In this document: one piece after another, positions 1 through 64,000 of the stretch | Layout of the letters: each line of letters begins with the position of its first letter | Numbering within the stretch: the first letter of the stretch is position 1 | Source: Halorussus caseinilyticus | Lineage (GTDB): Archaea; Halobacteriota; Halobacteria; Halobacteriales; Haladaptataceae | Assembly (NCBI RefSeq): GCF_029338395.1 | Contig: NZ_CP119809.1 | Span: 682,001-746,000 of the forward strand | Reading direction: 5' to 3' | DNA: 64,000 nucleotides | The notes under the pieces: model-generated | What the model was told of the DNA's origin: nothing | The model's input: the letters and a program-made list of their open reading frames with translations, nothing else | Databases searched by the model: none | Translations under genes and position numbers: made by a program

Positions 1-219
1 GTCATTGTCGTCCTCTTGGCGGGCGGCATCGGCGCTATCGTCGGCGCGTCCGGGCAGAAGCGCGCCGTCTCGATGGACCTTCTCGGCGTCGTCTCGTTCC
101 AGATGTCGCCCGTCTCGATGGCGGCGTTCGGCATGCTCGTGACCGCGGGCGTGCTGGCGCTCCTGTTCGGTCTCGTCACCCTCGCGTCCCGGTACGACGA
201 CGCCGACGAGCGCGCCTGA
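1..219 (+). CDS. C-terminal part of a small membrane protein
   Basis: The reading frame is open from the first base, so the gene begins outside the window; the visible 72 residues are its C-terminal part. They contain two hydrophobic stretches separated by a short polar loop and end in an acidic tail (DDADERA). This resembles the small two-helix membrane proteins found near cytochrome oxidase genes in haloarchaea, but that link is only a resemblance and the rest of the gene is not visible. A TTG at 16 is in frame but there is no reason to treat it as the start. Confidence 0.6.
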   Translation, partial: VIVVLLAGGIGAIVGASGQKRAVSMDLLGVVSFQMSPVSMAAFGMLVTAGVLALLFGLVTLASRYDDADERA

Positions 220-473
220 GGGCGGGCGGACACGCTCGTCGGCCGTGCGCGCCCGACCGCCGAGTGCGCACGGGAGGCAAAAAACCACCCACCGCAATCA
301 ACCCCACAACCAACCTACCTCTCGACTCTGCAATTTACCTCTCGATTCCGACCACGGCCCTCATCTACGTCGGGGTCGCCGTCGCCGTGGAACTGGCCTA
401 CTCGAGGTGGACGCCCTCGGAGGCCGGACCGAAGCCAGCACCGGGAGCGACTGAGCGACAGCAGAACAGGCAG
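220..473. other. Spacer without a convincing gene
   Basis: This spacer separates the partial membrane gene from the end of the TRIC-like gene. An open frame ending near 488 could encode one hydrophobic helix followed by a polar tail, but it has no ATG and no visible promoter, so it is not called. Nothing else is recognised. Confidence 0.4.
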
Positions 474-1097
474 TTACACCGTCGGTAACTCCCACTCGTA
501 GCGAATAGCCAGCGAGCGCAGTCCGAAGACCACGACCGCACAGACGAGCGCACTCGCGCGCTGACCGACGCCGACCGTGGCAACCAGCCAGAAGACGCTT
601 CCACCGACGATAGCGCAGGTCGCGTAAAAGTCTTCCACGAGGACGAACGGGACGTTCCGAAGGAGGACATCGCTGACGAGACCGCCGCCGACGCCGGTCA
701 CTGTTGCGAGGACGACCACGCCGAACGCTGAAAGCCCGGCGTCGGTGGCGACGAGCGCGCCCGTGGTAGCGAACGCCGCCAGTCCGACCGCGTCGGGGAG
801 CAGGACGACCGCGTGGTCCGTCAGCGATTGGTCCGTCAGGTCGTCGCCGAGTCGGGCCAGTGCGATGCCAGCGACGACGCCGAACAGCACGACGCTCACG
901 TCGGTCGTAGAGCGGAGCGCCACCGGAACACTGTCCACCAGCAGGTCGCGGGTGACGCCGCCACCGAGAGCGGTCAGCACCCCGAGGACCGCGACACCCA
1001 GCACGTCGAGGTCGGCGTCCGCACCCCGGAGCGACCCGACGACCGCGAACGCCAGCAGGCCGACGACGTTCATCACCGCAAAGGCGTCGAGTCCCAC
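474..1097 (-). CDS. TRIC/UPF0126 family cation-channel-like membrane protein
   Basis: This 207-residue protein is almost entirely hydrophobic, with about seven membrane segments arranged as two similar halves. Each half carries a glycine-rich motif (ALGGGVTRDLL and GVGGGLVSDVLL), the hallmark of UPF0126 proteins, which are bacterial and archaeal relatives of eukaryotic TRIC trimeric cation channels. The start is GTG at 1097, one base after the stop of the upstream SAM hydrolase gene, so the two are translationally close and probably one transcript. The frame stays open upstream inside the hydrolase gene, but that part is out-of-phase coding sequence. Physiological ion and role are unknown. 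Confidence 0.85.
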   Translation of the reverse strand: MGLDAFAVMNVVGLLAFAVVGSLRGADADLDVLGVAVLGVLTALGGGVTRDLLVDSVPVALRSTTDVSVVLFGVVAGIALARLGDDLTDQSLTDHAVVLLPDAVGLAAFATTGALVATDAGLSAFGVVVLATVTGVGGGLVSDVLLRNVPFVLVEDFYATCAIVGGSVFWLVATVGVGQRASALVCAVVVFGLRSLAIRYEWELPTV

Positions 1098-1098
1098 G

Positions 1099-1860
1099 CT
1101 ACACCTCGACGTGGATTTCGTCGCTGACCGAGACGCCGAAGGCGTCGTCGCCCCGGCCACGGTTGACCGCCAACTCGACGTTGCCGTGGCTTCCGACCGT
1201 GACGAGTCGCTCGCCCGGCGCGACTTCGGCGTAGGCCCGCGCGACGGGCGCGGACTCGCCGTTGACCGCAACCGACTCCCGGCCGTCGAGCAGTTCCGCG
1301 GGGAGGTTGGTGACGGCGTTGCCGAACCCGTCCACGACCAGCACCTCGCCGACGGCGGTGGCTCCTTCGAGTTCGGGGTCGGGAAAGCGCAGGTCCTCGA
1401 AGCCGTCGTCGGGCACCACGTCGTCGCGCTCGTGGAACGATTCGACGCCTTCCTCGTGGATTGCGGCGGCGGCGGGCGCGAACACGTCCCGGCCGTGGAA
1501 GGTGGAACTCGCGGGGTCGGCGTACTCGACTTCGAACACCTCGACCTCCGTGCCCTCGCTGTCGGCCAACTCGCGTGCGACCGGAAGCAGGACACCGTTG
1601 TCCGGTCCGACCAGCGCGTGGTCGCCCGCCCGCACCGCGAGCGCCGCCCGGTCGGTGCCGACGCCGGGGTCCACGACGACGAGGTGGACCGCGGGCGGGA
1701 AGTACGGCAGGACCTCTCGAAGCCAGAACGCGGTCGCTCGCACGTCTTGGCGGGGGAAGTCGTGGGCCACGTCCACCAGTCGCGCATCGGTTCGCTGGAG
1801 CATAACGCCCTTCATCGCGGCGGGGTAGGGCGTGCCGAAGTCGGAAGCGAGCGTTATCAT
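1099..1860 (-). CDS. SAM hydroxide adenosyltransferase (DUF62 family)
   Basis: This 253-residue protein belongs to the DUF62 family, which hydrolyses S-adenosylmethionine to adenosine and methionine and is related to the SAM-dependent fluorinase/chlorinase. Family motifs are visible: LASDFGT at the N-terminus, VVDPGVGT near residue 60, and GPDNGVLLPVA. The C-terminal beta-barrel domain includes FGNAVTNLP. It is the first gene of a two-gene unit with the TRIC-like protein. A T-rich box near 1887-1892 lies about 30 nt before the ATG, suggesting a nearly leaderless transcript. Hydrolase activity rather than halogenase is inferred from the family norm in archaea. Confidence 0.88.
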   Translation of the reverse strand: MITLASDFGTPYPAAMKGVMLQRTDARLVDVAHDFPRQDVRATAFWLREVLPYFPPAVHLVVVDPGVGTDRAALAVRAGDHALVGPDNGVLLPVARELADSEGTEVEVFEVEYADPASSTFHGRDVFAPAAAAIHEEGVESFHERDDVVPDDGFEDLRFPDPELEGATAVGEVLVVDGFGNAVTNLPAELLDGRESVAVNGESAPVARAYAEVAPGERLVTVGSHGNVELAVNRGRGDDAFGVSVSDEIHVEV

Positions 1861-2210
1861 ACGCGAGCGTTCGGCTTCGACGGCCTAAAACGCACCAGTT
1901 CGAGGGGAGTCGGCGGTTGGGAGCGTCGTCGAGCCGTATAAATCTGTGTTTGAGGCGTGTTTTCGTTTTCTTACCGCGGATAAATATTTCTTAACCGAAG
2001 TCGGCGCTTCGCGCCGACTGCTCGGGGGACGGAGGTCGTCCCGTGGCGAGCCACCGTCGCGCGAGGGAAGCGGTCGCGCGTTCAGGCGACCGCTGAAGTT
2101 GGGGAGGTGTGAGGTCTGCGGTCTCGGTGCTGTGCGGTCTTCGTCGGAGTCGGCAGTAGCTAGCTTCTCGTGACCGTCTGCTCTTCTTCGCGCGAGCATC
2201 ACGAATCGCG
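1861..2210. other. Gene-free spacer with hairpins
   Basis: No gene is supported here. The stretch holds an AT-rich part (about 1960-1995), a perfect hairpin GTCGGCGC-TTC-GCGCCGAC at 2000-2018, a second stem around 2071-2094 (GCGGTCGC pairing with GCGACCGC), and a GCGGT-rich segment at 2100-2150 containing CGGTGCTGTGCGGT. That last motif recurs near 49.06 kb and 57.53 kb. The spacer runs into a hicA remnant. Confidence 0.5.
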
Positions 2211-2384
2211 TTGGTTCACTACCACGTCATTCTGAAGTACACGAATCCGGACACTGACGAAGTTCGCACCGTCACGGTCCCGCTTCACGACCGAATCCGT
2301 ACCGGAACGCTCCAGTCCATCGGCGACCAGTGTGGCGCGGACGACTTCGAGAGTCGGTGTGAATGGGTCGAAGAACGTAGATGA
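2211..2384 (+). pseudogene. hicA: Remnant of a HicA-type mRNA interferase toxin
   Basis: The frame ending in TGA at 2382-2384 encodes the C-terminal two thirds of a haloarchaeal HicA toxin. It has HVILKYTNPDTDEVRTVTVP, then PLHDRIRTGTL, then GADDFESRCEWVEERR, matching the usual double-stranded-RNA-binding-like fold including the HVILKY strand where the catalytic histidine sits. The N-terminal part expected of a protein of about 80 residues is not recognisable: upstream codons in frame do not resemble the family and no ATG is present. No hicB antitoxin is visible on either side. It reads as an orphaned, truncated toxin gene; family assignment is strong, loss of function is inferred. Confidence 0.7.
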
Positions 2385-2423
2385 AAGCAACCGATTAAGA
2401 CCGTTCGACTCTCAGACGATTGT

Positions 2424-3209
2424 ATGAGAGCTTTCGCCCCCGGAAGCGTCACCGCCGTCTTCGCACCGGGAGAGACCGCGGACCAGTCGAAGGGCGCGAG
2501 CGTCGCCATCGCCGACGGCGTGGTCGCGGACGTGCGGGAGGGAGACGCCGACGAGTCGGTCGTCACCGTCGGCGGCGACCCGACCGACTTCGACCCCGTG
2601 GAGTTGGCCCTCGAAACCCTCGGCGTCTCGGCCCGTTCGGACCTCACCGCCGAGGTCCCAATCGGTCGCGGGTTCGGCGCGAGCGGTGCCGCGACCCTCG
2701 CCACCGCAATCGCCGCGAACGCGGAGTTCGGACTCGACTACTCCCGCGAGCAACTGGTCGAAGTCGCCCACCGCGCGGAAGTCGAGGCCGGGACGGGTCT
2801 CGGCGACGTGTTCGTCCAGAACCGCGGCGGACTGGTGGTCGGCGACGGCGGCGAACCGCGGAAGTTCGAGCGCGAGACCCCAATCGAGTACGCCAGTTTC
2901 GGTCCCATCGCCACCGACGAGGCGCTGGCCGACGACGACCTCATGGCCACCGTCGCGCGCGAGGGGTCGGCCACCCTCGACGCGCTTCCCGACGACCCCA
3001 CGCTCGCGGACCTGACCCGCGAGGCGTGGGACTTCGCGGAAGCCATCGGCCTGCCGACCGACGAGGTTCGGGAAGCAGTCGCGGACGTGGAGGCCGCAGG
3101 CGGGGTCGCGAGCATGGCGATGGTCGGCGAGACGGTGTTCGCCGTCGGCGCGGAGGGCGTCCTGCCCAACCGGACCGAGGTGTGTCCTGAGGGCGCGCGA
3201 CTGCGGTGA
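2424..3209 (+). CDS. Pantoate kinase (archaeal CoA pathway)
   Basis: This 261-residue GHMP-superfamily kinase fits archaeal pantoate kinase, which phosphorylates pantoate before it is joined to beta-alanine, replacing the bacterial pantothenate kinase route. The glycine-rich ATP loop is visible as GRGFGASGAATLATAIA near residues 77-93, and the N-terminus APGSVTAVFAP is typical of the family. AGTGLGDVFVQNRGGLV follows the expected central motif. The gene stands alone, after the hicA remnant and convergent with the thermosome gene. The aspartate decarboxylase at 37.8 kb would supply the beta-alanine partner. Other GHMP kinases are less likely given length and motifs. Confidence 0.85.
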   Translation: MRAFAPGSVTAVFAPGETADQSKGASVAIADGVVADVREGDADESVVTVGGDPTDFDPVELALETLGVSARSDLTAEVPIGRGFGASGAATLATAIAANAEFGLDYSREQLVEVAHRAEVEAGTGLGDVFVQNRGGLVVGDGGEPRKFERETPIEYASFGPIATDEALADDDLMATVAREGSATLDALPDDPTLADLTREAWDFAEAIGLPTDEVREAVADVEAAGGVASMAMVGETVFAVGAEGVLPNRTEVCPEGARLR

Positions 3210-3371
3210 CTCGTCTCACTCGAAACTCCCTCGAAGCGTCGAGTTCCTCCACCGCGAGCAGTTGACCGAGTTTCGCAACCACGCGAACTCGGCCACTGGC
3301 AGTCTCGGGGGACACACTGACGAGAGCGGCGACGAATCAGTCGAGTGGATAAAGAAGGCTAGTGGTTCGGC

Positions 3372-4964
3372 TTACTCCGCGGCAATCACGTCGTCGATGC
3401 GGACTATCATCGTCGCGGCCTCCGTCGCCGACTCGACCGCCTCGCGCTTGACCGCTCCGGGGTCGAGGATGCCCGCGTCCACTGGGTCGCCGACCTCGCC
3501 GTGTTCGCCCTCGGCGATGATTCCGGCGTGGCCTTCCTCGGACTCGTTCTCGGCGCGGAGGTCCACGAGTCCGTCGATGGGGTCCATGCCGGTGTTCTCC
3601 GCGAGGGTGCGGGGAAGTACGTCCATCGCGTCGGCGAACGCTTCGACCGCGAGTTGGCGTCGGCCCTCGATGCTCGCGGCCTCCTCGCGGACGTGGTTGG
3701 CGATGGCGATTTCGGTCGCGCCCGCGCCGGGGACCACGCCGCCGGTGTCGAGGGCCGCAGTCGTCACGTCGAGGGCGTCCGAAAGCGCGCGTTCGAGTTC
3801 GTCAACGACGTGTTCGGTGCCTCCCCTGACCAGCATCGTGACCGCTTCTGCGGCCGCGCCGCCCTCCACGAAGGCGAGGTCCTCGTCGCCGAAGGTCCGG
3901 ACGCGAACCGACTCGGCATTTCCGAGGTCGGCGTCTTCGATGTCGGCGACCTTCGAGGTGCGACTCGCGCCGGTCGCCGAGGCGATGGCGCGGGCCTCGT
4001 CGTCGTCCACGTTCTCGAAGGCGAGGATACCAGCGTTGGCGAGGTACGCCGCCACTCGGTCTTCGATGGAGTCGGTCGAGAACACCACGTCCACGCCCGC
4101 CGACGAGAGCACGTCGGCGTACTCTCGGAGTTCGCGGTCCTCGGCGTCCATCGCGGCGGTCAACTGGTCTACGCTCTCGACGCTGTACTCGGCGTCGATT
4201 TCTGTCTCGCGCACGCCGAACTTCTCGTCCACCACCGCGATGGTGGCGTCTTCGACTTCTCGGGGCATGTTCGCGTGGACCGCCTCGGCGTCACTGATGA
4301 CGCCCTTCACGAGTTCGGTCGCCGACGAGGACCCGCCGGTCTGGGTGTGGACGCGCACGTTGTCCCGGACGACGCCCTCCTCGCCCTCGGCGTGGCGGAC
4401 GGCCCGGACCACGAGGTCCGCCAACTTCTCGGTCGTCACGTCGCCGGTTCCCTTGCCGGTCATGCTGGACTCGGCGACGTGTCCCAGAAGTTCGTCGTCC
4501 AACTCCCCGTCGAGGACCAGCGAGTCGATTGCGTCGATGGCGATGGTGCGCGCCTGACCGTACCCCTCTACGATTGTCGTCGGATGTACGTCGTCGTCCA
4601 GCAGGCTCTCGGCCTTGGCGAGCAGTTCGCCCGCGAGGACCGCCGCCGTCGTCGTACCGTCGCCCACCTCGTCCTCTTGGGCCTCCGCGACTTCGACAAT
4701 CATCTGTGCCGCGGGGTGTTCGATGTCCATCGTCTCCAGAATGGTCGCCCCGTCGTTGGTAATGGTCACGTCGCCCGTGTCGGTCACGAGCATCTTGTCC
4801 ATCCCGCGAGGCCCGAGCGTCGTGCGTACCGCCTCGCTCACCGCTTTCCCGGCCGAGATGTTCGACCGCTGGGCGTCTTCGCCGTGCGTTCGCTCGGTGT
4901 CCTCCGCGAGGATGAACATCGGTCGGCCTCCCATGCGTCGCTGTCCGGATGGTGATTCTGACAT
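3372..4964 (-). CDS. Thermosome subunit (group II chaperonin)
   Basis: The product (530 residues) is a CCT/thermosome subunit that forms the ATP-driven double-ring folding chamber in the cytoplasm. Signature motifs are present in order: [11 protein letters not shown] near the N-terminus, [16 protein letters not shown] for nucleotide binding, and [13 protein letters not shown] near residue 400. The start is ATG at 4964 (MSESPSGQ); the frame remains open further upstream but a strong TATA box at 4998-5005 places transcription just before 4964. The C-terminus (RIDDVIAAE) lacks the Gly-Met-rich or long acidic tail of some haloarchaeal paralogues. Which of the usual three paralogues this is cannot be told. 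Confidence 0.96.
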
Positions 4965-4997
4965 GGTTACTCCCCATACAAAAGATGTTTGAACTTC

Positions 4998-5005
4998 TAT
5001 ATAAA
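4998..5005 (-). promoter_or_regulatory. TATA box of the thermosome gene
   Basis: On the minus strand this reads TTTATATA, preceded by the purine-rich GGGAAAGC that fits a BRE. It lies about 34 nt before the ATG at 4964, giving a leader of around ten bases. It is one of the strongest promoter boxes in the window, in keeping with a highly expressed heat-inducible gene. Confidence 0.7.
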
Positions 5006-5164
5006 GCTTTCCCGGCAGTCCGTCGCAGTCGGTCTCGGCGAAGCACGAAACTTGTGACATCTCTCGGCGATTGTGCTGAATACGCGGCGCGGACCTATCA
5101 CTAACAAAAGTTCATAAATTCGAAAGACTGCTTGGATTCCAGCGAAAACTTCATCCCGAATTAG

Positions 5165-7336
<2,172 letters not shown>

Positions 7337-7344
7337 GCCTCTTC

Positions 7345-7410
7345 CACGTTTCTTTTAGCACTATTTAGTTATCTTTGACGGTGTTTTTGTTGACTTTAGC
7401 GATTATTTAG
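7345..7410 (+). terminator. T-rich probable terminator after katG
   Basis: The 65 bases after the katG stop contain repeated T runs (TTTCTTTTAG, TTTTTGTTGACTTT) without a clear hairpin, as expected for archaeal termination at T-tracts. The position is appropriate; function is inferred. Confidence 0.45.
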
Positions 7411-7515
7411 GTTTCCTTCTGCGACGTTCACGGGACCGACGAGAAGGACGCTCGGAAACTTTCCTCGCTCCAACTCGTTACAACAACCGCAGGTATCGTG
7501 GCCAAGAACGTTTCT

Positions 7516-7569
7516 AAAGCCCCCGCCCGCTCGCGGTCGCTGAGCGACCGCGAACCGCGCGAGGGCTTT
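7516..7569 (+). repeat. Short folded copy of the dispersed hairpin element (copy A)
   Basis: This copy is reduced to a hairpin: outer AAAGCCC at 7516-7522 pairs with GGGCTTT at 7563-7569, and inside it CGCGGTCGC-TGA-GCGACCGCG (7532-7552) forms a 9-bp stem with a 3-nt loop. The left part (AAAGCCCCCGCCCGCTCGCGG) matches the end of the full elements at 39.6 and 57.3 kb. It lies in the spacer before the amidohydrolase-like gene. The remaining spacer 7411-7665 has no gene; the frame of the next gene is open through it but starts properly at 7666. Confidence 0.7.
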
Positions 7570-7665
7570 CGAGGAGACTACTCTCCCGTCCGCTCCGCCG
7601 GTGTCGAATGCGAGGCCTTTCTAGAACCGACACTGAAAAATAGGGTAGTTCCGAACCCCCTTCCA

Positions 7666-8490
7666 ATGCTGGAGTTGGAGCATCGCTTCCGGGTCGTAGA
7701 CGTACACGCCAGACTCAACGCCGACGCCGGAGGCGTCCAGACTCGCGGGCGGGCAATCAGTCCGGACCGGTTAGAGCGGGAGATGCATCAGGCGGGCGTC
7801 GTGCGCTCGGTCGTGTTCCCCGGCGCGCGCGACGGCGGTAGTTACGTGAGCGCCAACAACGCCGTCGCGCGCCGGAGCGTGGACCGGCCGTTCCTCGCGT
7901 TCGCCCGTATCAACGGACCCCGCGACCCCGGCGAACGCGCGTCCTCGCGCCTGCGCAACCTCGCCGCGCGCCGGAAGGACCACCACACCTCGCCAGAGGA
8001 CGTAGAGCAGTACGCCTACGACGACCGGTTTCACGGCTTCAAACTCAATCCCGCCGAGGACGGCCTGCCCGACGAAGAGACGTTAGACCAGTTGGAGGAC
8101 GTAGCACTGCCCGTCCTCGTCCACGCTGGCGAGGGGTTCTCGCCTGCCGCGGCCGAAGATTCCCTGCTCTCGCGGTCGTTCCCGGTCGTTCTGGCCCACT
8201 TCGGCGGCCACCCGCTCAACCGGGAGTTGATGACCGACGCCGTGGACATGCTGGAACGCAACGACACCTGTTACCTCGACACGAGTTACGTCCGCTACCG
8301 GGACCTGCTGGAGCGAGCGGTGATGGAACACCCCGACCGCGTGCTGTTCGGCAGTGGGTCGCCGAGTTCCCACCCGAACGTCGCGGTGATGGAGATTCTG
8401 ACCCTCGACGTGCCCGAGGACGCGATGCGGAAGGTCTTCGACAAGAACGCCAGACGCGTCCTCGACGACTCGCTTCCGGGCGACTTCTGA
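7666..8490 (+). CDS. Amidohydrolase-fold (TIM-barrel) protein with altered metal site
   Basis: This 274-residue protein has the amidohydrolase-2 layout: an N-terminal beta strand with the expected HxH motif, a central VLVHAGEGF, then VVLAHFGGHPLN, and a late strand RVLFGSGSPSSHP. Two usual metal ligands differ. The HxH reads VDVHARL, so the second histidine is arginine, and the late FGSD aspartate is glycine (FGSGSP). Active members normally need these, so this may be a non-catalytic relative or use a different centre. The start ATG at 7666 follows a dispersed repeat; upstream codons in frame belong to that repeat. It stands alone between katG and a winged-helix gene. Confidence 0.8.
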   Translation: MLELEHRFRVVDVHARLNADAGGVQTRGRAISPDRLEREMHQAGVVRSVVFPGARDGGSYVSANNAVARRSVDRPFLAFARINGPRDPGERASSRLRNLAARRKDHHTSPEDVEQYAYDDRFHGFKLNPAEDGLPDEETLDQLEDVALPVLVHAGEGFSPAAAEDSLLSRSFPVVLAHFGGHPLNRELMTDAVDMLERNDTCYLDTSYVRYRDLLERAVMEHPDRVLFGSGSPSSHPNVAVMEILTLDVPEDAMRKVFDKNARRVLDDSLPGDF

Positions 8491-8549
8491 ACCCTACGGG
8501 GCAAACTCCTTAGTCGCTGGCTCCCGACTCGTCCCGCGAGGCCGAAGGA

Positions 8550-8984
8550 ATGGCTGACAACGGGGGCGACGACCGAAAATCCGACGAGGGCACCTGTACC
8601 GACAGCGACGACTCGGCGGGCGCGTCGAACGACTCGCCCGAGACCGACCAGCCAACTCCCGGCGTCTCGCTCTCGCTGGACGCGACGCTCGAACTGCTGG
8701 CCCACTCCGACCGACGAGCGATACTCGACTACCTGCTGGACGCCGAGGACTCCACCGCGACCGTCGGCGAACTCGCGGACTACCTCGTCGCGAAAAAAGC
8801 CGAACGGACGGGCGAACAACCCGGTCACGACCACGTTCTCTCGACGCTCCACCACGTCCACATCCCGAAACTGGCGGACTCGGGCGTCGTGGACTACGAC
8901 CCCCGAACGAAGGAAGTTCGGTACTGGGGAAGCGACCGACTCGAAACGTGGCACGAGCGCATCCAGAGCCGGGAAGACACTTAG
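8550..8984 (+). CDS. Winged-helix protein, DUF7344-like
   Basis: The 144-residue product has a disordered acidic N-terminus of about 45 residues followed by a winged-helix domain: LELLAHSDRRAILDYLL, then TVGELADYLV, then HHVHIPKLADSGVVDYD. This layout is typical of the large haloarchaeal DUF7344-type regulator group. The basic/histidine-rich helix HHVHIPKLA is a hallmark of the group. It is convergent with the next gene, the stop codons overlapping by four bases, and that neighbour is a paralogue. DNA binding is inferred from the fold and no target is known. Confidence 0.78.
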   Translation: MADNGGDDRKSDEGTCTDSDDSAGASNDSPETDQPTPGVSLSLDATLELLAHSDRRAILDYLLDAEDSTATVGELADYLVAKKAERTGEQPGHDHVLSTLHHVHIPKLADSGVVDYDPRTKEVRYWGSDRLETWHERIQSREDT

Positions 8985-9370
8985 TCCGGCGCGTTCCCCG
9001 CGATAGCGTCGGGTCCCTCGTCCGATTGGACCAGTTGCGCTCCGTCGGTCTCCTGTCGGGCGGCGAGGGTGAGAAACGGTTCGAGCGCTTCTACCCCGTC
9101 CGAGAGCGCCACCCCGTCTTCGGGGTCGTCGTACTCCACTACGTCGAAGTCGGCGAGTTTCGGAAGGTGCGTGTGTACGAGCGAGGCCATCGCACGCTGT
9201 CGGTCGGTAGCGAGTTCCGACGCGACCACCGCGTCGGCGAGTTCGCCGAGCGTCGCGGAACCGTCTTTTCGGAGGGTATAGACGACGCGACGACGGTACG
9301 CGCTACCGAGCAGGTCACACGAGCGGTCGATGCGCTCGTGGTCCGTCCACCTTTCGTGTCCACCTACCAT
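8981..9370 (-). CDS. Winged-helix protein, DUF7344-like (paralogue)
   Basis: This 129-residue protein shares the layout of its convergent neighbour: CDLLGSAYRRRVVYTLRKDG, TLGELADAVV, then VHTHLPKLADFDVVEYDD. It lacks the long N-terminal tail and instead carries a C-terminal extension of about 35 residues. The tail-to-tail arrangement, with overlapping stops, suggests possible antisense interference between the two transcripts. A likely role is transcription regulation; the target is unknown. Confidence 0.76.
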   Translation of the reverse strand: MVGGHERWTDHERIDRSCDLLGSAYRRRVVYTLRKDGSATLGELADAVVASELATDRQRAMASLVHTHLPKLADFDVVEYDDPEDGVALSDGVEALEPFLTLAARQETDGAQLVQSDEGPDAIAGNAPD

Positions 9371-9522
9371 CGCCTTGATTTACTTTCAGCGTTCACTTAA
9401 GCGATGGACACCTTCCCGTCCGTTTCACGGCTACGCTGACTGACCATTGTGACTGTTTTGGTTCGTTGAATCAGGCGTCGAACCGACCGGACGGTTAAAA
9501 TAGCCGCCGTGGTACTAGTGCT

Positions 9523-10096
9523 ATGACTCTCATCGCGGACTCTTACTTAGAGACGCCAGTCCTCCAGTCCGCGCTCCGGGCGGCCCCCGAGATGAACGTT
9601 ACTATCGAACAACGGACCTCGCGGAAGTCGAAACCGTTCGCACTGGCGTTCTGGGCGTCGGAGGAGACTTCGAGGCGTTCGAGGCGGGACTCGCCGACGA
9701 CCCGACAGTCGGCGACGTGACGGTGTTGGCCGACGTAGACGACCCTATCAGGTCGAACTGACCGACGAGGGCGACGAGCGCCACGGTCTCACGTTCGACC
9801 TCAGAAAACTGTACGCCGCCGACGAACAGGGCGGCGACTCGCTCGGTCTGACCGACCGCCAGTACGAGGCGCTCCGGACCGCGACCGAGATGGGCTACTT
9901 CGAGGTCCCCTGCCGGGTCGAACTGGAGGACATCGCCGACGCACTCGGCGTCTCCCGTCAGTCGGTGTCCGAGCGACTCCGACGGGCGACCGAAGCGCTG
10001 GTCCGGGCGACTATCTACCACGACTCCGAGATGCCGGACGGCGAAACGACGGACAGAGAAACGAATGACGACGAGGCTCCCGAGAACGACGGGTAG
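9523..10096 (+). pseudogene. Frameshifted HTH-10 (bacterio-opsin activator type) regulator
   Basis: Three pieces of one protein occur in successive frames. The first (from ATG 9523) gives the family N-terminus MTLIADSYLETPVLQSALRA and continues to about 9614. The second frame gives GGDFEAFEAGLADDP and VTVLADVDDP to about 9745. The third gives YQVELTDEGDE, then LGLTDRQYEAL and the HTH-10 helix-turn-helix IADALGVSRQSVSERLRRA, to the stop at 10096. Both junctions equal loss of one base. The stretch normally lying between the VELTD strand and the DLRKLY region also looks shortened. It is therefore probably a decayed gene; sequencing error could explain single shifts but not the shortening. A TATA-like region lies before 9523. 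Confidence 0.75.
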
Positions 10097-10100
10097 GCTA

Positions 10101-11027
10101 CTACTCGCGCTCCTCGGGGTCGGTCCGCCAGTCGTATCGCTCGACTGCTCGGTCCGCCCTCGCCGAGAGACCGTAGGGGTTTCTGGTCTCGCTCCGGTCT
10201 TTGAACCGCGCCCAAAGACCGTCCTTACACCCGACGACCACGTTGGTCGTCACGCGCTTGCCGTTGCCCATCCATTCGGAGGGGGCTTTCTCGCCGCGAA
10301 TCACGTCGGTCGCGTTCTCTACGGCGTCTGACGCCGCGTCTCGGAGCGTCCGCCGGAAGATGCCGGGTCGCGGGCCGTAGTTTTTCACCAGTCGGTAGGC
10401 GAGCGCTCGGTACTTCCACCCCCAGTCGCGGCCGTCACCGTCTTCGTCGTCCTCGTCGTCGGTCCGGGTCACGCACACGTCCGGCGACCACGCTACCTCG
10501 TGACCGTTCGTGGCGAGTCGGTGGGCACAGTCGCGCGCCCCGCCCGTCACCAGATACTCGTCGAACCCGTCCATCGCCTCGGCGACTTCGCGGGAGAACG
10601 CGACGTTCCCGCCGTCGAAGTAGGTGACTTCCTTCCCGTCGATGGTGCAACACTCCTCGGACTCGGTGGTTACGCCCGCCCGGACCGACCGATGGACCGG
10701 GCCGGTCACTACGTCGGCGTCTTCGAGGCCCGCGTGTACTCCCTCGGCCCACGAGGATTCGACCGCGTTGTCCTGACCGACCAGCGCCACCACCTCACCG
10801 CTGGCGGCCGAGAGTCCGGCGTTCCGCGCGACGTTGAGTTTCCGGTCGGAGACTTCGACCAACACGTCCACGTCGTCGCGGTCCTGTACCATCCCGGTAG
10901 TCCCGTCGGCGGAGGGGCCGTTGACGATGACCACCTCCGCGTCCGGAGCGTGAGCCGCCAACGCGTCGAGACACGACGCGAGGCGCTCGCGCCCGTTGAG
11001 CGTCGGGACCACCACGGATAGCTCCAT
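10101..11027 (-). CDS. Family 2 glycosyltransferase
   Basis: The 308-residue protein is a GT-A fold glycosyltransferase. The N-terminus ELSVVVPTLNGRERLASCLDAL and VVIVNGPSADGT form the nucleotide-sugar site. DRKLNVARNAGLSAASGEVVALVGQDN holds the DxN-type metal-binding region (here GQDN instead of DxD), and FDGGNVAFSREVAEAMDGFDE is the acceptor region. No transmembrane helices are obvious. A TTTTTAAG box at 11051-11058 lies about 27 nt upstream of the ATG, implying a leaderless transcript. It precedes no sugar gene cluster; a methyltransferase gene lies upstream on the same strand with its own promoter. The acceptor is unknown, with surface glycan or lipid glycosylation most likely. Confidence 0.85.
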   Translation of the reverse strand: MELSVVVPTLNGRERLASCLDALAAHAPDAEVVIVNGPSADGTTGMVQDRDDVDVLVEVSDRKLNVARNAGLSAASGEVVALVGQDNAVESSWAEGVHAGLEDADVVTGPVHRSVRAGVTTESEECCTIDGKEVTYFDGGNVAFSREVAEAMDGFDEYLVTGGARDCAHRLATNGHEVAWSPDVCVTRTDDEDDEDGDGRDWGWKYRALAYRLVKNYGPRPGIFRRTLRDAASDAVENATDVIRGEKAPSEWMGNGKRVTTNVVVGCKDGLWARFKDRSETRNPYGLSARADRAVERYDWRTDPEERE

Positions 11028-11093
11028 ACCCCCGAATCTTCCGCCCGAGCCTTAAAAACAATTCGGCCTCGTCTCGTTCGCCTCGCGAGTCGG

Positions 11094-11801
11094 TCACTCG
11101 ACGCTGGCGTTCCAGTAGGAGACCGACGCGAAGTAGTCGCCGATAGGCGAGTTACCGATGGCGGTGTCTACGTCCCGAATCGGTCCGGCTATCGCGCCCG
11201 GAATCTTCCGATAGAAGCCGTAGGGCAGTATCCAGTCGTGTTCGGCGTCAACGAGTCGGAGGTCCGACTCGGCCAACAGTTTCTCCACGTCGCTCCGCGA
11301 GTAGAGGTGGGAACCCATCGGGAGCAACCAGTTGTAGACGCTTCGCGTGCTTCTGGCGTTGAACGTGTCGAAGACGACCTGTTCTTTGGCGACCCGACAC
11401 ATCTCCGAGAGGAAGGTCGCGGGCGTGTCCGCGAGGTGGAAAAACCGCATGGCGAACACGGTGTCGAAGTGGTCGTCGGGGAAGGGCAGTCGTCCGGCGT
11501 CTCCCCGCATGAACTCCAAGTGGTCGGCGACCCCGGCGCTCTGGGCCTTCTGGCGGCCTTGCTGGAGCATCGCGGCAGAGATGTCGAGACCCACGATGTC
11601 GGCACCGCGTTCGGCCAGCATGACCGTGAACCGACCGGTTCCGCAGGCGATTTCTAGAACCTTCTTGTCCTCGACTGGACCGATAGCGTCGAGGACGGCC
11701 TGCTTTTCGCGGCGGTCGATGAGTCGTCCGCCACGGGAGAACCGCTTCTCTTCGTACTCCTCGGCAACTTCGTCCGTCTGGTACCACTCCGCTCCTTTCA
11801 C
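11094..11801 (-). CDS. Class I SAM-dependent methyltransferase
   Basis: The product (235 residues from GTG 11801) has the Rossmann methyltransferase motifs: VLEIACGTGRFTVMLAERGA (motif I), VGLDISAAML, FMRGDAGRLPFPDDHFDTV and FAMRFFHL. The start chosen, GTG at 11801 (VKGAEWYQTDEVAEEYE), fits the family and lies about 30 nt after the box GTTTTAGTC at 11831-11839. An ATG at 11864 in the same frame is possible but would sit upstream of that box. The C-terminal part (YGFYRKIPG) is typical of small-molecule methyltransferases of the UbiE group. Substrate unknown. Confidence 0.85.
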   Translation of the reverse strand: MKGAEWYQTDEVAEEYEEKRFSRGGRLIDRREKQAVLDAIGPVEDKKVLEIACGTGRFTVMLAERGADIVGLDISAAMLQQGRQKAQSAGVADHLEFMRGDAGRLPFPDDHFDTVFAMRFFHLADTPATFLSEMCRVAKEQVVFDTFNARSTRSVYNWLLPMGSHLYSRSDVEKLLAESDLRLVDAEHDWILPYGFYRKIPGAIAGPIRDVDTAIGNSPIGDYFASVSYWNASVE

Positions 11802-11905
11802 GATTCTCGTTTCTTTGTAGTCCGTGGGGGGACTAAAACGGTATTGGAAGCGTCTCGTGACCAACCTCTTTGCCTCTCGGGGTCGTACGTCTCTCGGGGG
11901 ATTCC

Positions 11906-12067
11906 ATGACGACGTGCAAAGGATGCGGACGACACCTCGACGCCGAGGACCTCGTTCGTCACGAACGCGGCCGATTCGTCGTCGTCCACTGCCCGGACTG
12001 CAAGTGTCTAGTCGGGCGATACCACCGTCACGGCGACGACCCGCAGACGGACCGACTCGAAGGCTGA
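11906..12067 (+). CDS. Small zinc-finger protein
   Basis: This 53-residue protein has CKGCG near its start and CPDCKC near residue 31, the paired CxxC layout of haloarchaeal zinc-finger microproteins. The rest is charged and histidine-rich (RYHRHGDD). The ATG at 11906 lies shortly before the first CxxC; the frame is open a little upstream but without a better start. It is divergent from the methyltransferase and convergent with the following gene. Function is unknown; such proteins are often regulators or adaptors. Confidence 0.75.
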   Translation: MTTCKGCGRHLDAEDLVRHERGRFVVVHCPDCKCLVGRYHRHGDDPQTDRLEG

Positions 12068-12075
12068 GTCGGTGG

Positions 12076-12480
12076 CTACTCGCCGCTCGTGACCACGCGG
12101 TCCGGACGAATCCGAACGACCACTCTGGGACCGGACTCCTCGCCGTGGTGGGGATACTCCTCGACGCCCATGTAGCGACGCGCGAGTTCGTCGATGTGTT
12201 CGACTGCGCCGTCTTCGGTAACCTCGACCACCTCGCCGCGGACCGAGACGTACCGGTAGGGGTCGTCGGGGTCCATCACGCAGAGACCGACCTTCGGGTC
12301 GCGTTCGACGTTGCGCTCTTTCTGACGGCCGCGGGCGGTGTTGACCAGCAGGTAGCCTTCCTCGCCGCGGTCAATCCACACCGGCGTCACCTGCGGGGTG
12401 CCGTCGCCCATCAGAGTGGCGAAGTTGGCGAACGTCTGTCGCTCGAACAAGTCGTGGAACTCGTCGGGAATCGACTCCAT
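12076..12480 (-). CDS. PPOX-class F420/FMN-dependent oxidoreductase
   Basis: The 134-residue product has the split-barrel fold of pyridoxamine-5'-phosphate-oxidase-like proteins: FANFATLMGDGTPQVTPVWID, then LLVNTARGRQKERNVERDPKV, then YVSVRGEVVEV. In archaea this family mostly binds F420 or FMN and reduces small substrates, which fits but is not proven. ATG at 12480 gives the usual N-terminus (MESIPDEFHDLF); codons upstream in frame are AT-rich promoter sequence. It is divergent from the winged-helix gene at 12631. Confidence 0.85.
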   Translation of the reverse strand: MESIPDEFHDLFERQTFANFATLMGDGTPQVTPVWIDRGEEGYLLVNTARGRQKERNVERDPKVGLCVMDPDDPYRYVSVRGEVVEVTEDGAVEHIDELARRYMGVEEYPHHGEESGPRVVVRIRPDRVVTSGE

Positions 12481-12535
12481 GGTCGGAGTTGGTACTCGGC
12501 CGACGTAATCCTTGGTCGTCCGGAGCGCGGGAAGT

Positions 12536-12630
12536 GAATTTAAGGTGAAATAATACATCCTTAAGGAGTTTAGAGTGTACTGATGCACATATAGCCAAGC
12601 TTTACCAGTACGTTCTGGAGTGACATAGGT
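12536..12630. promoter_or_regulatory. AT-rich divergent promoter region with a palindrome
   Basis: This AT-rich stretch lies between the oxidoreductase (minus) and the winged-helix gene (plus). It holds TTTAAGG at 12539-12545 as a possible box for the minus gene, a perfect 10-bp palindrome TCCTTAAGGA at 12558-12567, and AGCTTTACCA near 12598-12607, about 28 nt before the ATG at 12631. The palindrome is a candidate operator for the neighbouring winged-helix protein; this is inferred from position only. Confidence 0.45.
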
Positions 12631-12900
12631 ATGAGCGCGACCACGGACGAGTCCCCCGTCGCCGAACAGTTATCAGACGATTTCCGCGACCGCCTGCGCG
12701 AACTTCCCCCGAGCGCCAAGTTGGTAGCGAAGGTACTGGAGACCGACGCTCCCCTCTCGCAGGGTCAACTCGCGGAAGAGTCGCTACTGCCCGACCGCAC
12801 GGTCCGGTACGCCCTGAACCGCCTCGAAGACGAAGACCTCGTGAACTCCCGCTACAGTTTCCAAGACGCCCGCAAGCAGGTCTACTTCCTCAACCGCTGA
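12631..12900 (+). CDS. MarR-like winged-helix transcription regulator
   Basis: This 89-residue protein is little more than a winged-helix domain: LPPSAKLVAKVLETDAPLSQ, then a recognition helix in LLPDRTVRYALNRLEDEDLV and a wing SRYSFQDARKQVYFLNR. It matches a conserved haloarchaeal small regulator usually annotated as MarR family. It has its own promoter in an AT-rich spacer that also contains a 10-bp palindrome. Autoregulation or control of the divergent oxidoreductase is possible. Confidence 0.82.
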   Translation: MSATTDESPVAEQLSDDFRDRLRELPPSAKLVAKVLETDAPLSQGQLAEESLLPDRTVRYALNRLEDEDLVNSRYSFQDARKQVYFLNR

Positions 12901-12949
12901 CCGGCCGGAACCGGCTACGCTTTTCTCGTCGCCGCGCCACGTTACCGAC

Positions 12950-13726
12950 ATGGAACTCCGAGAAGTCTCGGTTCCCACCGAGACGCTCGCACCGAGTGGA
13001 ACGACCAACGCCTACGTTCTCGGGCGCGAAGACGCGCTTCTGGTGGACCCCGCGGGGCGGACCGACGAACTCGACGCGGCAGTCGAATCGCGCGAGGTCG
13101 GCCACGTCCTCGTCACGCACGCCCATCCCGACCACGTGGGCGGGGTCGCACACTACGCGGATGCCTGCGACGCGACCGTCTGGGCGCGTGCGGGCCGCGA
13201 GGTGCGCTTTGAGCGTGCGACGGGGGTCGCGCCCGACCGGACGTTTCGGGAGGGGACCGAAATCGGCGGTGCGAGGGTCGTGGAGACGCCGGGCCACGCG
13301 CCCGACCACGTTGCGCTCGCGGCGGACGGAACGATGCTGACGGGCGACCTCGTGGTCGTCGAGGGGAGCGTGATGGTCGGCGCTGACGAGGGCGACCTGC
13401 GCGCCTACCTGACCTCGCTCCGGCGGCTTTACGCACGGAACCCCGACCGGCTTTACCCCGGCCACGGTCCCGTCATCGAGAACCCCCGGACGGAAATCGA
13501 GCGCCTGATTCGCCACCGATTGGACCGCGAGGCGAAGGTGCTGGCCGCGGTCCGAGAGGGCGCGACCACGCCGGACGCGATTCTCGACGCCGCCTACGAC
13601 AAGGACCTCACGGGCGTCCGGGACCTCGCCCGCGCGACGGTGGCCGCGCACCTCGAAAAACTCGACGTGGAGGGGAAAGTCGAGTGGGACGGCGACCGGG
13701 CGCGCCCGCCGGTCGTCGTGGACTAG
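12950..13726 (+). CDS. MBL-fold metallo-hydrolase
   Basis: The 258-residue protein has the metallo-beta-lactamase fold. The metal motif is THAHPDHVGGVAHY near residue 56, followed by ETPGHAPDHVAL, LTGDLVVV and YPGHGPVIENP. The C-terminal winged-helix-like segment (about 180-258) places it with LACTB2-type hydrolases, which include RNases and thioester hydrolases. It follows the winged-helix gene by 49 nt on the same strand, and a dispersed hairpin element begins soon after its stop. Substrate unknown. Confidence 0.85.
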   Translation: MELREVSVPTETLAPSGTTNAYVLGREDALLVDPAGRTDELDAAVESREVGHVLVTHAHPDHVGGVAHYADACDATVWARAGREVRFERATGVAPDRTFREGTEIGGARVVETPGHAPDHVALAADGTMLTGDLVVVEGSVMVGADEGDLRAYLTSLRRLYARNPDRLYPGHGPVIENPRTEIERLIRHRLDREAKVLAAVREGATTPDAILDAAYDKDLTGVRDLARATVAAHLEKLDVEGKVEWDGDRARPPVVVD

Positions 13727-13729
13727 CGA

Positions 13730-13880
13730 ACGCTCGGCCAACCAACTGTCGGGTGGGATAAAGGGGCCGCCCGCTGGCGGGCCGTAGGCCCGTGGTCGTC
13801 TCAGCGACCCCTATCTGAGACGAACGGAGTGAGTCGAAGATATGTCGCTGAGTGACCGCCAGCGGGCGGGGGCTTTCGAA
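13730..13880 (+). repeat. Full copy of the dispersed hairpin element (copy B)
   Basis: The main stem pairs CCGCCCGCTGGCGG (13767-13780) with CCGCCAGCGGGCGG (13856-13869), 14 of 14. The side hairpin is GGGCC-GTA-GGCCC (13779-13791). The inner stem pairs CTCAGCGAC (13800-13808) with GTCGCTGAG (13844-13852). Relative to the commonest copies, which have CGCTCGCGG and CCGCGAGCG, both strands of the main stem have changed in step (TGG with CCA). The left flank, with GCTCGGCCAACCAAC and GGGTGGGATAAAGGGG, is shared by other copies. An ATG inside the 3' part opens a frame, but it is not a plausible gene start. Confidence 0.85.
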
Positions 13881-13888
13881 ACCTCGTT

Positions 13889-14016
13889 CACTCCGACTCC
13901 GACTCCGACTCCGACTCCGACTCCGACTCCGACTCCGACTCCGACTCCGACTCCGACTCCGACTCCGACTCCGACTCCGACTCCGACTCCGACTCCGACT
14001 CCGACTCCGACTCCGA
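13889..14016 (+). repeat. Hexanucleotide microsatellite (ACTCCG)n
   Basis: About 21 uninterrupted copies of a 6-base unit follow directly after repeat copy B. Read in frame with the next gene they would encode a Thr-Pro tail, but the gene's own start lies downstream at 14169. Length variation by slippage is expected. Confidence 0.9.
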
Positions 14017-14168
14017 CGACAGAGACCGCAACGACAGCAGAAACAGCAACTCTAACACCGACGACTACAGAGACGACGAGGGCCGTCGAACCAATCCGGT
14101 CCCACAGAACCACCACGAGGTCCTCCCCCGATAAACACCCTTTTGCCCACGAAGGCCAATCTCCGGAC

Positions 14169-14894
14169 GTGCAGAGCCTCGAAGCGGAACTGGAGCGCGC
14201 TCAGGGTCTCGACATCGCCGACATCGCGGACGCCATCGAGTCGATTGGTTTCGAGTGTACGCGGTGCGGCGCGTGTTGTAAAGCCGAGGCTGACGACCCC
14301 CACACCGCGACGGTGTTCCCCGACGAGGTGCGGGACCTCGAAGACGCTACCGACTACGACTGGCGCGACGTGGCCCGGCCGATGCCCTACGGACTCGACG
14401 GCGGCGAGAGCGATGGCGGCGGTGGGTCCGACGGTGAGCCCACGGGCGAGACCTTCGAGTGGGCGCTCCAGACCGACGCCTGCGGCGACTGCGCGTTCTA
14501 CGAGGAGGCCGACGACGGCACGGGTGCCTGCTCGGTCCACGGGGACCGCCCGCTCATCTGCGAGACGTACCCCTTCTCGGTCGGACTCGGCGGGACGAGT
14601 CAACCCATGGGCGAGGCGGTAGACAGCGTTGCGCTGGGAGCGCAACGGAAAGCCGGTGAAACCGGCGACGAGGAGGGCGTCGTCCGCGCTCACGAGTGCG
14701 AGGGACTGGGGAGAGACATCTCTCGGGAGGACGCCGAGGACCTCGCGGCGGCGCTCAAAGAGCGCGCGGTCCGGGAACTGGCGGAGGCCATCGCGGTCCG
14801 CGACGAGTACGAACCCACCGACCCCGACGGTGGCGTCGTGGTCCACGACTCCGAGGGTGCCAAGCGCCCGGACGGGTCGGCCTACGACGGGTGA
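14169..14894 (+). CDS. YkgJ-type cysteine-cluster protein
   Basis: The 241-residue product carries the cysteine pattern of the YkgJ/FliB-like family that probably binds a metal or iron-sulfur centre: CTRCGACCKAEADDP near residue 35, CGDCAFYEEADDG, CSVHGDRPLICETYPFS, and a late HECEGLG. The frame is open upstream through a Thr-Pro microsatellite and a dispersed repeat. The start chosen is GTG at 14169 (VQSLEAELERAQ), which lies 28-38 nt after the box GATAAACACC near 14131. A gene-like extension into the microsatellite is therefore unlikely but cannot be ruled out. Biochemical function is unknown. Confidence 0.8.
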   Translation: MQSLEAELERAQGLDIADIADAIESIGFECTRCGACCKAEADDPHTATVFPDEVRDLEDATDYDWRDVARPMPYGLDGGESDGGGGSDGEPTGETFEWALQTDACGDCAFYEEADDGTGACSVHGDRPLICETYPFSVGLGGTSQPMGEAVDSVALGAQRKAGETGDEEGVVRAHECEGLGRDISREDAEDLAAALKERAVRELAEAIAVRDEYEPTDPDGGVVVHDSEGAKRPDGSAYDG

Positions 14895-15177
14895 GACCCG
14901 CGAGCAGGGCCGCGACGACGACCACCGCGAGCAGACGGTTTTTCGGTCGGGACTGGGACACGCGCAGGGTTCGTCCCGTTCTCGTACGTAAACCTTCAGG
15001 TACCGTCTTCGACCTTCCGACCCGGCGCGCGTTGGCGCGACCGTGAACGGGAGAGAAATATACAGATGCTTTTAAGAACAGATATTATTTCTAAAAGACA
15101 TAGATATATTGCTCTCGTTCCCTATCCGACGCTACCAACCCACTCGCGTCTCGTCAAAAAGTCGCGGAAGAACCGCG

Positions 15178-15603
15178 TTAGAAGTCCTCTTCGATGATTT
15201 CGCCGACCGCGAAGTTGGACTTGACTTCCGTAATTTCGACCTTCACGCGCTCGCCGATTTCGGCGTCGGGGACGATGATGACGTATCCGCGCTCGACGCG
15301 GGCGATGCCGTCGCCCTGCTTGCCGATGTCCTCGACTTCGACGTAGCGGATTTCGCCCTCCTCGACGGGGGGTTGCGGTTCGGACGGTGCGCCGCTACTC
15401 TTGGACTGTGACTTCGACTCAGTTTGCTTCGGGGAGCCGGAGTCGGAGTCGGAGTCGTCCGAGATGAGCGCGACGCGGTAGGTTTCGCCGGGTTCGACGG
15501 ACCCGGTTTCGATTTCTCGGCGCGGTACTTCGACGACGTACTTGTCGTCTTCGATAGTCACATCAGCACTGAACAGACACAGGAGTTTGTCAGAGATCTC
15601 CAA
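15178..15603 (-). CDS. TRAM-domain RNA-binding protein
   Basis: This 141-residue protein ends in a TRAM domain (VEVEDIGKQGDGIARVERGYVI, then GERVKVEITEVKSNFAVGEII), a beta-barrel that binds RNA and acts as a cold-shock-type chaperone in archaea. The first 50 residues (LLCLFSADVTIEDDKYVVEVP) form a small separate domain, joined by a Ser/Gln-rich linker of about 35 residues. The start is TTG at 15603; the upstream in-frame stop leaves no ATG. It is convergent with the YkgJ-type gene across an AT-rich 283-base spacer in which no gene is seen. Confidence 0.85.
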   Translation of the reverse strand: MEISDKLLCLFSADVTIEDDKYVVEVPRREIETGSVEPGETYRVALISDDSDSDSGSPKQTESKSQSKSSGAPSEPQPPVEEGEIRYVEVEDIGKQGDGIARVERGYVIIVPDAEIGERVKVEITEVKSNFAVGEIIEEDF

Positions 15604-15719
15604 GGCTATATGCCTCCGTTCGAACCCAAGTAGTCAGCGCGTAAAGAGTTTTTCTCAACGACCTTTTGACCACGACCTTTTGCCGCGGGTGGCGCACGAG
15701 CGCGCCGCCCTTGCAAAAG

Positions 15720-15835
15720 CTCGACCAAAAACGCGTCGTCACCCTCTCCGGGCCGTGCCTCCGGCACGGCCTTCCGAGGGTTCCTCGGTCCGCTCGCTCG
15801 TCGCGCCTTCGGCGCTCCTCGCTCGCGGTAGATTG
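15720..15835 (+). repeat. Element with exchangeable hairpin (copy 1)
   Basis: The element begins AAAAACGCGTCGTCACC (15727) and carries a perfect hairpin GGCCGTGCC-TCC-GGCACGGCC (15751-15771), then GGTTCCTCGGTCCGCTCGCT (15779-15798) and an inserted small hairpin GCGCC-TTC-GGCGC (15803-15815). The same flanks occur at 52189-52262 around a different hairpin. The whole spacer 15604-15898, between the TRAM gene start and the radical SAM gene end, holds no gene. Confidence 0.7.
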
Positions 15836-15898
15836 CGGTTCGTGGGACGTGCTGGGGTGTCCGCTCGCGGTGGATTGGTTCGCCGACCGCGGCGGCGG

Positions 15899-17626
15899 TC
15901 AGTCCGCGCCCTCCGGTCGCTCGGCCGTCGTGAACTCGGCGAGGTCCACGCCCACGTCGGCGTCGAGTTCGGCGGGCGACTCGTAGGGTCTGTTGACCAC
16001 GATGTTCCCGGCGCGCTGTTTCCCGAGACCCGGAATCGCGGTGAGTTCGTCCATCGTCGCGCTGTTCACGTCCAGCGGGTGGACCACGCCCGTCACCGAC
16101 CGATAGCCGTGGTCTACGACCGCAACGTCCACGGTTCGGCCGAGTTCGCGCTCGCCCGGAATCCCCACGAGCAGGGGGTAGGTCCCGAGTTGGCGGCCGA
16201 ACGTCTTGCCGTCCTCGTGGTATTCGAGGTGGACGTTCGGCAGAATCGTCCCCGCCGGAGCGAGTCGCTGGAGCATCGGGTTGTCGATTTGTTCGCGGAC
16301 CTCGGACTTGTACTGCTTGAACAGTTTCTTGTGGTCCTTGGCGATGTCCGCGCCCACGTCGCTCATCTCCGTGCCGTCGAACGCCATGACCTGCCGGATG
16401 TTGACCCGCCGGAGCATCAGGCCCTCGTCGTACACTCGCTTCAGGAACTTCTTGTTGTGGTCGAACGTCTCGCGGCGCTCGCCCTTGAGTCCGTGGAGCA
16501 GGTTGATGCCCGGCAGGAGTTTCGGCAGGCGGTTCGCGGCGTCCTCGCCGTGCGTGGGCGCGTCCGCGGGGTCCTCGCCGGGTCGCCACCCCGCCTCCTC
16601 GTTGACGATTTTGACAGCCTCGAAACACTCCTCGGCGGTGACGTTGAGATTGTTTTCCTCCTGCACGAGGGGGTCGGCCGACTCCAGACCGAACGCGGCG
16701 GTGTCGCCCGGCGTGTTGTGTTCGGCGATGACCCGGATGCCCTCGCGGGCGAGCTCGGGCCACTCGACCACCGTGATGGGGTTCATGTTGTCGAGGTGGA
16801 GCGTCCCGATGTCGGGCGCGACCTCACGAATCCCGCCGTAGAGGTCGCGCAGGGCGTCCGGGTTCGGTTTCTCGCCGTCGCCGCCGTACGCGAGGATGTC
16901 GGCCTGTCGGCCGAGTCGGAAGTGGCGCGTCCCCCGGTCGTAGAGGGTCTCGACTTCGCTGACGACCGACTCCGGTCGCCGGAACGAGGGGTTGCCGTAC
17001 AGCGGTTCCGTGCAGAACGAACACCGGTAGGGACATCCCCGAGAGGTCTCCAACTCGGCGATGAGGTAGTCGGGGTGGTTGGGGTGCTGTTCGACCACGA
17101 ACGCGCCCTTCGCGGCCCAGCGGTCGATTTCCTCGTTGTCGCGCATCCGGTTGTCGAACCCCTCCAGTCCGGTGTTCACGAGGTCGTAGGCCGCGGCCTC
17201 CACGTCGCCTTTCGCCACGAAGTCGAAGTCCAAGTCGTCGCGTTCGGTCTCGGTCGCTCCGGCGTTCTCGTCGCCGACGCCGAACTTCACGGGACCGCCC
17301 ATCAGACTCGTCCCGTCGGCGGTCCACGCCATCTTTCGCACTTCGTCGGGTTCGGCCGGAGTGCCTCCGACGTACTTGCCGGGAACGGTCATTCCGCCGA
17401 GGTAGACGAGCAGGTCGGCTTCCTCCACGTCGCGCCACTTGTGGGTGTCGTCGCGGAGTTCGTCTATCGTGTGGTAGGTGACGTTTTCGGTCGGGACGCC
17501 CGCGTCCACGATTGCTCCGGCGGTGTACCGCGGATACGTCGAGATGTACGGCGGCACGCCGAAGTGGGCGGGTTCGTCCACGTACCCGTCCACGAGAGTC
17601 ACGTCGAGGTCCGCGAGGTCGGTCAT
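15899..17626 (-). CDS. Radical SAM protein with C-terminal helix-hairpin-helix
   Basis: This 575-residue protein has the radical SAM cysteine motif CPYRCSFCTEP near residue 200, which binds the 4Fe-4S cluster that cleaves SAM. The N-terminal 170 residues (VTLVDGYVDEPAHFGVPPY, LLVYLGGMTVP) resemble a B12-binding-like Rossmann region seen in many radical SAM enzymes. The C-terminal part ends in a helix-hairpin-helix (VNSATMDELTAIPGLGKQRA), suggesting nucleic acid contact. It fits a conserved haloarchaeal family of unknown substrate; a role in tRNA or other RNA modification is a guess. No partner gene is adjacent. Confidence 0.85.
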   Translation of the reverse strand: MTDLADLDVTLVDGYVDEPAHFGVPPYISTYPRYTAGAIVDAGVPTENVTYHTIDELRDDTHKWRDVEEADLLVYLGGMTVPGKYVGGTPAEPDEVRKMAWTADGTSLMGGPVKFGVGDENAGATETERDDLDFDFVAKGDVEAAAYDLVNTGLEGFDNRMRDNEEIDRWAAKGAFVVEQHPNHPDYLIAELETSRGCPYRCSFCTEPLYGNPSFRRPESVVSEVETLYDRGTRHFRLGRQADILAYGGDGEKPNPDALRDLYGGIREVAPDIGTLHLDNMNPITVVEWPELAREGIRVIAEHNTPGDTAAFGLESADPLVQEENNLNVTAEECFEAVKIVNEEAGWRPGEDPADAPTHGEDAANRLPKLLPGINLLHGLKGERRETFDHNKKFLKRVYDEGLMLRRVNIRQVMAFDGTEMSDVGADIAKDHKKLFKQYKSEVREQIDNPMLQRLAPAGTILPNVHLEYHEDGKTFGRQLGTYPLLVGIPGERELGRTVDVAVVDHGYRSVTGVVHPLDVNSATMDELTAIPGLGKQRAGNIVVNRPYESPAELDADVGVDLAEFTTAERPEGAD

Positions 17627-17788
17627 AGGATGCAGTTGCTTCTCGACGGGTAAAACGGTGACTACACGTCAGTCCGACGCGGACGACGAGGCCAGACCTC
17701 GGTCCGCGGGCGGGCGTCGTCCCGCGCTGTCGGCCCCAGAATCGCCGAAGCCCTCCCGTTTATGGTCGCTCGGGCGTTAGGTTCGGCC

Positions 17789-17947
17789 ATGCCCGCGACG
17801 CTCGAAGTGAAGTGTACGAACGACGAGTGCGAACTGGACATGTTCGAGATGCACTACACCTACGACATGCCCGACGACGTTGGCGTCTCGGATTTCCAGT
17901 GTCCGTACTGCACTCGAACCGACACCCTCCGAGAAATCGAGCTATGA
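17789..17947 (+). CDS. Small zinc-ribbon-like protein (DUF7559-like)
   Basis: The 52-residue product has two cysteine pairs, CTNDEC near residue 8 and CPYC near residue 38, with MFEMHYTYDMPDDVGVSDF between, a pattern conserved among short haloarchaeal proteins. A TTTATGG box at 17759-17765 lies about 27 nt before the ATG. Its stop overlaps the start of the Hsp20 gene by four bases (ATGA), so the two are cotranscribed. A metal-binding accessory role for the chaperone is possible but unproven. Confidence 0.78.
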   Translation: MPATLEVKCTNDECELDMFEMHYTYDMPDDVGVSDFQCPYCTRTDTLREIEL

Positions 17948-18360
17948 CTCTGCGCGACATCAGTCGGTCGCTCGGAAGCGCCGTCCTCCAGCGCATCGGC
18001 CGTGCCGCGAGCAAGGTCCAAGAGTCCAAACCCCTCCCCGTGGACCTGTTAGAGAGCGACGACGCCTACCTCGTGGTGTTCGACGCACCGGGCGCGACCG
18101 GAAGCGACGTGCAGGTCCGGTACGCCGACGGCGGCGTCCACGTCCGCATCGACCGCTTCCGCGACTTCTACGACGGGTTCGAGATGCTGTTCCCCGGCCG
18201 CGGTCTCTCGCTCGACGGACAGGCCGACCTCCCGGCCGACGCCGTGGTGGACGCCGAGTCCGCGACTGCCACCCTGACCGAACACGGGACGCTTCGAGTT
18301 CGCGTGCCGAAACAGGTCGAGAACGCCGACGAGTCCAGAGTCGAGTCGGCCGAGGCCTAA
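17944..18360 (+). CDS. Hsp20/alpha-crystallin family small heat-shock protein
   Basis: The 138-residue protein has the alpha-crystallin layout: an N-terminal arm, a beta sandwich beginning about residue 38 (DAYLVVFDAPGATGSDVQVRY), GVHVRIDRFRDFY in the middle, and a final GTLRVRVPK strand. The usual C-terminal I-X-I anchor is not obvious, so the oligomer may differ from classic members. It is translationally coupled to the upstream zinc-ribbon protein through an ATGA overlap. Its stop overlaps the stop of the convergent small gene by four bases. Confidence 0.82.
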   Translation: MTLRDISRSLGSAVLQRIGRAASKVQESKPLPVDLLESDDAYLVVFDAPGATGSDVQVRYADGGVHVRIDRFRDFYDGFEMLFPGRGLSLDGQADLPADAVVDAESATATLTEHGTLRVRVPKQVENADESRVESAEA

Positions 18361-18557
18361 GGCGACTCGCCCAATCGACGCGCACTCGTCGGTCGCTCTT
18401 CGTCGCGTCGTTCGACCGTCACCCGCCAGTCGGGTATCCGGTCCGGAACCGTCCGTAGTTCTCGTTCCCCGGAAATCTCCACCCCTTCGGCGAACGCGGT
18501 CAGCAGTAGGTCCCGCAGTTCGCGCTCGAAGTCCCGTTCGTCTGCATCTTCTCCCAT
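18357..18557 (-). CDS. Small conserved hypothetical protein
   Basis: This 66-residue charged protein (MGEDADERDFERELRDLLLT, then RTVPDRIPDWRVTVERRD) shows an amphipathic helix followed by a short strand region. The ATG at 18557 is preferred to an in-frame ATG at 18581 because a box reading ACTTAAAG on the minus strand (near 18587) lies about 30 nt upstream of 18557. No family or function is recognised. It is convergent with hsp20. Confidence 0.65.
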   Translation of the reverse strand: MGEDADERDFERELRDLLLTAFAEGVEISGERELRTVPDRIPDWRVTVERRDEERPTSARRLGESP

Positions 18558-18624
18558 GCCACTAGTCTTCAATGTAGGCATCCCACTTTAAGTTTTCCCG
18601 TGGCGGGCGACGAACACATCGCGG

Positions 18625-19794
18625 CTACTCTATCGCCATCCCCTCCACGACGGGAAACTCCTCGTCGCCGTCGAAGCGGGTCGGGTCGAACTCGGGCAAG
18701 GGGTTGTCGCCGAGGACCGCCTCGGCCGTCGCCTCGCCGAGCGCCGGGGCGCGCATGAACCCGTGGCCCTGCCACCCGGCCGCGACGAACAGGCCTTCTC
18801 GGAGTTCACCCAAAAGCGGGTCCCGGTCGGGGGTCGCCACGCAGAGTCCGGCCCACGCCTCCCGGACCGCGCCGAAGTCGCCGACGCGGTGGGCGAGTCG
18901 CTCGCGGGTGACCTCGCAGAACTCCCGGTCGGCCTCGCGCGCCCAGTCGTCCGGGTCGCTCTCTACCTCCTCGGTGCCGTCGCCCGCCAGCAGTCCCTCG
19001 GAGTGGGGCCGGAGGTAGTAGCCCCCGGTCGCGTCGTAGCACATCGGCAGGTCGGCCCGTCGCTCGGCGTCGAATCCGACGGTCAGAGCCTGCACCCGGT
19101 AGGGCTTGAGCGGGACCGGGATTCCGGCGACGGCGAGCACCCGCTTGGTGTGGGCACCCGCCGCGACCACGATTGCGTCGAAGGGTTCGCTCTCGCCGTC
19201 GCCAGTCTCGACCGCGAGAGCGTCGGCGTCGAGGCGCGCCTCGACGCCGGTTCGGACCTCCGCGCCTTCCGCGCGGGCCTTCTCCGCGAGCAAGTCGGCG
19301 TACGTTCCGGGGTCGGTCCGCCCGGCGTTCTCCGCGACTGCGGCCACGTCAACGTCGCTCCACTCGACCGCGGGGAACCGCTCGCGGAGGTCCGCGGGGT
19401 CGGCGAACGACACGTCCCGGCCCGCGTCCCGCATCCGGGGCACCTGCTCGCGGATTGCGGCCGCGCGCCGGTCGTCGCCCTCGCGGGCGAACCAGACGTA
19501 GGGCGTCTCGCGGAACTCGAAGTCACCTTCGCCCGAGAACTCGCGGAACCGCTCGATGGCCCGGTCGCCGACGCGAGCGTCCTCCGGCGCGGCGAAGGCG
19601 TCGTAGAGGACACCCGCCGCCCGGCCCGTACTGCCGCCGCCTATCTCGTCTTTCTCGTAGACGACGACCTCCGCGCCGCGGCGCGCGAGGTCGTAGGCCG
19701 CGGTGACGCCGACCGCACCGCCGCCGACGACGGCGACCCTCGGCGAATCCGAGTCGGTCGCCGAGTCCGGGGTCGGGTCGGGAACGTCGGTCAT
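18625..19794 (-). CDS. FAD-dependent oxidoreductase (DAO family, sarcosine-oxidase-like)
   Basis: The 389-residue protein has the dinucleotide fold RVAVVGGGAVGVTAAYDLARRG near residue 20, then YEKDEIGGGSTGRAAG, a mid segment FDAIVVAAGAHTKRVL, and the late GLFVAAGWQGHGFMRAPALG that closes the FAD site. This is the layout of monomeric sarcosine, glycine or proline oxidases. ATG 19794 overlaps the stop of the creatininase-like gene by four bases, and codons upstream in frame lie inside that gene. The pairing suggests joint work on a methylated or cyclic amine, but no creatinase gene is present, so the substrate stays open. Confidence 0.87.
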   Translation of the reverse strand: MTDVPDPTPDSATDSDSPRVAVVGGGAVGVTAAYDLARRGAEVVVYEKDEIGGGSTGRAAGVLYDAFAAPEDARVGDRAIERFREFSGEGDFEFRETPYVWFAREGDDRRAAAIREQVPRMRDAGRDVSFADPADLRERFPAVEWSDVDVAAVAENAGRTDPGTYADLLAEKARAEGAEVRTGVEARLDADALAVETGDGESEPFDAIVVAAGAHTKRVLAVAGIPVPLKPYRVQALTVGFDAERRADLPMCYDATGGYYLRPHSEGLLAGDGTEEVESDPDDWAREADREFCEVTRERLAHRVGDFGAVREAWAGLCVATPDRDPLLGELREGLFVAAGWQGHGFMRAPALGEATAEAVLGDNPLPEFDPTRFDGDEEFPVVEGMAIE

Positions 19795-20552
19795 TTGTGA
19801 CCCCGCGGCCAGAGGTCGGCGAGGTCTCGCCCGGCCAACCACTCCACGAGGGCCGCGAGGTCCTCGGCGGCGTGGTCGAGCAACTTCTCGCCGATTTGCT
19901 TCGACCCCGCGGTCGGTTCGCCGACTGCGCCGCTCTCGGTGAAATCGATGGCGTCGAATCCGACCGACGCGCCCCGGACCGACTCGCCCCACGAGTCGCC
20001 GCCGCGGGCCTCGGCGTCTTCGAGGGCCGCCTCGCGCACGAGGTCCCCCGCCACCGCGAGCATCATGCTGGTCTCCACCTCGTCGGCGTGACCGAGCGAG
20101 GTGTCCAACTCTTCCTCGATGAGGGCGTCCAAGTTCGACCACCAGTTCCACGGCGCGGCGAAGGCCACGCGGTCGTCGCGCAGGCCGCGGGCGGCGCGCC
20201 GGAGCGCGCCCGAGTTGCCGCCGTGACCGTTGACGACGACCGCCTTCCGGACGCCGTGTTCGGTCGCGCTGGCGAGTACGTCGGCGACGTAGCTCTCGAA
20301 CGTCTCGGGGTCGGTCCAGAGCGTCCCGTCGAACTGTCGGTGGTGGGCGCTCACACCTACCGGAATCGGCGGCAGGAGGATTGTGTCGGAGCGGTCGGCG
20401 ACCGTCTCGGCGACTGCGCGGGCCGCGAGGAAGTCGGTCCCGAGGGGGAGCGCGGGACCGTGCTGTTCGACGCTCCCGGTCGGCAGGACCGCGACCTCTG
20501 CCTCGGTGAAGGCGTCGGCCGCCGTCGTCGTGGTGTGTTCGTGGAGGTACAT
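19791..20552 (-). CDS. Creatininase-family amidohydrolase
   Basis: This 253-residue protein has the family motifs: LPTGSVEQHGPALPLGTDFL with the metal-binding Glu and His, VNGHGGNSGALRRAARGL, and GHADEVETSMML. Members hydrolyse creatinine or related cyclic amides, including the formamide step in archaeal riboflavin/F420 synthesis. The four-base overlap with the FAD oxidoreductase suggests a two-gene unit. Whether this is a true creatininase or the FAPy deformylase-like type cannot be decided from motifs seen here. Confidence 0.85.
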   Translation of the reverse strand: MYLHEHTTTTAADAFTEAEVAVLPTGSVEQHGPALPLGTDFLAARAVAETVADRSDTILLPPIPVGVSAHHRQFDGTLWTDPETFESYVADVLASATEHGVRKAVVVNGHGGNSGALRRAARGLRDDRVAFAAPWNWWSNLDALIEEELDTSLGHADEVETSMMLAVAGDLVREAALEDAEARGGDSWGESVRGASVGFDAIDFTESGAVGEPTAGSKQIGEKLLDHAAEDLAALVEWLAGRDLADLWPRGHK

Positions 20553-20630
20553 ACGCGGAACGTAGGAACCCCCGTACTTAGAACTGCACGACGAGGCGCG
20601 GCGAAAAAGTGCGACGGTGCGGTCGTCAGG

Positions 20631-21293
20631 TCAGTAGCAACCGCAACCGATGTCACAGGACGAGCAACAGCTTCCGCCCGGCCCGATGTGACAACCGCCG
20701 TCCTCACAGACGACTTCGGTTTCGGCGCACTCGTAGCAGTCGAAGCTGTCCAGACAACTGGTCGTGGCCGTAGAAGCGTCTCGTTGTTTCACCGTCTGGT
20801 CGGCGTCCGGGTCGAGAATCGTCCACTGGTCGCCGCTCGAATCGACCGCGTATCGGCGGCCAGTCTCCGGTTCGATGGAGACGCGGAGTTGGCCGTCGCC
20901 GTACTCCTGTAGCGAGTCGATTCGAGCCGTCGCCGTCCCATCGACTTTCCACGCGGCGACGTACCAGTTGTCGAGTTCGTCCATCTCGGCGTCCGAGACG
21001 TACCCGTGGTCGGCCAGCAGGTCGAACAGGTCTCGACCGTGCGTTTCGACCGTCGCCCGCATCTCGGTTTCGGTGCTGTACTTCTGTTTCACGGCCTGTA
21101 GCTCTGCTTCGTCGGATGGGTCGATGGCCGCCGCGGCGTTGGTGAGTCCGACGGTCGCCAGTGCCGTCGCCGCCGCACCGCGGAGGACGCTTCGGCGGCG
21201 GGCGTTCGTCTTCGAAACGTCGTCGCTGACGGACGAGAGAAGTTCTCGGCGATTGGTCTCTGCGTCGTCGGAAGGCTTGGGTTTGCGGGTCAT
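20631..21293 (-). CDS. Tat-exported protein with cysteine-rich C-terminus
   Basis: The 220-residue product begins with a polar N-region and a twin-arginine signal: RRRSVLRGAAATALATVGL around residues 34-52, ending near AAAA. A helical middle (about 60-175) contains AEMDELDNWYVAAWKVDGT. The last 42 residues hold ten cysteines in short spacings (SCLDSFDCYECAETEVVC, GGCHIGPGGSCCSSC, DIGCGCY). Such tails are seen in secreted peptides and in some halocin-like precursors, but no known family is recognised. ATG 21293 is chosen; the open frame upstream begins in the AT-rich promoter, with TTTCTATTATGG near 21345 on the minus strand. Possible roles include a precursor peptide, metal binding or a surface protein. 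Confidence 0.75.
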   Translation of the reverse strand: MTRKPKPSDDAETNRRELLSSVSDDVSKTNARRRSVLRGAAATALATVGLTNAAAAIDPSDEAELQAVKQKYSTETEMRATVETHGRDLFDLLADHGYVSDAEMDELDNWYVAAWKVDGTATARIDSLQEYGDGQLRVSIEPETGRRYAVDSSGDQWTILDPDADQTVKQRDASTATTSCLDSFDCYECAETEVVCEDGGCHIGPGGSCCSSCDIGCGCY

Positions 21294-21388
21294 GAGCGAT
21301 TCCGGTGCCGGAGGGCACCGAATAGTTGTTACTATCCCAACCATAATAGAAATTTCTTCTAGAAAATTATAGAAGATTAACTATTCGG

Positions 21389-22171
21389 CTACCCGACGAA
21401 CTCCTCGATGCCGCGGGCGGGGTAGCCCACCACGAGGTCGGCCCCGGCGTCTTTCAACGCCGCGATTCGCTCGCCGACTTCGGCGGGCGTCCCGACCAGC
21501 GCGTAGTCCCGAGTCGCGGCCGAGAGGACCTCGCGCGCCCGTCCGGTCGCGGCGCGGTCGGTCTCTGCGCCGTCGGGGAGCGCGCTCGCCACGGGACCTC
21601 GGCGGGCGGCGTACCCACCAACCGCGTCCAGTACTTCGTCGTCGTCGTCGGTGAGGACCGTGGGCGCGTACACCGCGAGTTCGCCGTCGAACCCGGCGGC
21701 CCTGAGCGCGCGCAGGTCTCGCTCGGTAGTCCGCGAGAGGAGTTCGAACTGGGTCGCTCCCGTCGCCAGCGCGAGTCGTTCGACGCCCTCGGTGCCGACC
21801 CACGCGGTGGGGTCGCGTTCGACCGCGGCCCGGAGTCGGGGTGCGACCGCCTTCCGTCGCTCGTCGTCGGTGAGGTAGGCGGCGTGTCCGGCGACTGCGA
21901 CCCGGTTTACGCCGTCGGGAACCCGGTCGTAGCCAGCGTCGTCGCCGAGGGGGTCGAACCCCTCGGCCCTAACGGGCGTGGTCAGGCGAACCTCCAACTC
22001 GGAAGCGAGTTCGGCCAACGTTGCTTCGTCGGGGAGGTGTTCGCGCCCTTCGTAGTCGATAGCGACCGCCTCGAAGGGGAGTTCGACCGCGCGCGACACG
22101 TCACACTCGGCGGGTTTGAGCGCGGCGGCGTCTAGTCCAGTCTCGGCGATAGTCTCGCCAGTGGTCAACAT
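21389..22171 (-). CDS. Luciferase-like TIM-barrel protein (DUF7388-like)
   Basis: This 260-residue protein resembles a haloarchaea-specific family sometimes called luciferase-domain protein. It has VELPFEAVAIDYEGREHLPD early, ALATGATQFELLSRTTERDL in the middle, and YALVGTPAEVGERIAALKDA near the C-terminus. The last matches the F420/FMN-dependent monooxygenase end, where the VGTP-EV-ER motif recurs. It is shorter than true LLM enzymes of about 330 residues, so flavin or F420 binding is uncertain. Its ATG lies in the AT-rich part of a long spacer. Confidence 0.7.
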   Translation of the reverse strand: MLTTGETIAETGLDAAALKPAECDVSRAVELPFEAVAIDYEGREHLPDEATLAELASELEVRLTTPVRAEGFDPLGDDAGYDRVPDGVNRVAVAGHAAYLTDDERRKAVAPRLRAAVERDPTAWVGTEGVERLALATGATQFELLSRTTERDLRALRAAGFDGELAVYAPTVLTDDDDEVLDAVGGYAARRGPVASALPDGAETDRAATGRAREVLSAATRDYALVGTPAEVGERIAALKDAGADLVVGYPARGIEEFVG

Positions 22172-22693
22172 TTTCGAACACCTCCAGTAATAGTCACTCG
22201 TGTTACTCTGCTACTGCCCGTGCGGAACTCGACCCATCGTCTGTGCGACCATGCAGTCACTCCTACCTGCGGGAGGGTCAAAAGCGTATCGACGGGCACG
22301 ATACTTACCGGCCCGACCCACGTTTCTCCGGCGTGCGCTCACGCCGACTCTTCTCTGTTCACGCCGATTTTCCAGTCCGGCGCGTGCGGGCGCAGCGCTT
22401 GTGCGCCGCGTCCATCCGCGCGAGGGATGAGGCTTGCGAGACGCGAAGCGTCTCACTGATTTGCGAACGACGTTCGCAAACATCGAGCGACCGCAGGGAG
22501 CGAGACGCGCAGTCGGTTGGGGAGGACGTGGCCTGCGGTGGCGGTGCGGTTGCGGTCTGAGAGGTTCAAGAAGTAACTCGCTATAGTCTCACTTTCGCCT
22601 CAGTCCTCCATCACGAGTCGGAGACTCACCGAGAACGACCGACTCCCAATTACGACCGACGACTGCGAAAACCGACGAAAACAGCTCTCGCAG
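22172..22693. other. Gene-free spacer with short hairpins
   Basis: Several short frames are open but none has a family match or promoter. The stretch contains two perfect hairpins with 3-nt loops: GAGACGC-GAA-GCGTCTC (22438-22454) and TTTGCGAAC-GAC-GTTCGCAAA (22460-22480). A GCGGTGGCGGTGCGGT segment near 22535-22555 is followed by GAGGTTCAAG, recalling the sequence TTGATTGGCTCAAG at 49.08 kb. The layout is similar to the spacer at 1950-2170. Confidence 0.55.
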
Positions 22694-23131
22694 TTACCGC
22701 TCTTCGGAGTCCAGCACCCGAATCTGGTCGCCTCGGACCGTCACCGGAATCGGGACCGTCGCCTCGTACAGTTCGACCGTCACTTGGTCCTTGCCCTCGT
22801 CGATTCGCTGGACTTGGGCCTTCTCGCCTTTGAACGGTCCGGCGATGAGTTCCACGATGTCGCCCTCCGCGATACCTTCCACGTCGGGGGTCGGCGACAG
22901 GAAGTGTTCCACCTCGGAGATGTCGCTCGCGCCGGGCACCATGCTCCGGGCGTGGGGAATCTCTTCGAGAACGCGGGTGATAACCGCGTCGTTGTCCGCT
23001 TCGACCATCACGTAACTCGTCAGCGAGTCGGGCGCGAGCGCGGCGTGAATCTCCGGTTCCTCCCGGTTGATAATCATGTCCGCAACGGTGCGCTCCTGAC
23101 TCGCGGTCGTCTTGACTGCGTACATTGCCAT
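22694..23131 (-). CDS. spt5: Transcription elongation factor Spt5 (NusG homologue)
   Basis: The 145-residue product has the NGN domain (MYAVKTTASQERTVADMI, then LTSYVMVEADNDAVITRVLE) in residues 1-85 and a KOW domain (GDIVELIAGPFKGEKAQVQR) after it. Spt5 binds the RNA polymerase clamp and promotes processivity. It lies 10 bp downstream of secE on the same strand, the standard archaeal order. The start is MAMYAVKT at 23131. Confidence 0.96.
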   Translation of the reverse strand: MAMYAVKTTASQERTVADMIINREEPEIHAALAPDSLTSYVMVEADNDAVITRVLEEIPHARSMVPGASDISEVEHFLSPTPDVEGIAEGDIVELIAGPFKGEKAQVQRIDEGKDQVTVELYEATVPIPVTVRGDQIRVLDSEER

Positions 23132-23141
23132 GCTAAATCAC

Positions 23142-23309
23142 CTACGCTGGGAGGAAGCTCATGACGGCGAAGATGATAAAGCCCAGCAGTCCCACGAGGA
23201 TGATTCCTGCACCGGCGATTTTCGAAATCTTGGAGAACTCCTCCCACGAGGGCGTGCTGGCGAGTTTCAACACCCGCACGTACGACGAGAGGTCAAGCTT
23301 AACGTCCAT
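23142..23309 (-). CDS. secE: Protein translocase subunit SecE (Sec61 gamma)
   Basis: This 55-residue protein begins MDVKLDLSSYVRVLKLASTP, continues WEEFSKISKIAGAGIILVGLLG and ends in one membrane helix with MSFLPA. It is the archaeal SecE/Sec61-gamma that clamps SecY in the translocon. It precedes spt5 by 10 bp on the same strand, as in most archaea. A box reading AATAGATAG on the minus strand (near 23340) lies about 30 nt before the ATG. Confidence 0.95.
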   Translation of the reverse strand: MDVKLDLSSYVRVLKLASTPSWEEFSKISKIAGAGIILVGLLGFIIFAVMSFLPA

Positions 23310-23400
23310 GTTACCGGGGGTTAGAGACCGTCCTTTTTCTATCTATTGCTCTTCGCTCGGTGGTTCGGGTGCGAGTTGAGTCGTACTCGACCGTAATCGA

Positions 23401-23470
23401 GGCCGTGAACGTTTCTTGAAGCCCCTACTCGACCCCTTCATCCACCCTCTCTGTTGTTCGACCGAGCGCA
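23401..23470 (-). repeat. Deletion remnant of the dispersed hairpin element (copy G)
   Basis: Both ends of the element remain but the stems are gone. On the minus strand the left end reads CGCTCGGTCGAACAAC and GGGTGGATGAAGGGG, and the right end AGGGGCTTCAAGAAACG, joined by six bases. Other copies have about 100 bases there. It sits between the secE promoter and the ftsZ1 stop; the rest of spacer 23310-23661 contains no gene. Confidence 0.6.
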
Positions 23471-23661
23471 GTCCGGCAGTCGGTTGGCGTGACAAAACTG
23501 GTTGCTGGTCAGTCGCGCGTCTCCGAAAAAGCGTTCTCCATACGCGGAAACCGAGATAGCTATCGCTCCCGAACCTGCGAGCGAGGGGGAGAGCGGGGCA
23601 GGGCGGCCGAGCGGGACGGACTCGATGGGTCGGACCCGGACAGCGAGGCGGAGGTCCCCGA

Positions 23662-24801
23662 CTACTCCACGTAGTCGATGTCCTGAAGCCGCTTGTTGGC
23701 CTTGGCTTGCTGGGCCTCGTTGCGGCCGTAGATTTGGGGGGACTCGACGCCGGTGACGACTATCATCGTGCGCATCTCGCCGTCGAGTTCCTCGTCGATG
23801 GAGGTCCCCCAGATGATGCGGGCGTCGGGGTCGATGCGGTCGTAGATTTCCTCGACCACGCCCTCGGCCTCCTCGATGGACATGTCGTTGCCCCCGGTGA
23901 CGTTGACCAGCGCGGAGTTCGCGCCCGAGATGTCCACATCCAGCAGTGGCGACCGGAGCGCGGACTTCACCGAGTCTTGGGCCTTCGCGTCCGAATCGCT
24001 CTCGCCGAGACCAATCATCGCCACGCCGCCTTTCTCCATGACGGTGCGAACGTCGGCGAAGTCCAGATTCACGAGGCCGGGCTTGGTGATGAGTTCGGTG
24101 ATGCCCTTGACCGAGCGCATCAGCACCTCGTCGGCCACCTTGAACGCCTGTCGGACGGGGAGTTTCCCGACCGAGTCGAGCAGGCGGTCGTTGGGCACGA
24201 CGATGACCGTGTCCGAAACGTCGCGCAGGCGCTCCAGTCCCGCCTCGGCGTTGGTCCGGCGGACCTCGCCCTCCGCGGTGAACGGCGTCGTGACGATGGA
24301 GATGGTGAGCGCGCCGGATTCGCGGGCGGCCTTGGCGACCACGGGCGCAGAGCCGGTGCCGGTGCCGCCGCCGAGTCCGGCGGTGACGAACACCATGTCA
24401 GACCCCTGAATCGCGTCGTAAATCTCCTCTTGGCTCTCGAGGGCGGCCTCCTCGCCGACCTGCGGGAGCGAGCCAGCGCCCCGGCCTTGGGTCTTCTGCT
24501 CGCCCATCAGAATCTTGGTGTCGGCCTCGATTTCCACGAGGTGCTGTACGTCGGTGTTGGCCGCGACGAGTTTCGCGCCGTGGATGCCCTCCTCGGCCAT
24601 CCGGTTGACGGTGTTACCGCCCGCGCCGCCGCAACCGACCACCGTGATGTCGGTCTGGAGGTCCTGCAGAACGTCTTTGAGTTCTTCGTCGGTCATCGTC
24701 CCCGACGCGTTCGCGGCCTGCGTCCCAGTCCCCGAACTGGGCTGTCGGGAGTCCTGTCCCCCCTCGGCTTCCTCGATGGCGTCTTCCACTAACGAGTCCA
24801 T
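23662..24801 (-). CDS. ftsZ1: Cell division protein FtsZ1
   Basis: This 379-residue protein is FtsZ, the tubulin-like GTPase of the division ring. The G-box [21 protein letters not shown], the N-terminal [21 protein letters not shown] and the synergy-loop region [20 protein letters not shown] are all present. The acidic N-terminal tail of 40 residues is typical of haloarchaeal FtsZ1, which scaffolds division while FtsZ2 constricts. The C-terminus ([16 protein letters not shown]) fits the type 1 tail. It lies upstream of secE-spt5 on the same strand, the common haloarchaeal arrangement, though a 352-base spacer separates them. Confidence 0.96.
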
Positions 24802-24826
24802 GCTGAAGTTGCCTTGAGAACGAAGC

Positions 24827-24834
24827 GTAATTAT
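24827..24834 (-). promoter_or_regulatory. TATA-like box of ftsZ1
   Basis: On the minus strand this reads ATAATTAC, preceded by GGAAAG as a possible BRE, about 29 nt before the ATG at 24801. Confidence 0.55.
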
Positions 24835-24894
24835 CTTTCCCCTCTCTGTCGGACGAATGTCTGACGTTCGGTGACAACTCGCGCGTCGATAAGC

Positions 24895-26283
24895 TTAGAT
24901 TCGGGTCGAAAATCGGCGAACCCGTTCAGTTTGGACGGTTTCGGGGTCGATTTCTCTCCCGTCTACCGTCACCGACTGGCCCGCCGAGAGCTTCCCGAAC
25001 GCGGGTCCCTCGCTAATTCCGAGGGTTCTGGCCTTCTCCGGGTCGAACGCGGTTTCGCGGACGACGACTTCGCCGTCCTCGCGCGCGACGGAATCGTACT
25101 TCGTCCGGAGGATGTCGGCCAACTCCGCGACCAGTCGCTCGCGGTCGGTCGGCCCTCGAATCGCCGCCCGGCCCGCCGACCGGGTGCCGCCGTGTTCGGT
25201 CTCGAACGCGAGGGCGTTCGACTCGACTACCTCGCGCGCGGCGTCGGCGTCGATGCCCTGCGCCTCCGCCAGCAGGTCGGCGGGCAGGTGGGTCACTTCG
25301 TAGTCGCCGTCGTACCCCGGCGCGTCGTCGCCCAACCGCAGACCCTCCCCAATCGGCGAGAGGTCGGTTTCGAGGTCCGCGACCAGTTCCAGCGGAACGC
25401 CGGTGGTCTCGCGGACCCACGTCTCGCTCACTACCTCGTAGCCGAGGTCCGCGACGACCGACTTCAGGTCGGGGTAGTCGCCCTCGATGACTGCTCGCTC
25501 GGCGCGACTCTCCTCGAAGGCGCGCCGGACGACTTCGCGGTTTCGGTCGGGCGACCCCATCGCGTCGAGTACCCAGTCGGCGGCGATGTGGCCGACCGCC
25601 CAGTCGGTCTCTCGCTCGATTCGGTCGAACCGGGGGACGTAGTGGCCGCCGCCGAACCCGACCAGTTGTCGCTCGCGGTGGGCTTGTACCCCCGCCAAGT
25701 CGAGGATGGCCCGCGCGACGGCGCGCGCGCCTTCGGGGTCGTCCCACTGGGTCTCGTCGCTCCCCAACTCCGCGAACAGCGAGGGGACGCCGACTTCCGA
25801 GGGACCGTGGTGGGTACACTCCATGCCGACCTCGTAGGAGTCGGGCGCGTACTCCTCGAAGGCGTCGAGCAGGTACGCGTGGGCGTTCGGACACGCCTCC
25901 GCGAGTCCGCCTTCGACGCCGCCGTACTCGGCCGGGCCGAAGTTACCGGTGAAGTGGGCCGTCAGCAGGGGACCGGTGTCCCCGGAGTGCTTGGAAGCGA
26001 ACACCAGCAGGTCGGGCGCGTCCGCTCCCGCGGCGTTCGGGTCGCCGAACGCCGCGGCCGTGTCCTCGATTTCGAGGTGGAGGTCGTCGAACTCCCGGAG
26101 TTCGAAGTCGGGGTCGCCGGACGCCGAGGCGTCCGGCGACCCGCCGAGTCGGTAGAACCGTCCGCCGCCCTCGCCGTCGGGGAGCGAGTCGTCCTCGCAG
26201 GTCTCCCAGTCGGCGAGGTCCAGCAGGTGGTCGCCGATGTGTTCTGACGCCGAGTCTGCTCTGCTGACGACGATGGCAATCAC
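24895..26283 (-). CDS. dtdA: D-aminoacyl-tRNA deacylase DtdA
   Basis: The 462-residue product (from GTG 26283, VIAIVVSRADSASEHIG) is archaeal DtdA, which frees tRNA from D-amino acids. Key stretches are FASKHSGDTGPLLTAHFTGN, YEVGMECTHHGPSEVGVPSL and LVGFGGGHYVPRFDRI, all conserved in the first domain and holding the zinc-binding histidines. A GTG at 26292 is also in frame, but the box CTTTTC near 26311 favours 26283. It lies 45 nt after the exchanger stop and faces away from ftsZ1's promoter. The second domain (about 330-462) carries LPADLLAEAQGIDADA. Confidence 0.93.
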   Translation of the reverse strand: MIAIVVSRADSASEHIGDHLLDLADWETCEDDSLPDGEGGGRFYRLGGSPDASASGDPDFELREFDDLHLEIEDTAAAFGDPNAAGADAPDLLVFASKHSGDTGPLLTAHFTGNFGPAEYGGVEGGLAEACPNAHAYLLDAFEEYAPDSYEVGMECTHHGPSEVGVPSLFAELGSDETQWDDPEGARAVARAILDLAGVQAHRERQLVGFGGGHYVPRFDRIERETDWAVGHIAADWVLDAMGSPDRNREVVRRAFEESRAERAVIEGDYPDLKSVVADLGYEVVSETWVRETTGVPLELVADLETDLSPIGEGLRLGDDAPGYDGDYEVTHLPADLLAEAQGIDADAAREVVESNALAFETEHGGTRSAGRAAIRGPTDRERLVAELADILRTKYDSVAREDGEVVVRETAFDPEKARTLGISEGPAFGKLSAGQSVTVDGREIDPETVQTERVRRFSTRI

Positions 26284-26337
26284 GGGCGACACTACGGGAG
26301 GACCGGAAGAAAAGCGCGTCGAATGGTCAGTCGGGAG

Positions 26338-27681
26338 TCAGTCGGCGTGTTCGACCGACTCGGACCCGCCGGGCATCGCGTTGCGAGCGTTCGCCGCGGT
26401 CCGGTCGAGTATCCTCCGGAGTTCGTCGCGCCGCGAGACGAACAGCACCGTCCCGATGACGACGTAGATGGCGGTGTAAGCGTAGAGGATGAGGATGCTC
26501 AGGTCGTTAGCCTGCGCTTCGCCCATCGTCTGGATGACGCCGAACTCGATGGCGACCTGCGAGGCGAACAGCACCAGCAGGACGACGGCCTCCCGGACGC
26601 TAATCTCGAAGTTCGCCAGCACGCCGATGGCGAAGAAGCTCTGTGCCGCGGTAATCCAGATTTCGGCGGACTGCTTCTCGTCGAAGGGGAGCGCTCCGAC
26701 CGAACCCGCCGCGATGCTGTAGACCACCGCGAGCGTCCCGATGAGGAGCGTCCACTGGTTGAGTTTCGAGGAGATGAGCGCGTTGAACCCGGCGGTCGAG
26801 CGGGCCTTGTTGACGAGGTACGCGACCACGATGAGTTCGGGCGACTCGGACGCCAGCGGCGCAATCCACTGAATCATGAAGAACGGCGGGATGCCCAGCG
26901 CCAACCCGAGGCTCTCCAGTCCGTGCGCGAACGGGTGGACGGCGGTGTAAATCATCCCGCCGGAGTAGCCGAACAGCAGGAGGACCGAGGCGATTCGCGG
27001 TCCCTTCGAGAAGCTCTGGAAGTAGGCCGGAACGCCGACCTGTTCGTCGTGTTCGTCCACCTCGCCACGGATGATGATGCCGATGTACACCGCGTACATG
27101 CCCACGAGGACGATGGTGTCGGTCATGCCGATGCCGCCGCCCAGCGGCACGAAGAAGGCGTAGGCGGTCGCGGCGAGCAGGAACGCGATTTCGGTCGCGA
27201 GGTCGCGGTCGAGTTGGACCTTGCTCTTGAGGAAGCCCGACTCCCGGACCACCGCTGGGTCCTCGGAACTGAGCGTGCGATAGACGGTGAACAACGCGAT
27301 GCCGGACCATCCGAGACCGATGAGGATGCGGTTCGCGCCGGTCATGTTCGCCACCGCGAGGTTGGCGGCCTCCATGCCGCGCTCGGTGCCGACGTTGGCC
27401 CCGGCGGTCCACGCGTAGAGGGCGTCCACCGCGTACTCGGGTGCGACCGCGAGGACGGCCAGCACTGCCAGCGCGAAGGCGCGTGGCACGTCCTTCTCGG
27501 CGGTCTCGGCGGCCCACGCCAGCATAAACGAAGCGCCGAGTACCGCGACGCCACTGATTGCGACCGTCTGAAAGTCGCTCAACGAGTGGGTGCTACCAGT
27601 CGCCCAGACGAAGACCCACGGGAGCGTGAGCGCCGTCGTCACACCGACTGCGGATAAAGGATGTCGTAAACGACTCAACAT
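26338..27681 (-). CDS. Cation exchanger of the CaCA superfamily
   Basis: The 447-residue protein has ten or more membrane helices with two inverted alpha-repeats. They appear as VAPEYAVDALYAWTAGANVG with NMTGANRILIGLGWSG, and APLASESPELIVVAYLVNKA with NALISSKLNQW, the GNR/GSN-type motifs of sodium/calcium exchangers. A cytosolic loop separates the halves (about residues 200-235). The start is ATG 27681; the frame runs on upstream inside aroE's strand, but that is overlap with another gene. It faces aroE head to head, sharing a spacer of about 100 bases. Calcium or other cation-for-sodium exchange is inferred from motifs. Confidence 0.85.
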   Translation of the reverse strand: MLSRLRHPLSAVGVTTALTLPWVFVWATGSTHSLSDFQTVAISGVAVLGASFMLAWAAETAEKDVPRAFALAVLAVLAVAPEYAVDALYAWTAGANVGTERGMEAANLAVANMTGANRILIGLGWSGIALFTVYRTLSSEDPAVVRESGFLKSKVQLDRDLATEIAFLLAATAYAFFVPLGGGIGMTDTIVLVGMYAVYIGIIIRGEVDEHDEQVGVPAYFQSFSKGPRIASVLLLFGYSGGMIYTAVHPFAHGLESLGLALGIPPFFMIQWIAPLASESPELIVVAYLVNKARSTAGFNALISSKLNQWTLLIGTLAVVYSIAAGSVGALPFDEKQSAEIWITAAQSFFAIGVLANFEISVREAVVLLVLFASQVAIEFGVIQTMGEAQANDLSILILYAYTAIYVVIGTVLFVSRRDELRRILDRTAANARNAMPGGSESVEHAD

Positions 27682-27783
27682 TCTGACCGAGGATAGCTCA
27701 CCCCCGAAAGTAGGTCTTGCGTTATGGGTCAGAACGAAACAGCAGAACCAAAAGTTAACCCGGTCGCGCGCCTCGCGGCCGAC

Positions 27784-28596
27784 ATGGACGTGTTCGGACT
27801 TCTCGGCAACCCTGTCGGCCACTCGCTGTCGCCGCCGATGCACGAGGCGGCCTACGACGAACTCGGAGTAGACGCGCGGTACGTCACCTTCGAACCGGAC
27901 CCCGACGACCTCGGACGGGCAATCGAGGGCGCGTCTGCGCTCGGTATCGCCGGACTGAACGTCACCATTCCGTTCAAAGAAGACGCGTTGGCCCACGTCG
28001 ACCCCGACGACCTCGCGGCCCGAATCGGCGCGGTCAACACCATCGACTTCTCGGCGGCGGGACCGGACGACCCGCCCGCAGGCTACAACACCGACGCCGC
28101 GGGCGTGCGCCGGTCGTTCGCCCACCACGACGTAACGCTCGCTGGACGGGACGCCGTGGTCGTCGGCGCTGGCGGCGCGGCGCGCGCGACCGCGTTCGCA
28201 CTCGCCGACGCGGGCGCGTCGGTTCACGTCGCCAACCGGACCGTCGAGCGCGCGGAGCGACTCGTCGCTGACGTGGGCGGCGGGACTTCCGGCGGTCTGG
28301 ACTCGCTCGAAGCCCGCGTCCGAGACGCCGACGTGCTTGTCAACGCCACCAGCGTCGGGATGGAGGAAGACCGCTCGCCGGTTCCCGCCGAGGCGCTCCA
28401 CGCCGACCTCGCGGTGCTGGACGCGGTGTATCGACCGCTCGACACGAGACTCCTGCGGGAGGCCCGCGAACGAGGCGCGACTACCATCGACGGCGCGTGG
28501 ATGCTCCTGTATCAGGGCGTCGAAGCGTTCGAGCGGTGGACAGGTCGGGACGCGCCCGTGGACGCGATGAACGAGGCGCTTCGGGCACGGCTTTAA
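27784..28596 (+). CDS. aroE: Shikimate dehydrogenase AroE
   Basis: The 270-residue protein reduces dehydroshikimate with NADPH on the way to chorismate. Substrate motifs are [20 protein letters not shown] and [18 protein letters not shown], with the catalytic lysine in FKE; the coenzyme loop is [19 protein letters not shown]. The ATG at 27784 is preferred to one at 27724 because the box AAAGTTAACC at 27751-27760 lies about 30 nt ahead of it. The other chorismate-related gene here, ADH synthase at 33.5 kb, begins the archaeal version of this pathway. Confidence 0.94.
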
Positions 28597-28623
28597 GTGT
28601 CGCGGCCGTCTACTGTCGCGCAA

Positions 28624-29301
28624 ATGGGACTGCTCACGAAGCTGAAGTCGTTGCTCGGACTCTCGGAGGACCGGTCGCAGGTTCGTCGGAGCGAGTCCGG
28701 CGTGACCATCGAGCGAGAACCCGACGAGTCAGTCGAACCGGACGCGGAAGTCGAGAGCGCCGTCAAGGGCGTCGATACCGACACAGAGGAGTCCAGCGAA
28801 GTCGCGGAACCCGACGACACCGCGGCCGAGCGTGCGGAATCCGACGACGAGACGACCCCCGAGACCGACTTGGAGGCGGGCGAAGACGCCGAAGCGACCG
28901 AAGACGCCGAGGCGGGCATCGCCACCGAAGACGTGACGACTGCCCCCGAAGCCGAGAGCGTCGAGACCGAACGCGACGACGCCGCCGAACCCGCAGAGGC
29001 GGTCCAGCCATCGACCGACGCGGCCGAACCCTCCCAGTCCGCGGGCGACGAACCCGAACCGACGCCCGAGGACACCGGCGGCGAAGGTGCCGAACCCGAC
29101 GCCGCCGACGAACCGGTCGGCGAGGGCGAACCCCTCGAAGACGTGAAGGGAATCGGCCCGGCCTACGCCCAACGACTCCAGGACGCGGGCGTCGCCGACG
29201 TGACCGAACTGGCGAAGGCCGACGCCGAGCAACTCTCGGAAGAGACGGGTCTCTCGGACAAGCGCATCTCGTCGTGGATTGAGCGAGCGCAGGCGCGGTA
29301 A
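28624..29301 (+). CDS. Acidic protein with C-terminal helix-hairpin-helix
   Basis: The 225-residue protein has three parts. The first 20 residues form a short hydrophobic/basic helix (MGLLTKLKSLLGLSEDRSQ). A long low-complexity acidic region (about 25-165) is rich in Glu, Asp, Ala and Thr. The last 60 residues carry a helix-hairpin-helix (LEDVKGIGPAYAQRLQDAGV, then VTELAKADAEQLSEETGLS) like those of DNA-binding or ribosome-associated factors. It starts 27 bp after aroE, so the two may be cotranscribed. The acidic tail is normal for haloarchaeal linkers. Function is unknown. Confidence 0.8.
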   Translation: MGLLTKLKSLLGLSEDRSQVRRSESGVTIEREPDESVEPDAEVESAVKGVDTDTEESSEVAEPDDTAAERAESDDETTPETDLEAGEDAEATEDAEAGIATEDVTTAPEAESVETERDDAAEPAEAVQPSTDAAEPSQSAGDEPEPTPEDTGGEGAEPDAADEPVGEGEPLEDVKGIGPAYAQRLQDAGVADVTELAKADAEQLSEETGLSDKRISSWIERAQAR

Positions 29302-29429
29302 GCGGTTCTCTCGACGCCGTTCGTCCCGAGGCGACGGCGCGACAGTCGTGACTCTCTGACTCTCCATACCGGGCTTTCTCTTCTACGGCCTCGACAGTCC
29401 ATCTTACAGGCGCTCGGCCGACCAGACCA

Positions 29430-29945
29430 CCAGCGAACGCTCGGTGTAACGTACCACGGTCGGGGAGGATGAAAGGGGCCGCCCGCTCGCGGTCACGCGA
29501 GGGTGCGCGGCGCTCCGCGCCGCGACTGCAAACGGTGCAACCGTGAGCGAGCGAGTGTGGCCTCGGGAGACGCGGTTTGTCTCCCGGCGTTTACCGTGGT
29601 CGTCTCAGCGACCCCTATCTGAGGCGGTCTGCGGAGCGAAGCGACGCAGACCTCGGCAGTCGCACGCCCGCACAGCGAAGCGAGCAGGAACGTCTGCCGG
29701 TGAACGGAATGAGTCGAAGATATGTCGCTGAGCGGCCGTCTCGTGAACGGATGTGAACGAGACCTCGGAAGTCACAGCCCGCGTGGTTCGAGAGCAACGC
29801 TCTCGTCATCCCGAAAATCTTCGATTTTCGGCGACAACGAAGTGAGCAGGAATGTCTTCCGGTGGCGAGCGGGCGGGGGCTTTCGAGGCGTTCGTCGCGG
29901 CGATTCCAGCGGTCGCGGTAACGACACGTAGCGAGACGACCGGCC
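29430..29945 (+). repeat. Expanded copy of the dispersed hairpin element (copy C)
   Basis: The left arm CCGCCCGCTCGCGG (29479-29492) and inner stem CTCAGCGAC (29604-29612) / GTCGCTGAG (29724-29732) match other copies, but the loops are enlarged by hairpin modules. These are CGCGGCGC-TCC-GCGCCGCG (29506-29524), CGGGAGAC/GTCTCCCG (29564-29586), GGTCTGCG/CGCAGACC (29626-29652), CGAGAGC-AAC-GCTCTCG (29789-29805) and CCGAAAATC-TTC-GATTTTCGG (29811-29831). A segment beginning ACCTCGGCAGTCGCA is repeated as ACCTCGGAAGTCACA. The right arm GCGAGCGGGCGG ends near 29876. No gene is supported in spacer 29302-30033, which separates convergent genes. Confidence 0.75.
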
Positions 29946-30033
29946 GTCCCTGAACTGAAGTAAGAAAGACAGCCACCTACCCGCCAAACAATTACAAAAA
30001 CACTTTAGAACAGTAAGAATAAGTCTAAAACAA

Positions 30034-30639
30034 TTATTTTTCTTTCCGAACGTCGGCGTCGGGGTCCAACACCCTATCGACGCGCTCGGGCGCTCGCCAG
30101 TCGGTGGTCAACTCCAGCAGTTGGACCAAAATCCGCGCAGTCGCGCCCCACACCGTGTAGCCGCCGACGTGGAAGAAGTGGACGACTGCTTCGCCGTACT
30201 GGGGGTGTTCCCGGCGCTCGCTCTCGTAGTTGTCGGGGTTCAGGAACTCGGCGACCGGAAGCACCGCGATTTCGGCGACTTCGCGCTCGTCGGGGACGTA
30301 CTCCCGGTCGGGGACGGTAGCGACGTAGGGCGTGACCGCGTACCGACTCGTGGTCCGGATGTCGTCGAGTCGGCCGATTACGTCGGCTTCCTCGGCCCGT
30401 AGGCCGATTTCCTCCTCGGCCTCCCGGAGCGCGGTCGCCCGGAGGTCGGCGTCGCTCGGTTCGCGGCCGCCGCCCGGAAAGCTCATCTGTCCGGCGTGTT
30501 CGCCGAGGTGGTCGGCGCGCTTGGTGAACAGGAGGTAGTGGTCGCCCGCGCGCTCTACCACCGGGGCCAACACCGCCGCGTCGTGGTCCTCGTCGGGAAC
30601 GTCCCGCGGGACGTGTTCGGCCACGCGACCCAGCTTCAT
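30034..30639 (-). CDS. Nudix hydrolase (CoA pyrophosphatase-like)
   Basis: This 201-residue protein has a Nudix box in GGGREPSDADLRATALREAEEEIGL near residues 56-80 (read as GGG, then REAEEEIG). The stretch MSFPGGGREPSD before it is the UPF0035 motif of CoA pyrophosphatases such as bacterial YeaB/NudL, which cut CoA to 4'-phosphopantetheine and 3',5'-ADP. The later LLELTTDWRAPER is a common C-terminal end. The start is ATG 30639. It lies alone, 129 bases after the 30769 gene on the same strand. Confidence 0.84.
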   Translation of the reverse strand: MKLGRVAEHVPRDVPDEDHDAAVLAPVVERAGDHYLLFTKRADHLGEHAGQMSFPGGGREPSDADLRATALREAEEEIGLRAEEADVIGRLDDIRTTSRYAVTPYVATVPDREYVPDEREVAEIAVLPVAEFLNPDNYESERREHPQYGEAVVHFFHVGGYTVWGATARILVQLLELTTDWRAPERVDRVLDPDADVRKEK

Positions 30640-30768
30640 ACCCCGAACGTCGTACCCCGGCGTCTTAATTTGCCCGTCCTCCCGGCGCTAGTGACGCGCA
30701 GAATTTCCGCCGACCGAACCCGGCGGTTGATTCACCGGGCGAAACCCGTCGGTAGACGGTCTCTCGAC

Positions 30769-31263
30769 CTACTCGAACGCCCGGTCCAGCGTCTCGCGCA
30801 CCTCGTCGGTCGCCACGGGCGCCCACGATTCGAGGTCGTAGCTCACGTCCAGCAGTTCTTCGGCGCGGTCCACGTCCCCGGCGGCCGCGACGGTGCGCGC
30901 TTCCTCGCGGAGTCGCTCGGCGACCGATTCGCCGAGACCCTCGCGGTCGATGGTCCGGTCGGGTACGTCCAGAATGTGGGGCAGGTCCTCGCCGTTCTCG
31001 GGGACCGTGGGGAACGCGGCGGGTCCGGCGACGAGGACCGTGGCGGATTCGCCGTCTGCTTCGCTCTCGCCTCGGGTCTCGACCGCCGTCTCCACGAGGT
31101 AGAACTCCTCGACCGCGCGCTCGATTTCGGCCGTGAACGCCTCTCGCTCGACTTCCTTTCCCTGCTTGAACGCGAGTTCCACGAGGGCCTGTTCGAGTTC
31201 GTCGCGTGCGAGTCCGCCGAACAGGTCCACCACCCCGGCGAGTTCGTCTCTGGTGTCGGCCAT
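30769..31263 (-). CDS. Conserved haloarchaeal protein of unknown function (DUF7109-like)
   Basis: The 164-residue protein is mostly helical. The first third has LAGVVDLFGGLARDELEQAL and FKQGKEVEREAFTAEIERAV, followed by a short strand region (VLVAGPAAFPTVPENGED) and a final helix pair with YDLESWAPVATDEVRETLDR. I recognise it only as a conserved haloarchaeal family without a known activity. No operon partner is clear; the Nudix gene follows on the same strand. Confidence 0.65.
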   Translation of the reverse strand: MADTRDELAGVVDLFGGLARDELEQALVELAFKQGKEVEREAFTAEIERAVEEFYLVETAVETRGESEADGESATVLVAGPAAFPTVPENGEDLPHILDVPDRTIDREGLGESVAERLREEARTVAAAGDVDRAEELLDVSYDLESWAPVATDEVRETLDRAFE

Positions 31264-31694
31264 TCGTTATCGGGGTGGGTTCTCGCGAGGGCTTAGTTGT
31301 TCGGGAAGCGAGTCGGCCCGGCGCTGGAAACCGCTCCGCACAGCACTGCAACCGCCGACCGCCCTGCGCCTCGGACCTCACCGCGTGCGTCTGCGCTCGC
31401 GGTTCCGCGCGAGCGCAGACGCGGCGCGTCCGTGGCACAAAACCCGCCCGCCGAGACGACTGGTGAAGAGTCGGCCGCCCACGCGAAGGTTGAAGTACGA
31501 GGCCGGGACGAACTCGGCGCGGACGCCTCGCGCGGTTCCGAGCGCGGGCGGCGCGCGGGCAGTGCCCGCGCGCCGCGGGACCGCCAGTCCGACTAACCGG
31601 AAACGGCTGAGCCAATCCGACAACGACGCCTCTGGGCCGAAGTCCGACGCCGAGGGTCGTCGCCCGACGCCGAGGGTCGTCCGGAGAGCGACGG
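31264..31694. other. Gene-free spacer with long perfect hairpins
   Basis: The spacer contains a 14-bp stem CGTCTGCGCTCGCG / CGCGAGCGCAGACG (31388-31421, 6-nt loop), a 13-bp stem GCGGCGCGCGGGC-AGT-GCCCGCGCGCCGC (31548-31576) and a direct repeat GACGCCGAGGGTCGTC near 31648-31680. Open frames here are short, have no family match and look like GC-rich chance frames. Confidence 0.6.
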
Positions 31695-32795
31695 CTACGC
31701 GAAGTAGTCCGCGAGTCTGTCCGCGGCCTCCTCGACTCGGGGACTAACGAGTGCGAACCGGAGCCAGTCGGTTCGGGACTCGCCGAACGCCTCGCCGGGC
31801 ATGCCCGCGACCCCCGCCTCGTCGATGAGTCGCTCTACGTTCTCCAGCGTGCCGGGGTAGTCCGGGAACCGGGCCATCACGTAGAACGCGCCGTCCGGCG
31901 AGGAGTAATCAGCGCCAGCGTCGTCCAGCGCCGCGGTAAACGTCTCGACGCGCTCTTCGAGGAGTTCGCGGTTCGCCTCGTAGTAGGCGGGGTCGGTGTT
32001 CCGTAGCGCGTGGAGGACCGCGTACTGGCCGGGTCGGGTAGTGGCGACGTTGGTCAGCATGTGGCGGGTCTTGGCCACGTCCACCAGCGACTCGGGGAAG
32101 ATAGCGTAGCCCACCCGGAACCCGGTGATGGCGAACGTCTTCGAGTAGGAGTTCGTCACGACGCGGTTCTCGGAGTCGAACGACAGCGCGGAGGTGAACT
32201 CACCGGAGAAGTCGAAGTGGTCGTACACCTCGTCGCTCACCAGCAGGGCGTCGTACTCCTCGGCGATAGCCACGAGTTCTCGCATCGTCTCCTCGTCGTA
32301 CACCGCCCCGGTCGGGTTGTTGGGCGTGTTGACCACGATTCCGGCGGTCTCCTCGCTGGCGGCCTCCCGAACCTTCTCGGGGTCGAGAGAGCCGTCTTCG
32401 TCGGTGGCGACGTACCGCGCCGTCGCGCCGAGCATGGTCGTCTTTCCGGGGTAGTACGGATACACGGGGTCGGTGAGGACGAACTCCGACCCGCGCTCGC
32501 GCTCCAGTGCGCGGGCCATGGCGAGGTAGTTCGCCTCGCCGCCGCCGTTCGTGACGACGACCTGCGACTGGTCCACGTCCCGGCGCGCGGCGATTTCCTC
32601 GCGGAGTTCCCGAAGTCCCTCGCTCGGGGGGTACTGGAAGTCCGCCCCGCCGAGGTCGGCGTACTCGTGAAGTCCCTCGCTGATGGCGTCGGGCGACCCC
32701 CAGTCGGGGTTCCCGCTCACCATGTCCACCACGTCCCTGTCGGCACCGGCGGCGTACTCCATCACGTGGAAGAACAGCGGCGTGTCGTAGTCCAT
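31695..32795 (-). CDS. PLP-dependent aminotransferase (class I)
   Basis: The 366-residue protein is a fold-type I aminotransferase. Motifs include SGNPDWGSPDAI at the N-terminus, VVTNGGGEANYLAMARALER, VNTPNNPTGAVYDEE with the Asn that contacts PLP, DEVYDHFDF, and NSYSKTFAITGFRVGYAIFP carrying the PLP lysine. It fits aspartate/aromatic-type aminotransferases; the amino donor cannot be fixed from sequence. ATG 32795 is chosen; upstream codons in frame lie beyond the promoter of the divergent SnoaL-like gene. Confidence 0.88.
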   Translation of the reverse strand: MDYDTPLFFHVMEYAAGADRDVVDMVSGNPDWGSPDAISEGLHEYADLGGADFQYPPSEGLRELREEIAARRDVDQSQVVVTNGGGEANYLAMARALERERGSEFVLTDPVYPYYPGKTTMLGATARYVATDEDGSLDPEKVREAASEETAGIVVNTPNNPTGAVYDEETMRELVAIAEEYDALLVSDEVYDHFDFSGEFTSALSFDSENRVVTNSYSKTFAITGFRVGYAIFPESLVDVAKTRHMLTNVATTRPGQYAVLHALRNTDPAYYEANRELLEERVETFTAALDDAGADYSSPDGAFYVMARFPDYPGTLENVERLIDEAGVAGMPGEAFGESRTDWLRFALVSPRVEEAADRLADYFA

Positions 32796-32891
32796 GGTGG
32801 GACGCTCGCGTCCCGAGTAGGTCTTTCTTTCGTTCGATGCCACCTCGTGGCTCCCGAAAGGAACTACACGCCGGACGACCATCTTTCGCGT

Positions 32892-33245
32892 ATGCAAGAG
32901 ACAAAAGTAGAGACAGTTCGCTCGTATTACGAGTACATCGACGCCGAGGACTACGAGGCGGTGTTCTCGCTGTTCGCCGACGACGTGACCTACGAGCGAC
33001 CCGGCCAGTCGAACCTCTCGGGGATGGCGGAGTTCCGCGAGTTCTACCTCGAAGACCGACCGCTCGAAGACGGCGACCACGAGGTCCACGACGTAGTGGT
33101 TGACGGCGATACGGTCGCCGTCCGCGGGGAGTTCGCCGGGACGCAGGACGGCGAGGGAGTGTCGTTCGGGTTCGCGGACTTCCACCGGTTCGACGACGAC
33201 CGAATCACCGAGCGGTGGACCTACACCGACCGCGACGAGGTGTGA
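32892..33245 (+). CDS. SnoaL-like/NTF2-fold protein
   Basis: The 117-residue product has the cone-shaped NTF2 fold pattern: VRSYYEYIDAEDYEAVFSLF, then DDVTYERPGQSNLSGMAEF, then VHDVVVDGDTVAVRGEF and FADFHRFDDDRITERWTY. Such proteins are often isomerases or hydrolases of small ligands or act as binding proteins; no catalytic residues stand out. It is divergent from the aminotransferase with a spacer of under 100 bases. Function unknown. Confidence 0.82.
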   Translation: MQETKVETVRSYYEYIDAEDYEAVFSLFADDVTYERPGQSNLSGMAEFREFYLEDRPLEDGDHEVHDVVVDGDTVAVRGEFAGTQDGEGVSFGFADFHRFDDDRITERWTYTDRDEV

Positions 33246-33465
33246 GACCGGAACGAGCAATCGAATCGCAGGCGCGAGTAGTCGAATCGCTCGTGGCGAC
33301 GTGCCGACTGCTCACGAGTGGGCGTTCGGCGCGGCCGACGGGTCGGCCGCGCCGAACGCGCGAAGCAGAACGGAAGAACATTCGTTAGAGAATGAAAATA
33401 TTGCCCTGCCAATTAGAAAAGAGTGCGAAAGAAATAAAAATAATCCTCTGCGTCCGAGCGCCGCG

Positions 33466-34260
33466 TCAGGCTTCGACCGCGAGACCCGCCTCTCGAAGCG
33501 CGTCCTCGGCCGAGCGTCCGTCGTGGACGACGGCGGACACCGCTCGCGCGATGGCCTCGGGGTCGTCGTGCTGGAAGATGGACCGGCCCATCGAGACGCC
33601 CGCCGCGCCCGCGTCCATCGCGCCGCGGACCGCTTCGAGGGTCGCCCGGTCGCCTTCCGGTTCTCCGCCAGCGATGACGACCGGGAGGCGGGTCGATTCG
33701 ACCACGCGCTCGAAGCTCTCGGCGTCCCCGCTGTAGGCCGTCTTCACCACGTCGGACCCGACTTCCTCGGCGAACCGGACGGCGTGGCCCAGACTCTCGG
33801 CGTCGTGTTCGTCCACGCCGGGTCCGCGGGCGTAGGCCATCGCCAGCACCGGGACGCCGTACTCGGTGGCCTCGTCGGTGACGCGCGCGAGGTCCTCCAT
33901 CTGTTCGCGTTCGTACTTGCTCCCGACGTTGACGTGGAGCGACACCGCGTCCGCGCCCGCCCGGACCGCTTCCTTGACGGTGCCGGTCATGCGCTTGTCG
34001 TTGCTGTCCGGACCGATAGTGGTCGAGGCGTTGAGGTGGACGACGTACCCAGCGTCGTTTTTGTTCTCGTGGACGCGGGGCGCGATGCCCTTCTGGGTGA
34101 GAACCGAGTCCGCGCCGCCGCGGGTCACGGCGTCGATGGTCGATTCGATGTCGGTGAGTCCTTTCACCGCGCCGAGGGTGATACCGTGGTCCATCGGGAC
34201 GATTACGTACTTTCCGTCTGTGCCAATTCGGTCGAGTCGTGCCGCAGTTCCTGCGTCCAT
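33466..34260 (-). CDS. ADH synthase (2-amino-3,7-dideoxyheptulosonate synthase), aldolase family
   Basis: This 264-residue class I aldolase-fold protein fits archaeal ADH synthase, the first dedicated enzyme of the DKFP route to dehydroquinate used instead of DAHP synthase. It has VPMDHGITLGAVKGLTDIES, HLNASTTIGPDSNDKRM, DAVSLHVNVGSKYE and DVVKTAYSGDAESFE with the Schiff-base lysine in KTAY. The gene follows trpA by 27 nt in the trp operon, so aromatic synthesis is clustered. Fructose-bisphosphate aldolase is an alternative name for the fold, but context favours ADH synthase. Confidence 0.88.
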   Translation of the reverse strand: MDAGTAARLDRIGTDGKYVIVPMDHGITLGAVKGLTDIESTIDAVTRGGADSVLTQKGIAPRVHENKNDAGYVVHLNASTTIGPDSNDKRMTGTVKEAVRAGADAVSLHVNVGSKYEREQMEDLARVTDEATEYGVPVLAMAYARGPGVDEHDAESLGHAVRFAEEVGSDVVKTAYSGDAESFERVVESTRLPVVIAGGEPEGDRATLEAVRGAMDAGAAGVSMGRSIFQHDDPEAIARAVSAVVHDGRSAEDALREAGLAVEA

Positions 34261-34287
34261 AGTATGTGGATTTGTGTCAATGAGAGG

Positions 34288-35118
34288 TTATTTGTTTTCC
34301 GGTTCGGGTGCTGTATTAACTCCGTCGAGTGCGCCCGCCTTGAGTTCTCGGGCCTTGGCTTCGAGGCGGTCGGCGGTGTCGTCTTGTTCGGCGACGATGT
34401 CCACGAACGCGCTCCCGACGATGATACCGTCCGCGCCGCCCGAGACGATTTCTCTGGCGTGGTCGCGTTCGCTGATGCCGAATCCGACCGCCTTCGGCAG
34501 GTCGGTCCCGTCCAAGCGACCGAGACTGACGTGGGTCTCACTGCTCACGTCCGAACGCGCGCCGGTGGTGCCGAGTCGCCCCTGCACGTAGACGAACCCG
34601 GTCGCTCGGTCCAGCATTCGACCGAGACGTTCGTCGGTGGTCGTGGGCGCGACGATGAACACGAGGTCGAGACCGTGAGCGTCACAGGCCTCCTTCAGCG
34701 GGTCGCTCTCGTCCACCGGCAGGTCCGGGACGATGAGTCCCGAGATGCCCGCGTCGGCGGCGGCGGCCACGAAGGGTTCGGGACCCTCTCGCCCGTCGCC
34801 GGAGTCGTACTGGTAGATGAGGTTGTAGTAGGTCATACACACCAGCGGCGCGTCAACGTCCTCCGAGAGGTCCGCCACGAGTTCGAAGTACTTGTCGGGG
34901 GTCATCCCGGCGTCCAACGCCCGGCGAATCGCCTGCTGGATGGTCGGTCCCTCCGCGACGGGTTCGGAGAACGGCAGTCCCAGTTCCACCACGTCGGTCC
35001 CGCCCCGGACCAGCGCCTTGACGTACTCTTTCGTACTCTCGATGTCCGGGTCTCCGGCCGCGACGTAGGAGACCAGCGCGGGTTCGTCGGCGAACGCTTC
35101 GCGGATTTCACTCGCCAC
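34288..35118 (-). CDS. trpA: Tryptophan synthase alpha subunit TrpA
   Basis: The 276-residue product is the TIM-barrel alpha subunit that cleaves indole-3-glycerol phosphate to indole. [20 protein letters not shown] holds the catalytic glutamate, and [19 protein letters not shown] the phosphate region. [20 protein letters not shown] is the flexible loop, and [15 protein letters not shown] the phosphate-binding end. It overlaps the end of trpB by 11 bases, so the two are translationally coupled, and is followed by ADH synthase. Confidence 0.96.
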
Positions 35119-36346
35119 GCTCGAACACCTCCATCGTGGGCGCGGCGTCGATGTCGCGCTTCTCGCTCTCCTCGATGACGGTATCGAGGTCCTTGTCGCC
35201 CCGTCCCGAGACGTTGACGACCACGAGGTCGCCCAACTCCTCGGGATTCTCTTCGAGGTACGCCAGCGCGTGACTCGATTCGAGCGCCGGGATGATACCT
35301 TCCAACTTCGAGAGGCGGTGGAACGCTTCGAGGGCGGCGTCGTCGCCGACGTTGACCGGCGTGACCCGCCCGTCGTCCGCGAGATAGGCGAGTTCCGGAC
35401 CGACCCCCGAGTAGTCGAGTCCGGCGCTCACGCTGTGGGATTCGAGAATCTGGCCGTCCGGGTTCTGGAGGAGTTTGGTGCGCGCCCCGTGGAGGACACC
35501 CTCTTCGCCCGTCGAGAGCGAGGCCGAGTGGGGTGCCAGACCCTCCTCCTCGTCGATTGTCAGTGCCGACCCTCCGGCCTCCACCGCGTAGAGGTCCACC
35601 TCGTCGTCGCCCACGAACTCGTGGAACGCGCCCATCGTGTTTGACCCGCCGCCCGCGCAGGCCACCACGCTGTCGGGGAGTCTCCCGGCCTGCGCTCGGA
35701 CCTGCTCGCGGGCCTCCTCGGAGATGACCGACTGGAAGTCCCGGACCATCCGGGGGAACGGGTGGGGACCGACGACCGAACCGATGACGTAGTGGGTGTC
35801 CTCTACGTTGGTCGCCCAGTCGCGCATCGTCTCGTTGATGGCCTCCTTGAGCGTACCCGACCCGATGTCTACCGGGTTCACCTCGGCGTCGTGGATGCGC
35901 ATCCGGAAGACGTTGGGTCGCTGACGTAAAATGTCGGTCCGGCCCATGTAGATTTCGCAGGGCATTCCGAGGTAGGCCGACGCCATCGCCGTCGCGGTGC
36001 CGTGCTGGCCCGCGCCGGTCTCGGCCACGATGCGCTCTTTGCCCATGTACTTCGCCAGCAGGACCTGTCCGAGGGCGTTGTTCAGCTTGTGCGCCCCGCC
36101 ATGGAGCAGGTCCTCGCGCTTGAGGTAGACCCCGCGGTCGTACCGGTCGCTCAGACGGTCCGCTCGCTGGAGGGGCGTCGGTCGCCCGCCAAAGTCCCGC
36201 AGGCGCTCGCGGAACTCGTCCATGAAGCCGTCCTCGTTGTCGAGGACGTAGCGTTCGTAGGCGTCTGTCAACTCCTCGATGGCGGGCATCAGCGCCTCGG
36301 GGACGTACTGGCCGCCGTAGTCGCCGAACTTGGATTCGCTACTCAT
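35108..36346 (-). CDS. trpB: Tryptophan synthase beta subunit TrpB
   Basis: The 412-residue protein condenses indole with serine using [23 protein letters not shown] contains the PLP lysine, [20 protein letters not shown] the substrate-binding glycine loop, and [20 protein letters not shown] the phosphate-binding motif. ATG 36346 overlaps the trpC stop by four bases; upstream codons in frame are trpC in another frame. Full length for TrpB1. A substantial glycine-rich cofactor site and no insertions are seen. Confidence 0.97.
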
Positions 36347-45209: not shown

Positions 45210-45812
45210 CTACTCCGGGGTTCGAATCACGTCCGGCGGGTCCGTGTCGGCCTTCGCCGCGAGAAAGTCGCGTTCGGCGGTCGTGAGGTCCTCGCGCTCG
45301 CGGTAGGCGTCGAGACCGGACTGGTAGCCCTCGGCGGTGCGGTCGGCGGGCGCGGCGAGGACCAACTCCGCGAGTCCGGTCTGGTCGCCGGTGTAGCCGA
45401 ATCCGGCCTTGTAGAGGGCGTGATAGGCGAACGCGTTGTTCACTGCGATTTGCACCCGGTCGTAGCCTCGCTCGCGGAGGCGCGCGGTCGCAAATCCGGC
45501 GAGGCGCGCGCCGATGCCCTCCCCGCGGCGGTCCCGCCGGACCGTGACGTACCGTAGCCACGCCGTCGCGGAGTCGGTCCGGTCCTCGTTGAACGCGATG
45601 GCGGCGACGATTCGGTCGTCTTCGAGCCAATCGGTGTCGGTCCCCCCGTCGGACTCGGGGTCGCGCTCTCGCTCGGATTCGACGGTCTCGGGGTCGCGCG
45701 CCACGGCATTGCCGGTGTTCGACATCACGAACTTCCCGGCGTAACTGAACTCGCGGTGGTCGAGACGTATCCGGGGTTCGTCCTCCGACCACCCGACCAG
45801 CGCGTACTCCAT
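45210..45812 (-). CDS. GNAT-family N-acetyltransferase
   Basis: The 200-residue protein has the GNAT core: WLRYVTVRRDRRGEGIGARLA near residue 95 (acetyl-CoA loop RRGEGIG), and VQIAVNNAFAYHALYKAGFG. The N-terminal 75 residues are less conserved and include an acidic insert (ESERERDPESDGGTDTD). The box CAGTTACCG (minus strand, near 45840) lies about 28 nt before the ATG. Substrate unknown. Confidence 0.86.
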   Translation of the reverse strand: MEYALVGWSEDEPRIRLDHREFSYAGKFVMSNTGNAVARDPETVESERERDPESDGGTDTDWLEDDRIVAAIAFNEDRTDSATAWLRYVTVRRDRRGEGIGARLAGFATARLRERGYDRVQIAVNNAFAYHALYKAGFGYTGDQTGLAELVLAAPADRTAEGYQSGLDAYREREDLTTAERDFLAAKADTDPPDVIRTPE

Positions 45813-45913
45813 GCCGCCGACTTCGGTCTCGCGCGGTAACTGCGCTTCGCTCGCCCGCGTTCGTGAGCGGACGTGTGCGTACGTTCGTGAGAGACGTGCA
45901 GTCGTCCGCGTAC

Positions 45914-45943
45914 GCGGGCGCGGCGCACGAGCGCCGCGCCCGC
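45914..45943 (+). repeat. Perfect 13-bp hairpin with ACGA loop
   Basis: GCGGGCGCGGCGC pairs with GCGCCGCGCCCGC around ACGA. The core resembles the 37716-37749 hairpin. It lies upstream of the GNAT gene and before the next promoter. Confidence 0.6.
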
Positions 45944-46062
45944 GCCGGTCGCGTTGACGGACACTTATTTATTTCTTTAAGAATTATTTTCATCTCTTAG
46001 GGAAACGTGTACGATTCTCACCGGACACCCAATCATTTATCGGTGGGGGTCGTACGCTCGCT

Positions 46063-46284
46063 ATGGTCGTCCGAACCGTCATGCTCGCAATCGGCGTCGT
46101 GGAGTTGCTCTTCCCGCGGCGGATGGTCGATTTCTGGATGAACCTCGCCACGGAGAGCGGCGACGTGACCCTCCGGCCGTGGGTGTACACCGCCGCGCGG
46201 GTGGAGGGTGTCGTCATCCTCGTCTGGCTACTCGCCCGCGGTCGCAGACGCCCCGAGAGAGCGAGCGACGAGTCCAGCCAGTAA
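46063..46284 (+). CDS. Small membrane protein
   Basis: The 73-residue product begins with a hydrophobic helix (RTVMLAIGVVELLFP) and has a second one (ARVEGVVILVWLLA), with a basic tail (RGRRRPERAS). CATTTATC at 46032-46039 lies about 27 nt before the ATG, giving a leaderless transcript. I do not recognise the family; short two-helix proteins of this type are common in haloarchaea. Confidence 0.72.
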   Translation: MVVRTVMLAIGVVELLFPRRMVDFWMNLATESGDVTLRPWVYTAARVEGVVILVWLLARGRRRPERASDESSQ

Positions 46285-46329
46285 CTGGGAAGTCCGGTCT
46301 TTTTCCCGCGCCGCCACCTCTTGTCAGCC

Positions 46330-46914
46330 ATGAGCCACGCGCTGGGCGACACCGCCACCTTCGACCGGATGGCCCGACTCTACGACTGGATTGTCCCCGC
46401 ACCCGACTCCGACGAGTTCCGCGAAGCGCTCGCGTTCGCCGACAGGACGGTAGAGCGCGTCCTCGACGTGGGCGGGGGCACCGGCCGGGGGTCGTCGGCG
46501 CTCGGCGTCCGCGAGCGAATCGTCGCCGACGCCGCCGAGGGGATGACCCGACAGGCCCGCCGGAACGGGTCCGAGGCGGTCCGGGCGGACGCCGCTCGGT
46601 TGCCCTTCGCGGACGCGAGCGCCGACGCCGTGTTCGTGGTGGACGCGCTCCACCACTTCGGCGACCCCGAGCGTGCGGTCGAGGAAGCAGTCCGCGTCCT
46701 CCGACCCGGCGGCGTTCTCGTCGTTCGGGAGTTCGACCCGACGACGCTCGTCGGCCGACTGGTCGAGGCGGGCGAACACCTCTACGGCTTCGACTCGACG
46801 TTTTTCCCGCCCGAACACCTCGCTCGGCAAGTCGCCGACGCGGGTCTCGACGCCAAGTACCGGACGGAGGGACCGACCTACACCGTGGTCGGGCGCGCAT
46901 CGCGGGAATCATAA
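46330..46914 (+). CDS. Class I SAM-dependent methyltransferase
   Basis: This 194-residue protein has ERVLDVGGGTGRGSSALGVR (SAM loop), VADAAEGMTRQARRNG, RADAARLPFADASADAVFVV and VDALHHFGDPERAVEEAVRVL, the set of UbiE/COQ5-like methyltransferases. ATG 46330 (MSHALGDTATFDRMARLYDW) follows the small membrane gene by 45 bp, so they may be cotranscribed with the DUF3054 gene after it. Substrate unknown. Confidence 0.85.
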   Translation: MSHALGDTATFDRMARLYDWIVPAPDSDEFREALAFADRTVERVLDVGGGTGRGSSALGVRERIVADAAEGMTRQARRNGSEAVRADAARLPFADASADAVFVVDALHHFGDPERAVEEAVRVLRPGGVLVVREFDPTTLVGRLVEAGEHLYGFDSTFFPPEHLARQVADAGLDAKYRTEGPTYTVVGRASRES

Positions 46915-46937
46915 CCGCCCGGACCCAAGCCGTCGGC

Positions 46938-47354
46938 ATGAGCAACGCCGAAGGACTGCTTCGCTCGCGGTTCGACCGCTCGCCGGACACGGCGCTTCTG
47001 GCACTCGGCGACCTGTTAGTGCTGGTCGGGTTCATCGTGATGGGCGAACTCCGCCACGACGTGAACCCTGCCGAGTCGCCGCTGGTGGTCGCCGATACGC
47101 TGGCCCCGTTCCTCCTCGGGTGGGTCGTCGCCGCCCTCGCGGTGGGAGTGTACGCGCCCGGCGCGACCCGGACGGTCCGGACCGCGGTCCAGCGCGTGGT
47201 CGGGGCGTGGGTCCTCGCGGCCGCTATCGGACTGGCGCTTCGGGCCACTGCGCTCTTCCACGGGGACGCGCCGCTCTCGTTCGCGCTGGTCGTGACGGGC
47301 ATCGGGTCCGTCTCCTTCGCGGCGTGGCGCGGGGCCGTGGCGTACCTCCGCTGA
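46938..47354 (+). CDS. DUF3054 membrane protein
   Basis: The 138-residue protein has four membrane helices, including ALLALGDLLVLVGFIVMGEL, LAPFLLGWVVAALAVGVYAP and VLAAAIGLALRATALF. The GELRHDVNP motif after the first helix is conserved in DUF3054. It lies 23 bp after the methyltransferase on the same strand. Function unknown. Confidence 0.82.
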   Translation: MSNAEGLLRSRFDRSPDTALLALGDLLVLVGFIVMGELRHDVNPAESPLVVADTLAPFLLGWVVAALAVGVYAPGATRTVRTAVQRVVGAWVLAAAIGLALRATALFHGDAPLSFALVVTGIGSVSFAAWRGAVAYLR

Positions 47355-47370
47355 AACGTTTTGACGACCC

Positions 47371-47409
47371 GCGCGCTGGCGCGGCCGCGAACGGCAAGCG
47401 CCAGCGCGC
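47371..47409 (+). repeat. 12-bp hairpin related to a motif at 15.0 kb
   Basis: GCGCGCTGGCGC pairs with GCGCCAGCGCGC. The sequence between contains GGCCGCGAACGG; a similar arrangement, GCGCGTTGGCGCGACCGTG then AACGG, occurs at 15026-15049. It lies after the DUF3054 stop. Confidence 0.45.
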
Positions 47410-47510
47410 CTGCCCGAGCGAGCGCGAGCAAGCGCGAGCGCGGCGTCCCGAACGACCACCGCGCGGTAGCTACCTCAATCCTTTTGCACGCAGGCGACTT
47501 CAGGGACGGT

Positions 47511-47921
47511 ATGCCCGTAGAGAGCGACGCCGAACTGCGCGAAATCCTCGGGATGGAGCGTATCGCGGTCGTCGGATGCTCGACCACGCCCGGCAAGGAC
47601 GCCCACGAGATTCCGAAGTACCTGCTCGACAACGGCTACGAGGTGATTCCGGTCAACCCCTCCGCCGACGAGATATTCGGGCGAACGGCCTACGATTCGC
47701 TCGCGGATGTCGAGGAAAAAATCGACGTGGTGGACGTGTTCCGGCCGAGCGACGAGGTGTCGGGCATCGTGGACGAGGCGCTGGCCCGCGACGACGTGGC
47801 AGTCGTCTGGACGCAACTCGGCATCGCCGACGCCGACGCCGCCACGCGCGCCGAGGACGCCGGACTCCGGGTCGTGCAGGACAAGTGCCTCAAGGTCGAA
47901 CACCAGCGATTGGTGGTCTGA
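47511..47921 (+). CDS. CoA-binding-domain protein (YccU-like)
   Basis: The 136-residue protein is a single Rossmann-fold CoA-binding domain: RIAVVGCSTTPGKDAHEIPK, YEVIPVNPSADEIFGRTAY, VDVVDVFRPSDEVSGIV and VVWTQLGIADADAA. Full acyl-CoA synthetases have this as one domain; here it is free-standing and its role is not known. CCTTTTGC at 47480-47487 lies about 27 nt before the ATG, which suggests a leaderless transcript. Confidence 0.88.
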   Translation: MPVESDAELREILGMERIAVVGCSTTPGKDAHEIPKYLLDNGYEVIPVNPSADEIFGRTAYDSLADVEEKIDVVDVFRPSDEVSGIVDEALARDDVAVVWTQLGIADADAATRAEDAGLRVVQDKCLKVEHQRLVV

Positions 47922-47939
47922 GACGGTTACTTTGCCGCC

Positions 47940-48134
47940 TCACCGGAGTCGCCGGACGAGTCGGAGGAACAGCGACACCGCGGTCCCGAGACCCGGAACG
48001 CGCGAGGAGAGCGCCGCGGCACCGACGAGCAGGAGACCGCTCTTCTTGCGACCGCGGGAGAACGCTATCGCGGCGTCCACGAGCGTCGAGACGATACTGA
48101 GTTTGTTCACTGACTTCGAGTCGAAACTGGTCAT
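47940..48134 (-). CDS. Small hydrophobic protein
   Basis: The 64-residue product has a hydrophilic start (MTSFDSKSVNKLSIVSTL) followed by RKKSGLLLVGAAALSSRVPG and FLRLVRRLR, so one membrane or amphipathic helix with a basic tail. ATG 48134 is chosen because ACTTACGC on the minus strand (48165-48172) lies about 33 nt upstream. No family is recognised. It is convergent with the CoA-binding gene and divergent from the HAD gene. Confidence 0.6.
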   Translation of the reverse strand: MTSFDSKSVNKLSIVSTLVDAAIAFSRGRKKSGLLLVGAAALSSRVPGLGTAVSLFLRLVRRLR

Positions 48135-48216
48135 GAGGTTCCGTATCGGATAGCACGTCCACGCGTAAGTGACTTCCCCGGAGGCGTTTTGTCGGTCGAG
48201 CGCGTAGCGAGTCGTA

Positions 48217-48900
48217 ATGAGCAGTGCGGACCCCTCCGCGGTCTTTCTCGACTTGGACGACACCATCTGTGCCCATCCCCGCTCTACGGCCGACCGACTC
48301 GCCGACGCCTTCGACCGGGCGGGCGTCGAACCGTTCTTCGGGGCCGCCGACTTCCGGCGGTGGTTGCCGAAGGTGAGTGCGGACTCGACGGTCGAACTCC
48401 GCGAGCGGTGTTTCACCGGCATCGCCGACGAGCAGGGCCTCGAGTCCGCCGACGCGCTGGCGGTGGCCCGCGCCTACGAGGACCCCGACCCGACCGCGGT
48501 GGAGTTTCTGCCCGGCGCGGAGTCGGCGTTAGACGCCCTCGGCGCGCGCTACGACCTCGCGCTGGTGACCAACGGCGACCGGGAGACCCAGACCGCGAAA
48601 CTCGCGGCGCTGGACATCGCGGGCCACTTCGACGCCGCGACGTTCACCGAACCCGGCGGCCCGGTCAAACCCGACCCCGACCACTTCCACCGCACGCTGT
48701 CGGCGATGGGCGTCTCGGCCGACGAGACGGTCCACGTCGGCAACTCGCTCCGCGCGGACGTGGCGGGCGCGCACGCCGCGGGCGTGGCGTCGGTGTGGTT
48801 GGAGCAGGCGGGGACGGAGCGGACGGGTGCGACGGCCGACCACGCGCCCCACTACACCATCGAGTCGATGCACGACCTGCACGCGCCGCCGTGGGTGTGA
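48217..48900 (+). CDS. HAD-superfamily hydrolase
   Basis: The 227-residue protein has VFLDLDDTICAHP (motif I, Asp nucleophile), ALVTNGDRETQTAKLA (motif II), VKPDPDHFHRTL (motif III lysine) and VHVGNSLRADVAGAHAAGV (motif IV). The cap of about 80 residues places it with phosphoglycolate phosphatase or haloacid dehalogenase relatives. CGTTTTGTC at 48186-48194 lies about 28 nt before the ATG. Substrate unknown. Confidence 0.88.
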   Translation: MSSADPSAVFLDLDDTICAHPRSTADRLADAFDRAGVEPFFGAADFRRWLPKVSADSTVELRERCFTGIADEQGLESADALAVARAYEDPDPTAVEFLPGAESALDALGARYDLALVTNGDRETQTAKLAALDIAGHFDAATFTEPGGPVKPDPDHFHRTLSAMGVSADETVHVGNSLRADVAGAHAAGVASVWLEQAGTERTGATADHAPHYTIESMHDLHAPPWV

Positions 48901-49030
48901 GTCGCGCGGTTCCGGGGTTTCTCGGGGAGTAACTGCACTTCGGATGCACTCGGCGACTCCCTCCTTTCGGCACGTCGTCGGTGATTGTCGCGTTCCGGCG
49001 TGCGAACGGACGTGAGCAAGTAGCGCAGGA

Positions 49031-49225
49031 GATTGGAGAGGCGTGAGGCGGTTGCGGTGCGGTGCTGTGCAGTTGCGGTTTTGATTGGCTCAAGCCTGAA
49101 GCCGCGTTGCGGTCTAGCTGTGCGGAATCGCGTCGCAGGTCCGTTTCCAGCCTCCTCTACGAAGCGAGACGTGAAAATCTGGCGACAGGCTTGAGCTAAT
49201 CAGACCGCACAGCGCCGTGGGAGCG
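49031..49225. repeat. MITE-like inverted-repeat unit
   Basis: GATTGGCTCAAGCCTG at 49083-49098 and CAGGCTTGAGCTAATC at 49186-49201 are inverted copies with one mismatch (15 of 16). Outside them GCTGTGC (49063-49069) is matched by GCACAGC (49206-49212) in inverted order, so the terminal sequences extend over about 40 bases. The 87 bases between are not an open frame of note. A matching right end lies at 57.53-57.62 kb. The remainder of spacer 48901-49299 contains no gene. Confidence 0.7.
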
Positions 49226-49299
49226 AGGAAAATCAGAAAGTCACGCTTGAACAACCTAAAGATTGCTCAGAAAAAGAAAAACAAATATCTAAGTAAGAG

Positions 49300-50280
49300 C
49301 TACCCTTCCCACTCCTCGAACGACCCGTAGATGCCCTTCGAGAGGTATCGCTCGCTGGAGTCGGGGAAAATCGTCGCCACCGAGTCGTAGGGCGCGTCGA
49401 GTTCGCCGTCGCGGATGCGCTCGGCGACGTGGCAGGCCGCGGCGCTGGCCGCGCCCGCGCTGGAGGCGACGAGGTGGCCCTCCTCGCGCGCGAGACGTTT
49501 CAGTTCGTCGTGAGCGCGACGGTCCGGCACCTGTAGCACTTCGTCCACGAGGTCCGGGTCGAACAGTTCGTTGGTCGCGGGGTCGTGGGTGCCGATGCCC
49601 TCGATTTTGTACTCGGCCTCCGCCACGTCCTCGCCCTTGGTGGTGGAGTAGAGCGACCCCTCGGGTTCGACGGCTGTGACGTGAACGTCGGGGTTCTGCT
49701 CTACGGCGTACTCGGCGATGCCCATCAGCGTGCCCGCGGTGCCACATCCCGCGACGACTGCACCGACCTCGCCGTCGAGCGCGTCGAATATCTCCGGTCC
49801 CGTCGTCTCGTAGTGGGCCTCGGCGTTCAGGGGGTTGGAGAACTGCTGGGGGACCACCGCGTCGTCCATCTCGTCGGCGAGTCGGTGCGCTCGGTCGATG
49901 GCCCCACCCATGCCCTCGTCGGTCGGGGTGTTGATGACCTCCGCGCCGAGGGCGTCCATCAACTGCTGTTTCTCGACGCTGAACCGCTCGGGGACGACGA
50001 AGACGGCGTTCACGTCGAGTTGCCCCGCGGCGATGGCGAACCCGATGCCGGTGTTGCCCGCGGTGGGTTCGATGACCGTCCCGCCGGGTTCGAGTTCGCC
50101 GCGTTCGAGCATCTGCTCGACCATGTACTTGCCGATGCGGTCCTTGACGCTCGCGCCGGGGTTGAACGACTCCAGTTTGGCGTACACCGGCACCTCGTCG
50201 GGTGCCGCTTGCACGCGAACCAGCGGGGTCTCGCCCACCGTCTCCAGCACGGAGTCGAGCGGCGTCTGGTGGTCCGTCAT
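49300..50280 (-). CDS. Cysteine synthase (PLP, fold type II)
   Basis: This 326-residue protein is an O-acetylserine (or phosphoserine) sulfhydrylase. KLESFNPGASVKDRIGKYMV has the PLP lysine, IEPTAGNTGIGFAIAAGQLD the substrate loop, VVAGCGTAGTLMGIAEYAVE the phosphate site, and IFPDSSERYLSKGIYG the C-terminal segment. ATG 50280 follows the box GGTTAACC at 50305-50312. Cystathionine beta-synthase is a close relative, but no CBS domains are present. Confidence 0.9.
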   Translation of the reverse strand: MTDHQTPLDSVLETVGETPLVRVQAAPDEVPVYAKLESFNPGASVKDRIGKYMVEQMLERGELEPGGTVIEPTAGNTGIGFAIAAGQLDVNAVFVVPERFSVEKQQLMDALGAEVINTPTDEGMGGAIDRAHRLADEMDDAVVPQQFSNPLNAEAHYETTGPEIFDALDGEVGAVVAGCGTAGTLMGIAEYAVEQNPDVHVTAVEPEGSLYSTTKGEDVAEAEYKIEGIGTHDPATNELFDPDLVDEVLQVPDRRAHDELKRLAREEGHLVASSAGAASAAACHVAERIRDGELDAPYDSVATIFPDSSERYLSKGIYGSFEEWEG

Positions 50281-50304
50281 TGGGTAGGCAAAAGTTGGGA
50301 GGGC

Positions 50305-50312
50305 GGTTAACC
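50305..50312 (-). promoter_or_regulatory. TATA-like box of the cysteine synthase gene
   Basis: GGTTAACC (its own reverse complement) lies about 28 nt before the ATG at 50280, preceded on the minus strand by A-rich ACAAAAAA. Confidence 0.5.
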
Positions 50313-50350
50313 TTTTTTGTGTGGAGTTCCCGGCGGTCGGGAAACCGCCG

Positions 50351-50611
50351 CTACGCTTCGGTCTCGGTCCCGTCTTCGACGCTCTCGACTTCGATTTCTG
50401 CGGGGTCGATGTCGTGTTCCTCGGCGATTGCTTCGAGGAGCGCGCGCTGTCGGGCGTTCTCGCGCTCCAGTCGCTCGACGCGCTCGCTGGTCGAGTCGAG
50501 TTGCTCGCGCATCTCGGCGACCTGCTCGCGGAGTTCGTTGAGTTTGCTGTACAGCTTCTCGGCGGTGTCGGCCAGTTTCTGGACTTTCTTGGCCGTACTT
50601 CCGAATCCCAT
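50351..50611 (-). CDS. Coiled-coil protein, DUF5798-like
   Basis: The 86-residue protein starts MGFGSTAKKVQKLADTAEKL and continues as one long coiled coil (SKLNELREQVAEMREQLDST, then RVERLERENARQRALLEAIA), ending in an acidic tail. This matches a conserved haloarchaeal family. ATG 50611 is chosen because the upstream frame runs past the next promoter. Function is unknown; such coils often serve as structural or regulatory adaptors. Confidence 0.8.
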   Translation of the reverse strand: MGFGSTAKKVQKLADTAEKLYSKLNELREQVAEMREQLDSTSERVERLERENARQRALLEAIAEEHDIDPAEIEVESVEDGTETEA

Positions 50612-50692
50612 GGTGGACAGTCGTGTCGCCTGATACGTGACTTTTCCGACTCGACCGCTGGCCTTTTGCTCTCCCCCCGAAAAGCATCGCGC

Positions 50693-51112
50693 ATGTCGCA
50701 GGAACGGTTGCCCGAGACGCCAGCGCCGACTGTCGGCGTCGTCGCCGCGCTCGCGGTCCTCGCCGCTATCGTCGTACCGTACTTCCTCATCGGGGCCTCC
50801 GAAGTCGGCGTCTACTACAGCGCGCCGACGCTCATCCCTGTTCACCTCGTCGTCGGCCTGTTCGCCACGGTCGCAATCGTCGTCTTCGCCGCCGGACGAA
50901 ACGGCCGGACCGACCCGCCGACCGCCGCGGGCGCGGCAGTCGTCCTCGGCGGGTTCGTGGCGTTGCTCGTCCTCTGGTGGGCCGTCGCGGTCGGCAGTCT
51001 CGTCGGCAGTCTGACCGAGCAGGCGGCGTTCGGCTACCACCGGTGGGCACTGCTCGCGGCGTCACTGGCGCTCGCGGCCAGCGGTGGTTGGTTCGCGCGC
51101 GAGGTGCTGTAA
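50693..51112 (+). CDS. Four-helix membrane protein (DUF7548-like)
   Basis: The 139-residue protein has four predicted membrane helices (VGVVAALAVLAAIVVPYFLI, PVHLVVGLFATVAIVVFAAG, VLGGFVALLVLWWAVAV and ALLAASLALAASGGWFA). The loop SEVGVYYSAPTLIP between the first two is the recognisable part of a haloarchaeal family of unknown function. ATG 50693 gives the usual N-terminus MSQERLPETP. Confidence 0.76.
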   Translation: MSQERLPETPAPTVGVVAALAVLAAIVVPYFLIGASEVGVYYSAPTLIPVHLVVGLFATVAIVVFAAGRNGRTDPPTAAGAAVVLGGFVALLVLWWAVAVGSLVGSLTEQAAFGYHRWALLAASLALAASGGWFAREVL

Positions 51113-51205
51113 GCGACAGTAGCGACCGATTACTCCGACACAGCCACCGCGTGTGGAGCTGTCAGCCGACGCATAACAAAGCCCGACGCGCCGGTAGCTT
51201 GGGTC

Positions 51206-51706
51206 GTGTCCGAGAGCGACCCGTCCGGAATCGACGCCCCGACGGGCACCGACCCGCCCGCGAGTCCTCAGACCGACGGCGACGGAGTGGGCGACCTCGC
51301 GGACTCGAAAGAGGCCCGCGAGCGGTGGATGCACCGGGACGACGAGTTCCTGCTAGAGGAAGACCGCGAGTACGTCCTCCGCGACGAGGGACGGTCGTGG
51401 TGGGGGTACGTCTCGTCGGTCCTGTTCGGCGCAGTCGTCGCGCTGATGGTCGGCGACGTGGTAACCACGGGGTTCGGGATGGCGATGGGACTCGAAGAGG
51501 TCAACCCGGTCGCCTCGGCGGTCCTCGCGGAAGCAGGGTTGGCCGGTCTCGTCCTCCTGAAGGCGATGGCCGCGGTCGTCCTCGTCGTCCTGCCGGGCGT
51601 GACCGGCAACGCCCGCCGGACGTTCCGCGCCGGGGGCGCGGTCTACCTCCTCGCGGGCTTGCTCGTCGTCGTCGGCAACGCGTGGGCTATCCTCGCCGTC
51701 GCGTAG
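51206..51706 (+). CDS. Membrane protein with DUF5658-like domain
   Basis: The 166-residue product has an acidic, disordered N-terminal 60 residues, then three membrane helices. The core VVALMVGDVVTTGFGMAMGL and EEVNPVASAVLAEAGLAGLV matches DUF5658, where a DxxTT and ExNP pair is conserved. The start is GTG 51206. It precedes the SRP RNA promoter by about 65 bases. Function unknown. Confidence 0.75.
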   Translation: MSESDPSGIDAPTGTDPPASPQTDGDGVGDLADSKEARERWMHRDDEFLLEEDREYVLRDEGRSWWGYVSSVLFGAVVALMVGDVVTTGFGMAMGLEEVNPVASAVLAEAGLAGLVLLKAMAAVVLVVLPGVTGNARRTFRAGGAVYLLAGLLVVVGNAWAILAVA

Positions 51707-51775
51707 TCCTTTCCCGCCCGGCGTCGGTCTCTCCGGGGGTCCGGTTCCTCGCCGTCGCACGATTTGCGAAAGGCC

Positions 51776-51781
51776 CTTAAG
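51776..51781 (+). promoter_or_regulatory. TATA-like box of the SRP RNA gene
   Basis: CTTAAG lies about 26 nt before the predicted RNA 5' end (51804), with AAAGGC before it as a possible BRE. Confidence 0.55.
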
Positions 51782-51803
51782 TCCGTGGCCGCTTACTTCG
51801 AGA

Positions 51804-52111
51804 TGGACTAGGTCGGGCAGTTAGGCCCTGCTCGTCACCCGCACTATGGTCTTCAGCGGGGGCCGAACCCCGGAAGAGTCCGGTCAGACCGTGCCGGGCC
51901 CCGGAAGCCGACTTCGAAGCCTCGTCCTACGGGGATAGCGGTCTCCGGCGGGCACTCGCAGGAGTGTCGCAGTCGGAGTTAGCCGGTGGTAATCCGTCAG
52001 GCGCGGAAGCGAGCAGCGGACCACTGGACAGCTATCGCTCGTAGGGCCGCGGGGTGGAGGACGCGACCGGGATTCCCCGGCACGGAACGCCGGGCGATTC
52101 CGGCTGTCCGC
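51804..52111 (+). ncRNA. Signal recognition particle (7S) RNA
   Basis: The sequence has the landmarks of archaeal SRP RNA. TAGGTCGGGCAGTTAGGCCC near 51809 is the typical 5' domain. GTCAGGCGCGGAAGCGAGCAG near 51997 (here shown to 20: GTCAGGCGCGGAAGCGAGCA) is the SRP54-binding helix 8 with its GGAA loop. The helix-6 hairpin is CCCCGGCACGGAACGCCGGG near 52076. GGAC at 51805-51808 and GTCC at 52106-52109 fit the closing 5'/3' helix, giving about 307 nt, as in other haloarchaea. The ends are approximate to a few bases. It partners SRP19/SRP54 to target proteins to SecY, whose SecE subunit lies at 23.1 kb. Confidence 0.93.
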
Positions 52112-52138
52112 ATTCATACCGAACTCTTACCACGCTCC

Positions 52139-52175
52139 AGACCGGCGAGCCGTCGGCTCGCCGGTCTTTCGCTTG
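52139..52175 (+). terminator. Hairpin terminator after the SRP RNA
   Basis: AGACCGGCGAGCC (52139-52151) pairs perfectly with GGCTCGCCGGTCT (52155-52167) around the loop GTC, followed by TTTCGCTTG. It lies about 28 nt after the predicted RNA 3' end. The stem may act in 3' end formation; a T-rich tail is only modest. Confidence 0.6.
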
Positions 52176-52185
52176 TAAAACTTCG

Positions 52186-52270
52186 ATGAAAAACACGGCG
52201 TCACCGCCTCAGAAGCGCCACAGGCGCTTCTTCGACGGTTCCTTGGTCCGCTCGCTTCGTTCGCGGTGCA
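52186..52270 (+). repeat. Element with exchangeable hairpin (copy 2)
   Basis: AAAAACACGGCGTCACC (52190-52206) is followed by a perfect hairpin AGAAGCGCC-ACA-GGCGCTTCT (52211-52231), then GGTTCCTTGGTCCGCTCGCT (52237-52256). Copy 1 at 15.73-15.80 kb has the same flanks but a wholly different 9-bp stem with TCC as loop. This copy lacks the small inserted hairpin present there. Confidence 0.7.
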
Positions 52271-52310
52271 GTATCTGGTACTCGACAGCACAGCAGAGAA
52301 GTGGTCAGAA

Positions 52311-53195
52311 CTAGTCGTCCGCGGCTTCGACCGTCCCTTCGACGTTCGTCAACTCCAGTCCGCCGCCGAGCGTCCGATTGGGGTAGGGGATGTCGATGCC
52401 CTCGGCGTCGAACCGCTCTTTGACCGCGGTGACGTACTCGCCGCGGGTCTTCACGTAGTCGCTTCGGGAGGGGTCGGCTATCCAGACGCGCGACTGGAGA
52501 CCCACCGACGAGTCGCCGAGTTCGGTGAGTCGGACCGAGGGCGCGGGGTCGTCCAGCACGTCGGGGTGGTCCTCGGCTTCCTCGACGATAATCTCGGTGG
52601 CGCGGTCGATGTCGTCGTCGTAGCCGATGCCGAACAGGAACTTCAGGCGGAGTCGGTCGCCCTCGACGGGGTTCTTGATAACGCCGTCGGTGAGTTGGGA
52701 GTTCGGCACCGTCAGCAGTTCGTTGTCGAAGGTACGGACCCGAGTCACGCGCAGGCCGATGTCCTCCACGATGCCCGAGTAGCTACCGCCGTCCCACTCC
52801 ACCCAGTCGCCGATTTTGAAGGGTTTGTCGGTGTAGATGAACACGCCCGAGACGAAGTTCTTGATGACATCCTGCGTGGCCAGACCGATGGCGAGGGTGG
52901 CCGCCGCCGCGATGGTCGCCAGCGAGGTCAGGAAGTTGCCGTAGTCGGCGAACCCGAACGCGACCGAGACGGCGACGAACACGACGCCGAACTTGGTCAA
53001 CTTCAACAGTGGCGTCTTGGCGTGTCTGTCGAGGTCCCGCCGGTCTAGAAATCGGCCGACCAGCGGAACTACCGTCGCCCGGCCGACGAAGTAGACCGTC
53101 AGAAACGAGACGACGAAGTAGATGGCTTGGGTCAGGGCCATCGCGTAGCCAGCGTCGCCGAGGAGTCGCTCCAAGACCGGAAGCGGTTCGACCAT
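52311..53195 (-). CDS. MscS-family mechanosensitive channel
   Basis: The 294-residue protein has three N-terminal membrane helices and the pore helix DYGNFLTSLATIAAAATLAI, then the beta domain FVSGVFIYTDKPFKIGDWVE and RVRTFDNELLTVPNSQLTDG, the MscS signature. It relieves turgor when salinity drops. The start at 53195 shares one base with the yhbY stop, so it is translated right after it. Confidence 0.9.
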   Translation of the reverse strand: MVEPLPVLERLLGDAGYAMALTQAIYFVVSFLTVYFVGRATVVPLVGRFLDRRDLDRHAKTPLLKLTKFGVVFVAVSVAFGFADYGNFLTSLATIAAAATLAIGLATQDVIKNFVSGVFIYTDKPFKIGDWVEWDGGSYSGIVEDIGLRVTRVRTFDNELLTVPNSQLTDGVIKNPVEGDRLRLKFLFGIGYDDDIDRATEIIVEEAEDHPDVLDDPAPSVRLTELGDSSVGLQSRVWIADPSRSDYVKTRGEYVTAVKERFDAEGIDIPYPNRTLGGGLELTNVEGTVEAADD

Positions 53196-53440
53196 CAGTG
53201 GAGGACGGCCGTGTTACCACGCGTCTCCACGAGGTCGGCGTCTACCCGGTCGGCCAGTTGGTCGGCGAGTTCCTCGGTGGACGTTCCGCCGCGGGCGGCC
53301 CGGAGGAACTTCACCTTCACGAGTTCGCGGTCGCCGAGTTGGTTGGCGAGTTCGTCGGTGACGGATTCGATACCGGCCTTGCCGACCCAGACGGTCACGT
53401 CGAGGTCGTGGGCCTGCTTGCGAAGGTCTTCGTCGGTCAT
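53195..53440 (-). CDS. yhbY: YhbY-type RNA-binding protein (CRS1-YhbY domain)
   Basis: The 81-residue product is a single CRM domain: LRKQAHDLDVTVWVGKAGIE, then TDELANQLGDRELVKVKFLR and ADQLADRVDADLVETRGNTA. It fits the YhbY family that associates with pre-50S ribosomes. In archaea it often lies with RNase P genes, as here (rnp4 is 61 bp upstream). Confidence 0.92.
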   Translation of the reverse strand: MTDEDLRKQAHDLDVTVWVGKAGIESVTDELANQLGDRELVKVKFLRAARGGTSTEELADQLADRVDADLVETRGNTAVLH

Positions 53441-53501
53441 GCCCCCTTCTCGGTGGGGGACGACCTTAAAAGACGTGAAGGGGGACGGACGAACCGCGGG
53501 G

Positions 53502-53780
53502 TCAGGAGTCGTAGGGGTGTCGCTTCTGTTCGCCGCAGTCGCAGGTGAGGACGACGTGGCCGCTCTGAAGCCTGACGCGGGCGTTCTTTCCGGGTCGGAG
53601 GTAGCTATCGCAGGCGTCGCAGGTGAACCGCTTGAACTGCTCGGGGAGCGAGACGCGGTTTCGTTCGGCGAGTCTGCGCGCGAGGCGGACGTACTCGCGG
53701 GCGCGGTCGTCGTGACACTCGGCGGTTGCTTCGCGGGCGAGCGAGGCGAGACGCTCGATGCGCTCTTCGGCGATGTTCAT
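53502..53780 (-). CDS. rnp4: Ribonuclease P protein component 4 (Rpp21/Rpr2)
   Basis: The 92-residue protein has two helices (IERLASLAREATAECHDDRA and EYVRLARRLAERNRVSLP) and a zinc ribbon (FTCDACDSYLRPGKNARVRL, then VLTCDCGEQKRHPY) with four cysteines. It is one of the proteins that stabilise RNase P RNA for tRNA 5' processing. It precedes yhbY and mscS on the same strand, probably one operon. Spacer 53781-54029 has an AT-rich part but no gene. Confidence 0.93.
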   Translation of the reverse strand: MNIAEERIERLASLAREATAECHDDRAREYVRLARRLAERNRVSLPEQFKRFTCDACDSYLRPGKNARVRLQSGHVVLTCDCGEQKRHPYDS

Positions 53781-54029
53781 TATGGGAATGGGGGGTGGGG
53801 GTTTCCGGGGCGAGACAGGACAAGGATAGAAGGTTCCTGTGTTGCCCCATCGGGGTCATTCTCTGAGCAACTAAAATATCTTTTGGTTTCTGGCGGGCGA
53901 AATAGACTACTTTCCGAGGCGTTTCCGCCGCGTTCCGGTAGGGTTTTGTCCCGGCCGCGTTTTCCGTCCGACAGTGAGCGCGCGCAACGACCCCGGAATC
54001 GGCGGTTTCGGCCTGATTGGACTCGAACC

Positions 54030-55040
54030 ATGAAGGTGAGCCACTACTTCGAGTGGGAGGAGTACATCACCGGCGGCCACGCCCAGTCGGTGGACAACCA
54101 GCGCAAGATTATGGACCGCCACGGCGTCGAGTACACGACGAGACCGACGCTCGACGCCGACCTGCTCCACCTCAACAACATGGGTCCGAAGTCCCTCTAC
54201 TACGCGAAGCAGGCCCGACGCGCCGACGTTCCCGTCCTCGTCCACACCCACCAGACCGCCGAGGACTTCGAGGAGAGTTTCGCGTTCTCGAACCTCCTCG
54301 CCAAGCCGATGAAGCCCTACCTCCGGTACGCCTACTCGCTGGCCGACCATCTGGTCTGTCCCTCCGAGTACAACCGTCGGGTCGTAGAGGAGTACGCCGA
54401 CGCGCCCAAGACCGTCATCAGCAACGGCTTCGACCCCGAGAAGGTCGAGGGCTACGACGACGAGGACCTGCGCGAGACGTATCTGGACCGCTACGACCTC
54501 GACCCGCCGGTCGTGTTCAACGTTGGCCACGTCATCAAGCGGAAGGGACTGGAAGCGTTCGTGGAGACGGCCCACGAGATGCCCGAACTCGACTTCGTGT
54601 GGTTCGGCTACCTCAATCCCGCGGGCGGCGAGTTAGACCGGTTCCTCAAGAGCAGAGACACCAAACGTCTGGTCGAGAGCGCGCCCGACAACTGCCAGTT
54701 CACGGGCTACGTCGAGGACATAGAAGGAGCGTTCGCGGCCGGGGACGTGTTCTTCTGGCCCTCGAAGAACGAGAACGAGGGCATCGCCCTGCTGGAAGCG
54801 ATGTCCTGCGGCAAGCCCCTCGTGATTCGAGACATTCCGACCTACGACTGGTTGGACGACGGGACTCACTGCCTGAAAGCGAGCGGTGCCGTCGGGGATT
54901 TCGCCGCCTCGCTGGACCGACTCCGGGACCTCGACCTGCGCGAGCAGTTGGGCCACGCCGCCGCCGAGAAGAGCCGAGAGTTCGAACTCGACGCGATAGG
55001 TGACGACCTCGTGTCACTCTACCGCGAGTTAGCGCGGTAG
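54030..55040 (+). CDS. Family 4 glycosyltransferase
   Basis: The 336-residue GT-B protein has an N-terminal domain beginning MKVSHYFEWEEYITGGHAQS and a C-terminal donor domain: VVFNVGHVIKRKGLEAFVET, FTGYVEDIEGAFAAGDVFFW and SKNENEGIALLEAMSCGKPL, the E-x7-E motif of GT4. It is unlike typical GT4 N-termini in being short. The second glycosyltransferase follows 75 bp later on the same strand, so both may act on one lipid or surface glycan. Sugar and acceptor unknown. Confidence 0.88.
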   Translation: MKVSHYFEWEEYITGGHAQSVDNQRKIMDRHGVEYTTRPTLDADLLHLNNMGPKSLYYAKQARRADVPVLVHTHQTAEDFEESFAFSNLLAKPMKPYLRYAYSLADHLVCPSEYNRRVVEEYADAPKTVISNGFDPEKVEGYDDEDLRETYLDRYDLDPPVVFNVGHVIKRKGLEAFVETAHEMPELDFVWFGYLNPAGGELDRFLKSRDTKRLVESAPDNCQFTGYVEDIEGAFAAGDVFFWPSKNENEGIALLEAMSCGKPLVIRDIPTYDWLDDGTHCLKASGAVGDFAASLDRLRDLDLREQLGHAAAEKSREFELDAIGDDLVSLYRELAR

Positions 55041-55115
55041 CTCACGGGATTCGGACTTCTCCGCGGCGAGGCGACTTCAAAAGGACTTAACTACCGGTTC
55101 CCAAAGGGGCCAACA

Positions 55116-56219
55116 ATGGAACAGGTCGCCGCGTTCACCGACACCTACCTGCCGACTGTCAACGGCGTGACCTACACTATCGCGTCGTGGCGCGATCGCT
55201 GGGAACGGGCAGGCGGGCGGATGGACGTGGTCTACCCCAACGCTGACGGCCACCGGCCGAACGACGGCGAGCATCCGGTCGGGAGCCTCCCGTTTCCGTT
55301 CTACGACGGGTTCCGCCTCGGCACGCCCACGATTCCGAAGGCGGTCCGGGACGCCGAAGTCGTCCACGCCCACACGCCGTTCAGCATCGGTCTCGGCGGC
55401 CTCCGACTCGCCCGCGACCAAGGCGTTCCGCTGGTCGCGTCCTACCACACCCCGACCAGCGAGTATGCCGAGTACGTCTCGCCCACCGACTCGGTGGCCT
55501 CGCTGGTCGGCCGGGTCTCGGAGGCGTACGAACGCTGGTTCTTCGGGCGCGCCGACGCGGTATTGGCACCCTCCGCGGCGACCCGCGCCCACCTCGAAGA
55601 CGAGGTGGGCGTGGACACGCCCGTCGAGGTGGTGCCCAACGGCATCGACACCGAGCGGTTCCAACCCGTCGAGACCGACGACTTTCTGGACCGCCACGAC
55701 TTGCTCGGCGACCGGCCGCTAATCGGCTACACCGGGCGTCACGGCTACGAAAAGCGCCTCTCGGAGTTGGTCGCCGCCGCCGCCGAGATGGACGTGACCG
55801 TCGTCTTCGGCGGCGACGGCCCGGCCCGCGAGGACTTGCAAGCGCAGGCGAAGGGAGTCGGTGCGGACGCCCGCTTTTTGGGCTTTCTGGACCGCGAGGA
55901 GATGCCCGCGTTCTACTCGGCGCTCGACGCCTTCGCGTTCCCGAGTCCGGTCGAGACGCAGGGACTGGTTGCGCTGGAGGCCAACGCCTGCGGCACGCCC
56001 GTCGTGGGCGCGGACGCTGGCGCGCTCTCGAACACCATCCGCGACGGCGAGACGGGCTATCACTACGAGAGCGGCGACGTGGCGGACTTCCGGGAGGCGA
56101 TTCGCCGGACGCTGGCCGAACGCGAGGAGTTGCGAGAGACGTGTCTGGCCCGGCGCGAGTCGGTCAGCGTCGAGAACGCTATCGAGAAGTTGCGGAGCGT
56201 CTACGAGTCGATTCGGTAG
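55116..56219 (+). CDS. Family 4 glycosyltransferase (mannosyltransferase-like)
   Basis: The 367-residue protein has the standard GT4 layout: VAAFTDTYLPTVNGVTYTIA with the donor-side N-terminal glycine-rich turn, VVHAHTPFSIGLGGLRLA, ADAVLAPSAATRAHLEDEVG, and in the second domain LIGYTGRHGYEKRLSELVAA and FPSPVETQGLVALEANACGT. The overall resemblance is to GDP-mannose-dependent alpha-mannosyltransferases, but the donor is inferred. It follows the other GT4 gene at 54.0 kb. Confidence 0.9.
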   Translation: MEQVAAFTDTYLPTVNGVTYTIASWRDRWERAGGRMDVVYPNADGHRPNDGEHPVGSLPFPFYDGFRLGTPTIPKAVRDAEVVHAHTPFSIGLGGLRLARDQGVPLVASYHTPTSEYAEYVSPTDSVASLVGRVSEAYERWFFGRADAVLAPSAATRAHLEDEVGVDTPVEVVPNGIDTERFQPVETDDFLDRHDLLGDRPLIGYTGRHGYEKRLSELVAAAAEMDVTVVFGGDGPAREDLQAQAKGVGADARFLGFLDREEMPAFYSALDAFAFPSPVETQGLVALEANACGTPVVGADAGALSNTIRDGETGYHYESGDVADFREAIRRTLAEREELRETCLARRESVSVENAIEKLRSVYESIR

Positions 56220-56231
56220 GCAGGCGGTGGG

Positions 56232-57062
56232 TTAGAGTTCCACCCGTTCGACCAGATTGTTGTCGCCGTCGCGGATGTTGACCGCGACGATTCGGATGTC
56301 GTCTTCGAGTCCCGAGTCCCGGAGTTTGGCCTTCAGCAAGTTATCGACCTGATAGACGCCCGCGGCGTTCAACATCTCGATTTCCACGAGGACCGGCACG
56401 GTATCGCCCTGCATCAGCGTGACGCGCTGGATGGCCTGACTCGACACGGTGTCGATGCCACGGCCGCCCTTCTCGTAGGGCATCCGCGAGCGACCCTTCT
56501 CCATGTCGAGGGCGTCGGCCACCCGGACGACCCCCGCCTCGGTCGTGAGGGGGTCTTCCTCGGTGTGGTGACAGAGGATGGCGTGGAGGACCTCGCCTTT
56601 CACGCGGACGACATCCTCGCGGTCGTAGAAGTCGAACTGGGGGAGGATGCGGTCGAGAACGTCCGCGGCGAGCGGAATCGACCAGTAGGCGTGTTCGTCG
56701 CGGTGGACGACGTGGCCGATGTCGTGGATGGTCGCCGCCAGCGCGACGATGACGCTCTCGTCGGCCTCGTCCAACCCCTGCTCGGACGCGCCGTTGAAGT
56801 CGATGCCGCCCTTCTTGAGCAGGTCGTAGAGCGCGAGCGCCCGGTTGCGGACGATGGAGATGTGTTTGCGCCCGTGGTCGTTGTACCCCTTCCGGACGAC
56901 GGGGTTGACGTTCTGGGCGTCGAGGTAGGTCTGAATCTCGGGGTCGCTCTGAACGAACTCCAAGACCTCGTTGAGGCGGTGGTCGGGGAAGGCGTGTTCG
57001 GCCTCGGGGTCGTACTCCCGACCCTCGTCGTCGGACTGCTCGGTGGCGTCGGTCTCGGTCAT
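56232..57062 (-). CDS. HD-domain phosphohydrolase
   Basis: The 276-residue protein has the HD metal site in VIVALAATIHDIGHVVHRDE with the preceding GRKHISIVRNRALALYDLL; later VLHAILCHHTEEDPLTTEAG supplies the second histidine pair. This is the layout of HD-type phosphatases that act on nucleotides or nucleic acids. The N-terminus is acidic (MTETDATEQSDDEGREYDPE). Convergent with the glycosyltransferase. Substrate unknown. Confidence 0.87.
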   Translation of the reverse strand: MTETDATEQSDDEGREYDPEAEHAFPDHRLNEVLEFVQSDPEIQTYLDAQNVNPVVRKGYNDHGRKHISIVRNRALALYDLLKKGGIDFNGASEQGLDEADESVIVALAATIHDIGHVVHRDEHAYWSIPLAADVLDRILPQFDFYDREDVVRVKGEVLHAILCHHTEEDPLTTEAGVVRVADALDMEKGRSRMPYEKGGRGIDTVSSQAIQRVTLMQGDTVPVLVEIEMLNAAGVYQVDNLLKAKLRDSGLEDDIRIVAVNIRDGDNNLVERVEL

Positions 57063-57144
57063 ACTCGATACGTCGTGGCCCAGCGGAAAAAACTCTCGGA
57101 CGGGGGCGGAGTCGTAGGTCGGGGAACTCGGAGACGGTCGGAGT

Positions 57145-57450
57145 CCCGATTTGGAAAGCCCCCGTCAGGTCGCTTCGTCTCGTGACAGCGACCGCCGGAC
57201 TCGCGATAACGAAGGCCCCGAAAGCCCCCGCCCGCTCGCTACGAACCGCGACAGCGACCGCCGGAATCGTGACAACGAACGCCCCGAAAGCCCCCGCCCG
57301 CTCGCGGTCGCTCAGCGACATATCCTCGCTCGCTCACTGCGTTCGCTCGCTCCGGATAGGGGTCGCTGAGGCGACCACGGCCTTCGGCCGCGAGCGGGCG
57401 GCCCCTTTACCCCGCCCACGGTGGTTTGGTCCACCGAGCGAACGCGACCC
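57145..57450 (-). repeat. Full dispersed hairpin element, inverted, with tandem end units (copy F)
   Basis: The main stem is CCGCCCGCTCGCGG (57294-57307) / CCGCGAGCGGGCGG (57388-57401). The inner stem is CTCAGCGAC (57311-57319) / GTCGCTGAG (57362-57370). The side hairpin is GGCC-TTC-GGCC (57379-57389). On one side at least two units of about 60 bases, each ending in CGAAAGCCCCCGCCCGCTCG, are in tandem (57191-57307). On the other side are TAAAGGGGC-type sequence and GGTGGTTTGGTCCACCGAGC. The element lies between divergent genes, so the GET3-like promoter region must lie beyond it. Confidence 0.8.
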
Positions 57451-57514
57451 GTCCGGACCACGGGACGCGCACCGCGAGCGCCGACGGCGCTCGCGGTGCG
57501 GGGAGGAACGGGGG

Positions 57515-57620
57515 CGCGGTGCGGTGGCGGCACGGTGCTGTGCGGTGGCGGTGCGGTGCCGTGCGGTGGCGGTGCCGTGCGGTGGCGGTGCGGTATGATT
57601 GGTTCAAGCCTGAAACTAGT
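57515..57620 (+). repeat. GCGGTG-rich repeat with the end of the MITE-like unit
   Basis: The segment CGGTGCTGTGCGGT (57533-57546) is followed by several GCGGTGGCGGTGCGGT-like units, then TGATTGGTTCAAGCCTGAA at 57597. This matches the end of the inverted-repeat unit at 49.06-49.10 kb, expanded by GGT-rich hexamers. No inverted partner is visible downstream, so it is a solo end. No gene is supported in 57063-57898; a Val/Gly-rich frame through it is not credible. Confidence 0.65.
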
Positions 57621-57898
57621 CGTCCCGATTCGTCTGCCGTCGCGGTTGCAGTCGTCCACTGTCGCAGTTGCAGTGCAGTCGGAGGTGTCTACCGTCGTAG
57701 TTGCGGTGCCGTCGCAGTGACCTCCGACGACGCCCCTGACAACGCTACCCCCCTGCCAAAAAGCAATCTATACAATTCCTAAACAAACAAAAATGCACCT
57801 TTAACAAACCCAGAACAACCTCCGAACGCTCGCACGCACCCGACCGCCGACGCGCGAGACCGACGGGTACACAAGTCCCGACTCACAACCCTCCGGCA

Positions 57899-59035
57899 AT
57901 GACCGAACTCGACGTGGAGGCGGTCGAGCGAATCGACGAGAGCGACGTTCCCGAGGGCATCGACGCCCCCGAGTACGTCCTCTACGGCGGGAAAGGCGGC
58001 GTCGGCAAGACCACGATGGCGGCGGCGACGGGGATGGCCAGCGCCCGCGACGGCACCGCGACGCTGGTGGTCTCGACCGACCCCGCACACTCGCTGTCGG
58101 ACACCTACGGGACCGATATTTCCGCGACGCCCGAGCGCATCCGCGAGGACGTGCCCCTCTACGCCGCCGAAATCGACCCCGAGGCCGCCCTCGAAGAGGG
58201 ACAGGCCCTCTTCGGCGGCGCGGCGACGGGCGGCGAGGGCGCTGGCGACGCCGCGGACGCCGACGGCACAGGTGCCGACGCCGCGGGCGTCGGCGACGAG
58301 GGCGCGGCAGGGGGACCGCTCGGGGGTCTCGGCGGGATGCTCGGCGGCGAGAACCCGATGGACGCGATGCTCGGCGGGCCGATGCCCGGCGCGGACGAGG
58401 CCGCCGCGATGCAGAAGTTGTTGGAGTTCATGGACGACCCGCGATTCGAGCGCGTCGTCGTGGACACCGCGCCGACCGGCCACACCCTCCGACTGCTCGA
58501 ACTCCCGGAACTCATGGACACGATGGTCGGGCGCATCATGAAGCTCAAACAGAAGTTTCAGGGCATGATGGAGGGGATGAAGGGGATGTTCGGCGGCGAG
58601 GACGCCGACCCCGAACAGGGGTTGGACGACCTCGAAGAACTCAGCGACCGAATCGAACGACTCCGCGCGACGCTTCGGGACCCGACCCAGACCGACTTCC
58701 GCGTCGTGATGGTGCCCGAGGAGATGAGCGTCTTCGAGTCCAAGCGTCTGCTCGGCCAACTCGCGGAGTTCGAGGTGCCGGTCGGAACCGTCGTGGTCAA
58801 CAAGGTGATGGAGGACCTCGCGGACGTGACCGGCGGCGACGTGGACGACGAGGCCTTCGTCTCGCCGAACCTCGATACCTGTGAGTTCTGTCAGCGCCGG
58901 TGGGACGTACAACAGGACGCCCTCGCGGAAGCCCAAGAGGTGTTCCGGGGTCACGACGTGAAGCGGGTCCCCCTGCTGGCCGACGAGGTGCGCGGCGAGC
59001 GAATGCTGGCGCTGGTGGCGAGTTGTCTGGAGTGA
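57899..59035 (+). CDS. ArsA/Get3-family ATPase
   Basis: The 378-residue protein has a deviant Walker A (YGGKGGVGKTTMAAATGMAS, residues 29-48), the switch I region STDPAHSLSDTYGTD, VVDTAPTGHTLRLLELPELM and VVNKVMEDLADVTGGD. A CxxC (TCEFCQRRW) lies near the C-terminus, as in the dimer zinc site of Get3. The client-binding region (about residues 100-190) has a long Gly/Ala/Asp-rich stretch followed by a Met-rich one (LGGMLGGENPMDAMLGGPMP). Such proteins sort tail-anchored membrane proteins or pump metalloids; with no arsenic genes nearby a Get3-like role is favoured. Confidence 0.88.
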   Translation: MTELDVEAVERIDESDVPEGIDAPEYVLYGGKGGVGKTTMAAATGMASARDGTATLVVSTDPAHSLSDTYGTDISATPERIREDVPLYAAEIDPEAALEEGQALFGGAATGGEGAGDAADADGTGADAAGVGDEGAAGGPLGGLGGMLGGENPMDAMLGGPMPGADEAAAMQKLLEFMDDPRFERVVVDTAPTGHTLRLLELPELMDTMVGRIMKLKQKFQGMMEGMKGMFGGEDADPEQGLDDLEELSDRIERLRATLRDPTQTDFRVVMVPEEMSVFESKRLLGQLAEFEVPVGTVVVNKVMEDLADVTGGDVDDEAFVSPNLDTCEFCQRRWDVQQDALAEAQEVFRGHDVKRVPLLADEVRGERMLALVASCLE

Positions 59036-59056
59036 CGCCGCGCGGTCTTTTGAATA

Positions 59057-59064
59057 TTTATATA
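59057..59064 (+). promoter_or_regulatory. TATA box of the PKD-domain gene
   Basis: TTTATATA lies 25-32 nt before the ATG at 59089, so the transcript starts at or just before the codon. The 50 bases between genes are strongly AT-rich. Confidence 0.7.
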
Positions 59065-59088
59065 TTCGGGATTTAAATTACGGATTAG

Positions 59089-61170
59089 ATGAACAGACGC
59101 GCGATAGCTCTGACCTATTTTTGGGGACTAGCTTGTTTGCTGACTGTGGGATTGACGACTGGCGCGGTGGTCGGCGGTGCGGCGGCCGCGGGTAACGCGC
59201 CGACGGCGACGTTCGACTACTCGCCGTCGGACCCGGTTCCCGACGAGACGGTCACCTTCGACGCGTCGTCGTCCACCGACGACGGCACCATAGAGGAGTA
59301 CGAGTGGGACTTGGACGGCGACGGCTACTTCGGCTACGACGGTTCGACGGTCACCCGGTCGTTCGACACCGCGGGCGAGTACGTCGTGACCCTTCGCGTC
59401 ACCGACGACGAGGGCAACAGCGTCACGACGACGAAAACCGTCTCGGTGACGAACGACGCGCCGACGGCGGCGTTCGACTACTCGCCGTCGGACCCGGTTC
59501 CCGACGAGACGGTCACCTTCGACGCGTCGTCGTCCACCGACTCGGACGGCAGTATCGAGGAGTACGAGTGGGACTTGGACGGCGACGGCTACTTCGGTTA
59601 CGACGGTTCGACGGTCACCCGGTCGTTCGACACCGCGGGTAGCTACACCGTCACGCTCCGAGTCACCGACAACGGCGACGTGACCACCAAAGAGACCAAG
59701 ACGGTTCGGGTCGGCAACGACGCGCCCAACGCCACGTTCACCTACTCGCCGTCGGACCCGGCACCCGACGACACGATTACGTTCGACGCCGGAGCGTCCT
59801 CGGACGCCGACGGGAACATCGAAGAATACGAGTGGGACTTCGACGGCGACGGCTACTTCGGCTACGACGGGTCCCAGAACACCTACTCGTTCGACACCGC
59901 GGGTAGCTACACCGTCACGCTCCGAGTCACCGACAACGGCGACGTGACCACCAAGGAGACCAAGACGATTCGAGTCGGCAACGACGCACCCAACGCCACG
60001 TTCACTTACTCGCCGTCGAACCCGTCGCCCGACGACACTATCACCTTCGACGCGGGGGCGTCCTCGGACGCCGACGGTCAAATTACCGAGTACGAGTGGG
60101 ACTTCGACGGTGACGGCTACTTCGGCTACGACGGGTCCCAAAACACCTACTCGTTCGACACCGCGGGCACTTACCCCGTCACGCTCCGGGTCACCGACAA
60201 CGGCGAGCAGACGGTGAAAGAAATCAGGACGATTCGGGTCGAGAACTCGGCCCCCGAACCCTCGTTCACCTTCTCGCCGACGAACCCCGCGCCCGACCAG
60301 ACGGTGACGTTCGACGCGGGGGCGTCCTCGGACGCCGACGGCCGGATTACCGAGTACGAGTGGGACTTCGACGGCGACGGCTACTTCGGCTACGACGGGT
60401 CCCAGACCACCTACACGTTCGACGAATCGGGCGTCCAGACGGTGACGCTCCGGGTCACCGACAACGGCGAGCGCACGGTGAAAAAGACGCTCCGCGTTCC
60501 GGTCGGCGACGTGGCGACGACCACGCCGGAGTCGCTGGCGTTGGAGGAGACGACCGAAACCACCGAGCGGACCGAAGCGCCCGAGACCGAGGAAACGCCG
60601 GAATCGACCGAAGACACCGCGTCGTCGGGCGTTGACGGCCAGTCGTTCGCCAACGGCGAGTTGTTCCAAGTCGCTCGCCTCTACACCCCCGAGAAGATAA
60701 TCGCGCCGGGGAGTCCGGGCCGACTCGCTGGCGCGTTCACGGCGGACGTGACCAACGAGAAACCGGTCAAGGTCCAGATTACGCTACAGGTTCCCAGCGG
60801 CATCCAGATTCAGGGCGGGAGTGACGTACAGAGTAGCGGCGGCGGACTCCCCACCGCGACGTTCGTCATCGCGCCCGGCGAGACCAAAGACATCTCGGCG
60901 GAGGTGGTCGGGTCCGACCCCGGCACGTACACGCTCCGGGCCGCTATCACCTACTTCCCGGTCGGCAACACCAGCGCCGCCAAGGAGTACGACGGACTCG
61001 AACTGAACTTCGAGGTGCGCGACGACGAGACCACCGAGTCCGCGAGCGACGAGGGGACCGAGACCGTCACAGAGACCGCGCCGACCGGCGACACGCCGGG
61101 ATTCTCGGTCGGTGTGACGGTGGTCGCACTGCTCGCGGCCGCGATGCTCGCGCGCAGAGCGGGAGAGTAG
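59089..61170 (+). CDS. Secreted five-PKD surface protein with PGF-CTERM anchor
   Basis: The 693-residue protein has a signal peptide (MNRRAIALTYFWGLACLLTV, cleavage after about 37), then five PKD domains of about 87-90 residues (about 37-475), each with TVTFDASSS or TITFDAGASS and EYEWDFDGDGYFGYDGS. The first two have DLDGDG, the rest DFDGDG. A Thr/Glu-rich linker follows (about 485-510). A further domain (about 520-640) has QITLQVPSGIQIQGGSD and DISAEVVGSDPGTYTLRAAI. The end DTPGFSVGVTVVALLAAAM plus LARRAGE is a PGF-CTERM tail, to be processed by archaeosortase and anchored to lipid. It probably forms part of the cell surface or an adhesin. Confidence 0.9.
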   Translation: MNRRAIALTYFWGLACLLTVGLTTGAVVGGAAAAGNAPTATFDYSPSDPVPDETVTFDASSSTDDGTIEEYEWDLDGDGYFGYDGSTVTRSFDTAGEYVVTLRVTDDEGNSVTTTKTVSVTNDAPTAAFDYSPSDPVPDETVTFDASSSTDSDGSIEEYEWDLDGDGYFGYDGSTVTRSFDTAGSYTVTLRVTDNGDVTTKETKTVRVGNDAPNATFTYSPSDPAPDDTITFDAGASSDADGNIEEYEWDFDGDGYFGYDGSQNTYSFDTAGSYTVTLRVTDNGDVTTKETKTIRVGNDAPNATFTYSPSNPSPDDTITFDAGASSDADGQITEYEWDFDGDGYFGYDGSQNTYSFDTAGTYPVTLRVTDNGEQTVKEIRTIRVENSAPEPSFTFSPTNPAPDQTVTFDAGASSDADGRITEYEWDFDGDGYFGYDGSQTTYTFDESGVQTVTLRVTDNGERTVKKTLRVPVGDVATTTPESLALEETTETTERTEAPETEETPESTEDTASSGVDGQSFANGELFQVARLYTPEKIIAPGSPGRLAGAFTADVTNEKPVKVQITLQVPSGIQIQGGSDVQSSGGGLPTATFVIAPGETKDISAEVVGSDPGTYTLRAAITYFPVGNTSAAKEYDGLELNFEVRDDETTESASDEGTETVTETAPTGDTPGFSVGVTVVALLAAAMLARRAGE

Positions 61171-61171
61171 A

Positions 61172-62014
61172 CTACTCCCCGAGCGGATTTTTCGCCACGA
61201 GCGAGAACAGGAGTCCGAAGAACTTGTCGCGGAGCTTCGCCGGAATAAATCTGGCGAGTAACGTCACCTTCGCCACCTGTCCGACCGGGTAGCGGTCGGC
61301 GGGGTCCGACAGGTTCGCGGCGTCGAGAATCGTCTCGGCCACCTCGCGAGGCGACACCGAACCGGGACCGCCGCCGCCGATGGCCTCGCTGTCGTCCAGA
61401 ATCGAGTAGAGGGTGTCGTAGCCGTCAGAGCGCTCGACGCCCTGCAACTCGTCGTTCGCGCGCTCCGTGAAGGCGGTGTCCACCGGGCCGGGTTCGACCA
61501 GCACCACGTCGATGCCGTGGTCGGCCACCTCGGGACGGAGCGAGTCGGTGATGCCCTCCATGGCGAACTTCGAACCGCTGTAGACGCCCATGCCGGGCGT
61601 GGCGAGTCGCCCGGCGACGCTGGAGACGTTGACGATGGTCCCGGTCTGGCGCTCGCGCATGTGGGGCAGGACCTCGCGGACGAGGCGGTGGGGACCGTAG
61701 ACGTTGACCGCGAACTGGTCTTCGACGCTCTCTACGGGCACGTCCTCGACGGGACCGAGTTGGGCGTACCCCGCGTTGTTGACGAGGCAGTCCACGCGGC
61801 CCTCCTCGTCTATCATGCGTTCGACCACGCGCTCTACGTCGTCTTCGTCGGTCACGTCGAGCGTAGCGATGTTCGCCCCGGCCTCGCCGAGCGCCTCCAC
61901 GTCGGCGGGGTTGCGGGCCGTCGCGTAGACTTCCCACCCGTCTTCGAGGAAGGCGTGGGCCGTCTCGCGTCCGATGCCCGACGAGCAACCAGTGATGAGA
62001 ACGGTTTCGGTCAC
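61172..62014 (-). CDS. Short-chain dehydrogenase/reductase
   Basis: The 280-residue SDR has the nucleotide site LITGCSSGIGRETAHAFLED, DCLVNNAGYAQLGPVEDVPV, the catalytic VNVSSVAGRLATPGMGVYSGSK split as Ser in NVSSVAG and YSGSK, and VEPGPVDTAFTERAND. The start is GTG 62014 with TTTATCTG (minus strand, near 62040) about 27 nt upstream. It is convergent with the PKD gene, with one base between stops. Substrate unknown. Confidence 0.9.
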   Translation of the reverse strand: MTETVLITGCSSGIGRETAHAFLEDGWEVYATARNPADVEALGEAGANIATLDVTDEDDVERVVERMIDEEGRVDCLVNNAGYAQLGPVEDVPVESVEDQFAVNVYGPHRLVREVLPHMRERQTGTIVNVSSVAGRLATPGMGVYSGSKFAMEGITDSLRPEVADHGIDVVLVEPGPVDTAFTERANDELQGVERSDGYDTLYSILDDSEAIGGGGPGSVSPREVAETILDAANLSDPADRYPVGQVAKVTLLARFIPAKLRDKFFGLLFSLVAKNPLGE

Positions 62015-62114
62015 ACTCCCACTGTCGCGTCGGGGACAGATAAATTTCGTCGGTTCGGGGTCCAGTTCGCGGTTCGACCGAGGGTCCGTTCCACCGAGCG
62101 CACGCGTGCCGGAC

Positions 62115-62924
62115 TCACTCCCCGATGTCCGCCTTCACCTCGTCGGCGTAGCTATCGGCCAGTCGCGTCGGTTCCGGGAGTTTGTAGCCATCGCAGAGCC
62201 GCGCCACGAGGTCCGTCGTCGTCTCGGCACTCACGCGGTGGCCGGGGCTGACGTAGAGGGGATTGACGTGGCGCGTCTCGGGGTCGTCGTACTGTCGCGA
62301 CTGGTAGGCGTAGCCGATGACCGTCCCCGGCGGCGCGGTCACGCCGTCGTCCGATTCGATGGCGACCCGCGCGCCCTCCGGCAGGTGGCCGTCCAGCGAC
62401 TCGCGCGGGCGGCCACAGAGCAGGTTCTTGGCGACCCCGATTGCCGGAACGTCGAGGGTGACGCCGACGTGGGTGGCGATGCCCGCCTGCCGGAAGTGGA
62501 TGCGCCCGCTCCCGTCGAGGACCGCGAGGTCCGGTTCGACCGCGAGTTTCTCGAACGCCGAGAGGATGGCCCCGCCCTCGCGGAACGACAGCAGGCCCGG
62601 GACGTAGGGTATCTCGGTGGGTTCGACGGCGTGGACGCGCTCTATCACCTCGCCGCCGCGAGTCGCGACGATGGCGCTGACGGCCTGCTCGCCGTCGGCG
62701 GCGAACGCTTGGTCCACGCCAGCGACGACGGGCGGGTCGTCCCCGCTGACCGTCCCGCCTAACTGCGTCTGCTCGGCGTCGCCCGCGCCCGCCGACACCG
62801 CCTCGGGGTCGAAGTCGAACCGGTCTTCGAAGACGGCGACTTCCGCGATGTCGCGCTGGAGTCGCTCCATCTCCGCGCGCGAGAGCGAGGCGTCGGGGAC
62901 GAACTCGGGGTGGACTGGTCTCAT
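62115..62924 (-). CDS. nfi: Endonuclease V (deoxyinosine-specific)
   Basis: The 269-residue protein incises DNA at deaminated bases such as deoxyinosine. VVAGVDQAFAADGEQAVSAI has the first catalytic Asp, YVPGLLSFREGGAILSAFEK the second motif, and LAVLDGSGRIHFRQAGIATH then VGVTLDVPAIGVAKNLLCG the third with the Asp and the wedge region. The C-terminal 70 residues (YVSPGHRVSAETTTDLVARL) are typical. The N-terminal 60 residues are longer than in bacterial proteins. Confidence 0.93.
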   Translation of the reverse strand: MRPVHPEFVPDASLSRAEMERLQRDIAEVAVFEDRFDFDPEAVSAGAGDAEQTQLGGTVSGDDPPVVAGVDQAFAADGEQAVSAIVATRGGEVIERVHAVEPTEIPYVPGLLSFREGGAILSAFEKLAVEPDLAVLDGSGRIHFRQAGIATHVGVTLDVPAIGVAKNLLCGRPRESLDGHLPEGARVAIESDDGVTAPPGTVIGYAYQSRQYDDPETRHVNPLYVSPGHRVSAETTTDLVARLCDGYKLPEPTRLADSYADEVKADIGE

Positions 62925-63014
62925 GGGCGAGACGAGGGGAGGCGGCGGGAAAAGCGATTGGAAGCGACGGGACAGCGATTGAAAGCGGCGGGAAAAAGCG
63001 AGCGTGCGGGAGCG

Positions 63015-63935
63015 TCAGAACCGGCCGCCGGGTCCGCCCGGACCGCCCGGACCGCGGCCCGGACCACCGCCGCCGCCGAGTTGGAGTTCCTGCGGTGCGC
63101 GCTCGCCCTCCTGTTTGAGTTTCGCGCCGTAGGCGAGACCGATTGCGACGCCCGCGAGGTGGGCCAACTGCGCCACGCCGCCAGCGCCGATACCGCCCGT
63201 CGCGGAGACGAACACCGAATAGCCGACGAACAGCGTCGTCGCCAACCACAGCGGCATCGGGAGGATGAAGTAGAGGTAGATAGTGAGGCTGGGGTTCAGG
63301 ACGGTCAGCACGCCCAGAATCGCCGCAATCGCGCCGCTCGCGCCGACGACGCCCGACGGGATGCCCGGATACATGATTGCCGAGACGCCCGCCTGCGCGA
63401 GACCCGCGGCCATCCCCGCGACGAGGAAGAGCGCGACGAACTTCTTCGACCCGATTCGTCGCTCTACCACCGGCCCGAAGAAGTACAGCACGATGGAGTT
63501 GAGCGCGATGTGGCCGAACCCGCCGTGGGCGAAGATGGACGTGACCCACGTCCACACCCGCAGGAGGTGGTCGGACTGGAGGACGAATATCGGCCCGACC
63601 AGCCACGGGGCCGTGAGTTGGACCACCAGTTGGGCCGCGAAGGTGAGCCACATCAGTCCGAGGAACACGTAGGTCATGTTGTCCCGGAAGTAGCCAAGCG
63701 GCCCGCCCGGACCCGTGTTCACGCCGATGCGGTCGCTGACGCCCGAGGACTGACCGCCTTCGTTCACGCTGTCGTCGAAACCACTGTCGAACACGCCGTC
63801 GGGGTCGTTCCACTCGTTCAGCCCCGGACAGTCGTGACTCTCCGGAAGCCGGTGGGTAGAACAGTACGTGCCGCCGCATCTCCGGCAGTTGTACGGCATG
63901 TTCTCGTGTTCGCCACACTCGTCGCACTGCGCCAT
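63015..63935 (-). CDS. Rhomboid intramembrane protease with N-terminal zinc finger
   Basis: The 306-residue protein starts with a zinc finger (MAQCDECGEHENMPYNCRRC, then STHRLPESHDCPG) of AN1 type, then a linker of about 50 residues and six or seven membrane helices. The catalytic serine is in GVVGASGAIAAILG and the histidine in AQLAHLAGVAIGLAYG; the HGGFGHIALN segment is the family's HxxxxN motif. It ends in a Gly/Pro-rich tail (GGGGGPGRGPGGPGG). It may cut membrane proteins, as rhomboids elsewhere do in shedding. Bases after 63936 to the window end hold no gene start. Confidence 0.93.
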   Translation of the reverse strand: MAQCDECGEHENMPYNCRRCGGTYCSTHRLPESHDCPGLNEWNDPDGVFDSGFDDSVNEGGQSSGVSDRIGVNTGPGGPLGYFRDNMTYVFLGLMWLTFAAQLVVQLTAPWLVGPIFVLQSDHLLRVWTWVTSIFAHGGFGHIALNSIVLYFFGPVVERRIGSKKFVALFLVAGMAAGLAQAGVSAIMYPGIPSGVVGASGAIAAILGVLTVLNPSLTIYLYFILPMPLWLATTLFVGYSVFVSATGGIGAGGVAQLAHLAGVAIGLAYGAKLKQEGERAPQELQLGGGGGPGRGPGGPGGPGGRF

Positions 63936-64000
63936 TGGAAGAGTCTTGGGGGCCGGACCTGAAAGGGATTTGGGTCGTAGCGGGTCTCGTCGCTCCGACG

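Follow-up and report, generated by a model that had tools for sequence, protein, structure and literature searches.

A three-hairpin intergenic element of haloarchaea with exchangeable hairpins in a constant frame at gene 3' ends

In integron attC sites, the outer boxes are conserved and the palindrome at the centre is variable in both sequence and length. A conserved stem is the usual hallmark of interspersed palindromes; in the element described here, the frame is conserved and the stem is free. Among haloarchaeal repeats, the PATEs, SMRs and MITEs of Haloquadratum are transposase-free and are classed by the sequence of their ends and cores (PMC3119063). In Haloferax volcanii, T stretches terminate transcription (T5C at 95%), one tested hairpin gave 59% termination, and hairpins are located upstream of 503 termination sites (PMC7237163).

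Two spacers at 15.7 and 52.2 kb of the 64,000-nt stretch of Halorussus caseinilyticus DNA analysed here (the window) were found, on reading outward from both, to be copies of one element of approximately 150 nt, which consists of three successive hairpins, designated P1, P2 and P3, joined by conserved linkers (Table 1). The P1 basal stem is of the type NNNNCTTTTGC/GCAAAAGNNNN, with a T-tract on either strand; P2 comprises a basal stem ACCN/N'GGT, followed by a constant internal loop CCTC/TCGA and a free stem above it; and P3 is a G+C-rich hairpin. The T-tract measures 4-5 nt and lies within the P1 stem, on the sense strand before the hairpin and not after it. CCTTTT directly follows the gene end on the + strand, and TTTTTGGTCGAGCTTTTG comes after the P2 hairpin on the opposite strand. 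The 52.2-kb copy starts approximately 6 nt past the end of the SRP (7S) RNA gene, while the 15.7-kb copy is preceded by an extra T-tract resembling an earlier element's 5' end, the start being a single T-tract in five other species with an element at the orthologous site. Single-strand folds of the window copies gave z values of -3.62 (52128-52272) and -3.95, and their minimum-energy structure for the whole stretch does not keep some of the modules apart. In one genus of family f10, P2 has shrunk to ACCCCC-TTC-GGGGGT in an unchanged frame, which raises the possibility that the variable P2 stem extends a short basal hairpin.

Table 1. Features of the two window copies of the element and the adjoining RNA gene (window coordinates)
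Feature	Position	Strand	Basis
SRP (7S) RNA gene, upstream of 52.2-kb copy	51801..52113	+	Rfam RF01857, 190.7 bits (cut-off 96.5)
52.2-kb P1, basal stem CGAACTCTTAC/GTAAAACTTCG	52120..52185	+	direct reading; basal-stem covariation, 60 copies
52.2-kb P1, inner hairpin AGACCGGCGAGCC-GTC-GGCTCGCCGGTCT	52139-52167	+	direct reading
52.2-kb linker ATGAAAAACACGGCGTC	52186..52202	+	conserved among copies; CGTC columns invariant in A2 alignment
52.2-kb P2, basal stem ACCG/CGGT, internal loop CCTC/TCGA	52203..52239	+	covariation; model R1 match, 91.3 bits
52.2-kb P2, variable 9-bp stem AGAAGCGCC-ACA-GGCGCTTCT	52211-52231	+	
52.2-kb linker TCCTTGGT and P3 CCGCTCGCTTCGTTCGCGG	52240..52266	+	direct reading; conserved in copies
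15.7-kb extra T-tract TTTTGACCA, ahead of P1	15664..15672	+	alignment of six orthologous sites
15.7-kb P1, CGACCTTTTGC...GCAAAAGCTCG around G+C-rich hairpin	15673..15723	+	window scan; 0 matches in 10 shuffles
15.7-kb linker ACCAAAAACGCGTCGTC	15724..15740	+	direct reading
15.7-kb P2, basal stem ACCCTC/GAGGGT	15741..15781	+	direct reading; flank match; model match
15.7-kb P2, variable stem GGCCGTGCC-TCC-GGCACGGCC	15751-15771	+	
15.7-kb P3, CCGC...GCGCC-TTC-GGCGC...GCGG	15790..15828	+	direct reading; also in 2725-kb copy

An earlier, sequence-only reading of this DNA had reported that the two spacers share flanks and that each holds a perfect 9-bp stem with a 3-nt loop. Both observations hold: GGTTCCTNGGTCCGCTCGCT occurs exactly at 15779-15798 and 52237-52256, a match beyond chance (0.09 expected at <=3 mismatches; two matches in 0 of 100 shuffles), and direct reading bore out the stems and loops. 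Chance similarity of the flanks is ruled out by these shuffles, by the class-wide P2 units and by model matches. Unmentioned in that reading were the basal stem enclosing each P2 hairpin (ACCCTC/GAGGGT at 15.7 kb; ACCG/CGGT at 52.2 kb), the equally variable upstream hairpin P1 with its T-tract/A-tract basal stem, the third hairpin (P3) downstream, and the adjoining SRP RNA gene. The flank search that it proposed was run and returned many further copies, both in the window genome and in other haloarchaea. Flanks without a hairpin between them, which it had named as contrary evidence, were absent among 49 distinct P2 units, about ten of which carry an imperfect or short hairpin. The constant geometry that it had put forward survives in part: the 9-bp stem with a 3-nt loop is indeed the commonest form (13 of the 49 P2 units), but the geometry is only approximate, with 8/3 (n=8) and 11/3 (n=6) forms and a wide range.

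The fold of the element is maintained while its hairpin sequence is free, and the strong selection for folding that had been suspected is reflected in strong covariation in P1 and P2. A P2 alignment was built from 24 copies of fixed-length classes, its structure being a 9-bp upper stem over a 4x4 internal loop (CCTC/TCGA) and the basal stem ACCN/N'GGT; paired cells make up 96.8% of it, as compared to 78.5% in shuffles. Its covariation score of 0.415 compares with 0.096 +/- 0.019 when shuffled (0 of 500, a count that is not a probability since some alignment rows are related) and with a maximum of 0.071 on sliding the 3' partners. The 49 P2 units, which came from a class-wide search and were picked by their flanks alone, blind to the stretch between the frames, have a longest perfect stem of 7.84 bp on average versus 3.99 when shuffled, and 39 of them individually beat 95% of their own shuffles. 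Their outer variable pair (C:G 32, G:C 7, T:A 5, A:T 3, T:G 2) is Watson-Crick in 47 cases, where 24 would be expected by chance. Similarly, the outer three pairs of the P1 basal stem are Watson-Crick in 158 of 180 instances across 60 copies (shuffled mean 100, maximum 116), the types present being CGA/TCG, GAA/TTC, CAA/TTG, CCA/TGG and GTA/TAC.

G-U pairs are scarce in the variable P2 arms, numbering approximately 3 in approximately 355 pairs versus 10.9% in predicted SRP RNA folds, a contrast that is suggestive only, given that the methods differ and the P2 set was required to be palindromic. The non-Watson-Crick pairs of these arms are few, three G-U against two A-C, with no clear G-U excess, and nearly all of the 45 C-A cells in the pair tally belong to the constant internal loop and not to the variable arms. 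This scarcity would fit hairpins that were copied as units, or stems under strong selection to be stable, and lends no support to slow drift through G-U intermediates. Certain P2 copies, such as L099, L107 and L179, show recurrent facing TC dinucleotides inside otherwise paired arms, i.e., AGTC...TCCT in place of AGGA...TCCT, as if a short part of an arm had been inverted.

Hairpins are exchanged at fixed sites, and also between the P1 and P2 positions, in agreement with the earlier suggestion of a module replaced as a unit: they differ within the same frame at orthologous sites, and one and the same core is found in P1 and in P2. Three orthologous sites, those of the SRP RNA, the PolD large subunit and a radical SAM gene, were traced through the genomes of the genus with the neighbouring genes as anchors. 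At the SRP RNA site (52.2 kb in the window), the window genome (G000), G007 and G010 have the same linkers with wholly or partly different P1 and P2 modules, G006 and G008 carry another second module within the same linkers, and G001 and G002 have no element. At the PolD site, the element is situated 0-4 nt past the stop codon, with differing hairpins, in nine genomes (G000, G004, G007, G008, G009, G010, G021, G023 and G024), and is absent from seven of the 16 sites read (G001, G003, G005, G006, G012, G022 and G025). For example, G004 and G009 have their 5' and 3' flanks in common there and an almost identical P1, with unrelated second modules and a different P3. At the radical SAM site (15.7 kb in the window), G002, G004, G006, G007 and G009 carry other hairpins in the same place.

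Copies within the window genome are related in the same manner, those at 495 and 672 kb having an identical P1 and a different P2, and those at 15.7 and 2725 kb having the stretch from linker to P3 in common and a different P1. Four occurrences of the core GAAGCGCC-NNN-GGCGCTTC are found in the 4.39-Mb genome, all within the element; three are P2 hairpins and one is a P1 hairpin, and each has a different loop. The loops differ where the arms agree, which argues for selection on pairing after exchange.

Further variants of the architecture were observed. Copies L177, L185, L117 and L125, which follow PolD or SRP RNA genes, have alternative second modules in place of P2 within the same linkers, for example GGCGGTCGTCCCGCC...GATCCTCCCTTGGTCC and GGCGCTCCTCCC...GGTCGTCGCTTTGTCC, while L009, L099, L123 and L182 have an optional extra hairpin ACACCGGAAG...CTTCCGAGC and a second small hairpin between the P1 linker and P2. 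The copies G010:C3:286955 (+) and G010:C3:288148 (-), which are oppositely oriented and separated by 1.1 kb, have hairpins that differ solely by inversion of the centre (GCGAAGC vs GCTTCGC), and L092-L094 (G000:C1:2928634-2928846) represent three tandem 98-nt units with AAAAGCTGGACCAAAA that are P1-like and have no P2.

The window genome (five contigs, 4.39 Mb) holds at least 15 copies with E below 1e-4, found by the flank pattern and then by a covariance model, all of them on contig 1; rich genomes have 15-18 copies each. Among the 17 other genomes of the genus that were searched, several have copies that agree in location and sequence with named Halorussus records. The same frame occurs across several haloarchaeal families, the element being present also in records of Halobaculum, Natrinema, Haloterrigena, Halomarina, Halobellus and Halostagnicola. 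By the strict pattern it was detected in at least 24 of 194 genomes of the class and at least 11 of 65 genera, counts that are lower bounds because the exact frame is required. The model search of 156 genomes scored the best 32 or fewer candidates per genome under strict filters, and absence from it is accordingly weak evidence. Other repeats of the window include a second dispersed family with a constant part GCGAGCGGGCGGGGGCTTTCGAGG or the complement-like AAAGCCCCCGCCCGCTCGC (7464-7548, 29865-29934, 39699-39834, 44965-45049 and 57169-57319), some copies of which lie in tandem 66 nt apart; a 264-nt repeat in five tandem copies at 59188-60543, 66-86% like the reference copy and probably protein-coding; and low-complexity arrays of GTCGTC-type units (44500-44964) and of ACTCCG-type units (13866-14047), the latter encoding a Thr-Pro repeat.

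The copies are placed at gene 3' ends. Genes near 48 copies were predicted by a simple codon model trained on the window, in which single calls may be wrong, and the strands of the upstream and downstream genes are ++ in 18, -- in 13, +- in 13, -+ in three and +? in one, divergent gaps thus rarely holding an element. A coding origin is ruled out, as these 48 copies are intergenic. Where the upstream gene is on the same strand, P2 lies 63-90 nt past the stop codon in 21 of 32 copies, and P1 therefore starts close to the stop; the element start is often within approximately 10 nt of the stop codon, the P1 basal pairs can take in stop-codon bases, and CCTTTT is found a few nt past the stop codons in many copies. 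The upstream genes, named from reading their sequences and not from a family search, include those for thermosome, Cdc48, DnaJ, the PolD large subunit, a PAC2-type protein, a PAPS-reductase-like protein and release factor 1, of which the thermosome, PAC2-type and PAPS-reductase-like genes have the element at their 3' end in more than one family. SRP RNA is followed by the element or a P1-like module in several families, though not in most genomes, and two copies adjoin the 3' ends of apparent tRNA genes. The element is dispensable: of the sites read, 7 of 16 at PolD and 15 of 17 at the thermosome lack it, as do most SRP genes of haloarchaea. At the thermosome site its left edge is the stop codon, the right edge is not clean, and no target duplication was seen.

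Taken as a structured haloarchaeal gene-end module, the element may serve two-way transcription termination or insulation, with hairpins exchanged through its linkers, a reading to which we assign an even chance. Such a module would end or insulate transcription arriving from either side, its hairpins blocking read-through or protecting the RNA 3' end, and ectopic recombination (gene conversion) via the conserved linkers would swap a hairpin with function kept, since only the fold of the upper stems would matter. Both the role and this route of exchange are inferred. In favour of this reading are the maintained fold, the exchange of hairpins, the placement of the copies and the termination by T stretches and by a hairpin in Haloferax volcanii (PMC7237163). 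Weighing against it, tandem copies show no clear preference of orientation (18 sense versus 13 antisense), which fits only a two-way element, the T-tract is short and lies within the P1 stem ahead of the sense-strand hairpin, many orthologous genes are without the element, and the few G-U and A-C pairs do not establish strand-specific RNA selection. If the element terminates transcription, RNAs would be expected to end at the CCTTTT tract or, on the opposite strand, at TTTTTGGTCGAGCTTTT. More tentatively, and at somewhat less than even probability, the element could be a class-wide archaeal 3'-end device that is conserved as a fold, its hairpin cassettes moving between P1 and P2 and between genes by recombination via the constant linkers, and that provides SRP RNA, tRNA and housekeeping genes with a two-way terminator.

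It is conceivable, if on the whole doubtful, that the element is instead a REP/BIME-like repeat, largely selfish or neutral, which is tolerated at gene 3' ends while insertion elsewhere is harmful, and whose palindromes persist through copying from arm to arm and from copy to copy. The copies are scattered, vary in presence from species to species and are mosaics of module types, bacterial REPs likewise favour unidirectional and convergent gaps and gene 3' ends (PMC3733652), and the near absence of G-U in the P2 arms suits copying at the DNA level. Such a repeat would, however, account less readily for the recurrence of the element at some gene 3' ends in different families, for a 5' end that adjoins stop codons and P1 basal pairs that can include their bases, for a constant internal loop and linkers resembling a recognition sequence, or for a mere 15-18 copies per rich genome. 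The conserved loop and linkers, the covarying stems and the several copies after chaperone and other housekeeping genes would also suit a stabilising or regulatory RNA element of the 3' UTR, with a protein recognising the CCTC/TCGA loop and linkers and no role in termination; this is improbable, as both neighbours lie on the opposite strand in 13 of 31 tandem copies, there is no G-U excess, and genes whose RNAs have mature 3' ends, those for SRP RNA and the apparent tRNAs, are also followed by copies. Most improbable of these is a non-autonomous single-stranded DNA mobile element recognised by its hairpins, i.e., a PATE or IS200/IS605-like remnant or an attC-like folded site: palindromes near the ends, a fixed 5' end and the lack of an evident target duplication in the thermosome comparison agree with it, as does the presence of PATEs and small mobile repeats in Haloquadratum (PMC3119063), yet none of the copies was seen enclosing a gene or lying in a cassette array, and conservation is lowest in the hairpins, the part that a transposase would recognise.

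Should the element end transcription, as the gene-end module reading proposes, it would represent a recognisable structured terminator for haloarchaea, signals of this class being poorly defined in archaea, and, with its strong covariation, a candidate new RNA family. Since the stem is free and the frame conserved, natural experiments at orthologous sites allow the role of the fold to be separated from that of the sequence, and the element is a measurable case of module exchange among dispersed short repeats.

At the gathering score, Rfam 15 matched only the SRP RNA at 51.8 kb and gave nothing in seven loci containing copies, and the open-licence PMC literature on haloarchaeal intergenic repeats and consensus strings contained no description of the element. 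H/ACA or C/D guide RNAs were rejected, as no consistent box motif was found in the linker sequence, the only part considered. As with REPs in general, the element is extragenic, located at gene 3' ends and scarce between divergent genes, and it has in common with REPs and BIMEs (PMC3733652) short interspersed palindromes, unidirectional or convergent gaps, gene 3' ends and a mosaic composition. An invariant unpaired CGTC ahead of the P2 basal stem (A2 columns 11-14) recalls the CGTC-tagged REPs. However, the defining features of CGTC-tagged REPs and BIMEs, as tested, are lacking. The stem of CGTC-tagged REPs has 8-9 bp and starts with two A/T pairs, whereas that of the element starts with A-T, C-G and C-G, followed by the internal loop; their loops are 4-5 nt and their tail is CCA-like, whereas the element has loops of mostly 3 nt and a TCCT tail. 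BIMEs alternate the orientation of palindromic units, while the copies read have different modules in the order P1-P2-P3, and REP families are defined by stems and loops, while here the linkers and internal loop are constant and the arms almost free. No haloarchaeon is mentioned in the account of CGTC-tagged REPs, in which the term 'Halo' is absent (PMC3733652).

The Haloquadratum PATEs, SMRs and MITEs are likewise short, non-coding, strain-variable haloarchaeal repeats with palindromes, but the palindrome sequence of the present element is exchangeable and its site is a gene end (PMC3119063). Integron attC sites offer an analogy of form only, a conserved frame around a variable palindrome, with no cassettes, arrays or integrase seen with the element. 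In an intrinsic terminator of the bacterial type, the T run comes immediately after a G+C-rich hairpin, whereas the sense-strand T run of the element precedes the hairpin and the T5 of the other strand comes approximately 10 nt after P2. The terminators of Haloferax volcanii (PMC7237163) are similarly intergenic after genes, with a T stretch near the gene end, the run of the element being only 4-5 T; unlike them, the element is a three-hairpin composite with a frame shared across families and a T-tract inside a stem. The element is thus REP-like in its placement and resembles the archaeal T-stretch terminators in its T-tracts.
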